This document shows positions 1 through 44,107 of a stretch of DNA of 44,107 bases, piece after piece (the stretch's first letter is position 1; each line of letters opens with the position of its first letter). The stretch is from a virus. The position numbers and the translations under genes were made by a program. The stretch is taken from positions 1-44,107 of the IMG/VR virus record IMGVR_UViG_3300032157_000021; one strand, given 5' to 3'. The notes below the pieces were generated by a model that saw nothing but the letters and a program-made list of their open reading frames with translations, was not told the origin of the DNA and did no database searches.

Positions 1-131
1 GCGGTCTTGATAGACTATTCATTGATGATAATGCGATTACAGGAAATAAACCCGCTCAATTCTTGGATGGTACGGCTGCTGTTCCAGCATATTCATTTTT
101 TAGTGACACCGATACAGGTATTTATAGTATA
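1..131. repeat. Terminal redundancy of the contig, left copy
   Basis: This stretch is the same as 43977-44107 except for one base (G at 103, A at 44079), so the two window ends overlap. The reading frame of the fibre gene is kept across the junction. The simplest reading is a circular or circularly permuted phage genome of about 43,976 bp. The overlap lies inside a fibre repeat array, so the number of repeat units at the join is not certain. Confidence 0.93.
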
Positions 132-842
132 ACAGCCAATGCAATAGGTATATCTACTGGTGGTGGTACACGGTTAGAAATATACAACACGAGTCTAACA
201 ATGAACGTTCCGATTTTCGGAATAGATGGTACTGCGGCAAGTCCTGCGTATACATTCACGCTTGATCCAGATAACGGAATATGGCGTCCAGCAACGAATA
301 CTATTGGAATTGCAACTGCTGGGGTAGATAGACTTCGTATAAATGTAGACTTTTTTCCGACGGATGACGGTACTATGTTACTCGGAAAATCTGGAAATAG
401 ATGGTCGAAACTTCATACAGTAGGCATTGTCGGAACAACGACTAATAATAATGCTGCTAGTGGCGACGTTGGAGAATATATAGAAGCAGAACAACCAACA
501 GCGACTAATGCTCCTACTAGTGGTCAATGGGGTGATCTTACCTCTATTTCTTTGACAGCCGGGGATTGGGATGTTTCTGGTATGGTAAATTGGTTATTAA
601 ATGGTTCGACAAGTACAGATGTAGAACTTGGAATTAAAACTACAGCCGGTAATTCTGCTCCGGGTGATCCAAGTGCTACTCAATATCTTTTACCTCCTAC
701 TGCTACGGCAAATAGTTCAGGTTCTTTAACAATTCGTTTGTCTTTAAGTGGAACAACGACTGTTTACTTAAAATACTTAGCTGCTTATAGTGCAGGAACA
801 CCACAAGCTCGCGGGCATATACATGCTCGTCGCGTGAGATAA
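1..842 (+). CDS. Tail fibre protein, C-terminal part (gene starts at 43505)
   Basis: This is the downstream part of the fibre gene that starts at 43505 and runs through the circular junction; joined, it would be 437 residues. The junction region and this part hold repeat units of the form DGTAA.PAY.F..D.D.GI, a pattern frequent in phage and prophage tail fibres, where the repeats build a beta-rich shaft. The last ~120 residues (from about 480 onward) are a different Gly/Thr/Ser-rich domain, probably the receptor-facing tip. Its stop is 1 bp before the ATG of the next gene. A fibre or fibre-like appendage is likely from the repeats and its position after the adaptor gene; receptor specificity cannot be read. 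Confidence 0.8.
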   Translation, partial: GLDRLFIDDNAITGNKPAQFLDGTAAVPAYSFFSDTDTGIYSITANAIGISTGGGTRLEIYNTSLTMNVPIFGIDGTAASPAYTFTLDPDNGIWRPATNTIGIATAGVDRLRINVDFFPTDDGTMLLGKSGNRWSKLHTVGIVGTTTNNNAASGDVGEYIEAEQPTATNAPTSGQWGDLTSISLTAGDWDVSGMVNWLLNGSTSTDVELGIKTTAGNSAPGDPSATQYLLPPTATANSSGSLTIRLSLSGTTTVYLKYLAAYSAGTPQARGHIHARRVR

Positions 843-843
843 A

Positions 844-1389
844 ATGCAATATAACTCCACTCAATACAATGAGGACGAGTATAACATAACGGCTCATGAC
901 TTAAATCTTTCAGATTCTTTTACTGAAACAGATGTTCTAACAAAACAATTTGATTCATTGAGAGTTGAAAGTCAGCCAAGTGTTGATGCTCTTTCCGATG
1001 CTCAATCATTAGCAGCGTTTCTCGAAACTGTAAATATCCTCCAACGAGCGACATATGGAGCCGTTTACAATAGTTTCGAGTACGATGGAGCTATGTATAA
1101 TCGCACAGTTGATACCGATGAGATCCTTTTGCAACCGACGAAGGCTCTTTTTGACGCCATTACTTCGACAGACGCCGCTACAGAATTTTCTGCCGATCAT
1201 TTATTGTCAGATTCTATATCTGAAACTGATGCGATATTTTTTGGTGCTAACCCATTATTGGACGAGTTCATATTCTTGAGTGAAACATTTCGTATTGAAG
1301 TTACAAATAAAGCCCTAAATGAAATAGTTCGTACAGCCGATTGGTTATCAATCGAGCGTAATCCCGTTAATAATGAGTGGTATGACTAA
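844..1389 (+). CDS. Putative virion protein next to the tail fibre
   Basis: This encodes 181 residues, acidic and rich in Asp, Ser and Thr, without a recognised domain. Two short pieces resemble each other (QYNSTQYNEDEYN near the N-terminus and YNSFEYDGAMYN near residue 75), and DSxxETDxL segments recur at about 25, 110 and 128, which suggests a degenerate internal repeat. The start follows the fibre stop after 1 bp and the stop overlaps the ATG of the large tail gene by one base, so it is translated with them. A small fibre-associated or tail protein is an inference from position. Confidence 0.7.
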   Translation: MQYNSTQYNEDEYNITAHDLNLSDSFTETDVLTKQFDSLRVESQPSVDALSDAQSLAAFLETVNILQRATYGAVYNSFEYDGAMYNRTVDTDEILLQPTKALFDAITSTDAATEFSADHLLSDSISETDAIFFGANPLLDEFIFLSETFRIEVTNKALNEIVRTADWLSIERNPVNNEWYD

Positions 1390-4300
1390 TGGAAAAATTG
1401 ACTTTAACTATCTCACCAAAAGATTGGGGAACTCTCAAAACAAAATATGCCTCTGACTCTCAAAAGGTGTCAGCAGCCGATTTTACTGAAGGTACCGTCA
1501 ATATCGACACAGATGTGACAGGAAATCTTACCAAACGTCTCGGTGGACAGAACTATAATCCAACACTCTTACCAGCGGCTCCTAAAGATCAATTCGAGGC
1601 TATCTTCTCAGATGGTGCGCGTCATCTTTTGGTTGCAGCAAACGGTGAAATTCGTTATTCTTCTGGCGATAACGTCTTCAATTCAATTGTAAACGGTACA
1701 GGTTTTTCTGCTGTCGCCAATTTTGAATTCGCCACAACGCAAGATCGCGTATACGGCGGAAACGGTGTAAATAACCCAATTGTGTATGATCGTAATACCT
1801 CTTATGGTGGAGTTGTTTATACCGCCCCACGAATTAAAAATATGGGTGTTGCGGCTCCGGGCTCGGCTCCTACAGCAACCGTTGCAGCCGGTGGTGCAGT
1901 TCCCGTCGGCGGACATACTTATAAAGTAACTTATCTCTATTATGATTCTGAAGAATCGAATGGAAGTCCAGCTTCTAATTTGGCTACAACTTCTGCTGGA
2001 AATCAAACTGTCAATTTAACTTCTGTACCAGTCGGTGGATATGGCGTAACTGCACGTAAAATTTATCGAGACAACAATGACCAATTATGGTTGCACGTTG
2101 GAACGATTGCCAATAATACTGCGACCACATTCTCTGATACTGTCGCCGTTGGTGCAACGCCTACAGAAATTCCAGAATTTAATAACGCACCTCCCACTTT
2201 TAGTTTAATTGCAAGCTGGCTGGACAAACTTTGGCTTGGAAAGGTTCCTGGCGATCCTTATACACTTTTCTATACAGAAACTTCCATGCCGGACATCGTG
2301 CGTCCTGAAAATGAACTTCTCTGCAACCAAGAAGATCCAATCACAGCTTATATTGTATACTTCGGGCGAATGATTGTTTTCAATCGGCGTTCGATGGGTC
2401 AGATTCTTGGTACAACGCCTGACACTTTTCGTTATTCACCAATTCCAAGTCCTATTGGATGCGTGGACAATCGCACTCTGCAAATTCGAGTTATCGAAGG
2501 CGTACCTATTTTAATTTGGCTTTCTGATCGTGGTTTTTACAGCTACGATGGAAATGCTATTAACCGAATTTCAGATGAAATCGAAGACTTGGTAAATTTC
2601 AATATCCAACAAGCCATTCAGCAACGCAATTCCAATACACAAAGCTCTCAGACACAATTTCAATCTGGTACCTCATCTCCGGGAATTGATCTTCTTTCAA
2701 ATCCTGGGGCGATCACAACCAAAGGTTATTTGAATGGAACTTCTGCGCCTGGAACAAATCCCCGTAGAAATTGGGATGACCAAACTGACTGGGAAGGTGG
2801 AAGTAGCCTTTCTTCCTTAACCACAAAAGATGGAACCAATCTTTTAAAGCCCATTAATTTTTTCAATCCAAGTCTCGCGTCTGGTACTGCTGTTGGACTA
2901 AATGTTGGATCAACTTTAACTCTTCCTACAACCACAGCTTTTAACGGCGAAACTGGTACACAGAATGGAGCCATATCTCAAGGTTCTATTCATGGAACAG
3001 GTGGTGTTCCTGCGACTTATAATTACGCCGAGCAAATGGCCGTTCCCATTATACCTGCTCGAACTGGAACCATTACTTCCATAAGTGCAAACTTGGATAT
3101 GTTCAACTTCAATGCTGGGGTTAGAACATTAACGACATTTGCAGTTCGAATCGAAACAAATGCCGTTACAAACCAACCAAGTGGTTCAGTTGTTTCAGGC
3201 GGAACAGGAACGCTCGCAAGTGGTGTGACCGGTGGAACTTTACGAACGTCCTCGACTTTAAGTGCCGTCCTAACTGGCGGAGTAAAATATTGGATCGTTA
3301 TAAAATGTAATGGAAGTGATTTTATAGCCCAATGGCGAGCAGGAAACGTTCTTTCTGGTGGACAATCTTTATTTCAACGGTCAGGTACTTGGGAACCAGT
3401 TGTCGGTGACTATTTTGATGGAAGTCTTCACTTGGACGCGAATTTCCATACGGACGTTCGAATGAACTATGCTTTTACTTATACACCCATACCAAGTTCG
3501 GGAACGTGGACTTCTCCCATCTATGATACATTTTCTGCATCAGTTGTGGGAACAGCTACTTTTGGTCACAATGTCACTTATACTTTTCCATCTGGTACAA
3601 CCATTCAAACAATATGGGAAGCAAGTGATTCACCATTATTCTTAAGTCCTGTTACAGTTAATACGGTTACCAATACCAGCAGCGGAAGTTTCGCATTAAT
3701 AAATAAACGGTATTGGCGTATTCGTATGAACCTAACAACTACAAACAATGTTTCAACGCCAACAACTGGTAACGCATCTTTACTCTTTCCATTTACATCG
3801 ACATGGATAAGTGAAGCAATTGACACAACTGCTGATTCAACAGTTTATAACTCTTTAACAACTCAATCAACAGTACCATCTGGTGCAACTGTTACAACTA
3901 CAATCGCCACATCTGCAAACAATATCTCTTACACTTCATTTGTTGCTTTTGGAAGTCATGTAGTGCAACGGTATGCAAAAATCCGTATAGTCTTTACATA
4001 TACGACTGTATCTGGCATTCCAAGTGTTTCTCAAGTGGGATTTACTTGGACGTTGGTTTCTAACTTTATCTCAACGGGAATTGATACGGCTGTGACACCT
4101 CCGGCTGGTTGGGACGTTTTTCTTTCATCGTTTAATACAAATGGTGGAACAGTTGTGTTTCAAATGCGTTCTGCTACAACCCTTGGTGGTTTAACAGCGG
4201 CGACGTTCTTTACAATTTTACCGGGAGAATTTCCGACGGCTGTTACGCCTTTACAATTTGTACAATGGAAAGTCATTATCACCTCTGCGGATAATGACGT

Positions 4301-4958
4301 ACCAGTTATCGAATCTGTGACAGTTCAATGGTTCATTACCATCATCAATTCAATTCGCCCAGCTTCTATTTTCACCAATAGCAGATACTATGTTGCCTTG
4401 GCTGAATTAAATCAAGCCAACAATAATATTCTATTGGAACTCGATCTTAATGGAAAATGGCGTCGTCACGCTGATCTGAGCATTTCGACATTTTCATTCT
4501 TCTTCAACCTGCCCTATTTAGGTTTGGCGGGCTCTGGACGAATCGTGAAATTTCTTGAAGGATTGACAGATTCAGGCGTTGCTATTCAATTCGACTTTCG
4601 CACAAAGGCTTTTGATTACAGTACACAATATCAAAATAACTCTTCAAAGGTTAAAGTGGTAGGCGAAGTCATATTGCAAGGAACGAACACAGGCGCGACT
4701 CTTCAAGTTTTCTATTCTACTGATCTTGGAGAAACATTTATCGCTATGGTTACTTCTGAAGGTTCAGCAAGTTATGTAACCGCCTCGGATGGACAGAACT
4801 TCTATAAGCGGTTTCGTCCTCTTTGGGATGGATCAAATCCAATCAGTGGCCGAACAATCATGTATCGCGTTTATAGCAATGATATTAACGCCGTGGAAAT
4901 TGCAAGTCTTGAAACAACAGCGTTTCTTCGACAACAAGCACCCGTCATCACAGGATAA
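1389..4958 (+). CDS. Large tail protein, probable tail nozzle/hub or stabilisation protein
   Basis: At 1189 residues this is the largest gene. It is very rich in Thr, Ser, Gly and Val and looks entirely beta-stranded, with no transmembrane or coiled-coil segment. The N-terminal third (about 50-420) has the alternating strand-and-turn pattern of beta-propeller-like tail-tube and DNA-stabilisation proteins of podoviruses (comparable in place to P22 gp10 or T7 gp12). The middle (about 450-990) is a low-identity array of Thr-rich Ig-like stretches, including a WxxSDSP-like element repeated in spirit. It starts on the last base of the preceding stop codon (TAATG). The assignment rests on size, composition and position between fibre and ejection proteins, not on a diagnostic motif. 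It is the gene most likely to profit from the phage tRNA-Thr. Confidence 0.65.
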   Translation: MEKLTLTISPKDWGTLKTKYASDSQKVSAADFTEGTVNIDTDVTGNLTKRLGGQNYNPTLLPAAPKDQFEAIFSDGARHLLVAANGEIRYSSGDNVFNSIVNGTGFSAVANFEFATTQDRVYGGNGVNNPIVYDRNTSYGGVVYTAPRIKNMGVAAPGSAPTATVAAGGAVPVGGHTYKVTYLYYDSEESNGSPASNLATTSAGNQTVNLTSVPVGGYGVTARKIYRDNNDQLWLHVGTIANNTATTFSDTVAVGATPTEIPEFNNAPPTFSLIASWLDKLWLGKVPGDPYTLFYTETSMPDIVRPENELLCNQEDPITAYIVYFGRMIVFNRRSMGQILGTTPDTFRYSPIPSPIGCVDNRTLQIRVIEGVPILIWLSDRGFYSYDGNAINRISDEIEDLVNFNIQQAIQQRNSNTQSSQTQFQSGTSSPGIDLLSNPGAITTKGYLNGTSAPGTNPRRNWDDQTDWEGGSSLSSLTTKDGTNLLKPINFFNPSLASGTAVGLNVGSTLTLPTTTAFNGETGTQNGAISQGSIHGTGGVPATYNYAEQMAVPIIPARTGTITSISANLDMFNFNAGVRTLTTFAVRIETNAVTNQPSGSVVSGGTGTLASGVTGGTLRTSSTLSAVLTGGVKYWIVIKCNGSDFIAQWRAGNVLSGGQSLFQRSGTWEPVVGDYFDGSLHLDANFHTDVRMNYAFTYTPIPSSGTWTSPIYDTFSASVVGTATFGHNVTYTFPSGTTIQTIWEASDSPLFLSPVTVNTVTNTSSGSFALINKRYWRIRMNLTTTNNVSTPTTGNASLLFPFTSTWISEAIDTTADSTVYNSLTTQSTVPSGATVTTTIATSANNISYTSFVAFGSHVVQRYAKIRIVFTYTTVSGIPSVSQVGFTWTLVSNFISTGIDTAVTPPAGWDVFLSSFNTNGGTVVFQMRSATTLGGLTAATFFTILPGEFPTAVTPLQFVQWKVIITSADNDVPVIESVTVQWFITIINSIRPASIFTNSRYYVALAELNQANNNILLELDLNGKWRRHADLSISTFSFFFNLPYLGLAGSGRIVKFLEGLTDSGVAIQFDFRTKAFDYSTQYQNNSSKVKVVGEVILQGTNTGATLQVFYSTDLGETFIAMVTSEGSASYVTASDGQNFYKRFRPLWDGSNPISGRTIMYRVYSNDINAVEIASLETTAFLRQQAPVITG

Positions 4959-4961
4959 GCT

Positions 4962-5195
4962 ATGCCAAAGACACAACAAAATCCAATTGGTAACGACTTC
5001 AGCGCAACAGTTGTTCAGCATAACCTCGAAGACTTATTCGAGTTCGCACATGACCATATTGTACGTACAACGTTTCCAGCAGCCAATGATGGTTTAGTTC
5101 GAGACATGGTAATTGTAGATACTGGAAGTGCAGTTCATATTTGCGTCAAAACATCACGAGGTTGGTTTAAGACCGCCGCGTTGAGCGCAGTTTAA
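4962..5195 (+). CDS. Small virion-associated protein of unknown function
   Basis: This encodes 77 residues and starts 3 bp after the large tail gene. The sequence is a compact mix of beta segments (MVIVDTG, VHICVKT, GWFKTAAL) with a conserved-looking Trp near the C-terminus, as in small head or tail proteins. No domain is recognised. It lies between the tail hub candidate and the ejection proteins in the same transcription unit, so a virion role is inferred. Confidence 0.65.
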   Translation: MPKTQQNPIGNDFSATVVQHNLEDLFEFAHDHIVRTTFPAANDGLVRDMVIVDTGSAVHICVKTSRGWFKTAALSAV

Positions 5196-5207
5196 GGAGA
5201 GAATTTT

Positions 5208-6158
5208 ATGGGACTATTTAGTAAACCGAAGGTACCGACAATTGATACCGGAGCTTTATTGCGGATCGCAGAAGAAAACGCAAATAAGCAAAAAACTATC
5301 ATTGGAGGATTGCAAGGAAATCTTTCGCCAATAAGCACAAATTTTGAAAACAAACGAAATCAACTCAGTGAAAGTCTTATGCCCGCAACTGAAAATACTC
5401 TCGGAAGATATGGCCAAGAATTAAGCACAGTTGGTGCGGCTGATACTGCTGCAAGAAATGCAGCAAATGTAGGGTTTCGTGAACAGTCTTTTCGTGATGT
5501 ACCTGAAATTCAACGTGCAATTCGTGAATCGCTTGGTGGTTCAGGAACCATTGGAAATGCAGCGGCCCTCTCCGCCCTGTCACGTCCAGTTCTTGATGCA
5601 AACCGAGCTTCTCGTGATTTCACAGCGCAAAATGAAACCTCAAGACTCATGGCTGAATCTGGTCGCAATGAGAAACTAGCTGACACAGGATTTAATGCCC
5701 GAAGCAATGCCATACAAACTAAACTTGGTTTAGATACAGACACGGTTAATTATCTTACCAGCATCGGACGCGAAGACTTGGTTCGAGAAGCAGAAAGTTT
5801 GATGGGAGTTGAAGATCAATTAGGAACCAATCGTCTTGGAATTGAACAAGCGCGACAAGCCAATGAAATGGCGAAAGCGGCTGCGGCTAATGCAGGACGC
5901 GGAAATCTATTCAGCCAAGTCGGTCAAATTGGTGGAGGGATTATCGGCGGGATTTACGGTGGGCCAATGGGCGCGGCAGCGGGAAGTCAAATTGGTGGAC
6001 AATTAGGCGGAATGGCGGGCGGACAAACAAGTCAGCAACAGTTTGATCCTACTCTTCTTTTCGCACTTGGTCAAAGAAATAAAGCAGCGGTGAGTAGATC
6101 ATTAGGTGGGGGGCGATCAACGCCAACTACTGCAAATTACAGTTCGGTAGTGGGATAA
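5208..6158 (+). CDS. Putative internal virion / DNA ejection protein
   Basis: This 316-residue protein is preceded by AAGGAGAG 7 bp before the ATG. It is rich in Ala, Gln, Asn and Arg with long helices. Residues about 240-280 form a glycine-zipper stretch (GGxxGGxxGGxxGAAAGxxxGG) of the kind that inserts into membranes, then a Ser/Thr-rich tail. Podovirus ejection proteins often combine helical bodies with such glycine zippers. With the next two genes it makes a three-gene set at the place where P22-like and T7-like phages carry their ejection proteins. The role is inferred from composition and order. Confidence 0.65.
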   Translation: MGLFSKPKVPTIDTGALLRIAEENANKQKTIIGGLQGNLSPISTNFENKRNQLSESLMPATENTLGRYGQELSTVGAADTAARNAANVGFREQSFRDVPEIQRAIRESLGGSGTIGNAAALSALSRPVLDANRASRDFTAQNETSRLMAESGRNEKLADTGFNARSNAIQTKLGLDTDTVNYLTSIGREDLVREAESLMGVEDQLGTNRLGIEQARQANEMAKAAAANAGRGNLFSQVGQIGGGIIGGIYGGPMGAAAGSQIGGQLGGMAGGQTSQQQFDPTLLFALGQRNKAAVSRSLGGGRSTPTTANYSSVVG

Positions 6159-6169
6159 GGAGAACGATT

Positions 6170-7147
6170 ATGGCACAATCACAAATCATTCAACCAAAAC
6201 AAGAAGAATTACTTCGGGCTCTTTTAAACCCTAGCGAGTATGATCCCTCGAAAACGACTCAAGCTGTTATTCAAGGCGAAGATTTAGCTACAACGATTTT
6301 AAAGAACAAACAAGCTCAAGAAGATCGCATTCGCACATTGGCAGAAAAGATTCGCCAAGCAAAATCTGAAAAAGATTACAAAAAGAAAGCCAGTCTCACG
6401 AATCCGAAAATTGCTAATGAAATTGGTTACATTCCGAAAGAATCGGCTGAATCTATTCTCAAAGCCAATCTTGCGGCCCAATCAGACGAAGCTAAACTTG
6501 CTCGTGCGCGTATGCGCCAAGAACAAGATAGCCAAGCTCCTGATCGCATCAAGCAAATCTTTGAAGTGGGCGGAAAGCCTATGGCCGTCACCTACGGAAA
6601 TAAAGTCGTGGAAGTTCCTGTCCCTGGTGGAGCGCAACTTAATCCGTTGCATAAAACTCTTCCAGCGGATCAAGCACAGCAATTAGCTGACTTTGACACA
6701 CTTAGTTCGCAACTTGAATTGGTCAAGTCATCCAAGAAACCAGAATTCACTGGCCCAGTTCAATCGCGTGTTGGAGATTTGGCACAAACCGTCGATCTTC
6801 CTTCTATTGGTTTAGGGGCGAGCCCGCAACGTGCGGACTTCACATCTAACATCAATTCCATTCGTAATCAATTAATTTACCTCCGATCTGGTAAGCAGAT
6901 TAACGAGAAAGAATACGACCGTCTATTGTCTGAGTTGCCAAATGAAAAACGTTCGGACGTGGATTTTGACGCGAAATTGGCGAACTTCGAAAAGGTCTTT
7001 AACGAAATCAAAACCAACCGGCGAAATGCTCTTTCCACCGGTTACAATGTACCGGGAAGTGCCACTCCTCCGGCTCCTACCGGGAATCCCGGTCAAATCG
7101 ACGCTTTAGCGGGCGTCCTGGGACTCAAAAAGAAGGGGGCCAAATAA
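6170..7147 (+). CDS. Putative internal virion protein, coiled-coil
   Basis: This encodes 325 residues with a good Shine-Dalgarno site (AAGGAGAACG) before the ATG. The N-terminal half (about 15-125) is a charged, Gln/Lys-rich helical region with coiled-coil heptads. A beta piece around 125-150 (KPMAVTYGNKVVEVPVPGG) follows, then helices, and a Pro/Ala/Gly-rich C-terminus ending in LGLKKKGAK. No catalytic motif is seen. It is the middle of the three presumed ejection genes; a structural role inside the capsid is the best guess. Confidence 0.6.
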   Translation: MAQSQIIQPKQEELLRALLNPSEYDPSKTTQAVIQGEDLATTILKNKQAQEDRIRTLAEKIRQAKSEKDYKKKASLTNPKIANEIGYIPKESAESILKANLAAQSDEAKLARARMRQEQDSQAPDRIKQIFEVGGKPMAVTYGNKVVEVPVPGGAQLNPLHKTLPADQAQQLADFDTLSSQLELVKSSKKPEFTGPVQSRVGDLAQTVDLPSIGLGASPQRADFTSNINSIRNQLIYLRSGKQINEKEYDRLLSELPNEKRSDVDFDAKLANFEKVFNEIKTNRRNALSTGYNVPGSATPPAPTGNPGQIDALAGVLGLKKKGAK

Positions 7148-7148
7148 A

Positions 7149-8276
7149 ATGGCGCAATTAAAGGCACAATTAGAAGCGGCGGGGTACGACACAACCGGCC
7201 TTGATGAGGCTGGGATTCTCTCACAGCTTGATTCGGCGGGTTATGATACTTCGTCCTTAACTGGGGCCGAAACGCCCAGCCAGCCTCAAATGCCAGCAGA
7301 AGCACCGGCTCCTGAGGAGTCCAAGGCACGTCGTTTTACGCGAAAAGTCGCCAATGCCCTTCCTACCGTTGGTGGGATTGGGGGCGGTGTTGCTTTAGGT
7401 ATTCCAGGAACAGTTTTTGGAATGGGCGTTGGAGGTGTTCCGGCGGCTGCGGTTGGTGCCGGTATTGGTGCGGCGGGCGGAACTGCGGCAAAACAATTGA
7501 TTTTAAGGGCTCTTGGTGATACCGAGGGCGTTCCAACTACATCCTTGGATGCTGCCAAAGAAATAGGGATCACGGGCGCGAAAGACGCAGCTTTGACCTA
7601 TGTTGGCGGAAAAGCTCTTAGTGGGATCGGAAAGGGCGCACGACTGGCCAAGGATTTGATCGTGAAACCAGGCGCGGCGGAAGTCGCATTGGCAGGAAAA
7701 GAAGCGTTGGTGGATATTGGTGAGAGAGGTGCGGAAAAACTCGCATTGGCGCGGGCCACAAAAGAGGCCGCAAAGAAGGGTTTAATTCAGGCGGAGGAAA
7801 AGGCGGGATTACACTTTGAATCGACACCGGGTTTTGAAGAATTCTTAAAAGACCCGAAGAAAATGGCTGAATTCAGTCAGAAGATCGGTCGATTAGCAAA
7901 GCAAACACCAGAAGAATTAGCGCGAACAATACCATCGGAACAACTCCAATTATTTAGAAAAATAGCTCAAGAGGGCGAGAAGATTTCGACCCTGAGCGAC
8001 ATTGCCAAGTCGCAAATGCGCCAAGGCAAAGACATCTTTACTCAAGCACTTGGTCAGACTGAAAAAGGGATCGGCGAGCAACTTGGTCGTTTCCGCGAAG
8101 CTGACAAAGTTGTCGGAGAAATTCCCGGACAAATTAAAGAAAAATTAATGGCGTCAAAACTTCAATCTGCTCGGAACGTATTGGATGCGAAATCACTAGA
8201 TCGCAAACGAAAAGTTGTGAAAGGGTTAGCTACTGCGGCTGCTGGATATGTGGGCCTCAAGAGCTTACTCAAATAA
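7149..8276 (+). CDS. Putative internal virion / DNA ejection protein with hydrophobic glycine-rich segment
   Basis: This encodes 375 residues. The start has two short direct repeats (AAGYDTTGLDEAGILSQL and SAGYDTSSLTG), like the LxxxGYDTSGLT elements of helical hairpin repeats. Residues about 72-115 are a long Gly/Ala/Val membrane-compatible segment, followed by a Lys/Glu/Ala-rich helical body and a short hydrophobic C-terminal helix. It begins 1 bp after the previous stop. The combination of an amphipathic helical body and a glycine-rich membrane stretch fits a podovirus ejection protein; it could also be a virion membrane-penetration factor. There is no lytic transglycosylase motif. Confidence 0.62.
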   Translation: MAQLKAQLEAAGYDTTGLDEAGILSQLDSAGYDTSSLTGAETPSQPQMPAEAPAPEESKARRFTRKVANALPTVGGIGGGVALGIPGTVFGMGVGGVPAAAVGAGIGAAGGTAAKQLILRALGDTEGVPTTSLDAAKEIGITGAKDAALTYVGGKALSGIGKGARLAKDLIVKPGAAEVALAGKEALVDIGERGAEKLALARATKEAAKKGLIQAEEKAGLHFESTPGFEEFLKDPKKMAEFSQKIGRLAKQTPEELARTIPSEQLQLFRKIAQEGEKISTLSDIAKSQMRQGKDIFTQALGQTEKGIGEQLGRFREADKVVGEIPGQIKEKLMASKLQSARNVLDAKSLDRKRKVVKGLATAAAGYVGLKSLLK

Positions 8277-8286
8277 GGAGTCTGTC

Positions 8287-8517
8287 ATGCCACGTAACGA
8301 CATACAAAAATTGATATTATCGGAGATTCAAGATTTGAAATCTGAAATCAAGGAAGTTCGGCAGACGGACATCCCAGCTTTAAATACAGCAGTAGGCGTT
8401 TTCAAAACAGAACTAAAAACGATCAAAGAGAAAGTCTCTACTAGATCAACAATTATTACAGCGGTAGGAGGACTACTGGCGGTCGCAACATCTATGGCCG
8501 TCGCGTACTTTAAGTAA
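8287..8517 (+). CDS. Coiled-coil protein with C-terminal membrane helix (holin-like or XhlA-like)
   Basis: The chosen ATG has AAGGAGT 8 bp upstream; an upstream in-frame start overlaps the previous gene and was not used. The 76-residue product has a charged coiled coil (about 5-50) and one C-terminal transmembrane helix (about 54-73), ending in a Lys. The same architecture is found in XhlA/haemolysin-type holin partners. It is the only lysis-like gene in the late plus-strand unit, whereas the 3TM holin is on the minus strand, so it may be an auxiliary holin, an antiholin, or unrelated to lysis. Confidence 0.65.
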   Translation: MPRNDIQKLILSEIQDLKSEIKEVRQTDIPALNTAVGVFKTELKTIKEKVSTRSTIITAVGGLLAVATSMAVAYFK

Positions 8518-8532
8518 GATGGGTGGTACTAT

Positions 8533-8760
8533 ATGTTCAGTAAACTCCGCCCATCAAACGACTTCGAAGTCGCGCAATGCCCTGTCTGTAAAGCCATTTT
8601 TGGCCAACGAGACAAGACTGCAATTTATAAGGCTCATTGTACTGAGTGCCGCGCTACTTTTTTTTGGAAACCTTGGGCCGAACGTCCGAGCGTTCTTATG
8701 GATAATGCTAAAATCTTCAAAGGATACTGCGGCCCGACGGGTTGTATCTGCCGAGATTAA
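8533..8760 (+). CDS. Zinc-ribbon protein at the end of the late operon
   Basis: This encodes 75 residues with Cys pairs CPVC (16-19) and CTEC (36-39), plus CGPTGCIC near the end, consistent with one structural zinc site of ribbon type. GGTGG lies 7 bp before the ATG. Its stop codon overlaps by four bases the stop of the convergent minus-strand gene, so the late and early transcripts run into each other here with no room for a terminator. Function is unknown. Confidence 0.7.
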   Translation: MFSKLRPSNDFEVAQCPVCKAIFGQRDKTAIYKAHCTECRATFFWKPWAERPSVLMDNAKIFKGYCGPTGCICRD

Positions 8761-9017
8761 ACTTTAACTGGCATCACAATCATAAATGAGTCGTGAGTGT
8801 AAACTCTCGTTAAACCAATTCTCTTTTCAAGTATGGGTTTTCCATCCTTCAGAATGTGGATAAACTTAATCTTTCTTTGAGTTCCATCCGCTGAATTTGG
8901 TGTCAGATAAAAGTGTACGAATTTCTTACCAGTTTTATCTTCTTTAACTTCTACTTTTTCAGCATCCCACCAACGTTTGGATTTAATCCCTTCTATAAAC
9001 CGCGCTGTGACGTTCAT
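8757..9017 (-). CDS. Hypothetical protein, last gene of the minus-strand unit
   Basis: This encodes 86 residues, basic, with a beta-rich pattern (KKFVHFYLTP, KIKFIHILKDGK, SFMIVMPVKV) and no known motif. Its ATG overlaps the stop of the upstream gene (ATGA), showing translational coupling. It converges tail to tail with the zinc-ribbon gene. Confidence 0.68.
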   Translation of the reverse strand: MNVTARFIEGIKSKRWWDAEKVEVKEDKTGKKFVHFYLTPNSADGTQRKIKFIHILKDGKPILEKRIGLTRVYTHDSFMIVMPVKV

Positions 9018-9247
9018 GCTACAAAACCTTTCACTGATGCGCCCTCACCACGATCTGTAAGTCGAAGAATCTGTGAATCAATCACAATCTGCACACCAAA
9101 TAAAACTATCGGATCGAACACATCTGTTTTGATCGTTAAGTCTTCCAATATTTCTTGGAAGTCTTTTTCATTTAAAATAACGACCGCTGGTTTCCTACCT
9201 CTCTTACGTTCTTCTAACAAAATTCCTCTTAGATCAGTTACCAACAT
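9014..9247 (-). CDS. Hypothetical protein
   Basis: This encodes 77 residues with GGGAGG 6 bp before the ATG. It has a basic patch (EERKRGRKPAVV) and a core of alternating strands and helices (VVILNEKDFQEILEDL), which looks like a small alpha/beta fold. ATGA overlap with the downstream gene shows it belongs to the same operon. Function is not recognised. Confidence 0.68.
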   Translation of the reverse strand: MLVTDLRGILLEERKRGRKPAVVILNEKDFQEILEDLTIKTDVFDPIVLFGVQIVIDSQILRLTDRGEGASVKGFVA

Positions 9248-9502
9248 TTAATCCTCCCATTTTAACCAAGGTTCTTTTCCTGGTTCACAATTACTCCATA
9301 CCATCTCATACTTGTAATCCCCTTCTATGATAATGCGCCCAGGGTTTTCTTTGGCCCATTTACACATGCTCTTTTCATGGGCGGTAAGTGCTGGGTTACA
9401 GCAATCAAGGTAGTATTTATTTTTTGTGACAATTGGTTTTGCTATGCACCCAGGTAGACCAACCAGGATTGCGGCAAATGCAAGACTTAACTTTAGTCCC
9501 AT
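9248..9502 (-). CDS. Small putative lipoprotein
   Basis: The ATG at 9502 was preferred to an upstream start because it places a signal peptide at the N-terminus: MGLKLSLAFAAILVGLPGC, with a lipobox-like LPGC at 16-19. The mature part (about 65 residues) has four more Cys and is Trp-rich at the end. A phage lipoprotein of this size could act in superinfection exclusion, as a spanin-like outer-membrane subunit, or to block a receptor. It is not proline-rich like typical Rz1, and no inner-membrane Rz partner overlaps it. Confidence 0.62.
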   Translation of the reverse strand: MGLKLSLAFAAILVGLPGCIAKPIVTKNKYYLDCCNPALTAHEKSMCKWAKENPGRIIIEGDYKYEMVWSNCEPGKEPWLKWED

Positions 9503-9804
9503 ATGAGCGGCGTCCCTTTCTTTTGGTTTTCGATCCACCGGAATAGGTCGTATTCGTATACGCCGCAGACCCTTTCCTCTTTTCCAGATTTCCGGTTGTG
9601 TCTAATGACCACTGGACAAGTTTGCCCGTACATCCAGTCGTTGAACTTTGATAACTGTTTGTCGCTGAAGTGGAGTTCCCTAAGAATAACTTTGACCTGA
9701 TTAGCAGAAAGTCCTTCATGGTAGTCAAGGCCACTCGAAAGAATTTCAGTGTCCATTTTAGGGAGACTTTTGCGACTCCGTAATCCTGTAGAACGTCGAG
9801 CCAT
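9493..9804 (-). CDS. Hypothetical protein
   Basis: This encodes 103 residues with GGAGAA 5 bp before the ATG. The N-terminus is basic (MARRSTGLRSRKSLPK), followed by a helical region (LSANQVKVILRELHFSDKQL) and a segment with CPVVIRHN and CGVYEYDL that could be a small Zn-free beta fold. The short basic start and LHFSDKQLSKFNDWM helix suggest nucleic-acid contact, but this is a guess. The gene overlaps the lipoprotein start by 10 bp. Confidence 0.68.
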   Translation of the reverse strand: MARRSTGLRSRKSLPKMDTEILSSGLDYHEGLSANQVKVILRELHFSDKQLSKFNDWMYGQTCPVVIRHNRKSGKEERVCGVYEYDLFRWIENQKKGTPLIWD

Positions 9805-9825
9805 GTTATTCTCCTATATGTATAA

Positions 9826-10074
9826 TTATGATCGGTCACTTTCAGGCTCCGCGACAGCCGTTGCCGGTTCATATTTTCGTGTTAATTCTAAATACTTTTT
9901 TACAACGCCATCAAATGCAATAACGATGCTTTCTAAGAGCGCACCTTGGGTATTAATACCACGCGCCAATTCACGAATATCGCCCTGTGCGACTTCAAGC
10001 TGTTGTTCGAGTGATAGCGTCGCTACTTTTGGGTTTTCTTCTACAACACGTCCTTCCAATGGTAAATCAGACAT
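9826..10074 (-). CDS. Hypothetical helical protein
   Basis: This encodes 82 acidic residues, almost all helical between 20 and 68 (coiled-coil-like, LEQQLEVAQGDIRELARGI). GGAGA precedes the ATG by about 6 bp. It shares one base with the stop of the upstream gene. Such short acidic helical proteins are common in phage early regions; no function can be assigned. Confidence 0.65.
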   Translation of the reverse strand: MSDLPLEGRVVEENPKVATLSLEQQLEVAQGDIRELARGINTQGALLESIVIAFDGVVKKYLELTRKYEPATAVAEPESDRS

Positions 10075-10280
10075 TATTTTTCTCCTTTTGATTCAGTAGT
10101 TTCAGATTGTTCTTCGGTCACGACTTCCCCCGTCGCAAGGGTAGTCGTTTTCTTTGTAGTTCTGGTGCGCTTTTGTTTTTTATCGTCCTTCTCTTTGTCA
10201 TAGTAAAATTCTCTTGCAACGTAATAGAGAATCCCCGCCTCCATCAACCACATTGTCCACTCTCTCAATTCCGCCAACAT
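10074..10280 (-). CDS. Hypothetical protein with hydrophobic N-terminus and charged tail
   Basis: This encodes 68 residues. The N-terminal ~25 are hydrophobic and aromatic (WTMWLMEAGILYYVAREF), possibly one membrane helix, and the rest is a highly charged Lys/Thr/Glu tail (KKTTTLATGE). The start overlaps the stop of the kinase-phosphatase gene in a TAATG, so it is coupled to it. Function is unknown. Confidence 0.62.
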   Translation of the reverse strand: MLAELREWTMWLMEAGILYYVAREFYYDKEKDDKKQKRTRTTKKTTTLATGEVVTEEQSETTESKGEK

Positions 10281-11110
10281 TAGAAGTTACCATCCGCGAC
10301 TTGAAATACAGTGAGTCCGACATCTCGCCACATATCTACGACACGTTGTCTGTCATCAAAGACGGCCTCGACGTTGTAATACCCATGAATATGGCGTTGA
10401 AATAGTTCGAGTTTTACAACATGGTCTTTACGCCGATCTCCACGTTCTCGCATGAACAATTGATACCCTGGAAGATTCAGCTTTTTGAGGAACTTGATGG
10501 TTTGTTCACGATAGATGCTTTCGCGCCCGGATGTGAACAAAATTTTATAATCGTCGCGGGCATATTTCCAAATGGCCTCAGCGACCGGCTGATTCACCAA
10601 GTCTTCGTCGCATGTAGAAGCATCATAAGGATTGCGCCCGTTACCTAACGCAATGGTTCCATCCAAATCGCAGATAACTGCCTTTGGTAGATATGGATTC
10701 TTCTGATACTCTTTGGCAATGGCCGGACGAAGGTATTCTTCGTGCATTTTCTTTATGACTTTCTCACCAACTGAATTTGGGCGTTTTAGGTCATTTTTGA
10801 TACATTCCTCCAAAGGTGTATCAAACTCTTTCACGACAAATTCCGCGTCAAATTGTCGCAATCGAGCTTCATGCTTTGGATGATAATTTGTGTCATCTAC
10901 TATGACATTCTTTCCGAGAGCAAGAGCGGTCGCCACAAGGACATCACGGAATTCAAGTACCAGTTTTTCTTTTTTGGTAGAATATCCTGCGATCATTTCT
11001 CGGATAGAATCCTTGTTCACGCGCACCCAAGTTCCATCCTCTTGGACGAGTTGTTTAGCGAATGTTGATTTACCAGAGCCCGGTAAACCTTTAAGCATTA
11101 AGATTTTCAT
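10280..11110 (-). CDS. Polynucleotide kinase-phosphatase (T4 Pnkp-like RNA end-healing enzyme)
   Basis: The ATG at 11110, with GGAGA 5 bp upstream, gives 276 residues (T4 Pnkp has 301). The N-terminal kinase has the P-loop GLPGSGKS (8-15), the catalytic Asp in VNKDSIR (34) and VIVDDTNYH (69-77). The C-terminal HAD phosphatase has the DxD motif CDLDGT (D148, D150), FTSGRE and the later VFDDRQRVVDMW acidic pair. These enzymes phosphorylate 5'-OH ends and remove 3' phosphate or 2',3'-cyclic phosphate, preparing broken RNA for ligation. A partner RNA ligase lies 5 kb upstream in the same unit (16132-17046), so the two can form a tRNA repair pathway as in T4. The order kinase-phosphatase is that of T4 Pnkp. 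Confidence 0.93.
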   Translation of the reverse strand: MKILMLKGLPGSGKSTFAKQLVQEDGTWVRVNKDSIREMIAGYSTKKEKLVLEFRDVLVATALALGKNVIVDDTNYHPKHEARLRQFDAEFVVKEFDTPLEECIKNDLKRPNSVGEKVIKKMHEEYLRPAIAKEYQKNPYLPKAVICDLDGTIALGNGRNPYDASTCDEDLVNQPVAEAIWKYARDDYKILFTSGRESIYREQTIKFLKKLNLPGYQLFMRERGDRRKDHVVKLELFQRHIHGYYNVEAVFDDRQRVVDMWRDVGLTVFQVADGNF

Positions 11111-11240
11111 AAGTTCTCCAAGCGGAAACACAACGCAAGTATTTACCCATTCTAATAGCAACAAAAAAAGATTGAAGCGAGATATTAAAGGACAAACCTC
11201 GGTCACAATTACGGGCTTTAATCTTTCCAAATATAATCAT
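11091..11240 (-). CDS. Small hypothetical protein between kinase gene and upstream gene
   Basis: This 49-residue reading frame starts with an ATGA overlap on the stop of the gene upstream and ends 20 bp inside the kinase-phosphatase gene. The product is basic with hydrophobic stretches (SLQSFFVAIRMG). The coupled start and the filling of an otherwise 126 bp gap argue that it is translated; there is no good independent Shine-Dalgarno site. Function is unknown. Confidence 0.45.
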   Translation of the reverse strand: MIIFGKIKARNCDRGLSFNISLQSFFVAIRMGKYLRCVSAWRTYENLNA

Positions 11241-11407
11241 TTCTCTTTCGCCTCGATTTTCTTATCCAGCAACGCTTTACCAAGGTCTTCTACCAATTTC
11301 AACTCCTCGTTGAATTTATAGATTACTTCCCCATTTTCTTTGAGGAATCCTGCATAAGTAACGACATAGCCGTTCTTTTTGAATTTGATGTCCACGAATC
11401 TGTTCAT
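11237..11407 (-). CDS. Small hypothetical protein
   Basis: The internal ATG at 11407 was chosen because GGGAGGAA lies about 6 bp upstream and because it overlaps the previous stop (ATGA). This gives 56 residues, charged, with a beta hairpin-like start (VDIKFKKNGYVVTYAGFL) and a Lys/Glu-rich helix at the end. The function is not recognised. Confidence 0.62.
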   Translation of the reverse strand: MNRFVDIKFKKNGYVVTYAGFLKENGEVIYKFNEELKLVEDLGKALLDKKIEAKEK

Positions 11408-11964
11408 TTCCAGTTCCTCCCGATATACCCACTGGTAATCATCCAATAGATCAAATCGGCGTCAAAGTGACCCCAATACGCAAACCATAATTTGCCATCC
11501 AATTCAGGGCGCGGTTGACCGTAAACTGGCACATCTGCGGCCTTTGGATAGAAGTGAAACGAAATCATAAATGGCCATTGAATTGCAAAATGCCATCGAG
11601 TATAGTATTGAATACGTGAGAGGTAACCTTGCTTATATTCAATAACAGGTGCTTCTAGCTCACGATACGCGTATACATCACTGTTGAATATGGATGAAAT
11701 GGGCCAAACACAATCCCAGTCATCAGTTTCTACGCGAAACGGCCCTTTGCCTTTTAGGGCAATAAGAACCTTTGGGTATTTGCGCCAACGCGCCCACCAT
11801 TCAGTACAACGATAACTGAACGCGAACCATGTCTTGGTTTTCTTTTGATACCATCGGTAAATACGTCCGAATAAATTATCGGTACCGTATTGACTATCAT
11901 CAGGAAAAGCTGCGTCGATTTCTTCTTGAGAATTAAGATGTTCCGGCATTGCTGAAATTGGCAT
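11404..11964 (-). CDS. Aromatic-rich conserved phage protein of unknown function
   Basis: The ATG at 11964 has GGAGG 6 bp upstream and gives 186 residues. It is unusually rich in Trp and Tyr (for example RIYRWYQKKTKTWFAF, KLWFAYWGHFDADLIYWM), with no signal peptide or clear transmembrane segment. The even spread of aromatic residues and the C-terminal YIGRNWK resemble conserved hypothetical proteins seen in phages. The fold and role are unknown. It is coupled by ATGA overlap to the downstream gene. Confidence 0.7.
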   Translation of the reverse strand: MPISAMPEHLNSQEEIDAAFPDDSQYGTDNLFGRIYRWYQKKTKTWFAFSYRCTEWWARWRKYPKVLIALKGKGPFRVETDDWDCVWPISSIFNSDVYAYRELEAPVIEYKQGYLSRIQYYTRWHFAIQWPFMISFHFYPKAADVPVYGQPRPELDGKLWFAYWGHFDADLIYWMITSGYIGRNWK

Positions 11965-11965
11965 A

Positions 11966-12115
11966 TTACGCCTCCACAATAGTAAGGGTTGAGAGGAATG
12001 CAAAGAAAACCATTCCAAGTGTATAGAAACCAAGGTGTACGCTGGCGTATCCTGTTGCAAGCCAAATCGCGCTAATCGTTATAGCCTTAAACGCGTTGTC
12101 TGATTTCATGGACAT
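11966..12115 (-). CDS. Small membrane protein
   Basis: This 49-residue frame has GGAGG 6 bp before the ATG at 12115. It contains two hydrophobic stretches (AITISAIWLATGYASVHL and FYTLGMVFFAFLSTLTIV), probably two membrane helices. It begins inside the 3' end of the upstream gene in another frame (29 bp overlap). Function is unknown; a minor holin or an inner-membrane effector is possible. Confidence 0.6.
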   Translation of the reverse strand: MSMKSDNAFKAITISAIWLATGYASVHLGFYTLGMVFFAFLSTLTIVEA

Positions 12116-12239
12116 CTTCAACCTCCACAGGATCGCCGATTACTTCAACGACTTTCTTTTTCGCCTCTTCTTGATTTTTGGCTTTAACCACAGCTTCGAA
12201 ACTTGTCGTGGTATTGTAGGTAACACTGTACGTTTTCAT
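12087..12239 (-). CDS. Small protein, possibly DpnD/PcfM-like
   Basis: This encodes 50 residues with GGGAGAA 4 bp before the ATG. The pattern MKTYSVTY followed by EAVVKAKNQEEAKKKVVEVIGD is a beta-beta-alpha unit like the short DpnD/PcfM family and related calcium-independent KxxNxEEAxxxV domains. The resemblance is only by pattern. The 3' end overlaps the small membrane protein gene. Confidence 0.55.
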   Translation of the reverse strand: MKTYSVTYNTTTSFEAVVKAKNQEEAKKKVVEVIGDPVEVEDVHEIRQRV

Positions 12240-12497
12240 TTAGTTCTCCCGCCATCCTCTGATGACTAGATATATCGAGTTTTTAGTGTGAACCAAAGTC
12301 ATGCTCTCGCCTTTATATTCGACTCGCGTGATCTTTGTTGTGTGCCAAATGCCCTCGGCGATACGATTAAACTGGACTCTCAATTCAATCCCCGGACGTA
12401 ATCCACCCTTTATCGTTCCTTCCATTAATCGTGTATCAATCAAATGATGGTTGTAAGAATCAGTTGAATGACCAATTCTCTGGATTTGAATTTTCAT
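12240..12497 (-). CDS. Hypothetical beta-rich protein
   Basis: This encodes 85 residues, with GAGGGTAAATAA before the ATG. The sequence alternates short beta strands (IELRVQFNRI, HTTKITRVEYKG, SMTLVHTKNSIYLVIRG), suggesting a small barrel or sandwich. There is no recognised motif. The stop codon is directly followed by the next ATG. Confidence 0.68.
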   Translation of the reverse strand: MKIQIQRIGHSTDSYNHHLIDTRLMEGTIKGGLRPGIELRVQFNRIAEGIWHTTKITRVEYKGESMTLVHTKNSIYLVIRGWREN

Positions 12498-12692
12498 TTA
12501 TTTACCCTCAAACGGCTGCTTCAGCTTTTCTTGAAGTTTGGCCGACAGTTTCATTCGCTCTTGGCGAGCTTCAGCGGCGATTGCCAGCATACCCTCTTGA
12601 GCGCGGGCGATACGTTCCAAAACATCAACTACTTTATCAATATCGAGAAGTCGATGGATCAAAGCATTATCATTAAGCGGATTTGTTTCCAT
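12498..12692 (-). CDS. Hypothetical helical protein
   Basis: The ATG at 12692 has GGAGG 7 bp upstream, so the longer upstream extension is not used. The product is 64 residues and almost entirely helical, with two heptad-rich helices (ALIHRLLDIDKVVDVLERIA and a Lys/Glu/Gln C-terminal helix). It overlaps the upstream basic protein gene by 20 bp. It may dimerise as a coiled coil; the function is unknown. Confidence 0.66.
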   Translation of the reverse strand: METNPLNDNALIHRLLDIDKVVDVLERIARAQEGMLAIAAEARQERMKLSAKLQEKLKQPFEGK

Positions 12693-12840
12693 TTGCGGCC
12701 TCCTTGCGAGCATCTCGACGAGCGCGGCGTTCGACCGCAGCTTGAGCGGCATTGTAAGCGAATATGTTTTTTCGCTGAGACTTACGTTGTTTGCGATTTG
12801 GTGTAGTTTCAACTGTTGGATATGCTTTGTATGCTGGCAT
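12673..12840 (-). CDS. Very basic small protein
   Basis: The ATG at 12840 has GGAGG 6 bp upstream, giving 55 residues. The centre is strongly basic and helical (RKQRKSQRKNIF, ERRARRDARKEA), and the protein could bind nucleic acid or the ribosome. No defined DNA-binding fold can be recognised. It overlaps the downstream gene by 20 bp. Confidence 0.62.
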   Translation of the reverse strand: MPAYKAYPTVETTPNRKQRKSQRKNIFAYNAAQAAVERRARRDARKEAANGNKSA

Positions 12841-12841
12841 T

Positions 12842-13237
12842 TTAGCCTCCGTTCCTAACAATTAACTCTGCCGGTTGATTGGCTTGTATTCGAGCAGCAA
12901 GTTCTTTGACGGCTGATCCTTGAATTTGATCTCCCACGCGGTTGTACCCAACAAGAATACATCCGAGACTATCCTCTGGTCGATTTCCACCGTGGATACA
13001 CACTCCGGTGAACATGGGGACATCGTGCAAGTATGGATACATCTTATTTTTGTCGCCCCGAAATGGTTCAACAGTAATCTTGTAAGTTCCTTCTGGTATT
13101 GCTGTTTCTCCGTAGACTTTTTCTCCGGGCGGTCGAACTCGGTCTTCCAAGGTTTTACAAAATTCCTTACCATCAATTTCCAAGACACCCAATGTACGAT
13201 CCGGGAGATACTCATATCTAATTACCTCAAATTTCAT
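12842..13237 (-). CDS. DUF5675 family protein
   Basis: This 131-residue protein matches DUF5675 by its whole pattern: an N-terminal strand, GVLEIDGKEFCKTLED, an EKVYGETAIPEGTYKI segment, then the PYLHDVPMFTGVCIHGGNRPEDSLGCILVG block with conserved His, Gly, Asn and the SxGC motif. Family members occur widely in phages and mobile elements and are often near lysis or wall-active genes; the Cys/His pair in HGGN...SxGC resembles L,D-transpeptidase-type active sites. A role in cell-wall handling is therefore an inference, not established. It is coupled to the upstream small gene by ATGA overlap. Confidence 0.85.
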   Translation of the reverse strand: MKFEVIRYEYLPDRTLGVLEIDGKEFCKTLEDRVRPPGEKVYGETAIPEGTYKITVEPFRGDKNKMYPYLHDVPMFTGVCIHGGNRPEDSLGCILVGYNRVGDQIQGSAVKELAARIQANQPAELIVRNGG

Positions 13238-13380
13238 TTTAACCTCTTTTCGTGGCCAAATTTAAAAACGATGGGATCAGACTCATCACCACCAATTTTA
13301 AAATACTCGATATGCACAGTTGTAATGCGAATATCGGTGCGCTGAAGCAACCACAGTAAAAACGCTCTGAATGGACTCAT
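13234..13380 (-). CDS. Small hypothetical protein upstream of DUF5675
   Basis: This 48-residue frame starts in a TAATG with the upstream gene and ends in an ATGA with the DUF5675 gene, which argues strongly for coupled translation. The N-terminus is hydrophobic (FRAFLLWLLQRT) and could be a short amphipathic helix; the rest is mixed. There is no independent Shine-Dalgarno site and no known function. Confidence 0.58.
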   Translation of the reverse strand: MSPFRAFLLWLLQRTDIRITTVHIEYFKIGGDESDPIVFKFGHEKRLK

Positions 13381-13529
13381 TAAGAATGTACATCATGAAC
13401 AATGTTGCCGTTCTCATCCTTGTGTGCTATTACCTGACCAGTCTTACGATCAAGTAAGTAATGCTTGCTAGATTCGCTATCAACACACCATACAGCGTCC
13501 AACGTATTTTCCGATTCGTCTTGATACAT
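13380..13529 (-). CDS. Small hypothetical protein
   Basis: The start at 13529 (MYQDESENT) has GGGAGG about 9 bp upstream and was preferred to a TTG at 13595. The 49-residue product has a beta hairpin-like middle (DAVWCVDSESSKHYLLDRKTGQV) and ends in HKDENGNIVHDVHS. It is translationally coupled to the gene downstream. Function is unknown. Confidence 0.55.
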   Translation of the reverse strand: MYQDESENTLDAVWCVDSESSKHYLLDRKTGQVIAHKDENGNIVHDVHS

Positions 13530-13587
13530 GAAATTAAGTCCTCCCATAGAACTGCTACCAACGCGTGTCCCCAACCGACCGGACACA

Positions 13588-13764
13588 TTATCCAATCTTC
13601 TTTGACATCACGGCTACTCGTGCTTCCATAGCGCGAATCTCTGCGACAAGTTTAGCAATGCGACCTTCATACTCTTGGACGGCTGCATCATACCCTTCTT
13701 GCCAGCCATCTTGACGGCCTTGGTCATAGCCGTAACCATAATCATTAATGTTTAATCTCGGCAT
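13588..13764 (-). CDS. Small coiled-coil protein with Gly/Tyr-rich N-terminus
   Basis: This encodes 58 residues with AAGGAAA 6 bp before the ATG. Its first part is a Gly/Tyr/Asp-rich helix of repeated YGYxxGxxDGWxxGYxAAxxEY type, seen in many small phage and bacterial proteins, and its second part is a helical segment (GRIAKLVAEIRAMEARVAVM). It overlaps the upstream gene by 20 bp. Function is unknown. Confidence 0.62.
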   Translation of the reverse strand: MPRLNINDYGYGYDQGRQDGWQEGYDAAVQEYEGRIAKLVAEIRAMEARVAVMSKKIG

Positions 13765-13984
13765 ATTGTTTCCTTGGTAATACCCCTGATAAGCGGTAGA
13801 TTTTTTTACCTATCTTTACAAGTTTGAGTCCACCAGCGAGAAGATATTGAAACTTGAACTTAAGCATGTTTTCACCACGCACGTTTGTGTAAACTTCGGG
13901 ATGAGCAACCCAAGTATAGTATGAGCCCTTCTCGATCTCATCTCGCATGGCGCGGCGAATAGCCTTAACCTTGGTTGCTCGCAT
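13745..13984 (-). CDS. Hypothetical basic protein
   Basis: This encodes 79 residues, very basic at the N-terminus (MRATKVKAIRRAMRDE). A beta part follows (LKFKFQYLLAGGLKLVKIGKKIYRLSG), giving an RNA- or DNA-binding flavour but no known family. GAGG lies about 9 bp before the ATG. Confidence 0.65.
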   Translation of the reverse strand: MRATKVKAIRRAMRDEIEKGSYYTWVAHPEVYTNVRGENMLKFKFQYLLAGGLKLVKIGKKIYRLSGVLPRKQYAEIKH

Positions 13985-13986
13985 GT

Positions 13987-14241
13987 TTATTTCACCTCAA
14001 GTTCAGGCTTTTTCTTTAGTTCTTCTTTTGGCGCATCCGCCAATTTGAATGTTTTCAAGATATGGTCGGCATAATTGATGATACCAACATGCTGCTGAAT
14101 TAAATCTTGAAGGCGCGTGATCTCTCTCTGCCATTGCCCTATTGACGCTTTCGCCCCATCAATTTGATCTTGAAAATGCTTCTTAGTAAGGTCTTTCAAA
14201 GGTGGTGCTTCTGCGCCGGTTGTCTTCTTTTCTTCGCTCAT
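13987..14241 (-). CDS. Coiled-coil protein
   Basis: The second of two close ATGs (14241) has GAGGAG at the better distance, giving 84 residues. A long helix with heptads covers about 18-65 (QIDGAKASIGQWQREITRLQ). The ends are charged and probably disordered. Its 5' part overlaps the upstream gene by 59 bp in another frame. Confidence 0.63.
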   Translation of the reverse strand: MSEEKKTTGAEAPPLKDLTKKHFQDQIDGAKASIGQWQREITRLQDLIQQHVGIINYADHILKTFKLADAPKEELKKKPELEVK

Positions 14242-14371
14242 TTTCATTCTCCTCTAGTAATTGAAGTAGTAATTTAACATCTTCACGGTATACGGTAAAC
14301 CATGATTTTCCTGGTATTTCTTCCGGGTGTTCAAGCCGGTACTTAATTCCTTGAATTAAATCCCAACGCAT
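14183..14371 (-). CDS. Small hypothetical protein
   Basis: The ATG at 14371 has AAGGA 8 bp upstream and lies inside the 3' end of the protease gene. The 62-residue product is charged: an N-terminal helix (MRWDLIQGIKYRLEHPEEIPG), a middle part with W and Y, and an Arg/Glu-rich tail (NENERRKEDNRRRS). It overlaps both neighbours, which lowers certainty about the exact ends. Confidence 0.52.
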   Translation of the reverse strand: MRWDLIQGIKYRLEHPEEIPGKSWFTVYREDVKLLLQLLEENENERRKEDNRRRSTTFERPY

Positions 14372-15116
14372 CGAACAATCCTTGCCAATCCGATTCGACA
14401 TCACCTATGCGATACCGCTTGCGTTGCTGACTTTTCTCGTTTTTCAATTCGTAGGTTTTTAGGAAACTATGAATTTCCTTAATTGGTATGGCAATGCCAA
14501 TCCCAGTAGGGCCAAACGTATTCATCCGCATAGCCGACACAATACCAATTATTTCACCTTTGATATTGAAGACTGGCCCGCCGCTGTTGCCCGGATTCAC
14601 CAAGGCGTCTGTTTCAATGACCGTAGAGAAATACGTCCACGACCAAGGAAGGCGACTGATGATTCCAGTAGTAAGCGTCCAATATCCCGAAAAGGGATGT
14701 CCGACGATCAACACATCTTGGCCGACATCGAGCTTATCAGAGGCTTGCAGTTTTGAAAAGACAAACTGTTGAGCAGACGCGACAGGTTCAACCAAAGCCA
14801 AGTCAGACCGTGTGTTCACAGAAAGAACTCGAATATCGTACTCGTTGCCATCTGACGTTATCATGGTGATTTTCTTGTAGTCATTTGGTGTCACAACATG
14901 AGCAGCCGTCAATGTTCTTCCTTCCTTCGATATGACAACCCCGGCTCCTAAAGCTCCGCCAGTTCCGTACTCAACGAAAATAACTGACGTTGACGCGACA
15001 GCTTTATGAATGACCTTTGGAGGCCAAGAGTATCCAACAAAGGACGTTTTGTCAATGGTGAGGCACGATAACAGTATGATGACCGCACCATAAAAGAATG
15101 TTCGCTTAAAGTCCAT
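14343..15116 (-). CDS. Membrane-anchored trypsin-like (HtrA/Deg-type) serine protease
   Basis: This 257-residue protein has GGGAGG 7 bp before the ATG. Residues about 5-20 are a hydrophobic export signal or anchor with a Cys at 18 (LLSC), so lipid modification is possible. The S1 protease domain follows with the full triad: His73 in TAAHVV, Asp105 in RSDLALVE and Ser178 in NPGNSGGPVF. No PDZ domain is present, and the C-terminus is a short charged tail. It should act in the periplasm or on the outer face of the inner membrane. Possible jobs are degrading host envelope or exclusion proteins, or processing phage envelope proteins. Serine proteases of this type are rare in small lytic phage genomes. 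Confidence 0.9.
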   Translation of the reverse strand: MDFKRTFFYGAVIILLSCLTIDKTSFVGYSWPPKVIHKAVASTSVIFVEYGTGGALGAGVVISKEGRTLTAAHVVTPNDYKKITMITSDGNEYDIRVLSVNTRSDLALVEPVASAQQFVFSKLQASDKLDVGQDVLIVGHPFSGYWTLTTGIISRLPWSWTYFSTVIETDALVNPGNSGGPVFNIKGEIIGIVSAMRMNTFGPTGIGIAIPIKEIHSFLKTYELKNEKSQQRKRYRIGDVESDWQGLFDALGFNSRN

Positions 15117-15348
15117 TTCCGTGACCTCCCTTACATTGAACGCCGCCTCTTGGTTTACCGTGACCTAACCAATGAAGCATCTCATTACAAACTCCAATTC
15201 CAACACGAAAGATAAATCTTTGTTTGAAATTATACCAAGGAACTTTTGAAAACCTGAAGATATAGCCTTCACGAATACCCATAATATCATAGAAGGTTAA
15301 AACTTGGTCTGCTTCAAACACAGGCCGTGGATCAGGTGGATTTTGCAT
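15106..15348 (-). CDS. Hypothetical protein upstream of the protease
   Basis: This encodes 80 residues with GGAGGTAAC directly before the ATG. It holds WYNFKQRFIFRVGIGV and a C-terminal Gly/His/Lys/Cys-rich end (HWLGHGKPRGGVQCKGGHG). No family is recognised. Its 3' end overlaps the protease start by 11 bp, so the pair may be translated together. Confidence 0.65.
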   Translation of the reverse strand: MQNPPDPRPVFEADQVLTFYDIMGIREGYIFRFSKVPWYNFKQRFIFRVGIGVCNEMLHWLGHGKPRGGVQCKGGHGNGL

Positions 15349-15350
15349 TG

Positions 15351-16142
15351 TTACCTCCGATCTCGCAAGAGATTCTTTTTCTTTACCGTGGAGAATAAAT
15401 TGATTCTCCCGTGTGGACGTTTTTTACAGTCCTTACAGAGGTATCCTTGGAACTTACCCGCGTCTGTATAGACAAAACCATCTTTAACTAGGTTCGCACT
15501 ACCACATCTGCACCGAATGGCCGCGTCATCAAAGAAACATGCTAGATTCTGCGTCTTGATCCATCCTTGAATCTTTTGGTAGAGTTCTTCAGTAGCCAAA
15601 ACATCGTGGATACAATATTTTTTCATGACGACCCAAGCATGTTTATCGCCGCCAAGAATAGCTTTCCAAAGTTCAAAACCTGGATATTCTTCATGCTTTA
15701 ATTTCTTATATTTTGTATTGACATTCTCTGACATATACTCCAAAGAGTGAGAGGTAAAGCTAAACACCTTTTTACTTTCTTTAAGAGTATCCGTACTTTT
15801 GTAGTGACGCACCGGCGGAAGTCCATGAATCACCGCTCGCGCATTGAACTTTTTAATGTCGAACTTGTCTCCATTTTGGGCTATCACGATATCAGCCTGG
15901 TTTAGTAAATTAGCCAATCCAGCAACTAGAGCCTTATCGTTCCGAATATCCTTGGATCGTCTATTGTCCATATACTTGACTTTTGATTCTGGCTCGCCGT
16001 ACCATTTCGCCGCCCAAGCTAAAATATGCCAATCGTCTTTGATTTGATTCAGCCCGATATTTTGGTCATACAGTCCCCATGTGTAAGCTGTGATTGGAGC
16101 CGTCTCAATATCGAATACGAGAATTCTTGGCTTATTTGACAT
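15351..16142 (-). CDS. DnaQ-like 3'-5' exonuclease with C-terminal zinc ribbon
   Basis: The ATG at 16142 has GAGGAGG 7 bp upstream and gives 263 residues. The RNase H-like exonuclease fold shows ExoI FDIETAP (D11, E13), ExoII in QNGDKFDIKKFNARA, and ExoIII around YCIHDVLATEELY, as in the predicted 3'-5' exonuclease of phage polymerase-B type. The last ~55 residues carry CRCGSANLV and YLCKDCKKR, a zinc ribbon that could hold a nucleic-acid end. The gene overlaps the RNA ligase stop by 11 bp. It could trim RNA or DNA 3' ends, and its place beside the RNA ligase makes an RNA-repair or RNA-decay role worth considering against a DNA role. Confidence 0.88.
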   Translation of the reverse strand: MSNKPRILVFDIETAPITAYTWGLYDQNIGLNQIKDDWHILAWAAKWYGEPESKVKYMDNRRSKDIRNDKALVAGLANLLNQADIVIAQNGDKFDIKKFNARAVIHGLPPVRHYKSTDTLKESKKVFSFTSHSLEYMSENVNTKYKKLKHEEYPGFELWKAILGGDKHAWVVMKKYCIHDVLATEELYQKIQGWIKTQNLACFFDDAAIRCRCGSANLVKDGFVYTDAGKFQGYLCKDCKKRPHGRINLFSTVKKKNLLRDRR

Positions 16143-17046
16143 TTGCAACCTCCTCAGAAGCGAACTGCGATTTCGCTAAACGGTCTTTATAGTATTCAGG
16201 AAAACCACCAATCACGCCTCGCGCAATCTGCGGCCAGTAATAGGCGAACAGCTTTTCTTTGATTTCCTCGCCCATTTCTTTTTTAACGTCATTTTGAATC
16301 TCCCTAAGTAAATTGCCAATATCGCGTGGGGACTCCTCAAGAGTACCAGCTTCACGAAGATGCTGAATGGTCTTTTCCCAACGTGCGTCTGTTTTCAGAG
16401 CCGCGACAAGAATGGTCAAGAAGTCTGCCCGACCAGGATTGGCCGCGCCCCATTCTTTACCATGAACTTCCTTAAACGCCTCACTTACCCATTTGGCCAT
16501 AAGCACTTTTTTGTCAGGGCCATATTGGTTATAGTTTTTGAAAACCATTCCTTCGATCTTAGCTTTACCAAGTACAGAAACGTTCTCAAATAAGGACTTT
16601 AATTGTTCATAGTTATCAACCTTTCCTCTAAAGAAAACTGGTACAGTTTCAAGACCCAATCGGTCAGCTTCAGCTTTCTTCTCTTCTGGCGTTAAGTAAT
16701 CTTGATCGCCACGGTCGATATCAAAAATTATGACATTGTTCTGCGGCGTCCTTTCGTATTCGAGCGAGTTATGTTTCGGTCGGCAAAGGACTTCCCCTCG
16801 GTATATCCACCCTTCTTGGAGTTGTTCTTTGACTGAGACGACGTACTCTGCTGCTCCTCTAAAGAGTTTATCGGTAACTGGTTCGTAGAGGACAGCACCC
16901 TTTGAACGCATAAATAGCACTCCATCATGTTTTCCAAATGAGAACTGTGATCCGTCAACTTTTTCTTCAATTAAGACCTCCGTGTCAAAAATGTTCTTAA
17001 TGAGCTTATGGCCAAGATTAAAAATACTGGGGTAGCTATGCAGCAT
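16132..17046 (-). CDS. RNA ligase (Rnl2-like nucleotidyltransferase)
   Basis: This encodes 304 residues, with AGGAGG 5 bp before the ATG. Nucleotidyltransferase motifs are in order: I EEKVDGSQ (lysine 29 becomes AMP-bound), the GE motif in YRGEVLC (82-88), VIIFDID (105-111), IV EGMVFK (165-170) and V LMAKWVS (182-188). Length and motif layout fit the Rnl2-like family of ATP-dependent RNA ligases rather than DNA ligases, which have an OB fold after motif V. The C-terminal ~100 residues are helical. It seals 3'-OH/5'-phosphate RNA ends, which the Pnkp at 10280-11110 could produce. It shares an operon with a 3'-5' exonuclease. Confidence 0.92.
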   Translation of the reverse strand: MLHSYPSIFNLGHKLIKNIFDTEVLIEEKVDGSQFSFGKHDGVLFMRSKGAVLYEPVTDKLFRGAAEYVVSVKEQLQEGWIYRGEVLCRPKHNSLEYERTPQNNVIIFDIDRGDQDYLTPEEKKAEADRLGLETVPVFFRGKVDNYEQLKSLFENVSVLGKAKIEGMVFKNYNQYGPDKKVLMAKWVSEAFKEVHGKEWGAANPGRADFLTILVAALKTDARWEKTIQHLREAGTLEESPRDIGNLLREIQNDVKKEMGEEIKEKLFAYYWPQIARGVIGGFPEYYKDRLAKSQFASEEVANVK

Positions 17047-17054
17047 GATTCCTC

Positions 17055-17147
17055 CTAAGGTTGAGAGTCTTCGATCACATCATCTGCGTGACCACAAAAT
17101 GAACACATAAAACATGAGTATCCGAACGCGGCTATAACAAACTGCAT
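17055..17147 (-). CDS. Possible 30-residue Cys-rich peptide
   Basis: A short frame between the HNH gene and the RNA ligase encodes an apolar N-terminus followed by CFMCSFCGH and an acidic tail. The CxxCxxCxH cluster looks like a zinc site and matches other tiny Cys-rich products in this genome, but there is no good ribosome-binding site, so the call is weak. Confidence 0.28.
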   Translation of the reverse strand: MQFVIAAFGYSCFMCSFCGHADDVIEDSQP

Positions 17148-17155
17148 GTCATGGG

Positions 17156-17566
17156 TTAAGCCGGGCGCGACGCACTTCGTTTCTTGGGTTTGCTCCGCCA
17201 TATTTTTCTCCCTTGATTTTCTGTTCCCGTCTTGCTTTTATGACAGCCTTTACACAAGACTTGCAACTGACTTTCATGCACAAACAATCTGTCTCGATAA
17301 CCGTCCCAGGAGCGATCCCAGCCAGTAGCGACAGGAACAACTGGGGCGATATGATCGACTTGTTTTTGCGGTCGCTCAACCACTGTTCCACAACTTTTAC
17401 AGCGATAATACTCGATACCATCCCTTTTCTCGACAAACGCAGCTTTAAGAGCAGCGCGGTAAGCGGGACTCCAACGGAAGACTTTACGACAAAACCCGAT
17501 AAAATATCCATCAAGAGTTTTAGACCAATCCAGCGGCGGGCGCGTCGTCAACTTTCGTATCGGCAT
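17156..17566 (-). CDS. HNH endonuclease
   Basis: This encodes 136 residues. The HNH zinc module reads CKSCG (56-60), QVDHIAPVVP with the catalytic His, and LQVLCKGCHKSKT at the C-terminal side, that is paired CxxC knuckles and the DH...N/H core. The N-terminus has a helical arm (GFCRKVFRWSPAYRAALKAAF). The start overlaps the gene upstream by 47 bp. This is a free-standing nuclease, likely a homing-type element or a packaging/replication HNH; it sits between the polymerase and RNA ligase rather than next to the terminase, which favours homing. Confidence 0.85.
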   Translation of the reverse strand: MPIRKLTTRPPLDWSKTLDGYFIGFCRKVFRWSPAYRAALKAAFVEKRDGIEYYRCKSCGTVVERPQKQVDHIAPVVPVATGWDRSWDGYRDRLFVHESQLQVLCKGCHKSKTGTENQGRKIWRSKPKKRSASRPA

Positions 17567-17843
17567 TTGGCGTCTCCTCTTTCACTGGGTCGGCGACTGG
17601 ATCGCTTGGTACTTCACGCGGTACTGGCATAGCAACGGCGCGAGGTGGATCAAAGTCAATCGCCACGAGCTTTGGTACGGTATTCAGTTTCATTTCGATT
17701 TCTTTGATAAGCTCCGGCCCCATGAAAACTCCACGGCGACCGTCAGCCAAAGTTATGATAACATGCTGCATCTTAACAATGTTTGATTCAGCCACATCTG
17801 AGACTGCCTGTTCAACTTGTTCTGGCGTAACTTCTTCACTCAT
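17520..17843 (-). CDS. Hypothetical acidic protein
   Basis: The ATG at 17843 has GGAG 6 bp upstream and gives 107 residues. The centre (about 25-65) is a mixed fold (MQHVIITLADGRRGVFMGPELIKEIE), and the last 40 residues are Pro/Asp/Val-rich and disordered. It follows the DNA polymerase gene by 10 bp. Phage proteins with a short beta domain and a disordered Pro-rich tail near the polymerase are common; no function is known. Confidence 0.65.
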   Translation of the reverse strand: MSEEVTPEQVEQAVSDVAESNIVKMQHVIITLADGRRGVFMGPELIKEIEMKLNTVPKLVAIDFDPPRAVAMPVPREVPSDPVADPVKEETPNADTKVDDAPAAGLV

Positions 17844-17853
17844 AGTGATCTCC

Positions 17854-19713
17854 TTATTTCGCGTCCAACCAATTTTGACCCATACCAACTTCCGCTTTCA
17901 ATTTGATTCTCGGCAGCCATGTGGGTGTTCCTGACATCACGCGCTCTAACTTTTTCTTAGTCATGAGAGCAAATGGTAAACGCTCTACCAAGTGAATTTC
18001 ATCATGGACGAGCCCCGTGACTTTATCACCAAATTGTTGAGCGGCCTCTTTACAAAGGACGCCAGCCAATCCTTGAGAAATGTTTTCAAGAACCTTCCCG
18101 CCATACAGCTTACGTTTCTGCAATTGGCCTTTATCCCAAATGTCGTAAATCCATTCCGGCCCTTGCTCGCCTTGTAATTGGCGAAGATTTGGATATTGCA
18201 TTTCCAATCCGTCGGGCAAAATTAATGCCTCTTTTTTATACCTAATTGGCATCCCTATGAATAGCCCCTCTCCATCACCCGCAAGAAGCGGAATGTAGCT
18301 ATTCAAAACATACCACAATTGTGGCACACGGGTGTACCTACTTCGGTACAAATCTACAGCGCGTTCGGCCTCGGCGTCAGAGATGTCTTGACCAGTCTGA
18401 AGGCGCACCGTCCGTTTAAACTTTTTTGGCCCCATGCCGTATCCCAAACCAAGAATGGCGCATTTTCCAAAGCGGCGTTCAAGTTCGTGCTTCTTGGTTA
18501 TTGTGCGTTCATAGAACGTTGAAGCAAAGTCACAATACAAGTCTACATCATTTTCAATGGCATCAATGAGTCCAGGGTCTTTCGATAAATAAGCAACAAG
18601 CCTTAATTCGATATTGGCGAAGTCGCCGACGATAAGTCGGAATCCACTGGGAGCTTGGACAGCTTTTCGAAGCGCACTTCCTCTGGTGAAATTTTGTGGA
18701 TTTCCACCAGCACCTTTCCCGCCTGAAAATCTATGTGTTTGGTTCGCACCAGAAAATTCGACATCAAAAGGCCAATACCCAGTTTCTCCAATTTTCGAAA
18801 GTTTTTCACTTCTTGTTTCGAGAAGATTAGACTTAGCGGCAACACGCGCTTCACAGAGGATTCGTAGTCGTTCATTTTCGTTCTCCAACATATCAAGAAA
18901 GTCAGGATCGCCAAGGGCAATCGCTGGTATCATCTTTGGTGACCCGTCCTCATTCTTCTGCTTTGGCGACGGTTTCACTGGCACGTCAAATCCTTCTTTC
19001 TCAAGAAGTTTCGGGAACTTGACGTTAGACGAAAACTCTGCCTTATCAATTTGCAAATCGCTAAATATCGTTGACTTGCGTTGACGCTCGCTTTCGGCTG
19101 TCTTCTTGAGAAGGTCAACGTTAAGTTCGATCTTTGGATTTACAAACATCTGTACTGTTCTATGAAGCATCTCCATTTGGCTCTCTGGAAAATCAGGAGA
19201 CAATCTATGAAAAATCGCCCCGCCCAATTCCACGTCATGCAAGCAGTATTCTGCAAGTTCACGCTCTTGGTCGGGGGTCAAATCTTTTAACCCATCCGTC
19301 TTCATTACACCTTTTGCTTCCATCTTGAAGTATTCCGCAATGGTTCCCAAAGAATGATTTTTGATGCGCTTTCCGAAGACAGCGCGTGACATTCCTTTGG
19401 TATCAATCCATCTCGCGGGCTGAACGCCATATACTTGACGGAGAATAAATCCGTCGAACTTGGCGTTGTGCGCGATCACTTCTGTTTTACTCCAATCAAC
19501 TGAAGCAAAAAATCTTGGTAGCTCTGAGCCTGTCACCCAAGCCGGTTCAGCATGTCCTTCGTCTGTCAACCACATATAACCCATACCAAAGGCTTTGAAC
19601 AGTGGGCTACGAATGTATTCGACCATACTCATTTTTTTCAAAGTATAGCCTTCCTTTGAGTCAAAGTAAGACTCAAAATCTATGACAAGTTTTTGACGTT
19701 CAATACTTGACAT
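17854..19713 (-). CDS. DNA polymerase I family (family A) replicative polymerase
   Basis: This encodes 619 residues. It has a 3'-5' proofreading domain at the N-terminus (VIDFESY with D12/E14, HNAKFDGFIL, YCLHDVELGG) and a family A polymerase domain: motif A VGDFANIELRLVAYLS, motif B in RRFGKCAILGLGYGMG, motif C VHDEIHL. No 5'-3' exonuclease domain is present, as usual for phage PolA-type enzymes. Its ATG shares a base with the stop of the DUF5664 gene (TAATG), so polymerase and nucleotide enzyme are made together. It should copy the phage genome with the prim-pol/helicase at 21260-22858. Confidence 0.95.
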   Translation of the reverse strand: MSSIERQKLVIDFESYFDSKEGYTLKKMSMVEYIRSPLFKAFGMGYMWLTDEGHAEPAWVTGSELPRFFASVDWSKTEVIAHNAKFDGFILRQVYGVQPARWIDTKGMSRAVFGKRIKNHSLGTIAEYFKMEAKGVMKTDGLKDLTPDQERELAEYCLHDVELGGAIFHRLSPDFPESQMEMLHRTVQMFVNPKIELNVDLLKKTAESERQRKSTIFSDLQIDKAEFSSNVKFPKLLEKEGFDVPVKPSPKQKNEDGSPKMIPAIALGDPDFLDMLENENERLRILCEARVAAKSNLLETRSEKLSKIGETGYWPFDVEFSGANQTHRFSGGKGAGGNPQNFTRGSALRKAVQAPSGFRLIVGDFANIELRLVAYLSKDPGLIDAIENDVDLYCDFASTFYERTITKKHELERRFGKCAILGLGYGMGPKKFKRTVRLQTGQDISDAEAERAVDLYRSRYTRVPQLWYVLNSYIPLLAGDGEGLFIGMPIRYKKEALILPDGLEMQYPNLRQLQGEQGPEWIYDIWDKGQLQKRKLYGGKVLENISQGLAGVLCKEAAQQFGDKVTGLVHDEIHLVERLPFALMTKKKLERVMSGTPTWLPRIKLKAEVGMGQNWLDAK

Positions 19714-20138
19714 TATTTTGTCGGCCTATCATCAAATTGAATAAGTCCGCGTTTCTCATATGCTGATAAAAACATCAATTCACAGATAGCATGGTCGATG
19801 TGTGACTCGCTTCCATCGGCGTGATTGATACCATCTTTACCGTTAAGTTTCGCGTTCCAGAAATCCGCAAGGTGGCGTTGCGTCGCACCAAATACTCGTC
19901 CATAAGAAATCCCTTTTTCCCAGTTTCGGTCGGCATACTTCTTAGCACCGGCGGTAAGGATTCTGGCGACAGCAGCAATGACTTCGTATGGTAAAAGCTC
20001 GAATCTAGCCTTGCCCTCATCTTTCTTTTCTCCTGACTTTAAAATTTGTCCATCCATTTTCTCTTGCCTCTCTTTTTCAGGAATATAAATCACGGCATTT
20101 GGTCTATCATCATCCAGAGGATTTGGAAAGTATGTCAT
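19713..20138 (-). CDS. DUF5664 family protein, putative dATP/dGTP diphosphohydrolase
   Basis: This encodes 141 residues with GGAGA about 7 bp before the ATG. The pattern KKDEGKARFELLPYEVI, ILTAGAKKYADRNWEKG, RVFGATQRHLADFW and a terminal SHIDHAICELMFLSA is that of DUF5664, annotated in many phages as a dATP/dGTP diphosphohydrolase domain related to MazG-type enzymes. Acidic and His residues in the helices would bind magnesium and nucleotide. Coupled start with the DNA polymerase suggests a role in shaping the dNTP pool for phage replication. Which nucleotide is hydrolysed cannot be told from sequence. Confidence 0.8.
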   Translation of the reverse strand: MTYFPNPLDDDRPNAVIYIPEKERQEKMDGQILKSGEKKDEGKARFELLPYEVIAAVARILTAGAKKYADRNWEKGISYGRVFGATQRHLADFWNAKLNGKDGINHADGSESHIDHAICELMFLSAYEKRGLIQFDDRPTK

Positions 20139-20407
20139 TAAATTTCTCCGTTTTCTTCGAATTTTTCGTTCTCATAAGGATGGACTTCACGGATATAAAA
20201 CTCAAGAAAAGCAAGACATTTTGCCGTTTGTTCATCACTTGTTTTAAATAGTCTCTTAAACTCGTTGTGAGCCGTAGTCCATCGACGTTCTTTTCTCCAC
20301 GCTGCAATCAATGGGTTGTATTCAAGAAAGGTGTAATCACCCTTTTCACTTGGCTTTATATCTCCCGTAAGAAGAGGAGCCCGGCGATCTCGTTTAATTG
20401 CTGGCAT
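20138..20407 (-). CDS. Hypothetical protein
   Basis: The ATG at 20407 has AGAGGAG 8 bp upstream and was preferred to an upstream extension. The 89-residue product starts with a basic segment (MPAIKRDRRAPLLTG), then has a WRKERRW helical region and an acidic C-terminus (ENEKFEENGEI). It is translationally coupled to the DUF5664 gene by overlap at 20138. Function is unknown. Confidence 0.65.
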   Translation of the reverse strand: MPAIKRDRRAPLLTGDIKPSEKGDYTFLEYNPLIAAWRKERRWTTAHNEFKRLFKTSDEQTAKCLAFLEFYIREVHPYENEKFEENGEI

Positions 20408-20594
20408 CTTCTTTCTCCTCTTTCGGCGCAGTTTGAGTTTCAATGTATTCTTCAATCTTTCCAATAGCGGCCATGTAACCAACAGCAACCACCATCCAAC
20501 CAAGGGCGACAACGGCCCAATTTTGTATCAATAGTCCAAAGATAGCGGCAACGCTACCGGCTGTTCGTATATGTCTCTGAAACGAAAAACTCAT
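20394..20594 (-). CDS. Small two-helix membrane protein
   Basis: This encodes 66 residues with GGAGG 5 bp before the ATG. Two hydrophobic stretches (GSVAAIFGLLIQNWAVVALG, then WMVVAVGYMAAIG) form one long or two short membrane helices, followed by an acidic cytoplasmic tail. It could be an envelope-active early protein. Function is unknown. Confidence 0.65.
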   Translation of the reverse strand: MSFSFQRHIRTAGSVAAIFGLLIQNWAVVALGWMVVAVGYMAAIGKIEEYIETQTAPKEEKEDASN

Positions 20595-20602
20595 GATTCC
20601 TC

Positions 20603-21145
20603 CTATTTAAAAAGTTCTACAATCTTTTCAATGTTTGACTTTATGATCGCTTGCGGAAAGAACTTAATACGCCAGAAAAATCTTTGGTGGCGACTTAAGA
20701 AATTCCGCGATAAGAAACGAGCAGCTTGTACTTCATTCTGACACACAAAGTCACTTTGGTGCTTGGCAATAAACCCAGGTCGCGGATTTATAAAGACCGT
20801 GATCTTCCACATCGTACCACGCGCTTTTGCCAATTCAAAGATTGAACCCTGACTTTTCATGCCGTCTTTAGGAAACACAAATGCTTGGCTCTTACGAATT
20901 TGTTTACCATCTTTAGCCCATATCTGAGTTCCGCTTACGCCAGGACGGTCACCAATAATATCCGGTGTATCCTTGATGCCTTCTCCGGGCAATGGACTAT
21001 TCACCTTTATTTGGTAAGAAGTATAGGTCTTTCGTTGGCGACGATAAACCTGCCACACTTGATGACCAGTCTTACCCGTCATTTTCATAGCGGGGTATAT
21101 CGCAAGTGACGGCCCAAACCACCAATGGTAAAGTTGAGCAAACAT
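20603..21145 (-). CDS. Hypothetical protein with hydrophobic N-terminus
   Basis: The ATG at 21145, with GAGG 9 bp upstream, gives 180 residues. The N-terminus is aromatic and apolar (FAQLYHWWFGPSLAIYP), and the body is basic with several Phe/Arg stretches (FLSRNFLSRHQRFFWRIKFF). A membrane-proximal protein is possible; no motif is recognised. It shares one base with the stop of the small protein upstream. Confidence 0.62.
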   Translation of the reverse strand: MFAQLYHWWFGPSLAIYPAMKMTGKTGHQVWQVYRRQRKTYTSYQIKVNSPLPGEGIKDTPDIIGDRPGVSGTQIWAKDGKQIRKSQAFVFPKDGMKSQGSIFELAKARGTMWKITVFINPRPGFIAKHQSDFVCQNEVQAARFLSRNFLSRHQRFFWRIKFFPQAIIKSNIEKIVELFK

Positions 21146-21243
21146 TAGAATAACCTCGCGGTTAAAGATGCGACAAGGCGATAGAGTGGGCCATAGCACA
21201 AGCCAATCACAATCGCACAAAGGACATTATTTAGTGTGTTCAT
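21145..21243 (-). CDS. 32-residue membrane peptide
   Basis: The ATG at 21243 has GGAGG 7 bp upstream. The product has one hydrophobic helix (NNVLCAIVIGLCYGPLYRLVA) and a basic end. The strong ribosome-binding site and direct coupling to the gene downstream support real translation of this tiny gene. Function is unknown. Confidence 0.6.
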   Translation of the reverse strand: MNTLNNVLCAIVIGLCYGPLYRLVASLTARLF

Positions 21244-21259
21244 TAGAACGCCTCCACTG

Positions 21260-22858
21260 TTAATCTGGCTCTTTGAAACGTGCTGTATCGGTTTCAAAAT
21301 CGAGAGAGAAACGAACTTCTCGCCGTCCATGTCGATTTTTTGGAATATATCCAACCACCCGCTGAACACGTTCTTCCGTCCATTTATCTGGCGGACACAA
21401 CAACAAACAAACGCCAGCTTCATTCTCTATACCACCACTTTCTTTAAAGTCGTGCATAGTATATTGAACTGGTACACCGGGTTTAATTGGTTCTTTACGT
21501 CTTAATTGAGCCGTTATGACGCCCGGTATATTATACTTGATAACCAACTTCTTTAAACCCATCATAAAATCGTCCATATCTGTGCGGCGGTTTTCGCTAA
21601 GGCGAACATGGTGGATATGGTCGAGAAACATTACGTCGGGCTTAATAGCTTCAACCGCTGCATATATATTATCAAGCGTTGGTTGATCCTCCGGCGAAAT
21701 AAACAAAAGTGACGATTGAAACGATTCTAAAAATAATTTAACTTTTTCAGTTTCTTCTGCGCTTAAATGCCCCGATAGAAGAGTAGTCAAAGATACACCC
21801 GAACCAAGTGAAATGAGCCGATCACGAATTTCTTTTTGTGGCATTTCCGTACTAAAAAATAAAACTTTTTTACCGTCTTTCACCAAAGATAAAGCAGAAG
21901 CCAAAACAAATTGAGTTTTACCACCGTTTGTCGGCGCACCAATTACAAAAAGATTTTGGCGAACATATCCACGAGCAAGACGATCTAATACTCCAAAACC
22001 AGTACAAAACTCTGGTCTAATAAACCGCGAACGTTTTGCTAATTCCGTGAGGTATTCTTGAGACGGAACTTTGAACTCCGTGACTTCGCTATTAACACTA
22101 CGTTCATTAGGCGCATAGCGTCCAACCGACTCACATATCGTTCGAAGTTCTCCTTCATCAAAAGAAACCGCTGCTGCTTTATCTTTGAGTACATTGAAAA
22201 TAAAAAGGCTATCATAACCCCGACTTCTAAAACTACCAGCGATACGAGTAAAAACTTCATTGCGGTTTCCCTCCTTTAAAGAACTGAGAGCTTCATTCAA
22301 CCAATCCTGTTTCGTTGAGGTATCACTTTTGATACTTGAGCGAAATGAGCTACCCTTGGCCGGGAGGAGTTCGAGCAACCATTCTGGAAAGGCTACCAAG
22401 GGCGTCAAATGCGGAGGATTGATCCAACTATAACCCTCCGATGGTGTCATCCGTGAATAGCCGCCTTTCCCTTTCGTATCAATTCCCAATGCGATGACAC
22501 TGGTTGTGTTCGTTTGTTTTTCTTCGAGCGTGGTTGACCAGCGGAAATATAAATGTAAACCACCCGATTTTGTTTTCTCGGCCCATGTACGAGGCAACCT
22601 ATATTTATTTGCATTATACCAAGTTAATGATTCTTTGTGTTTTGTAAAATCGAAATCCAACAATATCATCCCGCTAATTGGCCCCATTGCGACGCCAACA
22701 CTTCGTCCGTTTTGACTGAACCACGTTTGAATTTCTTCGTATGTTGGAAGCTCATCTTGCAACCGCGCCCACTTTATTAATGGTGTTTTAGTAGCATTAT
22801 CTACCGGAAAAACTGATAGATTGCGGTTTCGTAATTTTATGATTTCCGTGAGATTCAT
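21260..22858 (-). CDS. Primase-helicase: prim-pol domain fused to DnaB-type helicase
   Basis: This encodes 532 residues, with GGAGAAAC before the ATG. The N-terminal ~165 are a bifunctional primase/polymerase (prim-pol) domain: FPVDNATKTPLIKW, catalytic LLDFDF (D68, D70) and the SGGLHLYFRW signature (98-107). The C-terminal RecA-like helicase has Walker A GAPTNGGKT (307-315), an FFSTEM stretch, Walker B VMFLDHIHH (Asp412) and the later VITAQLRRKE (sensor) motif, as in DnaB/gp4-like hexameric helicases. It unwinds and primes at the fork for the PolA polymerase. A prim-pol in place of a TOPRIM/zinc primase sets it apart from T7-like replisomes. The start lies inside the 3' end of an HNH gene (62 bp overlap). 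Confidence 0.92.
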   Translation of the reverse strand: MNLTEIIKLRNRNLSVFPVDNATKTPLIKWARLQDELPTYEEIQTWFSQNGRSVGVAMGPISGMILLDFDFTKHKESLTWYNANKYRLPRTWAEKTKSGGLHLYFRWSTTLEEKQTNTTSVIALGIDTKGKGGYSRMTPSEGYSWINPPHLTPLVAFPEWLLELLPAKGSSFRSSIKSDTSTKQDWLNEALSSLKEGNRNEVFTRIAGSFRSRGYDSLFIFNVLKDKAAAVSFDEGELRTICESVGRYAPNERSVNSEVTEFKVPSQEYLTELAKRSRFIRPEFCTGFGVLDRLARGYVRQNLFVIGAPTNGGKTQFVLASALSLVKDGKKVLFFSTEMPQKEIRDRLISLGSGVSLTTLLSGHLSAEETEKVKLFLESFQSSLLFISPEDQPTLDNIYAAVEAIKPDVMFLDHIHHVRLSENRRTDMDDFMMGLKKLVIKYNIPGVITAQLRRKEPIKPGVPVQYTMHDFKESGGIENEAGVCLLLCPPDKWTEERVQRVVGYIPKNRHGRREVRFSLDFETDTARFKEPD

Positions 22859-23258
22859 GTTTCTCCAAATAGATAATAGCTGCTTTCAAAATTGTGCAGT
22901 CTTCTCGAACTTGACCCAATGCCATATTACAGTGATTACAAAGAAGACCACGTACAACACCAGTTTTATGGTTGTGATCTACAGTTAATGGGAATCCAGG
23001 ACAATTACAAATTGCACACAAACCATTCTGATTGTAAAGTTTTGTATCATACTCTTGCGGCGTTAATCCATAAGATGTTCGCAAACGATACGCTCGACCA
23101 TATGTTTTAATTTTCTCTTTGTTATCTTTTCGCCAGAGTTTCATATTAACTCTAGCACGAGGTTTATCTATGGGCCATCGTTCTTTTTGGTACGCAAGAC
23201 GTTTTTCTTTGTTTTTATGGTACCATTCTTTCCAATAACCCACACGATTAGAGGGCAT
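22797..23258 (-). CDS. Endonuclease VII-like HNH nuclease
   Basis: This 153-residue protein is of the recombination endonuclease VII type: paired CAIC and CNHC zinc knuckles flank FPLTVDHNHKTGVVRGLLC, with the catalytic DH and following His/Asn, and a C-terminal YLEKH helix. The N-terminal ~60 residues are basic and repeat KE/RK-rich helices. In T4 such an enzyme resolves branched DNA, but the small free-standing versions are often homing nucleases. It overlaps both its neighbours (10 bp and 62 bp), which suggests insertion into an already compact operon. Either Holliday-junction resolution or homing is possible. Confidence 0.85.
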   Translation of the reverse strand: MPSNRVGYWKEWYHKNKEKRLAYQKERWPIDKPRARVNMKLWRKDNKEKIKTYGRAYRLRTSYGLTPQEYDTKLYNQNGLCAICNCPGFPLTVDHNHKTGVVRGLLCNHCNMALGQVREDCTILKAAIIYLEKHESHGNHKITKPQSISFSGR

Positions 23259-24147
23259 CTTTCTTTTTGCGCGTGATAGTTTTGTCTTTAGATTCTGAAC
23301 TCACGCCTCCATTATATTTAAAACGCTTATCTGATTCCCAAGCCAAACGGAACTTGTATGTCTCGCGGCATCTGATTGCTTGGTACTTTAGCTGCTCGAT
23401 TTCTTCGGGACTTGTTATGAGCATGGGATGAAAGTCATCACCATTCTCTTTACCAAACCTCAAGATTTCGAGCCCGCCGACCTTTAATGGGAGTCCATAC
23501 TGTGCGAGCCATTTGTCAAGCCACTCTTCGATTGCAATTGAGTATGACGCAAGCTGGATGAATTGATCCACATAGATTCCATTACTTGTTTTATAATCTG
23601 AAAGAATAAGAAGACCGTTACGAAGAGACAAATGGTCAAACTTACCACCAAATTGATGACGAATTGATGCCACAATCGCTTCCAGCAAAACAGTTTCGCC
23701 TTTGTTCTGACCATGCCATTCCTCGAATTTCTTTACGCCGTTATTAATCTTGTCCCAGTTTGGATTCTCTTCGTGTTCGGACAGCATTTGCAGTCCTTCT
23801 CTAGTTCGGCCAAGTTCGACAAGATATGCGTAATCGTGGACGATTGTACCGATATCAGCGGCCTCTTCAGCTTTGGTTCGATGCGCGGTCTTCGCTGCTT
23901 TAATGATTTCTTTTTTCTTTTCATTATCAGGCCACTCCACGAAATTTCCTTCGTGAGTCGATTCCTCCATGAGTTTATTGTAAGTATACTCGGCCCCTTG
24001 ACCAATCATCCATGACACGAGTTGCTCCGATGTGGGATAACCGCCCTTACCAAATGTAGTGGCTCCGGGTATTCTATTACCATCGAGAGTGTAACGGTGT
24101 TTCTCTTCGTCGAAGAGAAGGATATGATCGTCTTTACGAGATTCCAT
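23248..24147 (-). CDS. PD-(D/E)XK nuclease (RecB/Cas4-like exonuclease)
   Basis: The ATG at 24147 gives 299 residues; an upstream TTG was not used. The core shows AADIGTIVHDYAY (helix with GTxxH), then GGKFDHL and LILSDYKTSNGIY, which supply the conserved D...DxK ladder of RecB-like nucleases. IQLASYSIAIEEWL matches the QLxxYxxAIE motif that follows. These are single-strand or double-strand DNA exonucleases involved in phage recombination or host DNA degradation. With the OB-like protein two genes upstream it resembles an exonuclease plus ssDNA-binding set. Confidence 0.86.
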   Translation of the reverse strand: MESRKDDHILLFDEEKHRYTLDGNRIPGATTFGKGGYPTSEQLVSWMIGQGAEYTYNKLMEESTHEGNFVEWPDNEKKKEIIKAAKTAHRTKAEEAADIGTIVHDYAYLVELGRTREGLQMLSEHEENPNWDKINNGVKKFEEWHGQNKGETVLLEAIVASIRHQFGGKFDHLSLRNGLLILSDYKTSNGIYVDQFIQLASYSIAIEEWLDKWLAQYGLPLKVGGLEILRFGKENGDDFHPMLITSPEEIEQLKYQAIRCRETYKFRLAWESDKRFKYNGGVSSESKDKTITRKKKDAL

Positions 24148-24148
24148 T

Positions 24149-24436
24149 TTAGCTTTCTGACTCCACAAACGCGATTAATTTACGAGTCACGCTTTTGATA
24201 GATTCAACAACCGCATCTTCAGTCGTGTGACCAAGACCGGCGAGGGACATTGATTGCGTCACAGCTTGAGTAAGACCTTGAACCAAAATGCGTCGGCCTT
24301 TGGTATCTTCATAGTTACTGACTTTCTTGTTTTCAACCGGCGTGGTATCAAGTTTGCGACTAACTGGCGCAGGGGCCGTTTCAGCCACACTCGTTGGCTT
24401 GGTCGCAACAGCACCATTTGATCTATTGATAGCCAT
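24149..24436 (-). CDS. Hypothetical protein upstream of the exonuclease
   Basis: This encodes 95 residues, with GGAGG 7 bp before the ATG. The first ~45 are Ala/Thr/Pro/Val-rich and probably disordered (SVAETAPAPVSRK); the rest is helical (ILVQGLTQAVTQSMSLAGL) and ends acidic. It lies between an OB-like protein and a nuclease, so a recombination accessory role is plausible, but no domain is recognised. Confidence 0.65.
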   Translation of the reverse strand: MAINRSNGAVATKPTSVAETAPAPVSRKLDTTPVENKKVSNYEDTKGRRILVQGLTQAVTQSMSLAGLGHTTEDAVVESIKSVTRKLIAFVESES

Positions 24437-24438
24437 GA

Positions 24439-24810
24439 TTAGTCCTCCAATACAGCGACGGCGATATCATTAAACCGGCGTCCGCCTTTCAATTTCTTTT
24501 CACCATTGAACACGAATTCTAACGTTTCGCCTGGTACAACCTGAGCGACTGCCGTATCAATAGCCTTGCTACCAAACAAAGATACAACGTCACCTTCATT
24601 GATCGACGCTTCTTTGTAGGTGTTTCCATCTTTCACTGTGATGAGTGCGTCCCCATCAACAGCGTTGAACTCATGCAGCTTGCTCGCTTTACCACTGATC
24701 GTGATGTCTTTCGATCCAATGTATTTCCCAACAAAACGACTTCCGAGTTTATCGGCAAGTCGCACAGTCGGATTACTTTTTAACTCCGTAGACAATGCTC
24801 TCTTTCCCAT
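24439..24810 (-). CDS. Putative single-stranded DNA-binding or OB-fold protein
   Basis: This encodes 123 residues with GGAGAA before the ATG. It is beta-rich (RFVGKYIGSKDITIS, KLHEFNAVDGDALITVKDG, GDVVSLFG, LEFVFNGEKKLKGGRRF), with the strand pattern and Lys/Arg surface typical of phage OB-fold proteins. It lacks the acidic tail of cellular SSB. Its place directly before the exonuclease region supports a DNA-binding role, but no diagnostic motif is visible. Confidence 0.55.
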   Translation of the reverse strand: MGKRALSTELKSNPTVRLADKLGSRFVGKYIGSKDITISGKASKLHEFNAVDGDALITVKDGNTYKEASINEGDVVSLFGSKAIDTAVAQVVPGETLEFVFNGEKKLKGGRRFNDIAVAVLED

Positions 24811-24820
24811 TTTAGTTCTC

Positions 24821-25057
24821 CTATTTTGACGACTTGAATAAAAACGACGTGAGTAATGTCATGCCCCACGCTTGTAAAAATGTAATGTGATATGGTGCAT
24901 ATTCTGTAATTCCAAACACTTGAGCGTATGGAAATAATGACGGTACTAAAGCATTCCAAAGTAATTGAACTGGCCAAGCATATAAAGCAGACAGCCCAAT
25001 TGCTACCAAAAGTAATGCTGGTATTGCAATCAACGCACTAAGAATTTTACCTATCAT
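24821..25057 (-). CDS. Small membrane protein next to the holin
   Basis: This 78-residue protein has two membrane segments (about 4-28 and 58-74) around a WPVQLLWNALVPSLFPY motif of a kind found in many small phage and bacterial membrane proteins. It starts in an ATGA overlap with the holin stop. A second holin, antiholin or holin regulator are the natural hypotheses from position; none is proven. Confidence 0.72.
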   Translation of the reverse strand: MIGKILSALIAIPALLLVAIGLSALYAWPVQLLWNALVPSLFPYAQVFGITEYAPYHITFLQAWGMTLLTSFLFKSSK

Positions 25058-25479
25058 TTGTTTGCCACTCCTTTGACCTTCTCATAAGATCGCATACCAC
25101 CTAATCCAAGCATACCAAGCAAAACGCCTGATATCTCACCAAATTCGATATGTGGTAGTGCTATTGGATGTCCTGCCGCTGTTAAAAAGAAAATTAAAAC
25201 GGGTTGACCAATGTAAACCCAGGCGAACGCCGAACCACAAACCCAACCAATAAACGGACGCCATCCACTCACAAATAAGCTGCTCGATTTCGCTTCCTCT
25301 TTGTTGACTTCTATCTGTGATTTGTCAAGTTCCGCAAACGTCTTTACTAATTCTGTCTCTTGCTGAAGCACTTGCAATTGAAATTCTGCCTTGGCTTTCT
25401 CACGCGCCGCTACGTCGGGTATAACGCGGTCTAAAACTTTTGCTCCGATCTCAAGTAAGCTGCTTATTATAGGTATCAT
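25054..25479 (-). CDS. Holin, 3TM family (PF11351-like)
   Basis: This encodes 141 residues, with GGAGG 9 bp before the ATG. The first ~65 form an amphipathic helical arm (LLEIGAKVLDRVIPDV, then a long charged coiled coil), followed by SGWRPFIGWVCGSAFAWVYIG, a second hydrophobic segment VLIFFLTAAG and a third GVLLGMLGLGGM. The helical arm followed by a WRPFIGW membrane entry is that of the 3TM holins of phages and gene-transfer agents, which form membrane lesions at the end of infection. The gene is on the early strand, not in the late unit, so timing of lysis may depend on a switch in expression or on protein accumulation. Confidence 0.86.
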   Translation of the reverse strand: MIPIISSLLEIGAKVLDRVIPDVAAREKAKAEFQLQVLQQETELVKTFAELDKSQIEVNKEEAKSSSLFVSGWRPFIGWVCGSAFAWVYIGQPVLIFFLTAAGHPIALPHIEFGEISGVLLGMLGLGGMRSYEKVKGVANK

Positions 25480-25904
25480 TCTTGTTCCTCCTCTGCACTA
25501 TATGTAGTGTTATTCGCCACTTTGTTACCATACCACTTAGCACCTTTTTTCTGAACGCGAATAATAATTTGCGCCACACGGGAACGACTGATACCAAGGC
25601 GTTTTGCAATGCTATCTTGTGTATTGCCCGCCGCAATCTCCTTTAAAACCTCTTGTTCGCGCTTAGAAAACTTGATCTCGCGCCAATCTCTCTTGATGAT
25701 TTTTCGAGTAAGATTTTCCACTGGTTCGTCAGGCTCTACTAAGATATCAGGGTTAGCTTCTGGTACTTCCTTGGTTTCGCCCTCTTCTTTCTTGTTGTGC
25801 TTTTGAGCCCATTCACCATAAGGGCTAGACTCTCCGCTATATTTTTTCTTTGTGTTAATTATTCTTGTATTTTGCCATTTAACAGTTCGTAATTTAGCAG
25901 CCAT
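25476..25904 (-). CDS. Helix-turn-helix DNA-binding protein (LuxR/sigma4-like)
   Basis: This encodes 142 residues with AAGGAGA 6 bp before the ATG. The N-terminal half is charged and disordered. Residues about 78-120 form a LuxR/GerE or sigma70 region 4-like HTH: FSKREQEVLKEIAAG (helix 1), TQDSIAKRLG (helix 2) and SRSRVAQIIIRVQKK (recognition helix). No receiver domain is present. Wedged between the holin and the 3D-domain protein genes and overlapping both, it is a good candidate for a regulator of lysis or of the late plus-strand promoters. It could also recruit host RNA polymerase. Confidence 0.82.
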   Translation of the reverse strand: MAAKLRTVKWQNTRIINTKKKYSGESSPYGEWAQKHNKKEEGETKEVPEANPDILVEPDEPVENLTRKIIKRDWREIKFSKREQEVLKEIAAGNTQDSIAKRLGISRSRVAQIIIRVQKKGAKWYGNKVANNTTYSAEEEQE

Positions 25905-26353
25905 TGTTTAATTCTCCTTATTAGAGATAATTTGTTCTTAATTTGTTTTTCTATTTTATAAACATTCAACTTCTTAACATCAACAGATTTTTCTTCTTGA
26001 TAACTGTTCACCCATATATCTATTTGGTTAGTGATAATACGCTTCTTTTTAATACCCTTAACCCTTATGGTGGAAGTATTTGACATACAATCATTTACAA
26101 AGCGAAAACCATACCCATCAATAAAGAGCCAATCACCATAGTGAATCTTCTTTTGGTACTCAGGATGGGCGCAGCGTTTATGTAACTTGCGACACGCGCC
26201 GCAAAGTAAATCCCGACTGAGTGCGACGCCGCCCGCCTCGACGTGCGCTCCGGTCGATGTGTGAAACGGTGTGCTATCGGTTTGTGACGGCACCGAGCGA
26301 TATGACGTAACCGTTAAGTTACCGATCAAGATTCCGACGAATACCAGATTCAT
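25859..26353 (-). CDS. Exported 3D-domain protein, candidate endolysin
   Basis: The ATG at 26353 has GAGGAG 7 bp upstream and gives 164 residues. An N-terminal hydrophobic segment (LVFVGILIGNLTV) is a signal or signal-anchor. The body matches the 3D (Asp-Asp-Asp) domain related to MltA/RlpA beta-barrels: the TSYRSVPSQTDSTPFHTSTG stretch, GGVALSRDLL (D48), GDWLFIDGYG (D74, D79), FRFVNDCM (D88) and NQIDIWV (D112). Proteins of this type cleave or bind peptidoglycan as lytic transglycosylase-like enzymes. An inserted Cys-rich loop (CGACRKLHKRC) is unusual. As no other lysozyme or amidase is seen, this is the best candidate endolysin, exported by Sec rather than released by the holin. Confidence 0.78.
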   Translation of the reverse strand: MNLVFVGILIGNLTVTSYRSVPSQTDSTPFHTSTGAHVEAGGVALSRDLLCGACRKLHKRCAHPEYQKKIHYGDWLFIDGYGFRFVNDCMSNTSTIRVKGIKKKRIITNQIDIWVNSYQEEKSVDVKKLNVYKIEKQIKNKLSLIRRIKQWLLNYELLNGKIQE

Positions 26354-26513
26354 AACGCATCTCCTCGCGAGCCGCTGATTTAGCAAGCTCTTTCAATGCT
26401 TCTCCGTAGCTGTCGAACTCGCGTCTAGGGATTTGAGTTGCTCCCGAAAACCAGCCGACTACCACAAATTTATCACCCCATGTTTCGATTCTTAAATCGA
26501 CAATGGTACTCAT
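26319..26513 (-). CDS. Small hypothetical protein upstream of lysis group
   Basis: This encodes 64 residues, with GAGGAAA 5 bp before the ATG. Beta-rich start (TIVDLRIETWGDKFVVVGWFS), then a helix (YGEALKELAKSAAREE). It overlaps the 3D-domain gene by 35 bp and the metalloprotease-like gene by 4 bp. Function is unknown. Confidence 0.65.
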   Translation of the reverse strand: MSTIVDLRIETWGDKFVVVGWFSGATQIPRREFDSYGEALKELAKSAAREEMRYESGIRRNLDR

Positions 26514-26800
26514 TTTCGTTTCCTCTTTGGTTTGAGATATTTTTTAGCCATTTCTAAAACGAAATCTTCTGCTGCGTAAATAAATTTGTGTTCTTTTATA
26601 TTGGTGCATCGAAAACCTTTTGACCGCAACACCGTAACCCACAAGTGCATAAGCTCATGAAAGACTGTTGCCGAATATTCCGCGACTGTATCATTTTTGT
26701 CGAGTGCGATAGTTATCAAAACATTTTGCTGACCGCGAATCCAAAAGTTTCCATAGGCTTTATTTTTACATCTCTTTACGTCTTTAATTTCGACTAGCAT
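26510..26800 (-). CDS. Small zinc metalloprotease-like protein (HExxH)
   Basis: The ATG at 26800 follows a GGGGGG stretch that can serve as ribosome-binding site; an ATG 12 bp upstream is possible. The 96-residue product has HELMH (48-52) in a helix after an apolar strand, the metzincin/gluzincin zinc site, with Glu78 in a later helix (AAEDFVLEMAKK) as possible third ligand. At under 100 residues it is a minimal zincin, like the phage SprT/Wss1-type or ImmA-type domains. It might cut a host repressor or DNA-bound protein. It could also be a non-catalytic zinc protein. Confidence 0.72.
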   Translation of the reverse strand: MLVEIKDVKRCKNKAYGNFWIRGQQNVLITIALDKNDTVAEYSATVFHELMHLWVTVLRSKGFRCTNIKEHKFIYAAEDFVLEMAKKYLKPKRKRK

Positions 26801-26949
26801 GGTTCCCCCCATTCGCGTTTACATTTCCCGCACAAAATATAATCCGTGCAACCGTAATGGTTTCTTGTTCTGACCAAGAAATGATGAAACTCCCTATGAA
26901 AAAACAAGCACCATACTGTTTTAAGCGTAGTGTTTAACAACTTCGTCAT
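26794..26949 (-). CDS. 51-residue Cys-rich protein
   Basis: The ATG at 26949 has GGAGG 6 bp upstream. The N-terminus is helical, the middle has CLFFHREFHHF and the end CGKCKREWGEPC, giving several possible zinc ligands. It overlaps the downstream metalloprotease start. It belongs to the group of tiny Cys-rich proteins in this unit. Function is unknown. Confidence 0.62.
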   Translation of the reverse strand: MTKLLNTTLKTVWCLFFHREFHHFLVRTRNHYGCTDYILCGKCKREWGEPC

Positions 26950-27082
26950 ATGCTTCCTCCACTTTTGGGTTGTTGATATAGTCTATCAGAGCCTTATCTG
27001 CTTCCAAATGTCCTAGTTCCATGTCATCTTCAGACAACCGCGCCGCCTCTTTCAGCCGAAGTAAAAGACTTTGAAGATTCAT
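26921..27082 (-). CDS. 53-residue helical protein
   Basis: AAGGAGG lies 7 bp before the ATG at 27082. The product is acidic and helical (LLLRLKEAARLSEDDMELGH, then KVEEAYDEVVKHYA). It overlaps the Cys-rich gene by 29 bp. No family is recognised. Confidence 0.62.
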   Translation of the reverse strand: MNLQSLLLRLKEAARLSEDDMELGHLEADKALIDYINNPKVEEAYDEVVKHYA

Positions 27083-27083
27083 T

Positions 27084-27302
27084 TTATCCTCCTTTGAAAA
27101 ACTTCTGTGTTATATTGTAATTTGCAATCGCTTTCCAAGTTTCACAAACCGACGCCACGCGCCGAATATGTGCTGCAAGTGCTGGCAAGTCTCGATGAAA
27201 GGGCGCGACTTGACTAATTTGGTAGTGTTGATTCATCAAGTTCGCTAATTCTTGGTACGTCTCTTTGTACCAATCCTTCGCTAGTTTGTTCTCGCTGCTC
27301 AT
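27084..27302 (-). CDS. Hypothetical protein
   Basis: The ATG at 27302, with GGAGGG about 7 bp upstream, gives 72 residues. Residues 1-30 form a charged helix (NKLAKDWYKETYQELANLM); later helices end in KFFKGG. It is the gene with the best ribosome-binding site in this stretch, although its 5' end is read in another frame by the upstream Cys-rich gene. Function is unknown. Confidence 0.63.
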   Translation of the reverse strand: MSSENKLAKDWYKETYQELANLMNQHYQISQVAPFHRDLPALAAHIRRVASVCETWKAIANYNITQKFFKGG

Positions 27303-27432
27303 GGTTTTCCCTCCTATGAAATTTGCATACCAAATAATCCGTGCCTCGAATTGTTCGCAGCCATAAAACATCTGTTTTCCGTGATGCGTTATCATGTAGC
27401 TTGTCAACACATATGTTACATCGTAGCAGCAT
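27214..27432 (-). CDS. Small Cys-rich protein overlapping its neighbour
   Basis: GGGAGG lies 7 bp before the ATG at 27432. The first 40 residues carry CNIC (5-8) and VCKFH (36-40), a CxxC...CxxH zinc-site pattern, followed by a charged tail. The last 89 bp are shared with the downstream gene in a different frame, so the C-terminal half may be little constrained or the true product shorter. The start is well supported, the end less so. Confidence 0.58.
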   Translation of the reverse strand: MLLRCNICVDKLHDNASRKTDVLWLRTIRGTDYLVCKFHRRENHEQREQTSEGLVQRDVPRISELDESTLPN

Positions 27433-27601
27433 ATTTCAACCTCCCGAATTCCGTCACAATTTTTTCATCTGTAAGTTTCTTAATCGCGCTCAACACATCT
27501 ACATATCTTTCGTGAAACTCATTAAGTGCGTATCCTTCTTTGGGATCATAGGCCCGCACAACAAACCCGTTGACCACTTCGTCAATTGTAATTGTGTACA
27601 T
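27416..27601 (-). CDS. Small hypothetical protein
   Basis: This encodes 61 residues, with AGGAGG 5 bp before the ATG. The beta start (MYTITIDEVVNGFVVRAYD) and helix (YVDVLSAIKKLTDEKIVTEFG) form a beta-beta-alpha unit resembling other short phage proteins. It overlaps the downstream Cys-rich gene by 17 bp. Function is unknown. Confidence 0.66.
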   Translation of the reverse strand: MYTITIDEVVNGFVVRAYDPKEGYALNEFHERYVDVLSAIKKLTDEKIVTEFGRLKYAATM

Positions 27602-27612
27602 TTAATCCTCCT

Positions 27613-27693
27613 TTAATTTGAACGGCAACCGCAATACCCCCATTTTCTTTTGGACTTACTTTTGATTTTGTTGCCACAAAAACAGCATTTCAT
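27613..27693 (-). CDS. 26-residue Cys-rich peptide behind a mini-HNH gene
   Basis: The ATG has AGGAGGATTAAATT in front; the start overlaps the stop of the mini-HNH gene (ATGA). The peptide has CCFCG and WGYCGC clusters around a very basic centre (KIKSKSKRK), compatible with one zinc ion. Ribosome-binding site and coupling argue for translation despite the very short length. Confidence 0.52.
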   Translation of the reverse strand: MKCCFCGNKIKSKSKRKWGYCGCRSN

Positions 27694-27995
27694 AATTTAA
27701 TCCTCCTATTGTTGGCTTGCTCTTTTGGCGTTGACCATTTACAGTTCGATGGTTCATAGTTACCATTCGTATCGAGCCGGTCAATACTGTGAATATGTGA
27801 TGGTTTTCTTCCCATATCTTTCAGAAAAGCAACATAAGAATTTCGCCACCGTTCACAGACTTTTATTCCGCGCCCACCATATAAATAATATCGGTTACAG
27901 TTTTGATTGTAACATCTATCCTTCATATGTTCCCATGAGGCATATTCGGGAGTTTGTGAATCTTTATGCGGGACTCGCCGTTTAATCGTCTTCAT
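27690..27995 (-). CDS. Mini-HNH family protein, copy 1 (YGGRGIKV type)
   Basis: This 101-residue protein matches a phage family with the order MKDRCYNQN, YLYGGRGIKVCERW, FLKDMGRKPS, SIDRLDTNGNYEPSNCKWSTPKEQANNRR. The DR...NGNY..NC.W part is a degenerate HNH-like core without zinc knuckles; the N-terminal half would bind DNA. Members are spread in phages as free-standing elements. A second, related copy is at 29804-30130. It is coupled to its neighbours at both ends (14 bp overlap with the gene upstream, ATGA with the peptide downstream). Whether it still cuts DNA is unknown. Confidence 0.78.
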   Translation of the reverse strand: MKTIKRRVPHKDSQTPEYASWEHMKDRCYNQNCNRYYLYGGRGIKVCERWRNSYVAFLKDMGRKPSHIHSIDRLDTNGNYEPSNCKWSTPKEQANNRRIKL

Positions 27996-28242
27996 AATCT
28001 GGTTGATAAGACTCGATTTCGTCTATGGTATCCTCAAAAAGACTGTCATAGTGCTGTTTGCACACCTGAATGAAGGTACCATTCGGATATTTTGTGTCGC
28101 CTATTTCAACGTCCATATAGATTTCTCCTACACATTTGTCGCGGTCACATATCCCGCCATTATTCCGCTGTTCTCGCTTGATTTCAAGATCATGTTTCGG
28201 CTCCGGCGGATCATACCATGATGATGGTGGGCTGTCACTCAT
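27982..28242 (-). CDS. Hypothetical acidic protein
   Basis: This encodes 86 residues and is acidic at the C-terminus (YQPDYEDD). It has CDRDKC (32-37) and a later VCKQH, a possible zinc site, and a beta part (IYMDVEIGDTKY). AAAGGG precedes the ATG, which overlaps the stop of the small upstream gene. No family is recognised. Confidence 0.66.
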   Translation of the reverse strand: MSDSPPSSWYDPPEPKHDLEIKREQRNNGGICDRDKCVGEIYMDVEIGDTKYPNGTFIQVCKQHYDSLFEDTIDEIESYQPDYEDD

Positions 28243-28361
28243 AACCCTTTCACCTTCTTAACTTTGAACCACTTTCCACCTTGGTAAAAATACGATTGAA
28301 GATAAATAACTTTCTTTTTTGGCTGACTTAATTCTGCATAAAATCCTTTCTTATTTTTCAT
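28239..28361 (-). CDS. 40-residue basic protein
   Basis: GGAGG lies 7 bp before the ATG at 28361. The product is Lys-rich with aromatic strands (KKVIYLQSYFYQGGKWFKVKKV), possibly nucleic-acid binding. It overlaps both the upstream stop and the downstream start (ATGA), so it is a real member of the operon. A sigma70-like promoter lies 30-58 bp upstream of its start. Confidence 0.6.
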   Translation of the reverse strand: MKNKKGFYAELSQPKKKVIYLQSYFYQGGKWFKVKKVKGL

Positions 28362-28612
28362 TGTGCGGCCTCCTTTTGTTTCCTAAGTAAAGCATACCAG
28401 GACTTCGATACTTTGTCAAGGGTTTTCTTTAATATTTTTACGTCCCAAGGGTCGGCATATTCGACGACGTGAATGTCAAGTGAATCACCAATCCCCGTAA
28501 GAACGTAAAATCCTTGGTCGTTAAGGTACACTCGCAATGCGTCGCGCTGTTCACGGTTTCCCCATAGGGGTTTTTCATCATTTCCCCATAATGTTCTAAT
28601 ATAGATTTTCAT
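28358..28612 (-). CDS. Hypothetical protein
   Basis: This encodes 84 residues, with a fold-like mix of strands and helices: YIRTLWGNDEKP, DQGFYVLTGIGD and a charged C-terminal helix (DVKILKKTLDKVSKSW). The ATG has no strong Shine-Dalgarno site. The 3' end also carries a candidate promoter at 28391-28419. Function is unknown. Confidence 0.63.
   Translation of the reverse strand: MKIYIRTLWGNDEKPLWGNREQRDALRVYLNDQGFYVLTGIGDSLDIHVVEYADPWDVKILKKTLDKVSKSWYALLRKQKEAAQ
28391..28419 (-). promoter_or_regulatory. Candidate sigma70 promoter within the coding region
   Basis: On the minus strand a perfect TTGACA (28414-28419) is followed after 17 bp by TATGCT (28391-28396). It lies inside the 3' end of the gene at 28358-28612 and would drive the genes from 28361 downward. 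Its position in coding sequence makes it less certain than the intergenic ones. Confidence 0.5.
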
Positions 28613-28630
28613 ACGCTAAACCGTATAACC

Positions 28631-29029
28631 TCAATTTATACGCTTTGGCGTATATCCTAAGACCGGCTCCGTTGTGACCGGATTCGCATTGAAATATATC
28701 GACCGCTCTTTAGGCGTCGCGCCGACTGGAATCACGTCATAATAAATCACTGTCTTAGAATCATCCGGCCCGTTTTCGTAACATTTTGGTTTAAGTTTGT
28801 ATTCAATGAACCATTCGGCCTCTTCTTTAGTTATACCAAACAGGACTATAGTATCAATGCCGATTGGTAAACTTCTTTTGTGGACATTATAGCGTTTGAC
28901 TTTATCAAAGTCCTCCGCTTCGGGCTCTCTATGCTGCACAACCGGTTTAGATTCTATGACGACCGGCTGACTTAAATTTATTCCTTGCTTTTTAAGACGT
29001 GCTTTCGTTTCTTCCCATGTTTCGGCCAT
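28631..29029 (-). CDS. Hypothetical protein
   Basis: This encodes 132 residues with GGAGG 6 bp before the ATG. The N-terminus is a charged helix (MAETWEETKARLKKQG), the middle is beta-rich (SLPIGIDTIVLFGITKEEAEWF) and the end has YYDVIPVGATPKERSIYFNA. No domain is recognised. It is one of the larger early proteins and is preceded by a zinc-ribbon gene. Confidence 0.68.
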   Translation of the reverse strand: MAETWEETKARLKKQGINLSQPVVIESKPVVQHREPEAEDFDKVKRYNVHKRSLPIGIDTIVLFGITKEEAEWFIEYKLKPKCYENGPDDSKTVIYYDVIPVGATPKERSIYFNANPVTTEPVLGYTPKRIN

Positions 29030-29041
29030 TGTGTGACCTCC

Positions 29042-29209
29042 TTAATTTACAAGTATTGTTAATTCACAAGTAGGACAACTTACTCTGTATTCGTGGTTAG
29101 GAAAGCCTGCACATTCATGACAGTATGGTTCTATAGGCCCGCCGTTATCTGATAAAATTTCTAATTCTATATCCTTAAATTCTTCTTTGCACTCATAACA
29201 TTTACTCAT
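29042..29209 (-). CDS. 55-residue zinc-ribbon protein
   Basis: GGAGG lies 5 bp before the ATG. The sequence has CYEC (4-7), CHEC (30-33) and CPTC (45-48), the CxxC pairs of a zinc ribbon, with an acidic N-terminus (KEEFKDIELEI). Small zinc ribbons of this kind act as adaptors to RNA polymerase or nucleases in phages; the role here is unknown. Confidence 0.66.
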   Translation of the reverse strand: MSKCYECKEEFKDIELEILSDNGGPIEPYCHECAGFPNHEYRVSCPTCELTILVN

Positions 29210-29218
29210 AAAACCTCC

Positions 29219-29425
29219 TTAATCAATCCACTTTTCTATGATAAGTTCTTCTTTTGTTTTTTCTACTATCGTACCGGTCGGGAATATCTCTAAAAGATTA
29301 TCGCGCCCGTTTAATTTCGTTACATATCCTAATTCTTTATAGCTGATTTCAAGATTCACCAAGTAAGCTAGACGTTTGTCGTGTAGAACCTTAAGCGGCC
29401 TTTGCGACTGTAAAGAGATTGACAT
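29219..29425 (-). CDS. Small hypothetical protein
   Basis: This encodes 68 residues, with GGAGG 7 bp before the ATG. The pattern (RLAYLVNLEISYKELGYVTKL, then FPTGTIVEKTKEELIIEKW) is beta-rich with a WID end. It overlaps the upstream gene by 35 bp. Function is unknown. Confidence 0.64.
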   Translation of the reverse strand: MSISLQSQRPLKVLHDKRLAYLVNLEISYKELGYVTKLNGRDNLLEIFPTGTIVEKTKEELIIEKWID

Positions 29426-29597
29426 ACTTTGATCCTCCTTTTATTTTTTCGTAGAACCATTGATAGTCTGCTTTCGTCCATATCTTCGGGCTAATTACGG
29501 CGTACTTGTGCCACTTCGCGCACTCTTCTATAAACTCGCCAAAGGATGAAACCCGATTAACTAGATTCTTGAGTCTTTGATATTGATTGAAGTTCAT
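29391..29597 (-). CDS. Small hypothetical protein
   Basis: This encodes 68 residues, with GGAG 9 bp before the ATG. It is helical and rich in Lys, Trp and Tyr (FIEECAKWHKYAVISPK, ADYQWFYEKIKGGSKY). No motif is recognised. Its 3' end overlaps the downstream gene in another frame. Confidence 0.63.
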   Translation of the reverse strand: MNFNQYQRLKNLVNRVSSFGEFIEECAKWHKYAVISPKIWTKADYQWFYEKIKGGSKYVNLFTVAKAA

Positions 29598-29598
29598 C

Positions 29599-29895
29599 TT
29601 AGTAGTCTCCTTTCGTGTCTTCCCCTAGCTTAACCGGATTCCCGCTTTTGTCAAGGACTTTCTTGATATTTAATTTGATGATTGTTTTAACTGATACCGT
29701 CGATCCATCCAAGACGTTAAGCCTCGTTTCATCAACCACGTTGAATAGATCAAAACCTCCACCAACACCGTTAGGCTGATGACCAATATAGACGGCGTAA
29801 AGTTCATTTGAACCTCCCTTGTTTATCTCTATTTCGTTCGCGTCTGTTTCTCGCTTGTTGTTTCTTTGTAGCCCACCTACAGTTTGTTGGTTCAT
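29599..29895 (-). CDS. Hypothetical protein whose start lies inside the mini-HNH gene
   Basis: Using the ATG at 29895 (GGAGG 5 bp upstream, but inside the mini-HNH codons) gives 98 residues. The C-terminal 65 look like a real protein (YAVYIGHQPNGVGGGF, STVSVKTIIKLNIKKVLDK, ending GEDTKGDY), while the first 30 are read across the mini-HNH gene in another frame and look random. The original start has probably been lost or moved by insertion of the mini-HNH gene. A second frame with an ATGA start (29670-29807) competes for the same DNA. Confidence 0.5.
   Translation of the reverse strand: MNQQTVGGLQRNNKRETDANEIEINKGGSNELYAVYIGHQPNGVGGGFDLFNVVDETRLNVLDGSTVSVKTIIKLNIKKVLDKSGNPVKLGEDTKGDY
29670..29807 (-). 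CDS. Alternative 45-residue frame with ATGA start
   Basis: An ATG at 29807 overlaps the mini-HNH stop (ATGA) and has GGGAGG 6 bp upstream. It encodes an apolar helix (SILVISLTVLVEVLIYSTW) and a basic tail. The initiation site is the better one in this spot, but the product overlaps a more protein-like frame, so it may be a by-product of a damaged start. Confidence 0.27.
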   Translation of the reverse strand: MNFTPSILVISLTVLVEVLIYSTWLMKRGLTSWMDRRYQLKQSSN

Positions 29896-30130
29896 AGTTT
29901 CCTCCATTGTTTATACGATCAAGCGTAAAGACTTTGCTAGGCTTGCGCCCCATGTCTTCAATGAATTGCTCGTAACTGTTTCGCCATTGTTCGCATACTT
30001 TGATACCGCGCCCACCATAGTTTTTATAGCCCGTCGCGGTTGGTAGTTCACACCGTCGTATCATGTGGCACCATGATCTATACTCCGTTGACGGCGGGCG
30101 ACTCTCGCCATGTGTTTTCTTCCATGTCAT
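29804..30130 (-). CDS. Mini-HNH family protein, copy 2 (YGGRGIKV type)
   Basis: This 108-residue protein has the same order of blocks as the copy at 27690-27995: YRSWCHMIRRCE, YGGRGIKVCEQW, FIEDMGRKPS, TLDRINNGGNYEPTNCRWATKKQQARNRR and a basic tail. The copies are clearly related but far from identical, so they did not arise by a recent duplication. The stop overlaps an ATG (ATGA) and the start overlaps the gene upstream (ATGA), so it sits seamlessly in the operon. It is probably a homing-like mobile gene. Confidence 0.78.
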   Translation of the reverse strand: MTWKKTHGESRPPSTEYRSWCHMIRRCELPTATGYKNYGGRGIKVCEQWRNSYEQFIEDMGRKPSKVFTLDRINNGGNYEPTNCRWATKKQQARNRRERNRDKQGRFK

Positions 30131-30378
30131 AACGCGCCTTGTTCAATCACGGCTTCAAGTTCGGTTTGAGGAATAGGAGTAACCGTAAGGAAATCAATTT
30201 CATTTTCTTTGAACCACGTTGATATGTGTTTTGACGTGGTTCGGGAATAGAAATCAACTGTTCTAAATCCCTTGTCGAATGTGTCAATTAAAGCAACCGG
30301 CGTTTCATAAGAAAACAACACTTTGAAATTACCGTAGTCTAACTCTGTTTTATTCGCGCCTAATGGTTTAAGGTTCAT
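30127..30378 (-). CDS. DUF8033-like small protein
   Basis: This encodes 83 residues with GGAGA 8 bp before the ATG. The pattern GNFKVLFSYETPVALID and TTSKHISTWFKEN is like a small phage family with a GY..S.YSTPVA motif, recently listed as DUF8033. Functions in the family are not known to me. A sigma70 promoter lies just upstream (30416-30444). Confidence 0.7.
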   Translation of the reverse strand: MNLKPLGANKTELDYGNFKVLFSYETPVALIDTFDKGFRTVDFYSRTTSKHISTWFKENEIDFLTVTPIPQTELEAVIEQGAL

Positions 30379-30415
30379 TGTCTTATCTCCTTTCTGTCAA
30401 TTTTGTTCTTAATAA

Positions 30416-30444
30416 AGTATAACAGCAAGCCCACAAAATGTCAA
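30416..30444 (-). promoter_or_regulatory. Sigma70 promoter for the early operon
   Basis: On the minus strand TTGACA (30439-30444) and TATACT (30416-30421) are separated by 17 bp, in a short non-coding gap ahead of the gene at 30127-30378. A 13-bp motif, TTAAGAACAAAAT on the minus strand (30400-30412), lies just downstream and recurs near the other early promoter. Confidence 0.82.
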
Positions 30445-30447
30445 GGG

Positions 30448-30618
30448 TTATCTACGTCGTAAGTCTTTAATGAATTTAGCTTTTGTACAGAATCCATGAT
30501 CTTCGTATGCACTCCAACACAAAAGGCATTGAATAATCCATTTATTATCGGCATTAAGACGCCCTTTATGTGCGGATTTCGCATGGTGACAAGCTTTCAG
30601 ACTACATTTTTGTTTCAT
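30448..30618 (-). CDS. 56-residue Cys/His-rich protein
   Basis: The ATG at 30618 has GGAAG 7 bp upstream and overlaps the stop of the gene upstream (ATGA). The product has CSLKACHH and CLLCW with a later Cys, giving candidate zinc ligands, and is basic (KAKFIKDLRRR at the end). It may bind nucleic acid. Function is unknown. Confidence 0.62.
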   Translation of the reverse strand: MKQKCSLKACHHAKSAHKGRLNADNKWIIQCLLCWSAYEDHGFCTKAKFIKDLRRR

Positions 30619-30767
30619 AGTTTTACTTCCTTAGAAAGGTTTTTCAGTATGGTTGATAGTAGTTTGGTCGGAATATAGCCTTTATAGCCGTTTGGTAGCT
30701 CGACATACCAAGTATCAAATAAGCTAGTTTCTTCTATTTTTAAATATTGGCTATTAATTGTTTTCAT
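30615..30767 (-). CDS. 50-residue hypothetical protein
   Basis: The ATG at 30767 has GGAG 8 bp upstream. It reads as a beta part (WYVELPNGYKGYIPTKLL) and a helix (LSTILKNLSKEVKL). No motif is recognised. It is one of the first genes transcribed from the early promoter at 31064-31092. Confidence 0.6.
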   Translation of the reverse strand: MKTINSQYLKIEETSLFDTWYVELPNGYKGYIPTKLLSTILKNLSKEVKL

Positions 30768-30781
30768 GGGATTATCTCCTT

Positions 30782-31036
30782 TTAGATCAATTCTATTTTG
30801 CAATCTGTTTCTGTCACTAAAACGGCTTCTTGTTTATTGTGGTGTTTGATCCGTTCGGCCATTGCCCGAATAAGTGTAGGATTGTCGGTATAAATCACAA
30901 TGTCAAGGGTTTTTTCTTCCGTGCCTTTCCAAAAGCCCGCGCCCTTCACAATCGTAAAGCCATCAAATCCGATGCTCAATAAGTCTTTGATCCATTTGGC
31001 ATTTTTATTTTCAGTGTGGATATCGAAGCGTTTCAT
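30782..31036 (-). CDS. First gene of the early operon, hypothetical protein
   Basis: The ATG at 31036 has GGAGAA 6 bp upstream, and a perfect sigma70 promoter ends 27 bp before it, so this is the first early gene. The 84-residue product is alpha/beta (WIKDLLSIGFDGFTIVKGAGFWKG, KTLDIVIYTD, IRAMAERIKHHNKQEAVLVTETD), with a two-layer domain pattern. As the first early gene, a host-takeover role is plausible but unproven. Confidence 0.68.
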   Translation of the reverse strand: MKRFDIHTENKNAKWIKDLLSIGFDGFTIVKGAGFWKGTEEKTLDIVIYTDNPTLIRAMAERIKHHNKQEAVLVTETDCKIELI

Positions 31037-31063
31037 AATCGTTTCTCCTTTTCCTTCATTACA

Positions 31064-31092
31064 AATATACCAGAGGTTCCCAAAAATGTCAA
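31064..31092 (-). promoter_or_regulatory. Sigma70 promoter at the head of the early operon
   Basis: On the minus strand TTGACA (31087-31092) and TATATT (31064-31069) are 17 bp apart. The run of early genes begins just downstream at 31036. A 13-bp motif, TTAAGAACAAAAT on the minus strand (31098-31110), lies just upstream of the -35 box. Confidence 0.85.
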
Positions 31093-31115
31093 GGTTTATT
31101 TTGTTCTTAAAGTAA

Positions 31116-31144
31116 TTGACTATCAATCAATATTAAAATAGTTT
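31116..31144 (+). promoter_or_regulatory. Candidate rightward promoter for the packaging/structural unit
   Basis: On the plus strand TTGACT (31116-31121) and TAGTTT (31139-31144) are 17 bp apart. This is a moderate match and is the only good candidate found between the early operon and the first plus-strand gene at 31400, which it precedes by 255 bp. A different sigma or a phage activator could be needed. Confidence 0.38.
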
Positions 31145-31399
31145 GAAATATATTTTTGAGCGCGTGGTAACAATGTGCCTTTTCGGGTGTATATAGTGTA
31201 GGGCTTTTCATGTCTACCGGCCTAACTTGCTCGCCTTCGCCCAGCTTACCGAGCCCGTAAATCATATCGACGTTGCAAGTGACAACGCGAATCACGCCAC
31301 GAAAACAGGGGCCAACGCCCAAAGCTCAAACCATGTGGAACGCGCCATATTTAAAACGCGACATTGTGGTTAATTTAGCGGCCCATATAAGGGATTTTT
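31145..31399. other. Divergent non-coding region between the two transcription units
   Basis: No convincing gene is seen. The left side is AT-rich and the middle (31200-31350) is GC-richer. A short inverted repeat occurs (CGTTG ... CAACG near 31271-31288). The first plus-strand gene follows the sequence AAGGGATTTTT before its ATG. A replication origin or regulator-binding sites would be natural here, but no iterons or repeat clusters were found by eye. Confidence 0.5.
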
Positions 31400-31915
31400 A
31401 TGTCTGATATTGACGCTTCAAATCAAACGCCCATTTCAACCACGAATCAACAACCATCTAATGAGTTAGATTTTAGTCGCTTAACTCATCAAAACTGGTT
31501 GTTTATCAATGCTTTTCTCGCCACTGGTTCTGTTACCAAGTCTTACAAATTGGCTAAATACGAAGGTACTGAAAAGTCCGCGCCTTATCAAATATTTAAG
31601 AAGCTCAAAACTTACATTGAACAAATTGGCGATCTCGATGTAACAAGTCGCGCTCGCTTGCAAGCTGATATCAAGAGCGTTTTAGATATTCCTTTGGAAG
31701 AACGAAAGACTCTCAATTTAAAGGAATGGCTCGCGGTTCGTAAGTTCTCAGCTTCTATTACTCCTGAAGCTACCAAAAGTAAGCAACAAATTAGCGTATT
31801 GGTTATCAATAGACCAAGCAAGGAAGCACCAAAAGGGGACAATGGAGGGGAAAAGGTAATAAATCAACCTGATATCTCCTCAGAAAATATCATCGACATC
31901 GAACCCTTAAGCTGA
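31400..31915 (+). CDS. terS: Putative terminase small subunit
   Basis: This encodes 171 residues. Residues about 28-70 (LTHQNWLFINAFLATGSVTKSYKLA, then a short hinge and SAPYQIFKKLKTYIEQI) fit the helix-turn-helix pattern of small terminase subunits, where the first helix reads LTxxQxxFvxaYlxtG and the A-type helix follows with KSYxxA. The rest is a charged helical oligomerisation region and a disordered acidic tail. It is the first plus-strand gene and is followed by the TerL gene 0.7 kb on, which fits a packaging role. It would bind the packaging site on the phage DNA; the match is by pattern, and another DNA-binding role is possible. Confidence 0.72.
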   Translation: MSDIDASNQTPISTTNQQPSNELDFSRLTHQNWLFINAFLATGSVTKSYKLAKYEGTEKSAPYQIFKKLKTYIEQIGDLDVTSRARLQADIKSVLDIPLEERKTLNLKEWLAVRKFSASITPEATKSKQQISVLVINRPSKEAPKGDNGGEKVINQPDISSENIIDIEPLS

Positions 31916-32125
31916 ATTAAGCAGCATACTACCTATTCAACTGTTGAACGAGTGACGACCGGAGGGTAGGGGACGAGGTGGGGTGGCTGGATTGAATATG
32001 GGCTGTTAGTACGCCCCTACACATTCACCCAACCAAGGGTCAACCAGAGGAGAGGGCCAGTTGGAAAAAATTTCAAGATTCACCGAGGCGCGACGCCTCC
32101 AAAGAATTTTACAAGGAGACACACA
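31916..32125 (+). other. Non-coding gap with G-rich and inverted-repeat DNA
   Basis: No gene is seen between TerS and the small gene at 32126. The segment 31958-31996 is G-rich, with several GG/GGG runs that could form a G-quadruplex, and GTAGGGG (31966-31972) pairs with CCCCTAC (32015-32021). An AAGGAG ribosome-binding site for the next gene lies at the end. A packaging site or regulatory RNA element is possible. Confidence 0.45.
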
Positions 32126-32296
32126 ATGCCAGTTGAAGCCAGAGGCAAGAAAATCATTGAGAAAGCGACTGGAAAGGTTGTCGGCCACTCGAAGTCCGAG
32201 GCGATGGCCAAAAGTGCAGCCCGCGTCCGAAACGCCATTCATTTCTCCACCTTCAAACCGACAAAGCGCGGCCCAAAGAAAAGCATCGGCTACTGA
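32126..32296 (+). CDS. 56-residue basic protein
   Basis: AAGGAGA lies 8 bp before the ATG. The product is basic (EARGKKIIEKATGKVVGHSK, KSAARVRNAI, TKRGPKKSIGY) and resembles small phage proteins with a GKVVGHSKSxxxAxxSAxxRN pattern. It may bind nucleic acid. A longer overlapping frame from 32061 was rejected. Confidence 0.68.
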   Translation: MPVEARGKKIIEKATGKVVGHSKSEAMAKSAARVRNAIHFSTFKPTKRGPKKSIGY

Positions 32297-32392
32297 CGCC
32301 GAGACGCGTCGAGAGTTTCACCGGTTTTGGACGGATTGTCCGAACTGTTAAAGCATATAGAAAAACCCCAATTTTATATGGTCGGGCAGATT

Positions 32393-32463
32393 GCCCTCTT
32401 AGCTCCAAGGCGGAGCATCGGTTTTGTAAACCGACGGGGAGGGTTCGATTCCTTCAGGGGGCT
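32393..32463 (+). tRNA. tRNA-Thr (anticodon TGT, reads ACA)
   Basis: The sequence folds as a full cloverleaf: acceptor GCCCTCT/AGGGGGC (7 bp, one G-T), D stem GCTC/GAGC, anticodon stem TCGGT/ACCGA with 7-base loop TTTGTAA (anticodon TGT at 32425-32427), 4-base variable loop and T stem GAGGG/CCTTC with TTCGATT loop. The next base (T) is the discriminator; CCA is not encoded. It is the only tRNA seen. It lies between the packaging genes and could improve decoding of ACA in Thr-rich virion proteins or replace a host tRNA lost to cleavage. Confidence 0.95.
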
Positions 32464-32467
32464 AATT

Positions 32468-32650
32468 TTGGATACACGACAAGAAAGTGCAAAAAACTGT
32501 CAAAACCCGACAGTTTACAACAGACTCAAACGATACGAATTGGACTGTAGCATTTGTCCTCCCAATCGCGGCGAAAACGCGAAGCACCATAAAAAACATG
32601 GCGTTCGCAAACCGCGAACAAAAATTCGCAGAACGCGAACGGAGTGGTAA
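32468..32650 (+). CDS. Small Cys-containing basic protein just upstream of TerL
   Basis: This frame of 60 residues starts at a TTG that follows the AGGGGG of the tRNA acceptor stem by 7 bp; no ATG is available. The protein carries CSIC (27-30), then PPNRGENAKHHKKHGVRKPRTK, a pattern like CxxC...PPxRGENxxRxxKHGxRKPRxK seen in small phage proteins next to terminase. It stops directly before the TerL ATG. Coding potential and position support it; the start codon is uncertain. Confidence 0.58.
   Translation: MDTRQESAKNCQNPTVYNRLKRYELDCSICPPNRGENAKHHKKHGVRKPRTKIRRTRTEW
32494..32516 (+). repeat. Inverted repeat upstream of terL
   Basis: AAACTGTC (32494-32501) and GACAGTTT (32509-32516) form an 8-bp perfect stem with a 7-base loop. 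It lies inside the small gene before TerL. It is not followed by a T-run, so it is not a typical terminator; protein binding or translational control is possible. Confidence 0.55.
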
Positions 32651-33985
32651 ATGGAAGTTTCCCTACACCCAGCACAAGATAGAATTTTTGAATCAACTGC
32701 GAGATTTATCGGCGCAATCGCCGGAATCCGTGGCGGCAAAACGTTCGTTGGCGGCCTATGGCTCTGCAACGAGATTCAGACTGATTACCAAAAAGGTCAA
32801 TACGGCGACTATTTAATATGCGCCCCGACCAACCCCATACTGGAACAGTCAACCTTGCCAAAGTTCAAAGAATTCTTCCCGAAAGACTGGGGAGAATGGA
32901 AAGAACAAAAGAAGTATTTTCAACTGAATTGGAACCATCCTGGGACGGACGAACCTTGTAAGATTTTCGTACGCTCGATGGACGACCCGGATTCCGTTGA
33001 AGGTATGACAGTTCGCGCCGCCTGGATTGACGAGTGCGGAAAAATCAAAGCAGAAGGTTGGACAAACATTCAAGGTCGTCTTTCGGTTGACCTTGGTCGC
33101 TGTATTTTAACCAGTACGCCCTATGCCGTGAATTGGTTTCAGAAAGAAATTCTGAACAAAGCTGGCGCGGTTTATAATTTTGATGACGAAGGTAAATGTG
33201 AAGTTCGCCGATATCCTGAGCGTGGCGACACAATAGAAGTTGTCACCTGGTCGTCTATTGGTAACCCAAAGTTCCCGAAGGACGAGTACGAGCGGATGAA
33301 AAAAGAATTGCCGAAGGCAATCTTTGATCGCCGATATCGTGGGATGTTCACGCGACTCGAAGGGTTGGTGTACCCTGAGTTTGACGAAGATATTCATTTG
33401 GTTGATCCGTTTCCTATTCCAGATAATTGGTTGCGGTTTGCAGGTCTTGACTTTGGTAAGTCTAACCCTAATGCGATATTACCTATTGCGCTCGACCCGG
33501 TTGAAAAGATATTTTACGTCTACAAAGAGTTCTACGCCAGCGAGACACTTCTTAAAACGATTTCGATTTTTTTGCAGAATGAAGACTTGGCGTATGTTTT
33601 GGCGGATACTCAAGCCGCACAATTAATTCTTGAGTTGAATCAATTTTATGGCAATCGCAATGTCAAGCCCGCTGACAAGACTAAAGATACTGGGATTGCC
33701 CGCATCCGTGGTTTGTTACAAGAAGGGCGACTAAAGTTTTTCAAAGGTAAGACAGTTCATACTCTTGAAGAAATAACATCGTACCATTATGCCGCGCCGG
33801 ATGCTAACGGGTTTAATAATGACAAGACAGTGGACAAGAATAACCACTGTATGGATGCCTTGAGATATGCGTTCTCAAGACCGATGACTGGACTTTATCT
33901 ACACCACACTGGCGCAGCGAAAGGCAAGAAGCGTAAGCGAATGAGTAGCCGAGTCGAAGTGCTGGACTCACATACGGGGTATTAA
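32651..33985 (+). CDS. terL: Terminase large subunit
   Basis: This encodes 444 residues. GGAG lies 6 bp before the ATG. The ATPase domain has Walker A GIRGGKT (25-31) and Walker B AAWIDECG (D127, E128). The RNase H-like nuclease domain has FAGLDFGK (D267), YVLADTQAAQ and, near the C-terminus, NNHCMDALRYAF, the acidic triad of TerL nucleases. It cuts and pumps phage DNA into the prohead through the portal. The length is normal for this family. The small gene directly upstream and the portal gene 5 bp downstream are in the same operon. Confidence 0.96.
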   Translation: MEVSLHPAQDRIFESTARFIGAIAGIRGGKTFVGGLWLCNEIQTDYQKGQYGDYLICAPTNPILEQSTLPKFKEFFPKDWGEWKEQKKYFQLNWNHPGTDEPCKIFVRSMDDPDSVEGMTVRAAWIDECGKIKAEGWTNIQGRLSVDLGRCILTSTPYAVNWFQKEILNKAGAVYNFDDEGKCEVRRYPERGDTIEVVTWSSIGNPKFPKDEYERMKKELPKAIFDRRYRGMFTRLEGLVYPEFDEDIHLVDPFPIPDNWLRFAGLDFGKSNPNAILPIALDPVEKIFYVYKEFYASETLLKTISIFLQNEDLAYVLADTQAAQLILELNQFYGNRNVKPADKTKDTGIARIRGLLQEGRLKFFKGKTVHTLEEITSYHYAAPDANGFNNDKTVDKNNHCMDALRYAFSRPMTGLYLHHTGAAKGKKRKRMSSRVEVLDSHTGY

Positions 33986-33990
33986 AATTT

Positions 33991-35928
33991 ATGGCATACG
34001 AAGAAAATCAAGATCAACCCATAGCTGAAGAACCGCAGGAAGGCGCAGTTCAACCAGCACCAGTCGGCCCCATCCAAATCGCTCCGGGCAAAGATGGTAT
34101 CGACTCTGAACAGAAATGTATTGATGACATCATTGGTATGTTTGAGCCCTGGGAATCTTGGAGAAAACCTTATGAAACATTGTGGGAAGAAATCTATCGT
34201 CTTTACTTTTCTAGCCAAGATAAACGGAAGACTACGACTCGTTCGACAATTACTGTGCCAATCGTGTTCCAGGTTATTGAGGCAGCGGTTCCTAAAGTCG
34301 TAAACACAATTTTCGGATCAGGAGAAGAGTTCTTTGATATAATTCCTGTGAATCCACATGACCAAAGTTTTGCTGATGGTATGAAAACTTTGCTCACGTT
34401 CCAATTGAACCAAGCAGAATTCATGATTAAGTTCGTGGACTTTGTTAAACAGCTTTTACTTTACGGGACTTCTTACTTCCATGTTTATTGGAAAGTAAAA
34501 AGAGAATGGGTGACAACTCGCACTCCTATTCGTGAACCCCTCACCATCAATGGTATGGTCATCGACCCCAATCATATTCGTTGGGAAGAGAAACGTGAGT
34601 ACAAAGTAATTGAACGGCGTCCTGAGATTGAAGTCTTGGACATCCTCGATGTATTCCCTGATCCTGAATCTCGCAATGAAGGTGATGCGCGAGGTGTTTT
34701 TGTGCGATCATGGATGTGTCTTGAAGATATCAAAGCTGGCGGGCGCGGCCAATTTCCTATTTTTGGAAACACAGATAATCCGAAGCTCGTTGCTGGTGAC
34801 ACACATTTTGCGGAATCGCGCCAAGCGCGTTATTCCATTCGCGGTCTTTCAAGCCCACCCGCTAAAGACCTTGTTGAAGTTCTTACATTTTGGGGCAAGT
34901 ATGATCTTGATGGCGACGGAATCAAAGAGAAATGCCAAATCATTATTGCCAATCGTGAAGTTGTTTTAGTTGCTCGTGCGAATCCTTTCCATCATCAGCA
35001 ATGCCCGGTCGTTCGCTGCGTGTTCTTCCCCATTCCACTTGAATGGTTTGGTATGGGTCTTGTGGAACCAGTCATCTCGAACGTCCATGAATTGTGGACT
35101 CTTCGCCGCCAACGTCTTGACAACATTAACTTAATCCTCAATAGAATGTGGAAGGTTAATACACTCGCGGATATTGACCTGGATACATTGATCTCTACAC
35201 CAAATGGTATTATTCTTACCGACCAAATGGATGGTGTAGAAGCTCTCATGACACCAGATGCAACTGGGTCATCTTACAATGAAGCGAGTATCGTTCAATC
35301 TGACATCGAAAATGCAACTGCTCCACGTTCAATCCAAGGTGCGCCGGAATCCGGTCGCCTTGGTCGTACAGCGAAAGGAGCCCAACTGATTATTGGTCAG
35401 GCTCTTGAGAAATTTGCAGTTGGAACCAAGTTGGTTGAAGAACTCGGAATAAAACGTGTTCTTAAACTCGTACAGGGTTTAAACTTGCAATTCATTGATT
35501 CAGATGAGCAATTGAACGAAACATACGGTTTCTTATTTCAGCCAATTCCATCGGGCGAAGTTGATCCGCTTACAATGCAGCCGATTATGATTCCGCCCGC
35601 GATTCAATCCGTGGAAGATTTACGCGTAGACTTTAAGTACAAGATGGTTGGGATCAGTGATATGGTCGGAACCGAAGGTAAGATCCAGCAGCTTACAACG
35701 ATTTTTGGTACCTTCGCGCCATACCTTGCACCAGAGTCTATTGAGAGCATACTTGACAAAATTGTTAAGTTATCGGGTTTCGCCCCCGACGAGATTAATA
35801 TTATGGCTGTTGCGAATCCCGCAATTGCTGGGGCCAATGCTGCGATCAATGGGCCAGCCAATCCAGAACAGAATGCGATCTTGGGACAAAATAAACAGAA
35901 TGGGCCGTCTGCGCCCAAAGCCTCATAA
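33991..35928 (+). CDS. Portal protein
   Basis: This encodes 645 residues. After an acidic, Pro/Gln-rich N-terminus it has the helical and beta pattern of P22-like podovirus portals (FEPWESWRKPYETLWEEIYRLYF near residue 50, SYFHVYWKVKREW near 165, a DDFVPD-like turn DILDVFPDPES, WGKYDLDGDGIKEKC, and the tail-side VISNVHELWTLRRQRLDNINLILN). It forms the dodecameric ring at the head vertex through which DNA passes. Length and position between TerL and capsid assembly genes support the call strongly. A YDLDGDGIKE stretch is the usual metal-loop-like strand of this family. Confidence 0.92.
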   Translation: MAYEENQDQPIAEEPQEGAVQPAPVGPIQIAPGKDGIDSEQKCIDDIIGMFEPWESWRKPYETLWEEIYRLYFSSQDKRKTTTRSTITVPIVFQVIEAAVPKVVNTIFGSGEEFFDIIPVNPHDQSFADGMKTLLTFQLNQAEFMIKFVDFVKQLLLYGTSYFHVYWKVKREWVTTRTPIREPLTINGMVIDPNHIRWEEKREYKVIERRPEIEVLDILDVFPDPESRNEGDARGVFVRSWMCLEDIKAGGRGQFPIFGNTDNPKLVAGDTHFAESRQARYSIRGLSSPPAKDLVEVLTFWGKYDLDGDGIKEKCQIIIANREVVLVARANPFHHQQCPVVRCVFFPIPLEWFGMGLVEPVISNVHELWTLRRQRLDNINLILNRMWKVNTLADIDLDTLISTPNGIILTDQMDGVEALMTPDATGSSYNEASIVQSDIENATAPRSIQGAPESGRLGRTAKGAQLIIGQALEKFAVGTKLVEELGIKRVLKLVQGLNLQFIDSDEQLNETYGFLFQPIPSGEVDPLTMQPIMIPPAIQSVEDLRVDFKYKMVGISDMVGTEGKIQQLTTIFGTFAPYLAPESIESILDKIVKLSGFAPDEINIMAVANPAIAGANAAINGPANPEQNAILGQNKQNGPSAPKAS

Positions 35929-35939
35929 GGGAGAATTGA

Positions 35940-36233
35940 ATGAGCGACTTGAATGAACAGCAACTTGCTAGATTGCAGTCAAACGTCCAAGAAGGTGCGA
36001 TTATTCGCGCTTGGTGTCAACATGCCGGTTATGCTATTTATAAAAGAAAGCTCGAAGAAATCCTCGCAGACAAAAAGAATCTTTGGTTAAAAGGTTCAGA
36101 CGAAGATGCCCGTCAAGAAAGAATCCGCGCCCAAGGTTTACAAATGGCATTTACAGTTTTAACACAATTTATGACACTCGGAGATAACGCGTCTAAAATT
36201 ATAAATAACGACGTTACAGAAATAGCCGAGTAA
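35940..36233 (+). CDS. Small head-module protein
   Basis: This encodes 97 residues, mostly helical (QLARLQSNVQEGAIIRAWCQ, YKRKLEEILADKKNLWLKG, RIRAQGLQMAFTVLTQFM). GGGAGAA lies 7 bp before the ATG. It sits between the portal and the scaffold gene, where short helical accessory proteins are common in podoviruses. Function is unknown. Confidence 0.65.
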   Translation: MSDLNEQQLARLQSNVQEGAIIRAWCQHAGYAIYKRKLEEILADKKNLWLKGSDEDARQERIRAQGLQMAFTVLTQFMTLGDNASKIINNDVTEIAE

Positions 36234-36241
36234 AATCCTTT

Positions 36242-36276
36242 TAGGAACCCCAACACTAGAGGTTGGACAAGTTCCA
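36242..36276 (+). other. Nested hairpin upstream of the scaffold gene
   Basis: CCAAC (36249-36253) pairs with GTTGG (36262-36266) inside GGAAC (36244-36248) and GTTCC (36271-36275), giving a branched stem in the mRNA leader of the scaffold gene. It may tune expression between portal and scaffold. The sequence GGTTGGACAA recurs at 41127-41136 before another virion gene. Confidence 0.45.
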
Positions 36277-36289
36277 AGGAAGTAACAAA

Positions 36290-37111
36290 ATGGAAGAAAG
36301 TAATAATCAGTCAGCACCGGCAGCGGAGACTACAACCGTTGACGATAATGCAGGACAGACTACTAGCTCACCAGATGCAGTTGGTACGCAGTCAGGAGGG
36401 GAATCCACTACCCAAAATCCTCCCGTTACGGCGGCACCGACGTTCGACCCGAAGACAAGCTACGACTCACTTGTTAAGCAACTTGAAAGCGTAAACAAGA
36501 ATTATGGAAGTTTGCGGTCTGAGTATACGCGACGTACCCAGTACGAAGCTCAACTCAAACAACAAATAGACACACTCCATAAAGCCTTCGCCCAAGCGAC
36601 TAAACAAGAAATCAGCCCTGAGGAGTTCATGAAGTCCTTGCAGACACAAGGCATAAAAGCGTTCGACCCACTTAGAGATGAGTGGACAAAAGAACTGAAG
36701 ACGGAACACGAAAAGGCATTAGAAGCGCGAGATCAAGAAATCACTGGCTTAAAAACCAATTTTGAAATCATGCGCCGAGAGATTGATGTGACGAATTATC
36801 CTGATTTCGCTAAACTGAAACCAGTGATGAATGAAATCGCCTCTTCTGAAAATTGCCCCGTAGACTGGAATCAGGATGTTGGCGTGATCTATGATACCTT
36901 GTACAAACTCGCTCGTGACCTAAAAGCAGAGGAATCTGTTAAGAAAGCACACGAGCTTGGCCGTCAATCGGCTGATGCTCAGGCCGCGAAAGAAGCGTCA
37001 ACCGCTGTCGCGGCGGGTGGTAAAACCAATACCACAGGGTTAGATACGCGCAAGATGAGCGCGGCGCAGTTAAAGCAGCACTTCGCAAAGCTCGGAATGG
37101 TCAGCGACTAA
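36290..37111 (+). CDS. Putative capsid scaffolding protein
   Basis: The ATG at 36290, with AAGGAAG 10 bp upstream, gives 273 residues. The N-terminal ~55 are disordered and rich in Ser, Thr, Asn and Pro, then comes a long coiled coil (about 65-150, QLESVNKNYGSLRSEYTRR and later LKTNFEIMRREIDV), and the C-terminus is basic and helical (TRKMSAAQLKQHFAKLG). This order of disordered N-terminus, long coiled coil and basic C-terminal helix directly before the major capsid gene is typical of phage scaffolding proteins, which drive capsid shell assembly and are released or degraded. Confidence 0.83.
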   Translation: MEESNNQSAPAAETTTVDDNAGQTTSSPDAVGTQSGGESTTQNPPVTAAPTFDPKTSYDSLVKQLESVNKNYGSLRSEYTRRTQYEAQLKQQIDTLHKAFAQATKQEISPEEFMKSLQTQGIKAFDPLRDEWTKELKTEHEKALEARDQEITGLKTNFEIMRREIDVTNYPDFAKLKPVMNEIASSENCPVDWNQDVGVIYDTLYKLARDLKAEESVKKAHELGRQSADAQAAKEASTAVAAGGKTNTTGLDTRKMSAAQLKQHFAKLGMVSD

Positions 37112-37147
37112 TATCCTGGATTGGACTTTTACTTCTAGGAGCCTACT

Positions 37148-38089
37148 ATGGCTAATACACTTGGTATTTCAACTGCTGTAGGTAATACATTTACCGACAC
37201 AGGCATCTATTATGACAAACGTTGGTTGGAACGGACAGTTCCCCAACTCTACTTCGAAGACTTGGGAACAAAACGCCCTCTTCCGAAGCAGTCTGGAACG
37301 CTGGTCAAATTCCGTCGGCTGAATAAGCTCACGGCTGCGATCACACCGTTGACAGAAAACGTGAACCCGGCTGAAACAAACGTCGGCACGACAGAAGTGA
37401 CTGTCGAACCGTTGACCTATGGTCAGTTCGTCAAAACTTCCAAAGAGTTGCAATGGAAATCCATCAACCCCATCATGGACGAAATCTCTGATGAGTTGTC
37501 GGACAACGCTGCTCTCTCTTATGACACAATCGTTCGCGCTGCTCTCTCAGGAAACTTCACAAACCAGTTCGCTGGTGGTGCTGCTTCTGAAATCACCGTG
37601 GCCGATACGTCCGTGTTAAACGCTGCGGAAATCCGCAAAGCCGTTTATACACTCCGCAAAGCCAATGTTCCTGGGTTTCAGGGCAATATGTACAAAGGCT
37701 TGATCCATCCCGCCGGGCATTTCGATCTTCAATCGGATACCGCTGCTGGTTCTTGGCTTGAGACTTCAAAGTACATCAACAACTCCGAGATTCTTCGTGG
37801 AGAAGTTGGTGCGCTTTATGGTGTTCGTTTCGTGGTTTCCACGAACACGGGCTCTGGTACTGGTGCCACTGACGAAACCTTCCACGCCTACATCTTCGGT
37901 CGTGATGCTTATGGTATCACTGAACTGAGCGGTCAGGGAATGGAAATGATTCGTAAAGAGCCGGGATCACAAGATACATCGAATCCGTTGAATATGTTCT
38001 CTACGGTTGGATGGAAATTCGTGATGGCCGCGAAAGTCTTGAACAGCATTCGTGCGGTTCAGATTTACGCTGGTTCGGCTGCTGAGTAA
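37148..38089 (+). CDS. Major capsid protein, N4gp56 family
   Basis: This encodes 313 residues, with TAGGAGCC 7 bp before the ATG. The whole sequence follows the N4gp56-type HK97 fold: an N-terminal arm (NTLGISTAVGNTFTD), RWLERTVPQLYFEDLG, a P-domain with LTPLTENVNPAETNV and TYGQFVKTSKEL, and an A-domain with YKGLIHPAGHFDLQSDTA and GALYGVRFVVS, ending in QGMEMIRKEPGS and IRAVQIYAGSAAE. It forms the head shell. It follows the scaffold gene by 36 bp and is followed by a strong hairpin, which would lower expression of the later genes relative to the capsid. Confidence 0.94.
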   Translation: MANTLGISTAVGNTFTDTGIYYDKRWLERTVPQLYFEDLGTKRPLPKQSGTLVKFRRLNKLTAAITPLTENVNPAETNVGTTEVTVEPLTYGQFVKTSKELQWKSINPIMDEISDELSDNAALSYDTIVRAALSGNFTNQFAGGAASEITVADTSVLNAAEIRKAVYTLRKANVPGFQGNMYKGLIHPAGHFDLQSDTAAGSWLETSKYINNSEILRGEVGALYGVRFVVSTNTGSGTGATDETFHAYIFGRDAYGITELSGQGMEMIRKEPGSQDTSNPLNMFSTVGWKFVMAAKVLNSIRAVQIYAGSAAE

Positions 38090-38100
38090 CCTGTCGTAGT

Positions 38101-38150
38101 TTTATTATGCCGATTATTTGTTAAAAACAAATAGTCGGCGTAAATAAAAT
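38101..38150 (+). terminator. Strong hairpin (terminator/attenuator) after the major capsid gene
   Basis: Between capsid gene and next gene a 14-bp stem (38110-38123 with 38127-38140, one T-G pair) has an AAA loop and can be extended by TTTTATT/AATAAAA at the base. The A- and T-rich flanks make it look like an intrinsic terminator that works in both directions, though the 3' side on the plus strand is not a clean T-run. It is well placed to set a high capsid-to-downstream transcript ratio. Confidence 0.75.
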
Positions 38151-38151
38151 T

Positions 38152-38628
38152 ATGCTATATTGCAACTTCAAGCAGAAATTAAAAAAGCTCAATCCTCGTT
38201 TGCGAATTTTCGAGAATTGTCCCGCGACGGATCGCCCTTGGGGAATTTATCTCGTTACCAAACAAGGTATGGAGCTTAAACACATTTGCGGTATTAACCC
38301 GATTGCGGGTATGGTCTATGAGCGCACAGAACGTCGATGGGATGGCTACATACTGCGTCAAGGTTGGCGTCGCGTTCTTAACATGCTAATAGCTAACAAG
38401 TTAGTTGACAAGAAGAAAGCTGCATATGAATTTGGAACATCGTTTGATGGAAATCGTGGCAATGGATTTGTCGTGGACAAAGACCCGCTTACCAAAGCAA
38501 TGGACGAAGCAAAAGCGCGTGGTCTTGCAAAAACTGGCGATAGTGAATACGTTGGTTTAGACGATTTGATTGATATTCACCGAATGCGGGAGAAATATCG
38601 TCAAGACAAATCAAACTACTGGGCGTAA
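38152..38628 (+). CDS. Head-module hypothetical protein
   Basis: This encodes 158 residues, basic and helical, with WGIYLVTKQGMELKHICGI and GFVVDKDPLTKAMDEAKARGLAK; no motif is recognised. It starts directly after the hairpin, whose 3' flank overlaps its ribosome-binding region, so the hairpin may also limit its translation. A minor head or connector protein is possible. Confidence 0.66.
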   Translation: MLYCNFKQKLKKLNPRLRIFENCPATDRPWGIYLVTKQGMELKHICGINPIAGMVYERTERRWDGYILRQGWRRVLNMLIANKLVDKKKAAYEFGTSFDGNRGNGFVVDKDPLTKAMDEAKARGLAKTGDSEYVGLDDLIDIHRMREKYRQDKSNYWA

Positions 38629-38637
38629 GGAGAAATC

Positions 38638-39048
38638 ATGCAAAGTATTGGAAGCCAAGCCGGATTCTGCACCAAACATCAAATGGACAAAATGTTTGTT
38701 GGGAATGAAAACTCTACGGAACCGACGTGTATTCGCTGTGATGCAGATTCTCGACCGAAAGAAGGACGTACAGTTATCGCGGAAGATCCAGGCGAAGATT
38801 TTTTCAGAGGAAAAGGCACAACTGCAAAAATCACCACGCTTGACCCTACGTCTGGTGCAAAATTAGGAATAGCTGAAGCTATGAAAGTTCCAGTTCAAAA
38901 ATTTGGTGGAGCGACACTTGAAGAGATTGTCGCCAATGCCGTCTTGAATCTCAATGGCCTTCCAATGCCGAAAGATATTCGGGAATTCAAAAAGATTCAG
39001 AAGGTTATTAAAACCCTACAGACTTTAGTGGAGAATACAAATGGATAA
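38638..39048 (+). CDS. Hypothetical protein
   Basis: This encodes 136 residues with AAGGAG 6 bp before the ATG. It has FCTKHQMDKMF and CIRCDAD, which with Cys/His could be a small zinc-like site at the N-terminus, then a helical C-terminal half (TLEEIVANAVLNLNGLPMPKDI and FKKIQKVIKTLQTLVE). The end overlaps the next start by 8 bp. Structural or assembly role is inferred from position only. Confidence 0.65.
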   Translation: MQSIGSQAGFCTKHQMDKMFVGNENSTEPTCIRCDADSRPKEGRTVIAEDPGEDFFRGKGTTAKITTLDPTSGAKLGIAEAMKVPVQKFGGATLEEIVANAVLNLNGLPMPKDIREFKKIQKVIKTLQTLVENTNG

Positions 39049-39277
39049 TGAAATTTTGTCAGAATTCGCAATTCCCGAATCAGAGATAAATGCCGCCCTT
39101 GAAACTGGCGATCATGGAAAACTCGCTTTGACTGTTGAAGTAATTGGTCGCGTAAATGGCCTTATAATTTTTCGTAAACACAAGAAAGCTGTTGCAGAAG
39201 GAAACTTTAAACCAGAAGGCGCGAAAGAATTACGTGAACGCTTATTGGACAAAGAAGACGAAGCTCCCAAGGACTAA
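39041..39277 (+). CDS. Hypothetical protein
   Basis: This encodes 78 residues, with a helix and strand mix (SEFAIPESEINAALETGDHG, LTVEVIGRVNGLIIFRKHKK) and an acidic, Lys-rich tail. Translational coupling by overlap with the previous gene. Function is unknown. Confidence 0.62.
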   Translation: MDNEILSEFAIPESEINAALETGDHGKLALTVEVIGRVNGLIIFRKHKKAVAEGNFKPEGAKELRERLLDKEDEAPKD

Positions 39278-39280
39278 ACA

Positions 39281-39784
39281 ATGGCACTCAACTGGCCCAA
39301 TTATCCTGAGAACGTGGGCGGAGACGAGCCAACAGCATCACCAACAAAGAATCAAAACTCTTTACTCGGAGCCGAACGTGGAACTCAATTTGCTCGCCGT
39401 CTTGAAACGGACGCTGCTCGTAATCTCTATGTCAACATTGCTGGTGTTGCTGTGGGCGTGTTTGTTCCGGGTAGTGTTTCAGCCTTGGGTGGCGGAAGCG
39501 TTACAAACGTACCAGCTTCAACTCTTACAACCATTTTAACTTATACGGCAGTTGTCGCAAGCAGACTTACACGGATAGGAGTGAGTGGGACAGATTATGC
39601 AAAGTTTCAAATTTTTATTAACACGACTCTCATTGAAACTAAACGCTCTGGCCCTGATAGAAGTTTGGACTTTGCCTTTACTTCTCCTCTTAGTTTATCT
39701 ATTGGAGACGTACTTGATGTAAAAGTAACGCATTATGCACCTGGCGTTCTAGCAGATTTTGAAACAACAATTTACGGAGCATAA
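39281..39784 (+). CDS. Putative virion surface protein
   Basis: This encodes 167 residues, rich in Thr, Ala, Ser and Val with alternating strands (LTTILTYTAVVASRLTRIGVSG, KFQIFINTTLIETKRSGPD, DVLDVKVTHYAPG), which suggests a jelly-roll or Ig-like fold. The first 70 residues are flexible and Gly/Asn-rich. A decoration or fibre-base protein is plausible from position and composition. Confidence 0.62.
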   Translation: MALNWPNYPENVGGDEPTASPTKNQNSLLGAERGTQFARRLETDAARNLYVNIAGVAVGVFVPGSVSALGGGSVTNVPASTLTTILTYTAVVASRLTRIGVSGTDYAKFQIFINTTLIETKRSGPDRSLDFAFTSPLSLSIGDVLDVKVTHYAPGVLADFETTIYGA

Positions 39785-39785
39785 A

Positions 39786-40040
39786 ATGAGTGACATTGGT
39801 GGCTCGTATCCGATTCAGATTCAAACCCGCGAAACAAAAGACATGAAGTTAAAATGGATCGCGGCAAGAAAGCAAGAAGCAAAGTCGAAACTTGTGCATT
39901 TTAAACAAGCTATCGAAGATTTAATTCAAGGAAAGGTTCCTGAAATTGAGCGGCAGATAATGGCCGCGCAGCAAGAGTTAGAGCAACTCGAATATCAGGA
40001 AAAAACGCTACAAAGTTCTGTGGAAGCGGAACAAATTTAA
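39786..40040 (+). CDS. Coiled-coil protein
   Basis: The ATG at 39786 has GGAG 7 bp upstream and gives 84 residues. A helix from about 22 to 78 is rich in Lys, Gln, Glu and Leu heptads (AIEDLIQGKVPEIERQIM, AAQQELEQLEYQEKTLQ). A small structural protein or chaperone is likely. Confidence 0.63.
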   Translation: MSDIGGSYPIQIQTRETKDMKLKWIAARKQEAKSKLVHFKQAIEDLIQGKVPEIERQIMAAQQELEQLEYQEKTLQSSVEAEQI

Positions 40041-40056
40041 GTAAGGAGAAAAAATT

Positions 40057-41079
40057 ATGGCTGATGGACATTTCCCAACATTAGTATCCGCGACGCGGGA
40101 TGCTAACGTCTCAACAAATCCCATCTTTGTTCGCTTAACAGATGGTACAACAAACGCGACATTCACAGGCAGTTCACTTAACGTAAATATTACTGGCGGA
40201 GCGTCTGCTGGAACAGAATTTGCGGAAGATTCTGCTCATACAACTGGTGATCTTGGTCGGCAAGTTCTCGCCGTTCGTCAAGATACTCTGGCATCTTCGG
40301 TTGATACTGATGGTGATTATGCTTCATTAAAAGTCAATGCTCTTGGTGCATTGTACGTTTCGATTGCTAATGCGAGTATTGTTGTTACAGCAACAAATCT
40401 CGATATTCGTGATCTTTCCCATACTCAAGATAGTGTTCGTATCGGTGACGGTACTGACCTAGCCAATGTAACGGCTGCGGGAGAACTTAATGTTCTTTCT
40501 ACGGCTCAACCTGGTGTTGATATTGGTGATGTGACCGTAAATAACGCGGCTGGCGCGGCAGCGGTCAATATCCAAGACGGTGGAAACTCGATTACAGTTG
40601 ACGGTGCAGTTACCGTTTCTGCGACTGATTTAGACATCCGTGATTTAACATTGGCACAAGACGCTGTTAAAGTGTCTGCCAATACTACAGCAAATAGTTC
40701 AACCAATCCTATCTTCGTAAAAGAAGTGGATGCGGTTAGTTCAAATGAAGTTCACAGTTACAATACTGCTTCGGCAGTTGCGGCTGATGCTTCTTCGAAC
40801 CATGATTATACTGTCACTGGCACGACTTTCTTGCTCAAGCAAGTTAAGTTCGCCGTTTCAGGTGGTGGAAAAGTGGAAATTCAAACTGGCCCTGTGGCGT
40901 CTCTTGCTACACTCGCCGTTGGTTTTATTCCCAAAGAAGGTGGACTTATTCAGTTCGACTTCAATCCGCCTAAAGAAGTTCCTATTACCTCGACTGGTAC
41001 TGTGCGAGTAATTCGTACCAATCGTCAAGGACAAGCACAAGACGTGTACAGCACAATCATTGGAAACGATATTCCGTAA
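40057..41079 (+). CDS. Repeat-containing virion protein
   Basis: This encodes 340 residues, with AAGGAGAAA 8 bp before the ATG. Related segments recur, for example TNLDIRDLSHTQDSVRIGDG (about 110-130) and TDLDIRDLTLAQDAVKV (about 190-206), with NVNITG, NVLS and TVSATD strands between, giving a beta-solenoid or sandwich array. The last third (from about 240) is a separate domain (VKFAVSGGGKVEIQTGP, TVRVIRTNRQGQ). Such repeats occur in phage head-fibre and tail-fibre proteins; which one this is cannot be told. Confidence 0.7.
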   Translation: MADGHFPTLVSATRDANVSTNPIFVRLTDGTTNATFTGSSLNVNITGGASAGTEFAEDSAHTTGDLGRQVLAVRQDTLASSVDTDGDYASLKVNALGALYVSIANASIVVTATNLDIRDLSHTQDSVRIGDGTDLANVTAAGELNVLSTAQPGVDIGDVTVNNAAGAAAVNIQDGGNSITVDGAVTVSATDLDIRDLTLAQDAVKVSANTTANSSTNPIFVKEVDAVSSNEVHSYNTASAVAADASSNHDYTVTGTTFLLKQVKFAVSGGGKVEIQTGPVASLATLAVGFIPKEGGLIQFDFNPPKEVPITSTGTVRVIRTNRQGQAQDVYSTIIGNDIP

Positions 41080-41171
41080 TCAGGAATAAAGATTGCTGTG
41101 GGGGCGAATGAACGCCATAAGGGTTGGACAACCACAATAAACATCAACCCAAAATTTTAAGGAGATACGAA
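41080..41171 (+). other. Structured non-coding gap before a virion gene
   Basis: A 92-bp gap holds GGCG/CGCC and GGTT/AACC short stems (41103-41116 and 41127-41138), the GGTTGGACAA motif shared with the scaffold leader, and the AAGGAGATACGAA ribosome-binding region that also occurs before the fibre gene at 43505. No gene is seen. Confidence 0.45.
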
Positions 41172-41663
41172 ATGGCTGACGTTCCTATTTACGTTAATGA
41201 TGATAGTAATTTGGCAGATGCCGGTAAAGTTTTCATCATGAACTTTGAAGTGGGTAGTATTGGAACAACAGAAATTCCCCTCGCTTTGTTTCGTAATCCT
41301 TCCGGTAGCGGAAAAACTGTTAAACTTATTCGTATTACATTCACAAACCTTACAACGGTTAATGGATTTGTTCGGATTAGAGCTTATGCTTCTCCCACCA
41401 TTACAAGCGATGGAACAGCCTTAAGTGAACTTTGTACGAAGTTTGGAGGAGCCGCCGGAGCATCAGAGGCTTTCTCTTCGCCTACATTATCAGCAAATGG
41501 AACTCGACTTTCTCAATGGAATATACCGGCGTTTTCAAATGCTCTTATAATTCCACTAGATCAGTTCTTTATTTTGCCGGAAACTTCGGTTATTGCAATC
41601 ACAGGACAAGCTGATGGAACAAACCGCACAATTGGTGCTAGTCTAATTTGGGCGGAGGTTTAA
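41172..41663 (+). CDS. Putative virion protein
   Basis: The ATG at 41172 has AAGGAGA 8 bp upstream; the region ATTTTAAGGAGATACGAA plus ATGGCT closely resembles the one before the fibre gene at 43505. The 163-residue product is beta-rich (KVFIMNFEVGSIGTTEIPL, KTVKLIRITFTNLTTVNGFVR, FILPETSVIAITGQA) and looks like a single jelly-roll domain. A head decoration or fibre-associated protein is plausible. Confidence 0.65.
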   Translation: MADVPIYVNDDSNLADAGKVFIMNFEVGSIGTTEIPLALFRNPSGSGKTVKLIRITFTNLTTVNGFVRIRAYASPTITSDGTALSELCTKFGGAAGASEAFSSPTLSANGTRLSQWNIPAFSNALIIPLDQFFILPETSVIAITGQADGTNRTIGASLIWAEV

Positions 41664-41664
41664 T

Positions 41665-42000
41665 ATGCAAATAACTTTACATTCATCTGCACAAGAGACG
41701 GCAACAGGACAAACTAGCGAATATATTGAACCAAATTTGCGGATTCGTTCTTTGGTCATTAATGCTTCAGCGATTTCTGTAAATTTATTCGGAAATGTTA
41801 CCTTTAAAGTTCAATATAGTGCCGATGGTAGCAATTGGTTTGATATTCCAAATCTTGCAACGGGAAATATAACAGCAACCGGAACTGTCATTATTTCGTT
41901 ATCAGAAGATTTCCCGACGCTTGATCATATTCGTTTAGCGTGGACATTCTCCAATGCAAATTCGATAACATTTACTGGTATAATTTCAGGAGTTAAATAA
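41665..42000 (+). CDS. Putative virion protein, Ig-like
   Basis: This encodes 111 residues with strands and turns typical of an Ig-like fold (LRIRSLVINASAISVNLFG, VTFKVQYSADGSNWFDIP, DHIRLAWTFS). The YSADGSNWF piece is of the type seen in phage decoration domains. The stop overlaps the adaptor ATG by one base. Confidence 0.66.
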   Translation: MQITLHSSAQETATGQTSEYIEPNLRIRSLVINASAISVNLFGNVTFKVQYSADGSNWFDIPNLATGNITATGTVIISLSEDFPTLDHIRLAWTFSNANSITFTGIISGVK

Positions 42001-42701
42001 TGCAAGCTCAAACACTCATCACAGATGTTCGGCGTGAACTCGTCGAAATTTCAGCTTCCTATTGGACGGATGCAGAACTTTTGCGCCATATCAATCGGGC
42101 CGAACTTGATTTTACCAATAAAACGCGTATTCTCGAAGATACCGCGCAACTTTCTCTTCAACAAGGTCGCCTTGATTATCCTCTCCCTCAAAATTGGCTA
42201 AGTGCCAGAGCCGTTTTCTTTAAAGTCGTGAATGCCGATGGAACATTCCGTTGGAAACGCCTTTATCCTACCAATCTCGAAAAGAACTCGCAAACTCGCC
42301 CAAACTTTCTTGCAACCGAGACAACCGACCAAGGTACACCAACGCGCTATTGGATTTGGGGTCGCGCTCTTTGGCTTGATCGTGCGCCCGATCTCGAAAA
42401 CTCAACAACACTTTTACTATTTTTCAAGTCTAAACCAATCCCTCTTACATTCGTAACGGATTCGATAAACTTGGACGATTCCCTGTCTGAAGCTATCACA
42501 GCGTATATTCTGTGGAAAGCGTGGGCCAAGGAACAAGAATTTGATCGCGCAGACGCTCAACAACTCACCTACGACCGCTATGTGGCCGAAGGACGGCGTT
42601 GGGTTAAAAAGCAAAGCGGAGATCAAAGAAACAGGATTGATATTGACTCGCCCATTCCTTTTGATGGTGGGTCTAGTGAATCTAATCCGCTTTCTACTTA
42701 A
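42000..42701 (+). CDS. Head-tail adaptor protein
   Basis: This encodes 233 residues. The N-terminus (LITDVRRELVEISASYWTDAELLRHINRAELDFTNKTRILE) is the helical adaptor pattern of podovirus connector proteins (P22 gp4-like family), followed by a strand region (YWIWGRALWLDRAPDLENSTTLLLFF) and helices with LWKAWAKEQEFDRADAQQLTYDRYVAEG. It would seal the portal and join the tail. The gene is followed by an HNH gene that begins 2 bp after its stop. Confidence 0.8.
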   Translation: MQAQTLITDVRRELVEISASYWTDAELLRHINRAELDFTNKTRILEDTAQLSLQQGRLDYPLPQNWLSARAVFFKVVNADGTFRWKRLYPTNLEKNSQTRPNFLATETTDQGTPTRYWIWGRALWLDRAPDLENSTTLLLFFKSKPIPLTFVTDSINLDDSLSEAITAYILWKAWAKEQEFDRADAQQLTYDRYVAEGRRWVKKQSGDQRNRIDIDSPIPFDGGSSESNPLST

Positions 42702-42702
42702 T

Positions 42703-43047
42703 ATGAGCCCAAAAAGCCACGAACATAGATTGGCCTATCAAAAAGAATATAGGACAAGTCAGCGTTCAAACTATTTGAGAAGTCGTGATAAGTATAGAGC
42801 GAAAATGAAAGAGATTTATAATCGCCTCAAATGTGGGCCGTGCATGGATTGTGGTATTCAATATAATCCTTGGCAGATGCAATTCGACCACAGAAATCCT
42901 GAACTGAAATCATTTCAGGTATCGAAAAGTGCCTCGTCTATTACTGAAAAAGTTTTAAGCGAGATTAAAAAATGTGATCTTGTGTGCGCTAACTGCCACG
43001 CAGATAGAACACACAAAAGGAGACTAATATGCAAAATAAAGAATTAA
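42703..43047 (+). CDS. HNH endonuclease inside the tail gene cluster
   Basis: The ATG at 42703 gives 114 residues. The zinc core reads CMDCG, then QFDHRNP (catalytic His) and CDLVCANCHADRT, that is paired CxxC knuckles around the HNH core; the N-terminus is basic and helical. It sits between the adaptor and the next virion gene, whose ribosome-binding site lies in its 3' end (18 bp overlap). It has no independent ribosome-binding site and is probably a homing nuclease that entered the cluster. Confidence 0.83.
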   Translation: MSPKSHEHRLAYQKEYRTSQRSNYLRSRDKYRAKMKEIYNRLKCGPCMDCGIQYNPWQMQFDHRNPELKSFQVSKSASSITEKVLSEIKKCDLVCANCHADRTHKRRLICKIKN

Positions 43048-43478
43048 TAAAGGCTACTGGTCACATCAAATTCGACCTATTTGATGCAGACGGGAACCTC
43101 AAAGAAACACGAGAGATCAACAATGTGGTTGTGACGGTAGGTAAAAACTTCCTCGCCACTTGGTTGACAGCAGCGACGCAATCTGACTTCTTCATGCGCT
43201 ATATCGCGCTTGGAACAGGAACGAACGCGGCCAATGCTTCTGATACAACGCTTCAAACCGAGCTTTCAACTCGCGTAGCTGGTACACTTACTCCATCTTC
43301 AAATGTTTGGCAGAATGTCGCCTCATTTGGCCCTGGCGTAAATACTGGTGCGATTACAGAAAGTGGTATTTTCTCGGCATCTTCAGCCGGAACAATGCTT
43401 GCTCGTCAGACCTTCGCTGTTATCAATAAAGGCGCGGGCGATACGCTTCAAGTGACATGGCAAGTGACATTTTCCTAA
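43029..43478 (+). CDS. Putative tail or fibre-associated virion protein
   Basis: This encodes 149 residues with AAGGAGAC 6 bp before the ATG. The first part is a beta-rich FDLFDADGNLKETREINNVVVTVGKNFLATWL region, followed by MRYIALGTGTNAANASDTTLQTEL, a common phage tail-like pattern, and a strand region ending in TLQVTWQVTFS. It precedes the fibre gene by 26 bp. A tail or fibre-base role is likely; no specific family is named. Confidence 0.72.
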   Translation: MQNKELIKATGHIKFDLFDADGNLKETREINNVVVTVGKNFLATWLTAATQSDFFMRYIALGTGTNAANASDTTLQTELSTRVAGTLTPSSNVWQNVASFGPGVNTGAITESGIFSASSAGTMLARQTFAVINKGAGDTLQVTWQVTFS

Positions 43479-43504
43479 GAGAAAAAATTTAAGGAGATAC
43501 GAAT

Positions 43505-44107
43505 ATGGCTATATTCCCAGGTGCGGTATCTACAGACAGTGATCTGTATATTGCCGTCAATCAAACAACGACTCAACTCACTGACAACCCGCTTACTGTT
43601 GGTGCCACAACGGTTAATGTGGTTTCTGCTACTGCCTTCCCGACAGTTGGTTTCATCTCGATTGATGCTGAAATCATAAAGTACACTGGGAAAACAGGGA
43701 CATCCTTCACGGGATGTACAAGAGGTGCAGATGGCACAACTGCGGCTTCTCATGCTCAAAATTCTCAAGTTTACCATAATGTGATTGCAGTTCATCACAA
43801 TGCGTCTAAAGATGAAATCATTGCTATCGAAAATAATCTTTCAAGTAGAATAGGATTAAGTGCGACTCAAATTCTTGCGCTTAATGGTAGTGCTGCGGCA
43901 CCTACCCATTCTTTTACAAATGATTCAGACACAGGAATGTATAGATCTAATACCAATCAAATTGGTTTTGCTACGGGCGGTCTTGATAGACTATTCATTG
44001 ATGATAATGCGATTACAGGAAATAAACCCGCTCAATTCTTGGATGGTACGGCTGCTGTTCCAGCATATTCATTTTTTAATGACACCGATACAGGTATTTA
44101 TAGTATA
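43505..44107 (+). CDS. Tail fibre protein, N-terminal part (continues at 1-842)
   Basis: The ATG is preceded by AAGGAGATACGAAT. Within the window 201 codons are seen; joined across the circular end the product would be 437 residues. The N-terminal ~95 residues are a Thr/Val-rich domain (TQLTDNPLTVGATTVNVVSATAFPT, EIIKYTGKTG, CTRGADGTTAASHA) like those that attach fibres to the tail, then a short helix (KDEIIAIENNLSSR). Three repeat units with a period of exactly 159 bp (53 codons) follow, starting with GSAAAPTHSF at 43883, DGTAAVPAYSF at 44042 (=66) and DGTAASPAYTF at 225. It should be the receptor-binding fibre. Confidence 0.85.
   Translation, partial: MAIFPGAVSTDSDLYIAVNQTTTQLTDNPLTVGATTVNVVSATAFPTVGFISIDAEIIKYTGKTGTSFTGCTRGADGTTAASHAQNSQVYHNVIAVHHNASKDEIIAIENNLSSRIGLSATQILALNGSAAAPTHSFTNDSDTGMYRSNTNQIGFATGGLDRLFIDDNAITGNKPAQFLDGTAAVPAYSFFNDTDTGIYSI
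43883..44107 (+). repeat. Fibre repeat array with 159-bp period
   Basis: The units start at 43883 and 44042 and continue at 225 after the circular join, each 159 bp apart. The pattern is xGxAAxPxxxFxxDxDxGxYxxxxNxIGxxTxGxxRLxI. The array spans the junction of the contig ends, so unit number could have been collapsed or expanded in assembly. Confidence 0.85.
43977..44107. repeat. Terminal redundancy of the contig, right copy
   Basis: This 131-bp end repeats positions 1-131 with a single G/A difference at 44079/103 (a Ser versus Asn codon in the fibre). It marks the overlap of the circular contig ends. Confidence 0.93.

Follow-up and report, generated by a model that had tools for sequence, protein, structure and literature searches.

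The HtrA (Do) proteases DegP, DegQ and DegS are built on a common trypsin-fold domain with the motifs TAAH, D-LAL and GNSGGP, and are exported to the periplasm; in DegP and DegQ, the PDZ domains serve substrate handling and cage assembly. The phage protease studied here, encoded in the viral record IMGVR_UViG_3300032157_000021 (the window, i.e., the whole 44,107-base stretch that was analysed), shares this domain and these motifs at roughly 25-39% identity to HtrA/Deg proteases, and is predicted to reach the same compartment. It differs from DegP, DegQ and DegS in having no PDZ domain and in the place of its gene, which lies in a lysis-neighbouring locus.

HtrA-like proteases have already been annotated in other phages, but their sequences and surroundings are different. 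These include p036 of Rhizobium phage 16-3, the 'HtrA protease' of Rhizobium phage AF3, and PHROG 9683 and 11383, which are trypsin-like and annotated as 'typically periplasmic'; besides that of phage AF3, further annotated viral examples are present in BFVD and on a large freshwater contig. The p036 protein presents 29% identity over half of the protein and a different neighbourhood, with no wall hydrolase seen adjoining it in the phage 16-3 annotation.

Lysis of Gram-negative hosts by phages is described as the work of a holin, an endolysin and a spanin or disruptin. Like the protease, spanins and disruptins would act on the outer envelope as infection ends, and some of them are lipoproteins. 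The protease, however, is a protease-fold enzyme and not a membrane-fusion protein or a peptide, and has no sequence relation to them. The literature searched, the coverage of which was partial, contained no paper that places an HtrA-type protease in phage lysis.

Protease gene and predicted product

The genome carries a capsid gene of the N4gp56 family (TIGR04387, 6e-53) and an SU10-like portal. The protease gene occupies 14343-15116 on the minus strand, with an ATG start at 15116 and the ribosome-binding region GGGAGGTCACGG upstream, and its 257-residue product is an HtrA-like, trypsin-fold serine protease of S1 type, predicted to be exported. The match to Pfam Trypsin_2 (PF13365) has an E-value of 8e-27 and 95.2 bits (cut-off 27.6) and covers a full-length domain (residues 57-192, profile positions 1-144). 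The NCBIfam Do/HtrA model TIGR02037 matched with an E-value of 2.5e-40 and 138.7 bits against a curated cut-off of 416.2, and the DegS model with 77.8 bits against 423; neither cut-off was reached, both being whole-protein cut-offs of models that take in the PDZ region. HtrA structures in the PDB were matched with an E-value of 8.6e-28, and an AlphaFold2 model built from sixteen phage sequences (pLDDT 83) matches DegP, DegQ, HtrA1 and DegS-deltaPDZ (Foldseek E-value of 6e-18 to DegP). Hence, the original prediction of an HtrA/trypsin-like protease agrees with Pfam, NCBIfam, the PDB and the structural model, as does its catalytic triad with the family motifs: H73 lies in TAAHVV, D105 in SDLALV and S178 in PGNSGGP.

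No Pfam PDZ match is present in the approximately 35 residues that remain after the protease domain, as had also been foreseen, and the fifteen phage homologues described below have no PDZ domain either, as judged by length. The protein is classified as Trypsin_2/S1-type and, given the missing PDZ domain, not filed as a canonical HtrA. In its predicted working it resembles the HtrA protease domain, and the gene product is apparently intact. PADLOC matches to RT-Protease, LmuA and PDC-M35A cover the shared trypsin domain, with no partner genes seen, and a defence system was rejected.

The export segment that had been proposed is present at residues 1-18 (15063-15116, minus strand), composed of KR, a hydrophobic stretch and LLSC18, and all sixteen phage proteases have such a hydrophobic N-terminus. 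Cys18, the possible lipid attachment site, is the sole cysteine of the protease and satisfies the PROSITE PS00013 lipobox rule. A strict lipobox by this rule is found in six of the sixteen proteases, the one studied here among them; near-lipoboxes were seen on inspection in L068, L043 and L084, and some other members of the clade are clear lipoproteins by sequence. The nearest homologues, L066 and L067, have no cysteine at the lipobox site and present ordinary-looking cleavable signal segments. Since the hydrophobic N-terminus occurs in all members and the lipobox only in some, envelope export looks conserved across the clade and lipid anchoring does not; the proposed lipid attachment is possible for the protein of the window and fails to extend to its closest kin. 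A cytoplasmic maturation protease was rejected, given the export segment in all sixteen proteins and the distance of the gene from the structural module.

Homologues in related phages

Relatives were sought by scanning with the neighbouring exonuclease and the DNA polymerase, which yielded fifteen records. DNA polymerase identity to the window is 81-82% in L042 and L043 and 56% in L044, while L002 was found via its exonuclease (66% identical). These four of the fifteen carry an HtrA-like ORF at 32-37% identity and in the same gene-order place. Viral scans with single protease sequences returned no new relative, one of them recovering just its own record. An alignment-based scan of IMG/VR brought the total to fifteen phage homologues plus the protease of the window. 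The search for homologues in other N4gp56-capsid phages, suggested at the outset, therefore shows the gene to be recurrent in related phages. Loss of the triad among homologues, set beforehand as a ground for refutation, was not seen: the triad and GNSGG are kept in all sixteen proteins.

The sixteen phage proteases form one clade (support 98/91), apart from PDZ-bearing viral HtrA and from cellular HtrA, the cellular sample being small and biased. Subclade A consists of the protease of the window, L066 and L067 (support 100/100), and subclade B of the remaining thirteen members (100/99). The L077/L078 pair presents a dN/dS of 0.124, which indicates purifying selection on the protease in that one pair. 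The closest cellular matches found are at most 39% identical, in a pattern-biased sample: the scan of genome contigs gave mainly Colwellia-type HtrA through this bias and is no fair census of cellular relatives.

Gene neighbourhood

In most members, the protease gene directly follows an exonuclease/RNA-ligase block. In the window, this block comprises an RNA ligase (16132-17046) and a DnaQ-like exonuclease (phrog_403, 15351-16148), the conserved anchor of the locus, both on the minus strand like the genes that follow. Between exonuclease and protease lies a conserved 80-residue ORF (15106-15348; 62-67% in L042 and L043), which overlaps the protease start by 11 nt. Downstream are an 86-residue protein with a coiled coil by inspection (13987-14247), conserved in L084 and, by inspection, in L042 and L043, a small conserved protein of 79 residues (13745-13984, i.e., reverse-strand positions 30124-30363), and a DUF5675 protein (12842-13237), which is presumed to be an endolysin given that it takes the slot of the M15 or M23 peptidoglycan hydrolases of the relatives.

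In 13 of the 16 members, the protease gene is followed on its own strand, at a distance of 0-3.2 kb, by a wall-hydrolase or DUF5675 gene, and four families are involved. M15_3 is found in L066 and in L067, where the hydrolase ORF overlaps the protease stop; M15_4 in L042 (23.9 bits, just below the Pfam cut-off) and L080, with L077 and L078 assigned on inspection by similarity to L042; M23 in L002 and L043; and DUF5675 in the window, L068, L079, L084 and L086. No recognised wall hydrolase stands right downstream in L044, L075 and L130, nor in G019, the carrier of a third type of protease. The thirteen loci are related and do not represent thirteen independent events; the hydrolase family has changed several times, and the gene arrangement has stayed.

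From its position, DUF5675 is probably an uncharacterised endolysin family; its fold prediction is of low confidence (pLDDT 69), with no PDB match. The DUF5675 proteins of the relatives (L084 9232-9630, L086 8791-9183, L068 5202-5744, L079 5300-5848) and of the window share an H...D..GC motif reminiscent of L,D-transpeptidases. The host is presumably Gram-negative, which fits the single-domain hydrolases of 130-180 residues and the lipoprotein signals. A GTA_holin_3TM holin (phrog_3427) is encoded at 25054-25479 (minus strand), and a holin of this family occurs in eight further records, the majority of which carry the protease. No Rz-type spanin was recognised in 21 records with or without the protease, a type of protein hard to recognise from sequence; since protease-free relatives also have none, this absence does not discriminate.

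Other genes of the region and of the record include a small cysteine-rich putative lipoprotein (GLPGC; 9248-9502, minus strand), conserved in L043, L077 and L078, and a short protein at 10074-10280 (minus strand) that has a single membrane segment at its N-terminus and a tail rich in Lys and Thr. The latter recurs in relatives (L066 4011-4244, L067 3656-3913, L086 9468-9671) and is a candidate for an additional lysis or membrane protein. A tRNA-Thr (TGT) gene lies at 32393-32463 (plus strand), just upstream of the terminase.

Exchange of the protease gene

In their polymerases (79-82% identity) and exonucleases (64-68%), the window, L042 and L043 stand at almost equal distances from one another. 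Their proteases depart from this pattern: L042 and L043 are 57.5% identical to each other, and the window's protein is 31-32% identical to either. The window shares its flanks with these close relatives (the 80-residue ORF upstream and the small proteins downstream), yet its protease is of A type. Tree and identities together support an exchange of the protease between phages with similar polymerases, with a small residual chance that an assembly chimera in this metagenomic record is the source of the apparent swap.

A putative recombination scar is found at the C-terminus of the protease, whose tail WQGLFDALGFNSRN (14346-14388, minus strand) resembles the subclade-B tail of L084 and is absent in the subclade-A kin. 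The body of the protein has the A-like end RYRIGD (compare L067), after which comes WQGLFDALGF, a match to WAGLLDALGF of the B-type L084; none of 3000 shuffles was as good. A small ORF beginning MRWDLIQGIKYRLEHPEEIPGKS... (14183-14371, minus strand) starts inside this tail and overlaps both the 3' end of the protease and the next gene. It is conserved in L084, where it starts MRWDL..., and in L042, without the MRWDL start, and its start within the tail would explain why the B-type tail was retained.

The record G019 (31 kb, capsid 82% identical) encodes a third, very different trypsin-like protease with an export segment (L195 1423-2142, minus strand; GDSGGP, Trypsin_2 1e-15) in the same region, approximately 1.3 kb beyond its exonuclease. 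All five records that are at least 30 kb long and show a capsid identity of 82% or more encode a trypsin-fold protease, predicted to be exported, in this region: the window, L042, L043 and L084 with the HtrA-type clade, and G019 with the third type. The exonuclease at 15351-16148 is itself replaced in L077, L078 and L084 by a homologue approximately 25% identical; the whole locus is mosaic.

Possible roles of the protease

An export signal on a protease encoded near a wall-cutting enzyme suggests a tool for the host envelope, and action at the envelope is well supported by these sequence features, from which we infer actual export and activity. Of the roles considered, dismantling of the envelope in connection with lysis ranks as the likeliest, with a probability of roughly 0.4; its lysis part we infer from position, and target and timing are likewise presumed. 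The infected cell would export a PDZ-less HtrA-type serine endopeptidase, predicted to be catalytically competent, to the periplasm, lipid-anchored in some members and soluble or signal-anchored in others. Its gene occupies a conserved slot on the leftward strand, with the block of replication enzymes on one side and the gene for the cell-wall hydrolase on the other. With no PDZ gate, the enzyme may cut exposed periplasmic or outer-membrane-associated proteins, e.g., those tying the outer membrane to peptidoglycan, and this cleavage would let the peptidoglycan hydrolase free the progeny. The lysis reading is suggested by the hydrolase or DUF5675 gene downstream and by the holin family present in several protease carriers. 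The envelope dismantling of the original prediction has thus gained support that is positional. Position is no proof, however: the gene stands last in a replication block, and its expression could be early. The more specific combination, in which at least three interchangeable protease lineages fill a slot reserved for an exported serine protease and the enzyme brings about spanin-like outer-envelope lysis by cutting the tie proteins, is distinctly improbable as a whole.

The rapid swapping suits a host-facing arms race at least as well, and a tentative alternative is that the exported protease removes a receptor, an entry protein of a rival phage or an envelope-located defence protein, in superinfection exclusion or counter-defence. 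High gene turnover is usual for host-interaction genes, and the swapped subclades against near-equal polymerases and exonucleases, the third protease type in the same region and a place after the replication genes, which fits middle expression, all point this way. The endolysins of the locus are swapped too, however, so that swapping is not specific, no envelope defence target is known, and the repeated proximity to wall-hydrolase genes speaks against it. We consider it unlikely that a DegP-like helper clears misfolded envelope proteins or relieves stress while phage membrane proteins are made: although Do, DegP and DegQ, the closest relatives of the protease domain, have such a role in cells, the phage protein is devoid of PDZ domains, infection is short, and hosts already have HtrA.

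Processing of a phage protein, e.g., activation of a wall hydrolase or a virion protein, is very doubtful despite the nearby hydrolase gene, as the hydrolases encoded nearby come from different families and have no obvious signal-anchor segment to release (by inspection), and structural genes lie elsewhere, their products being cytoplasmic; the earlier suggestion that the protease activates a lysis protein found no specific support. A passenger gene of host origin without a role, or an assembly chimera, could account for the finding that the closest phages carry another protease subclade, but it is already disfavoured and scarcely credible given that all sixteen members retain the triad, an open frame and the export segment, and given the low dN/dS of L077/L078 (0.12), the conserved locus, and the distance to the closest cellular matches found.

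Were the protease to serve simple quality control, it would be an ordinary auxiliary gene. Alternatively, it may serve envelope-level competition. If the preferred reading of envelope dismantling linked to lysis is true, the conserved protease encoded next to the endolysin and exported would represent an additional, enzymatic route through the envelope.
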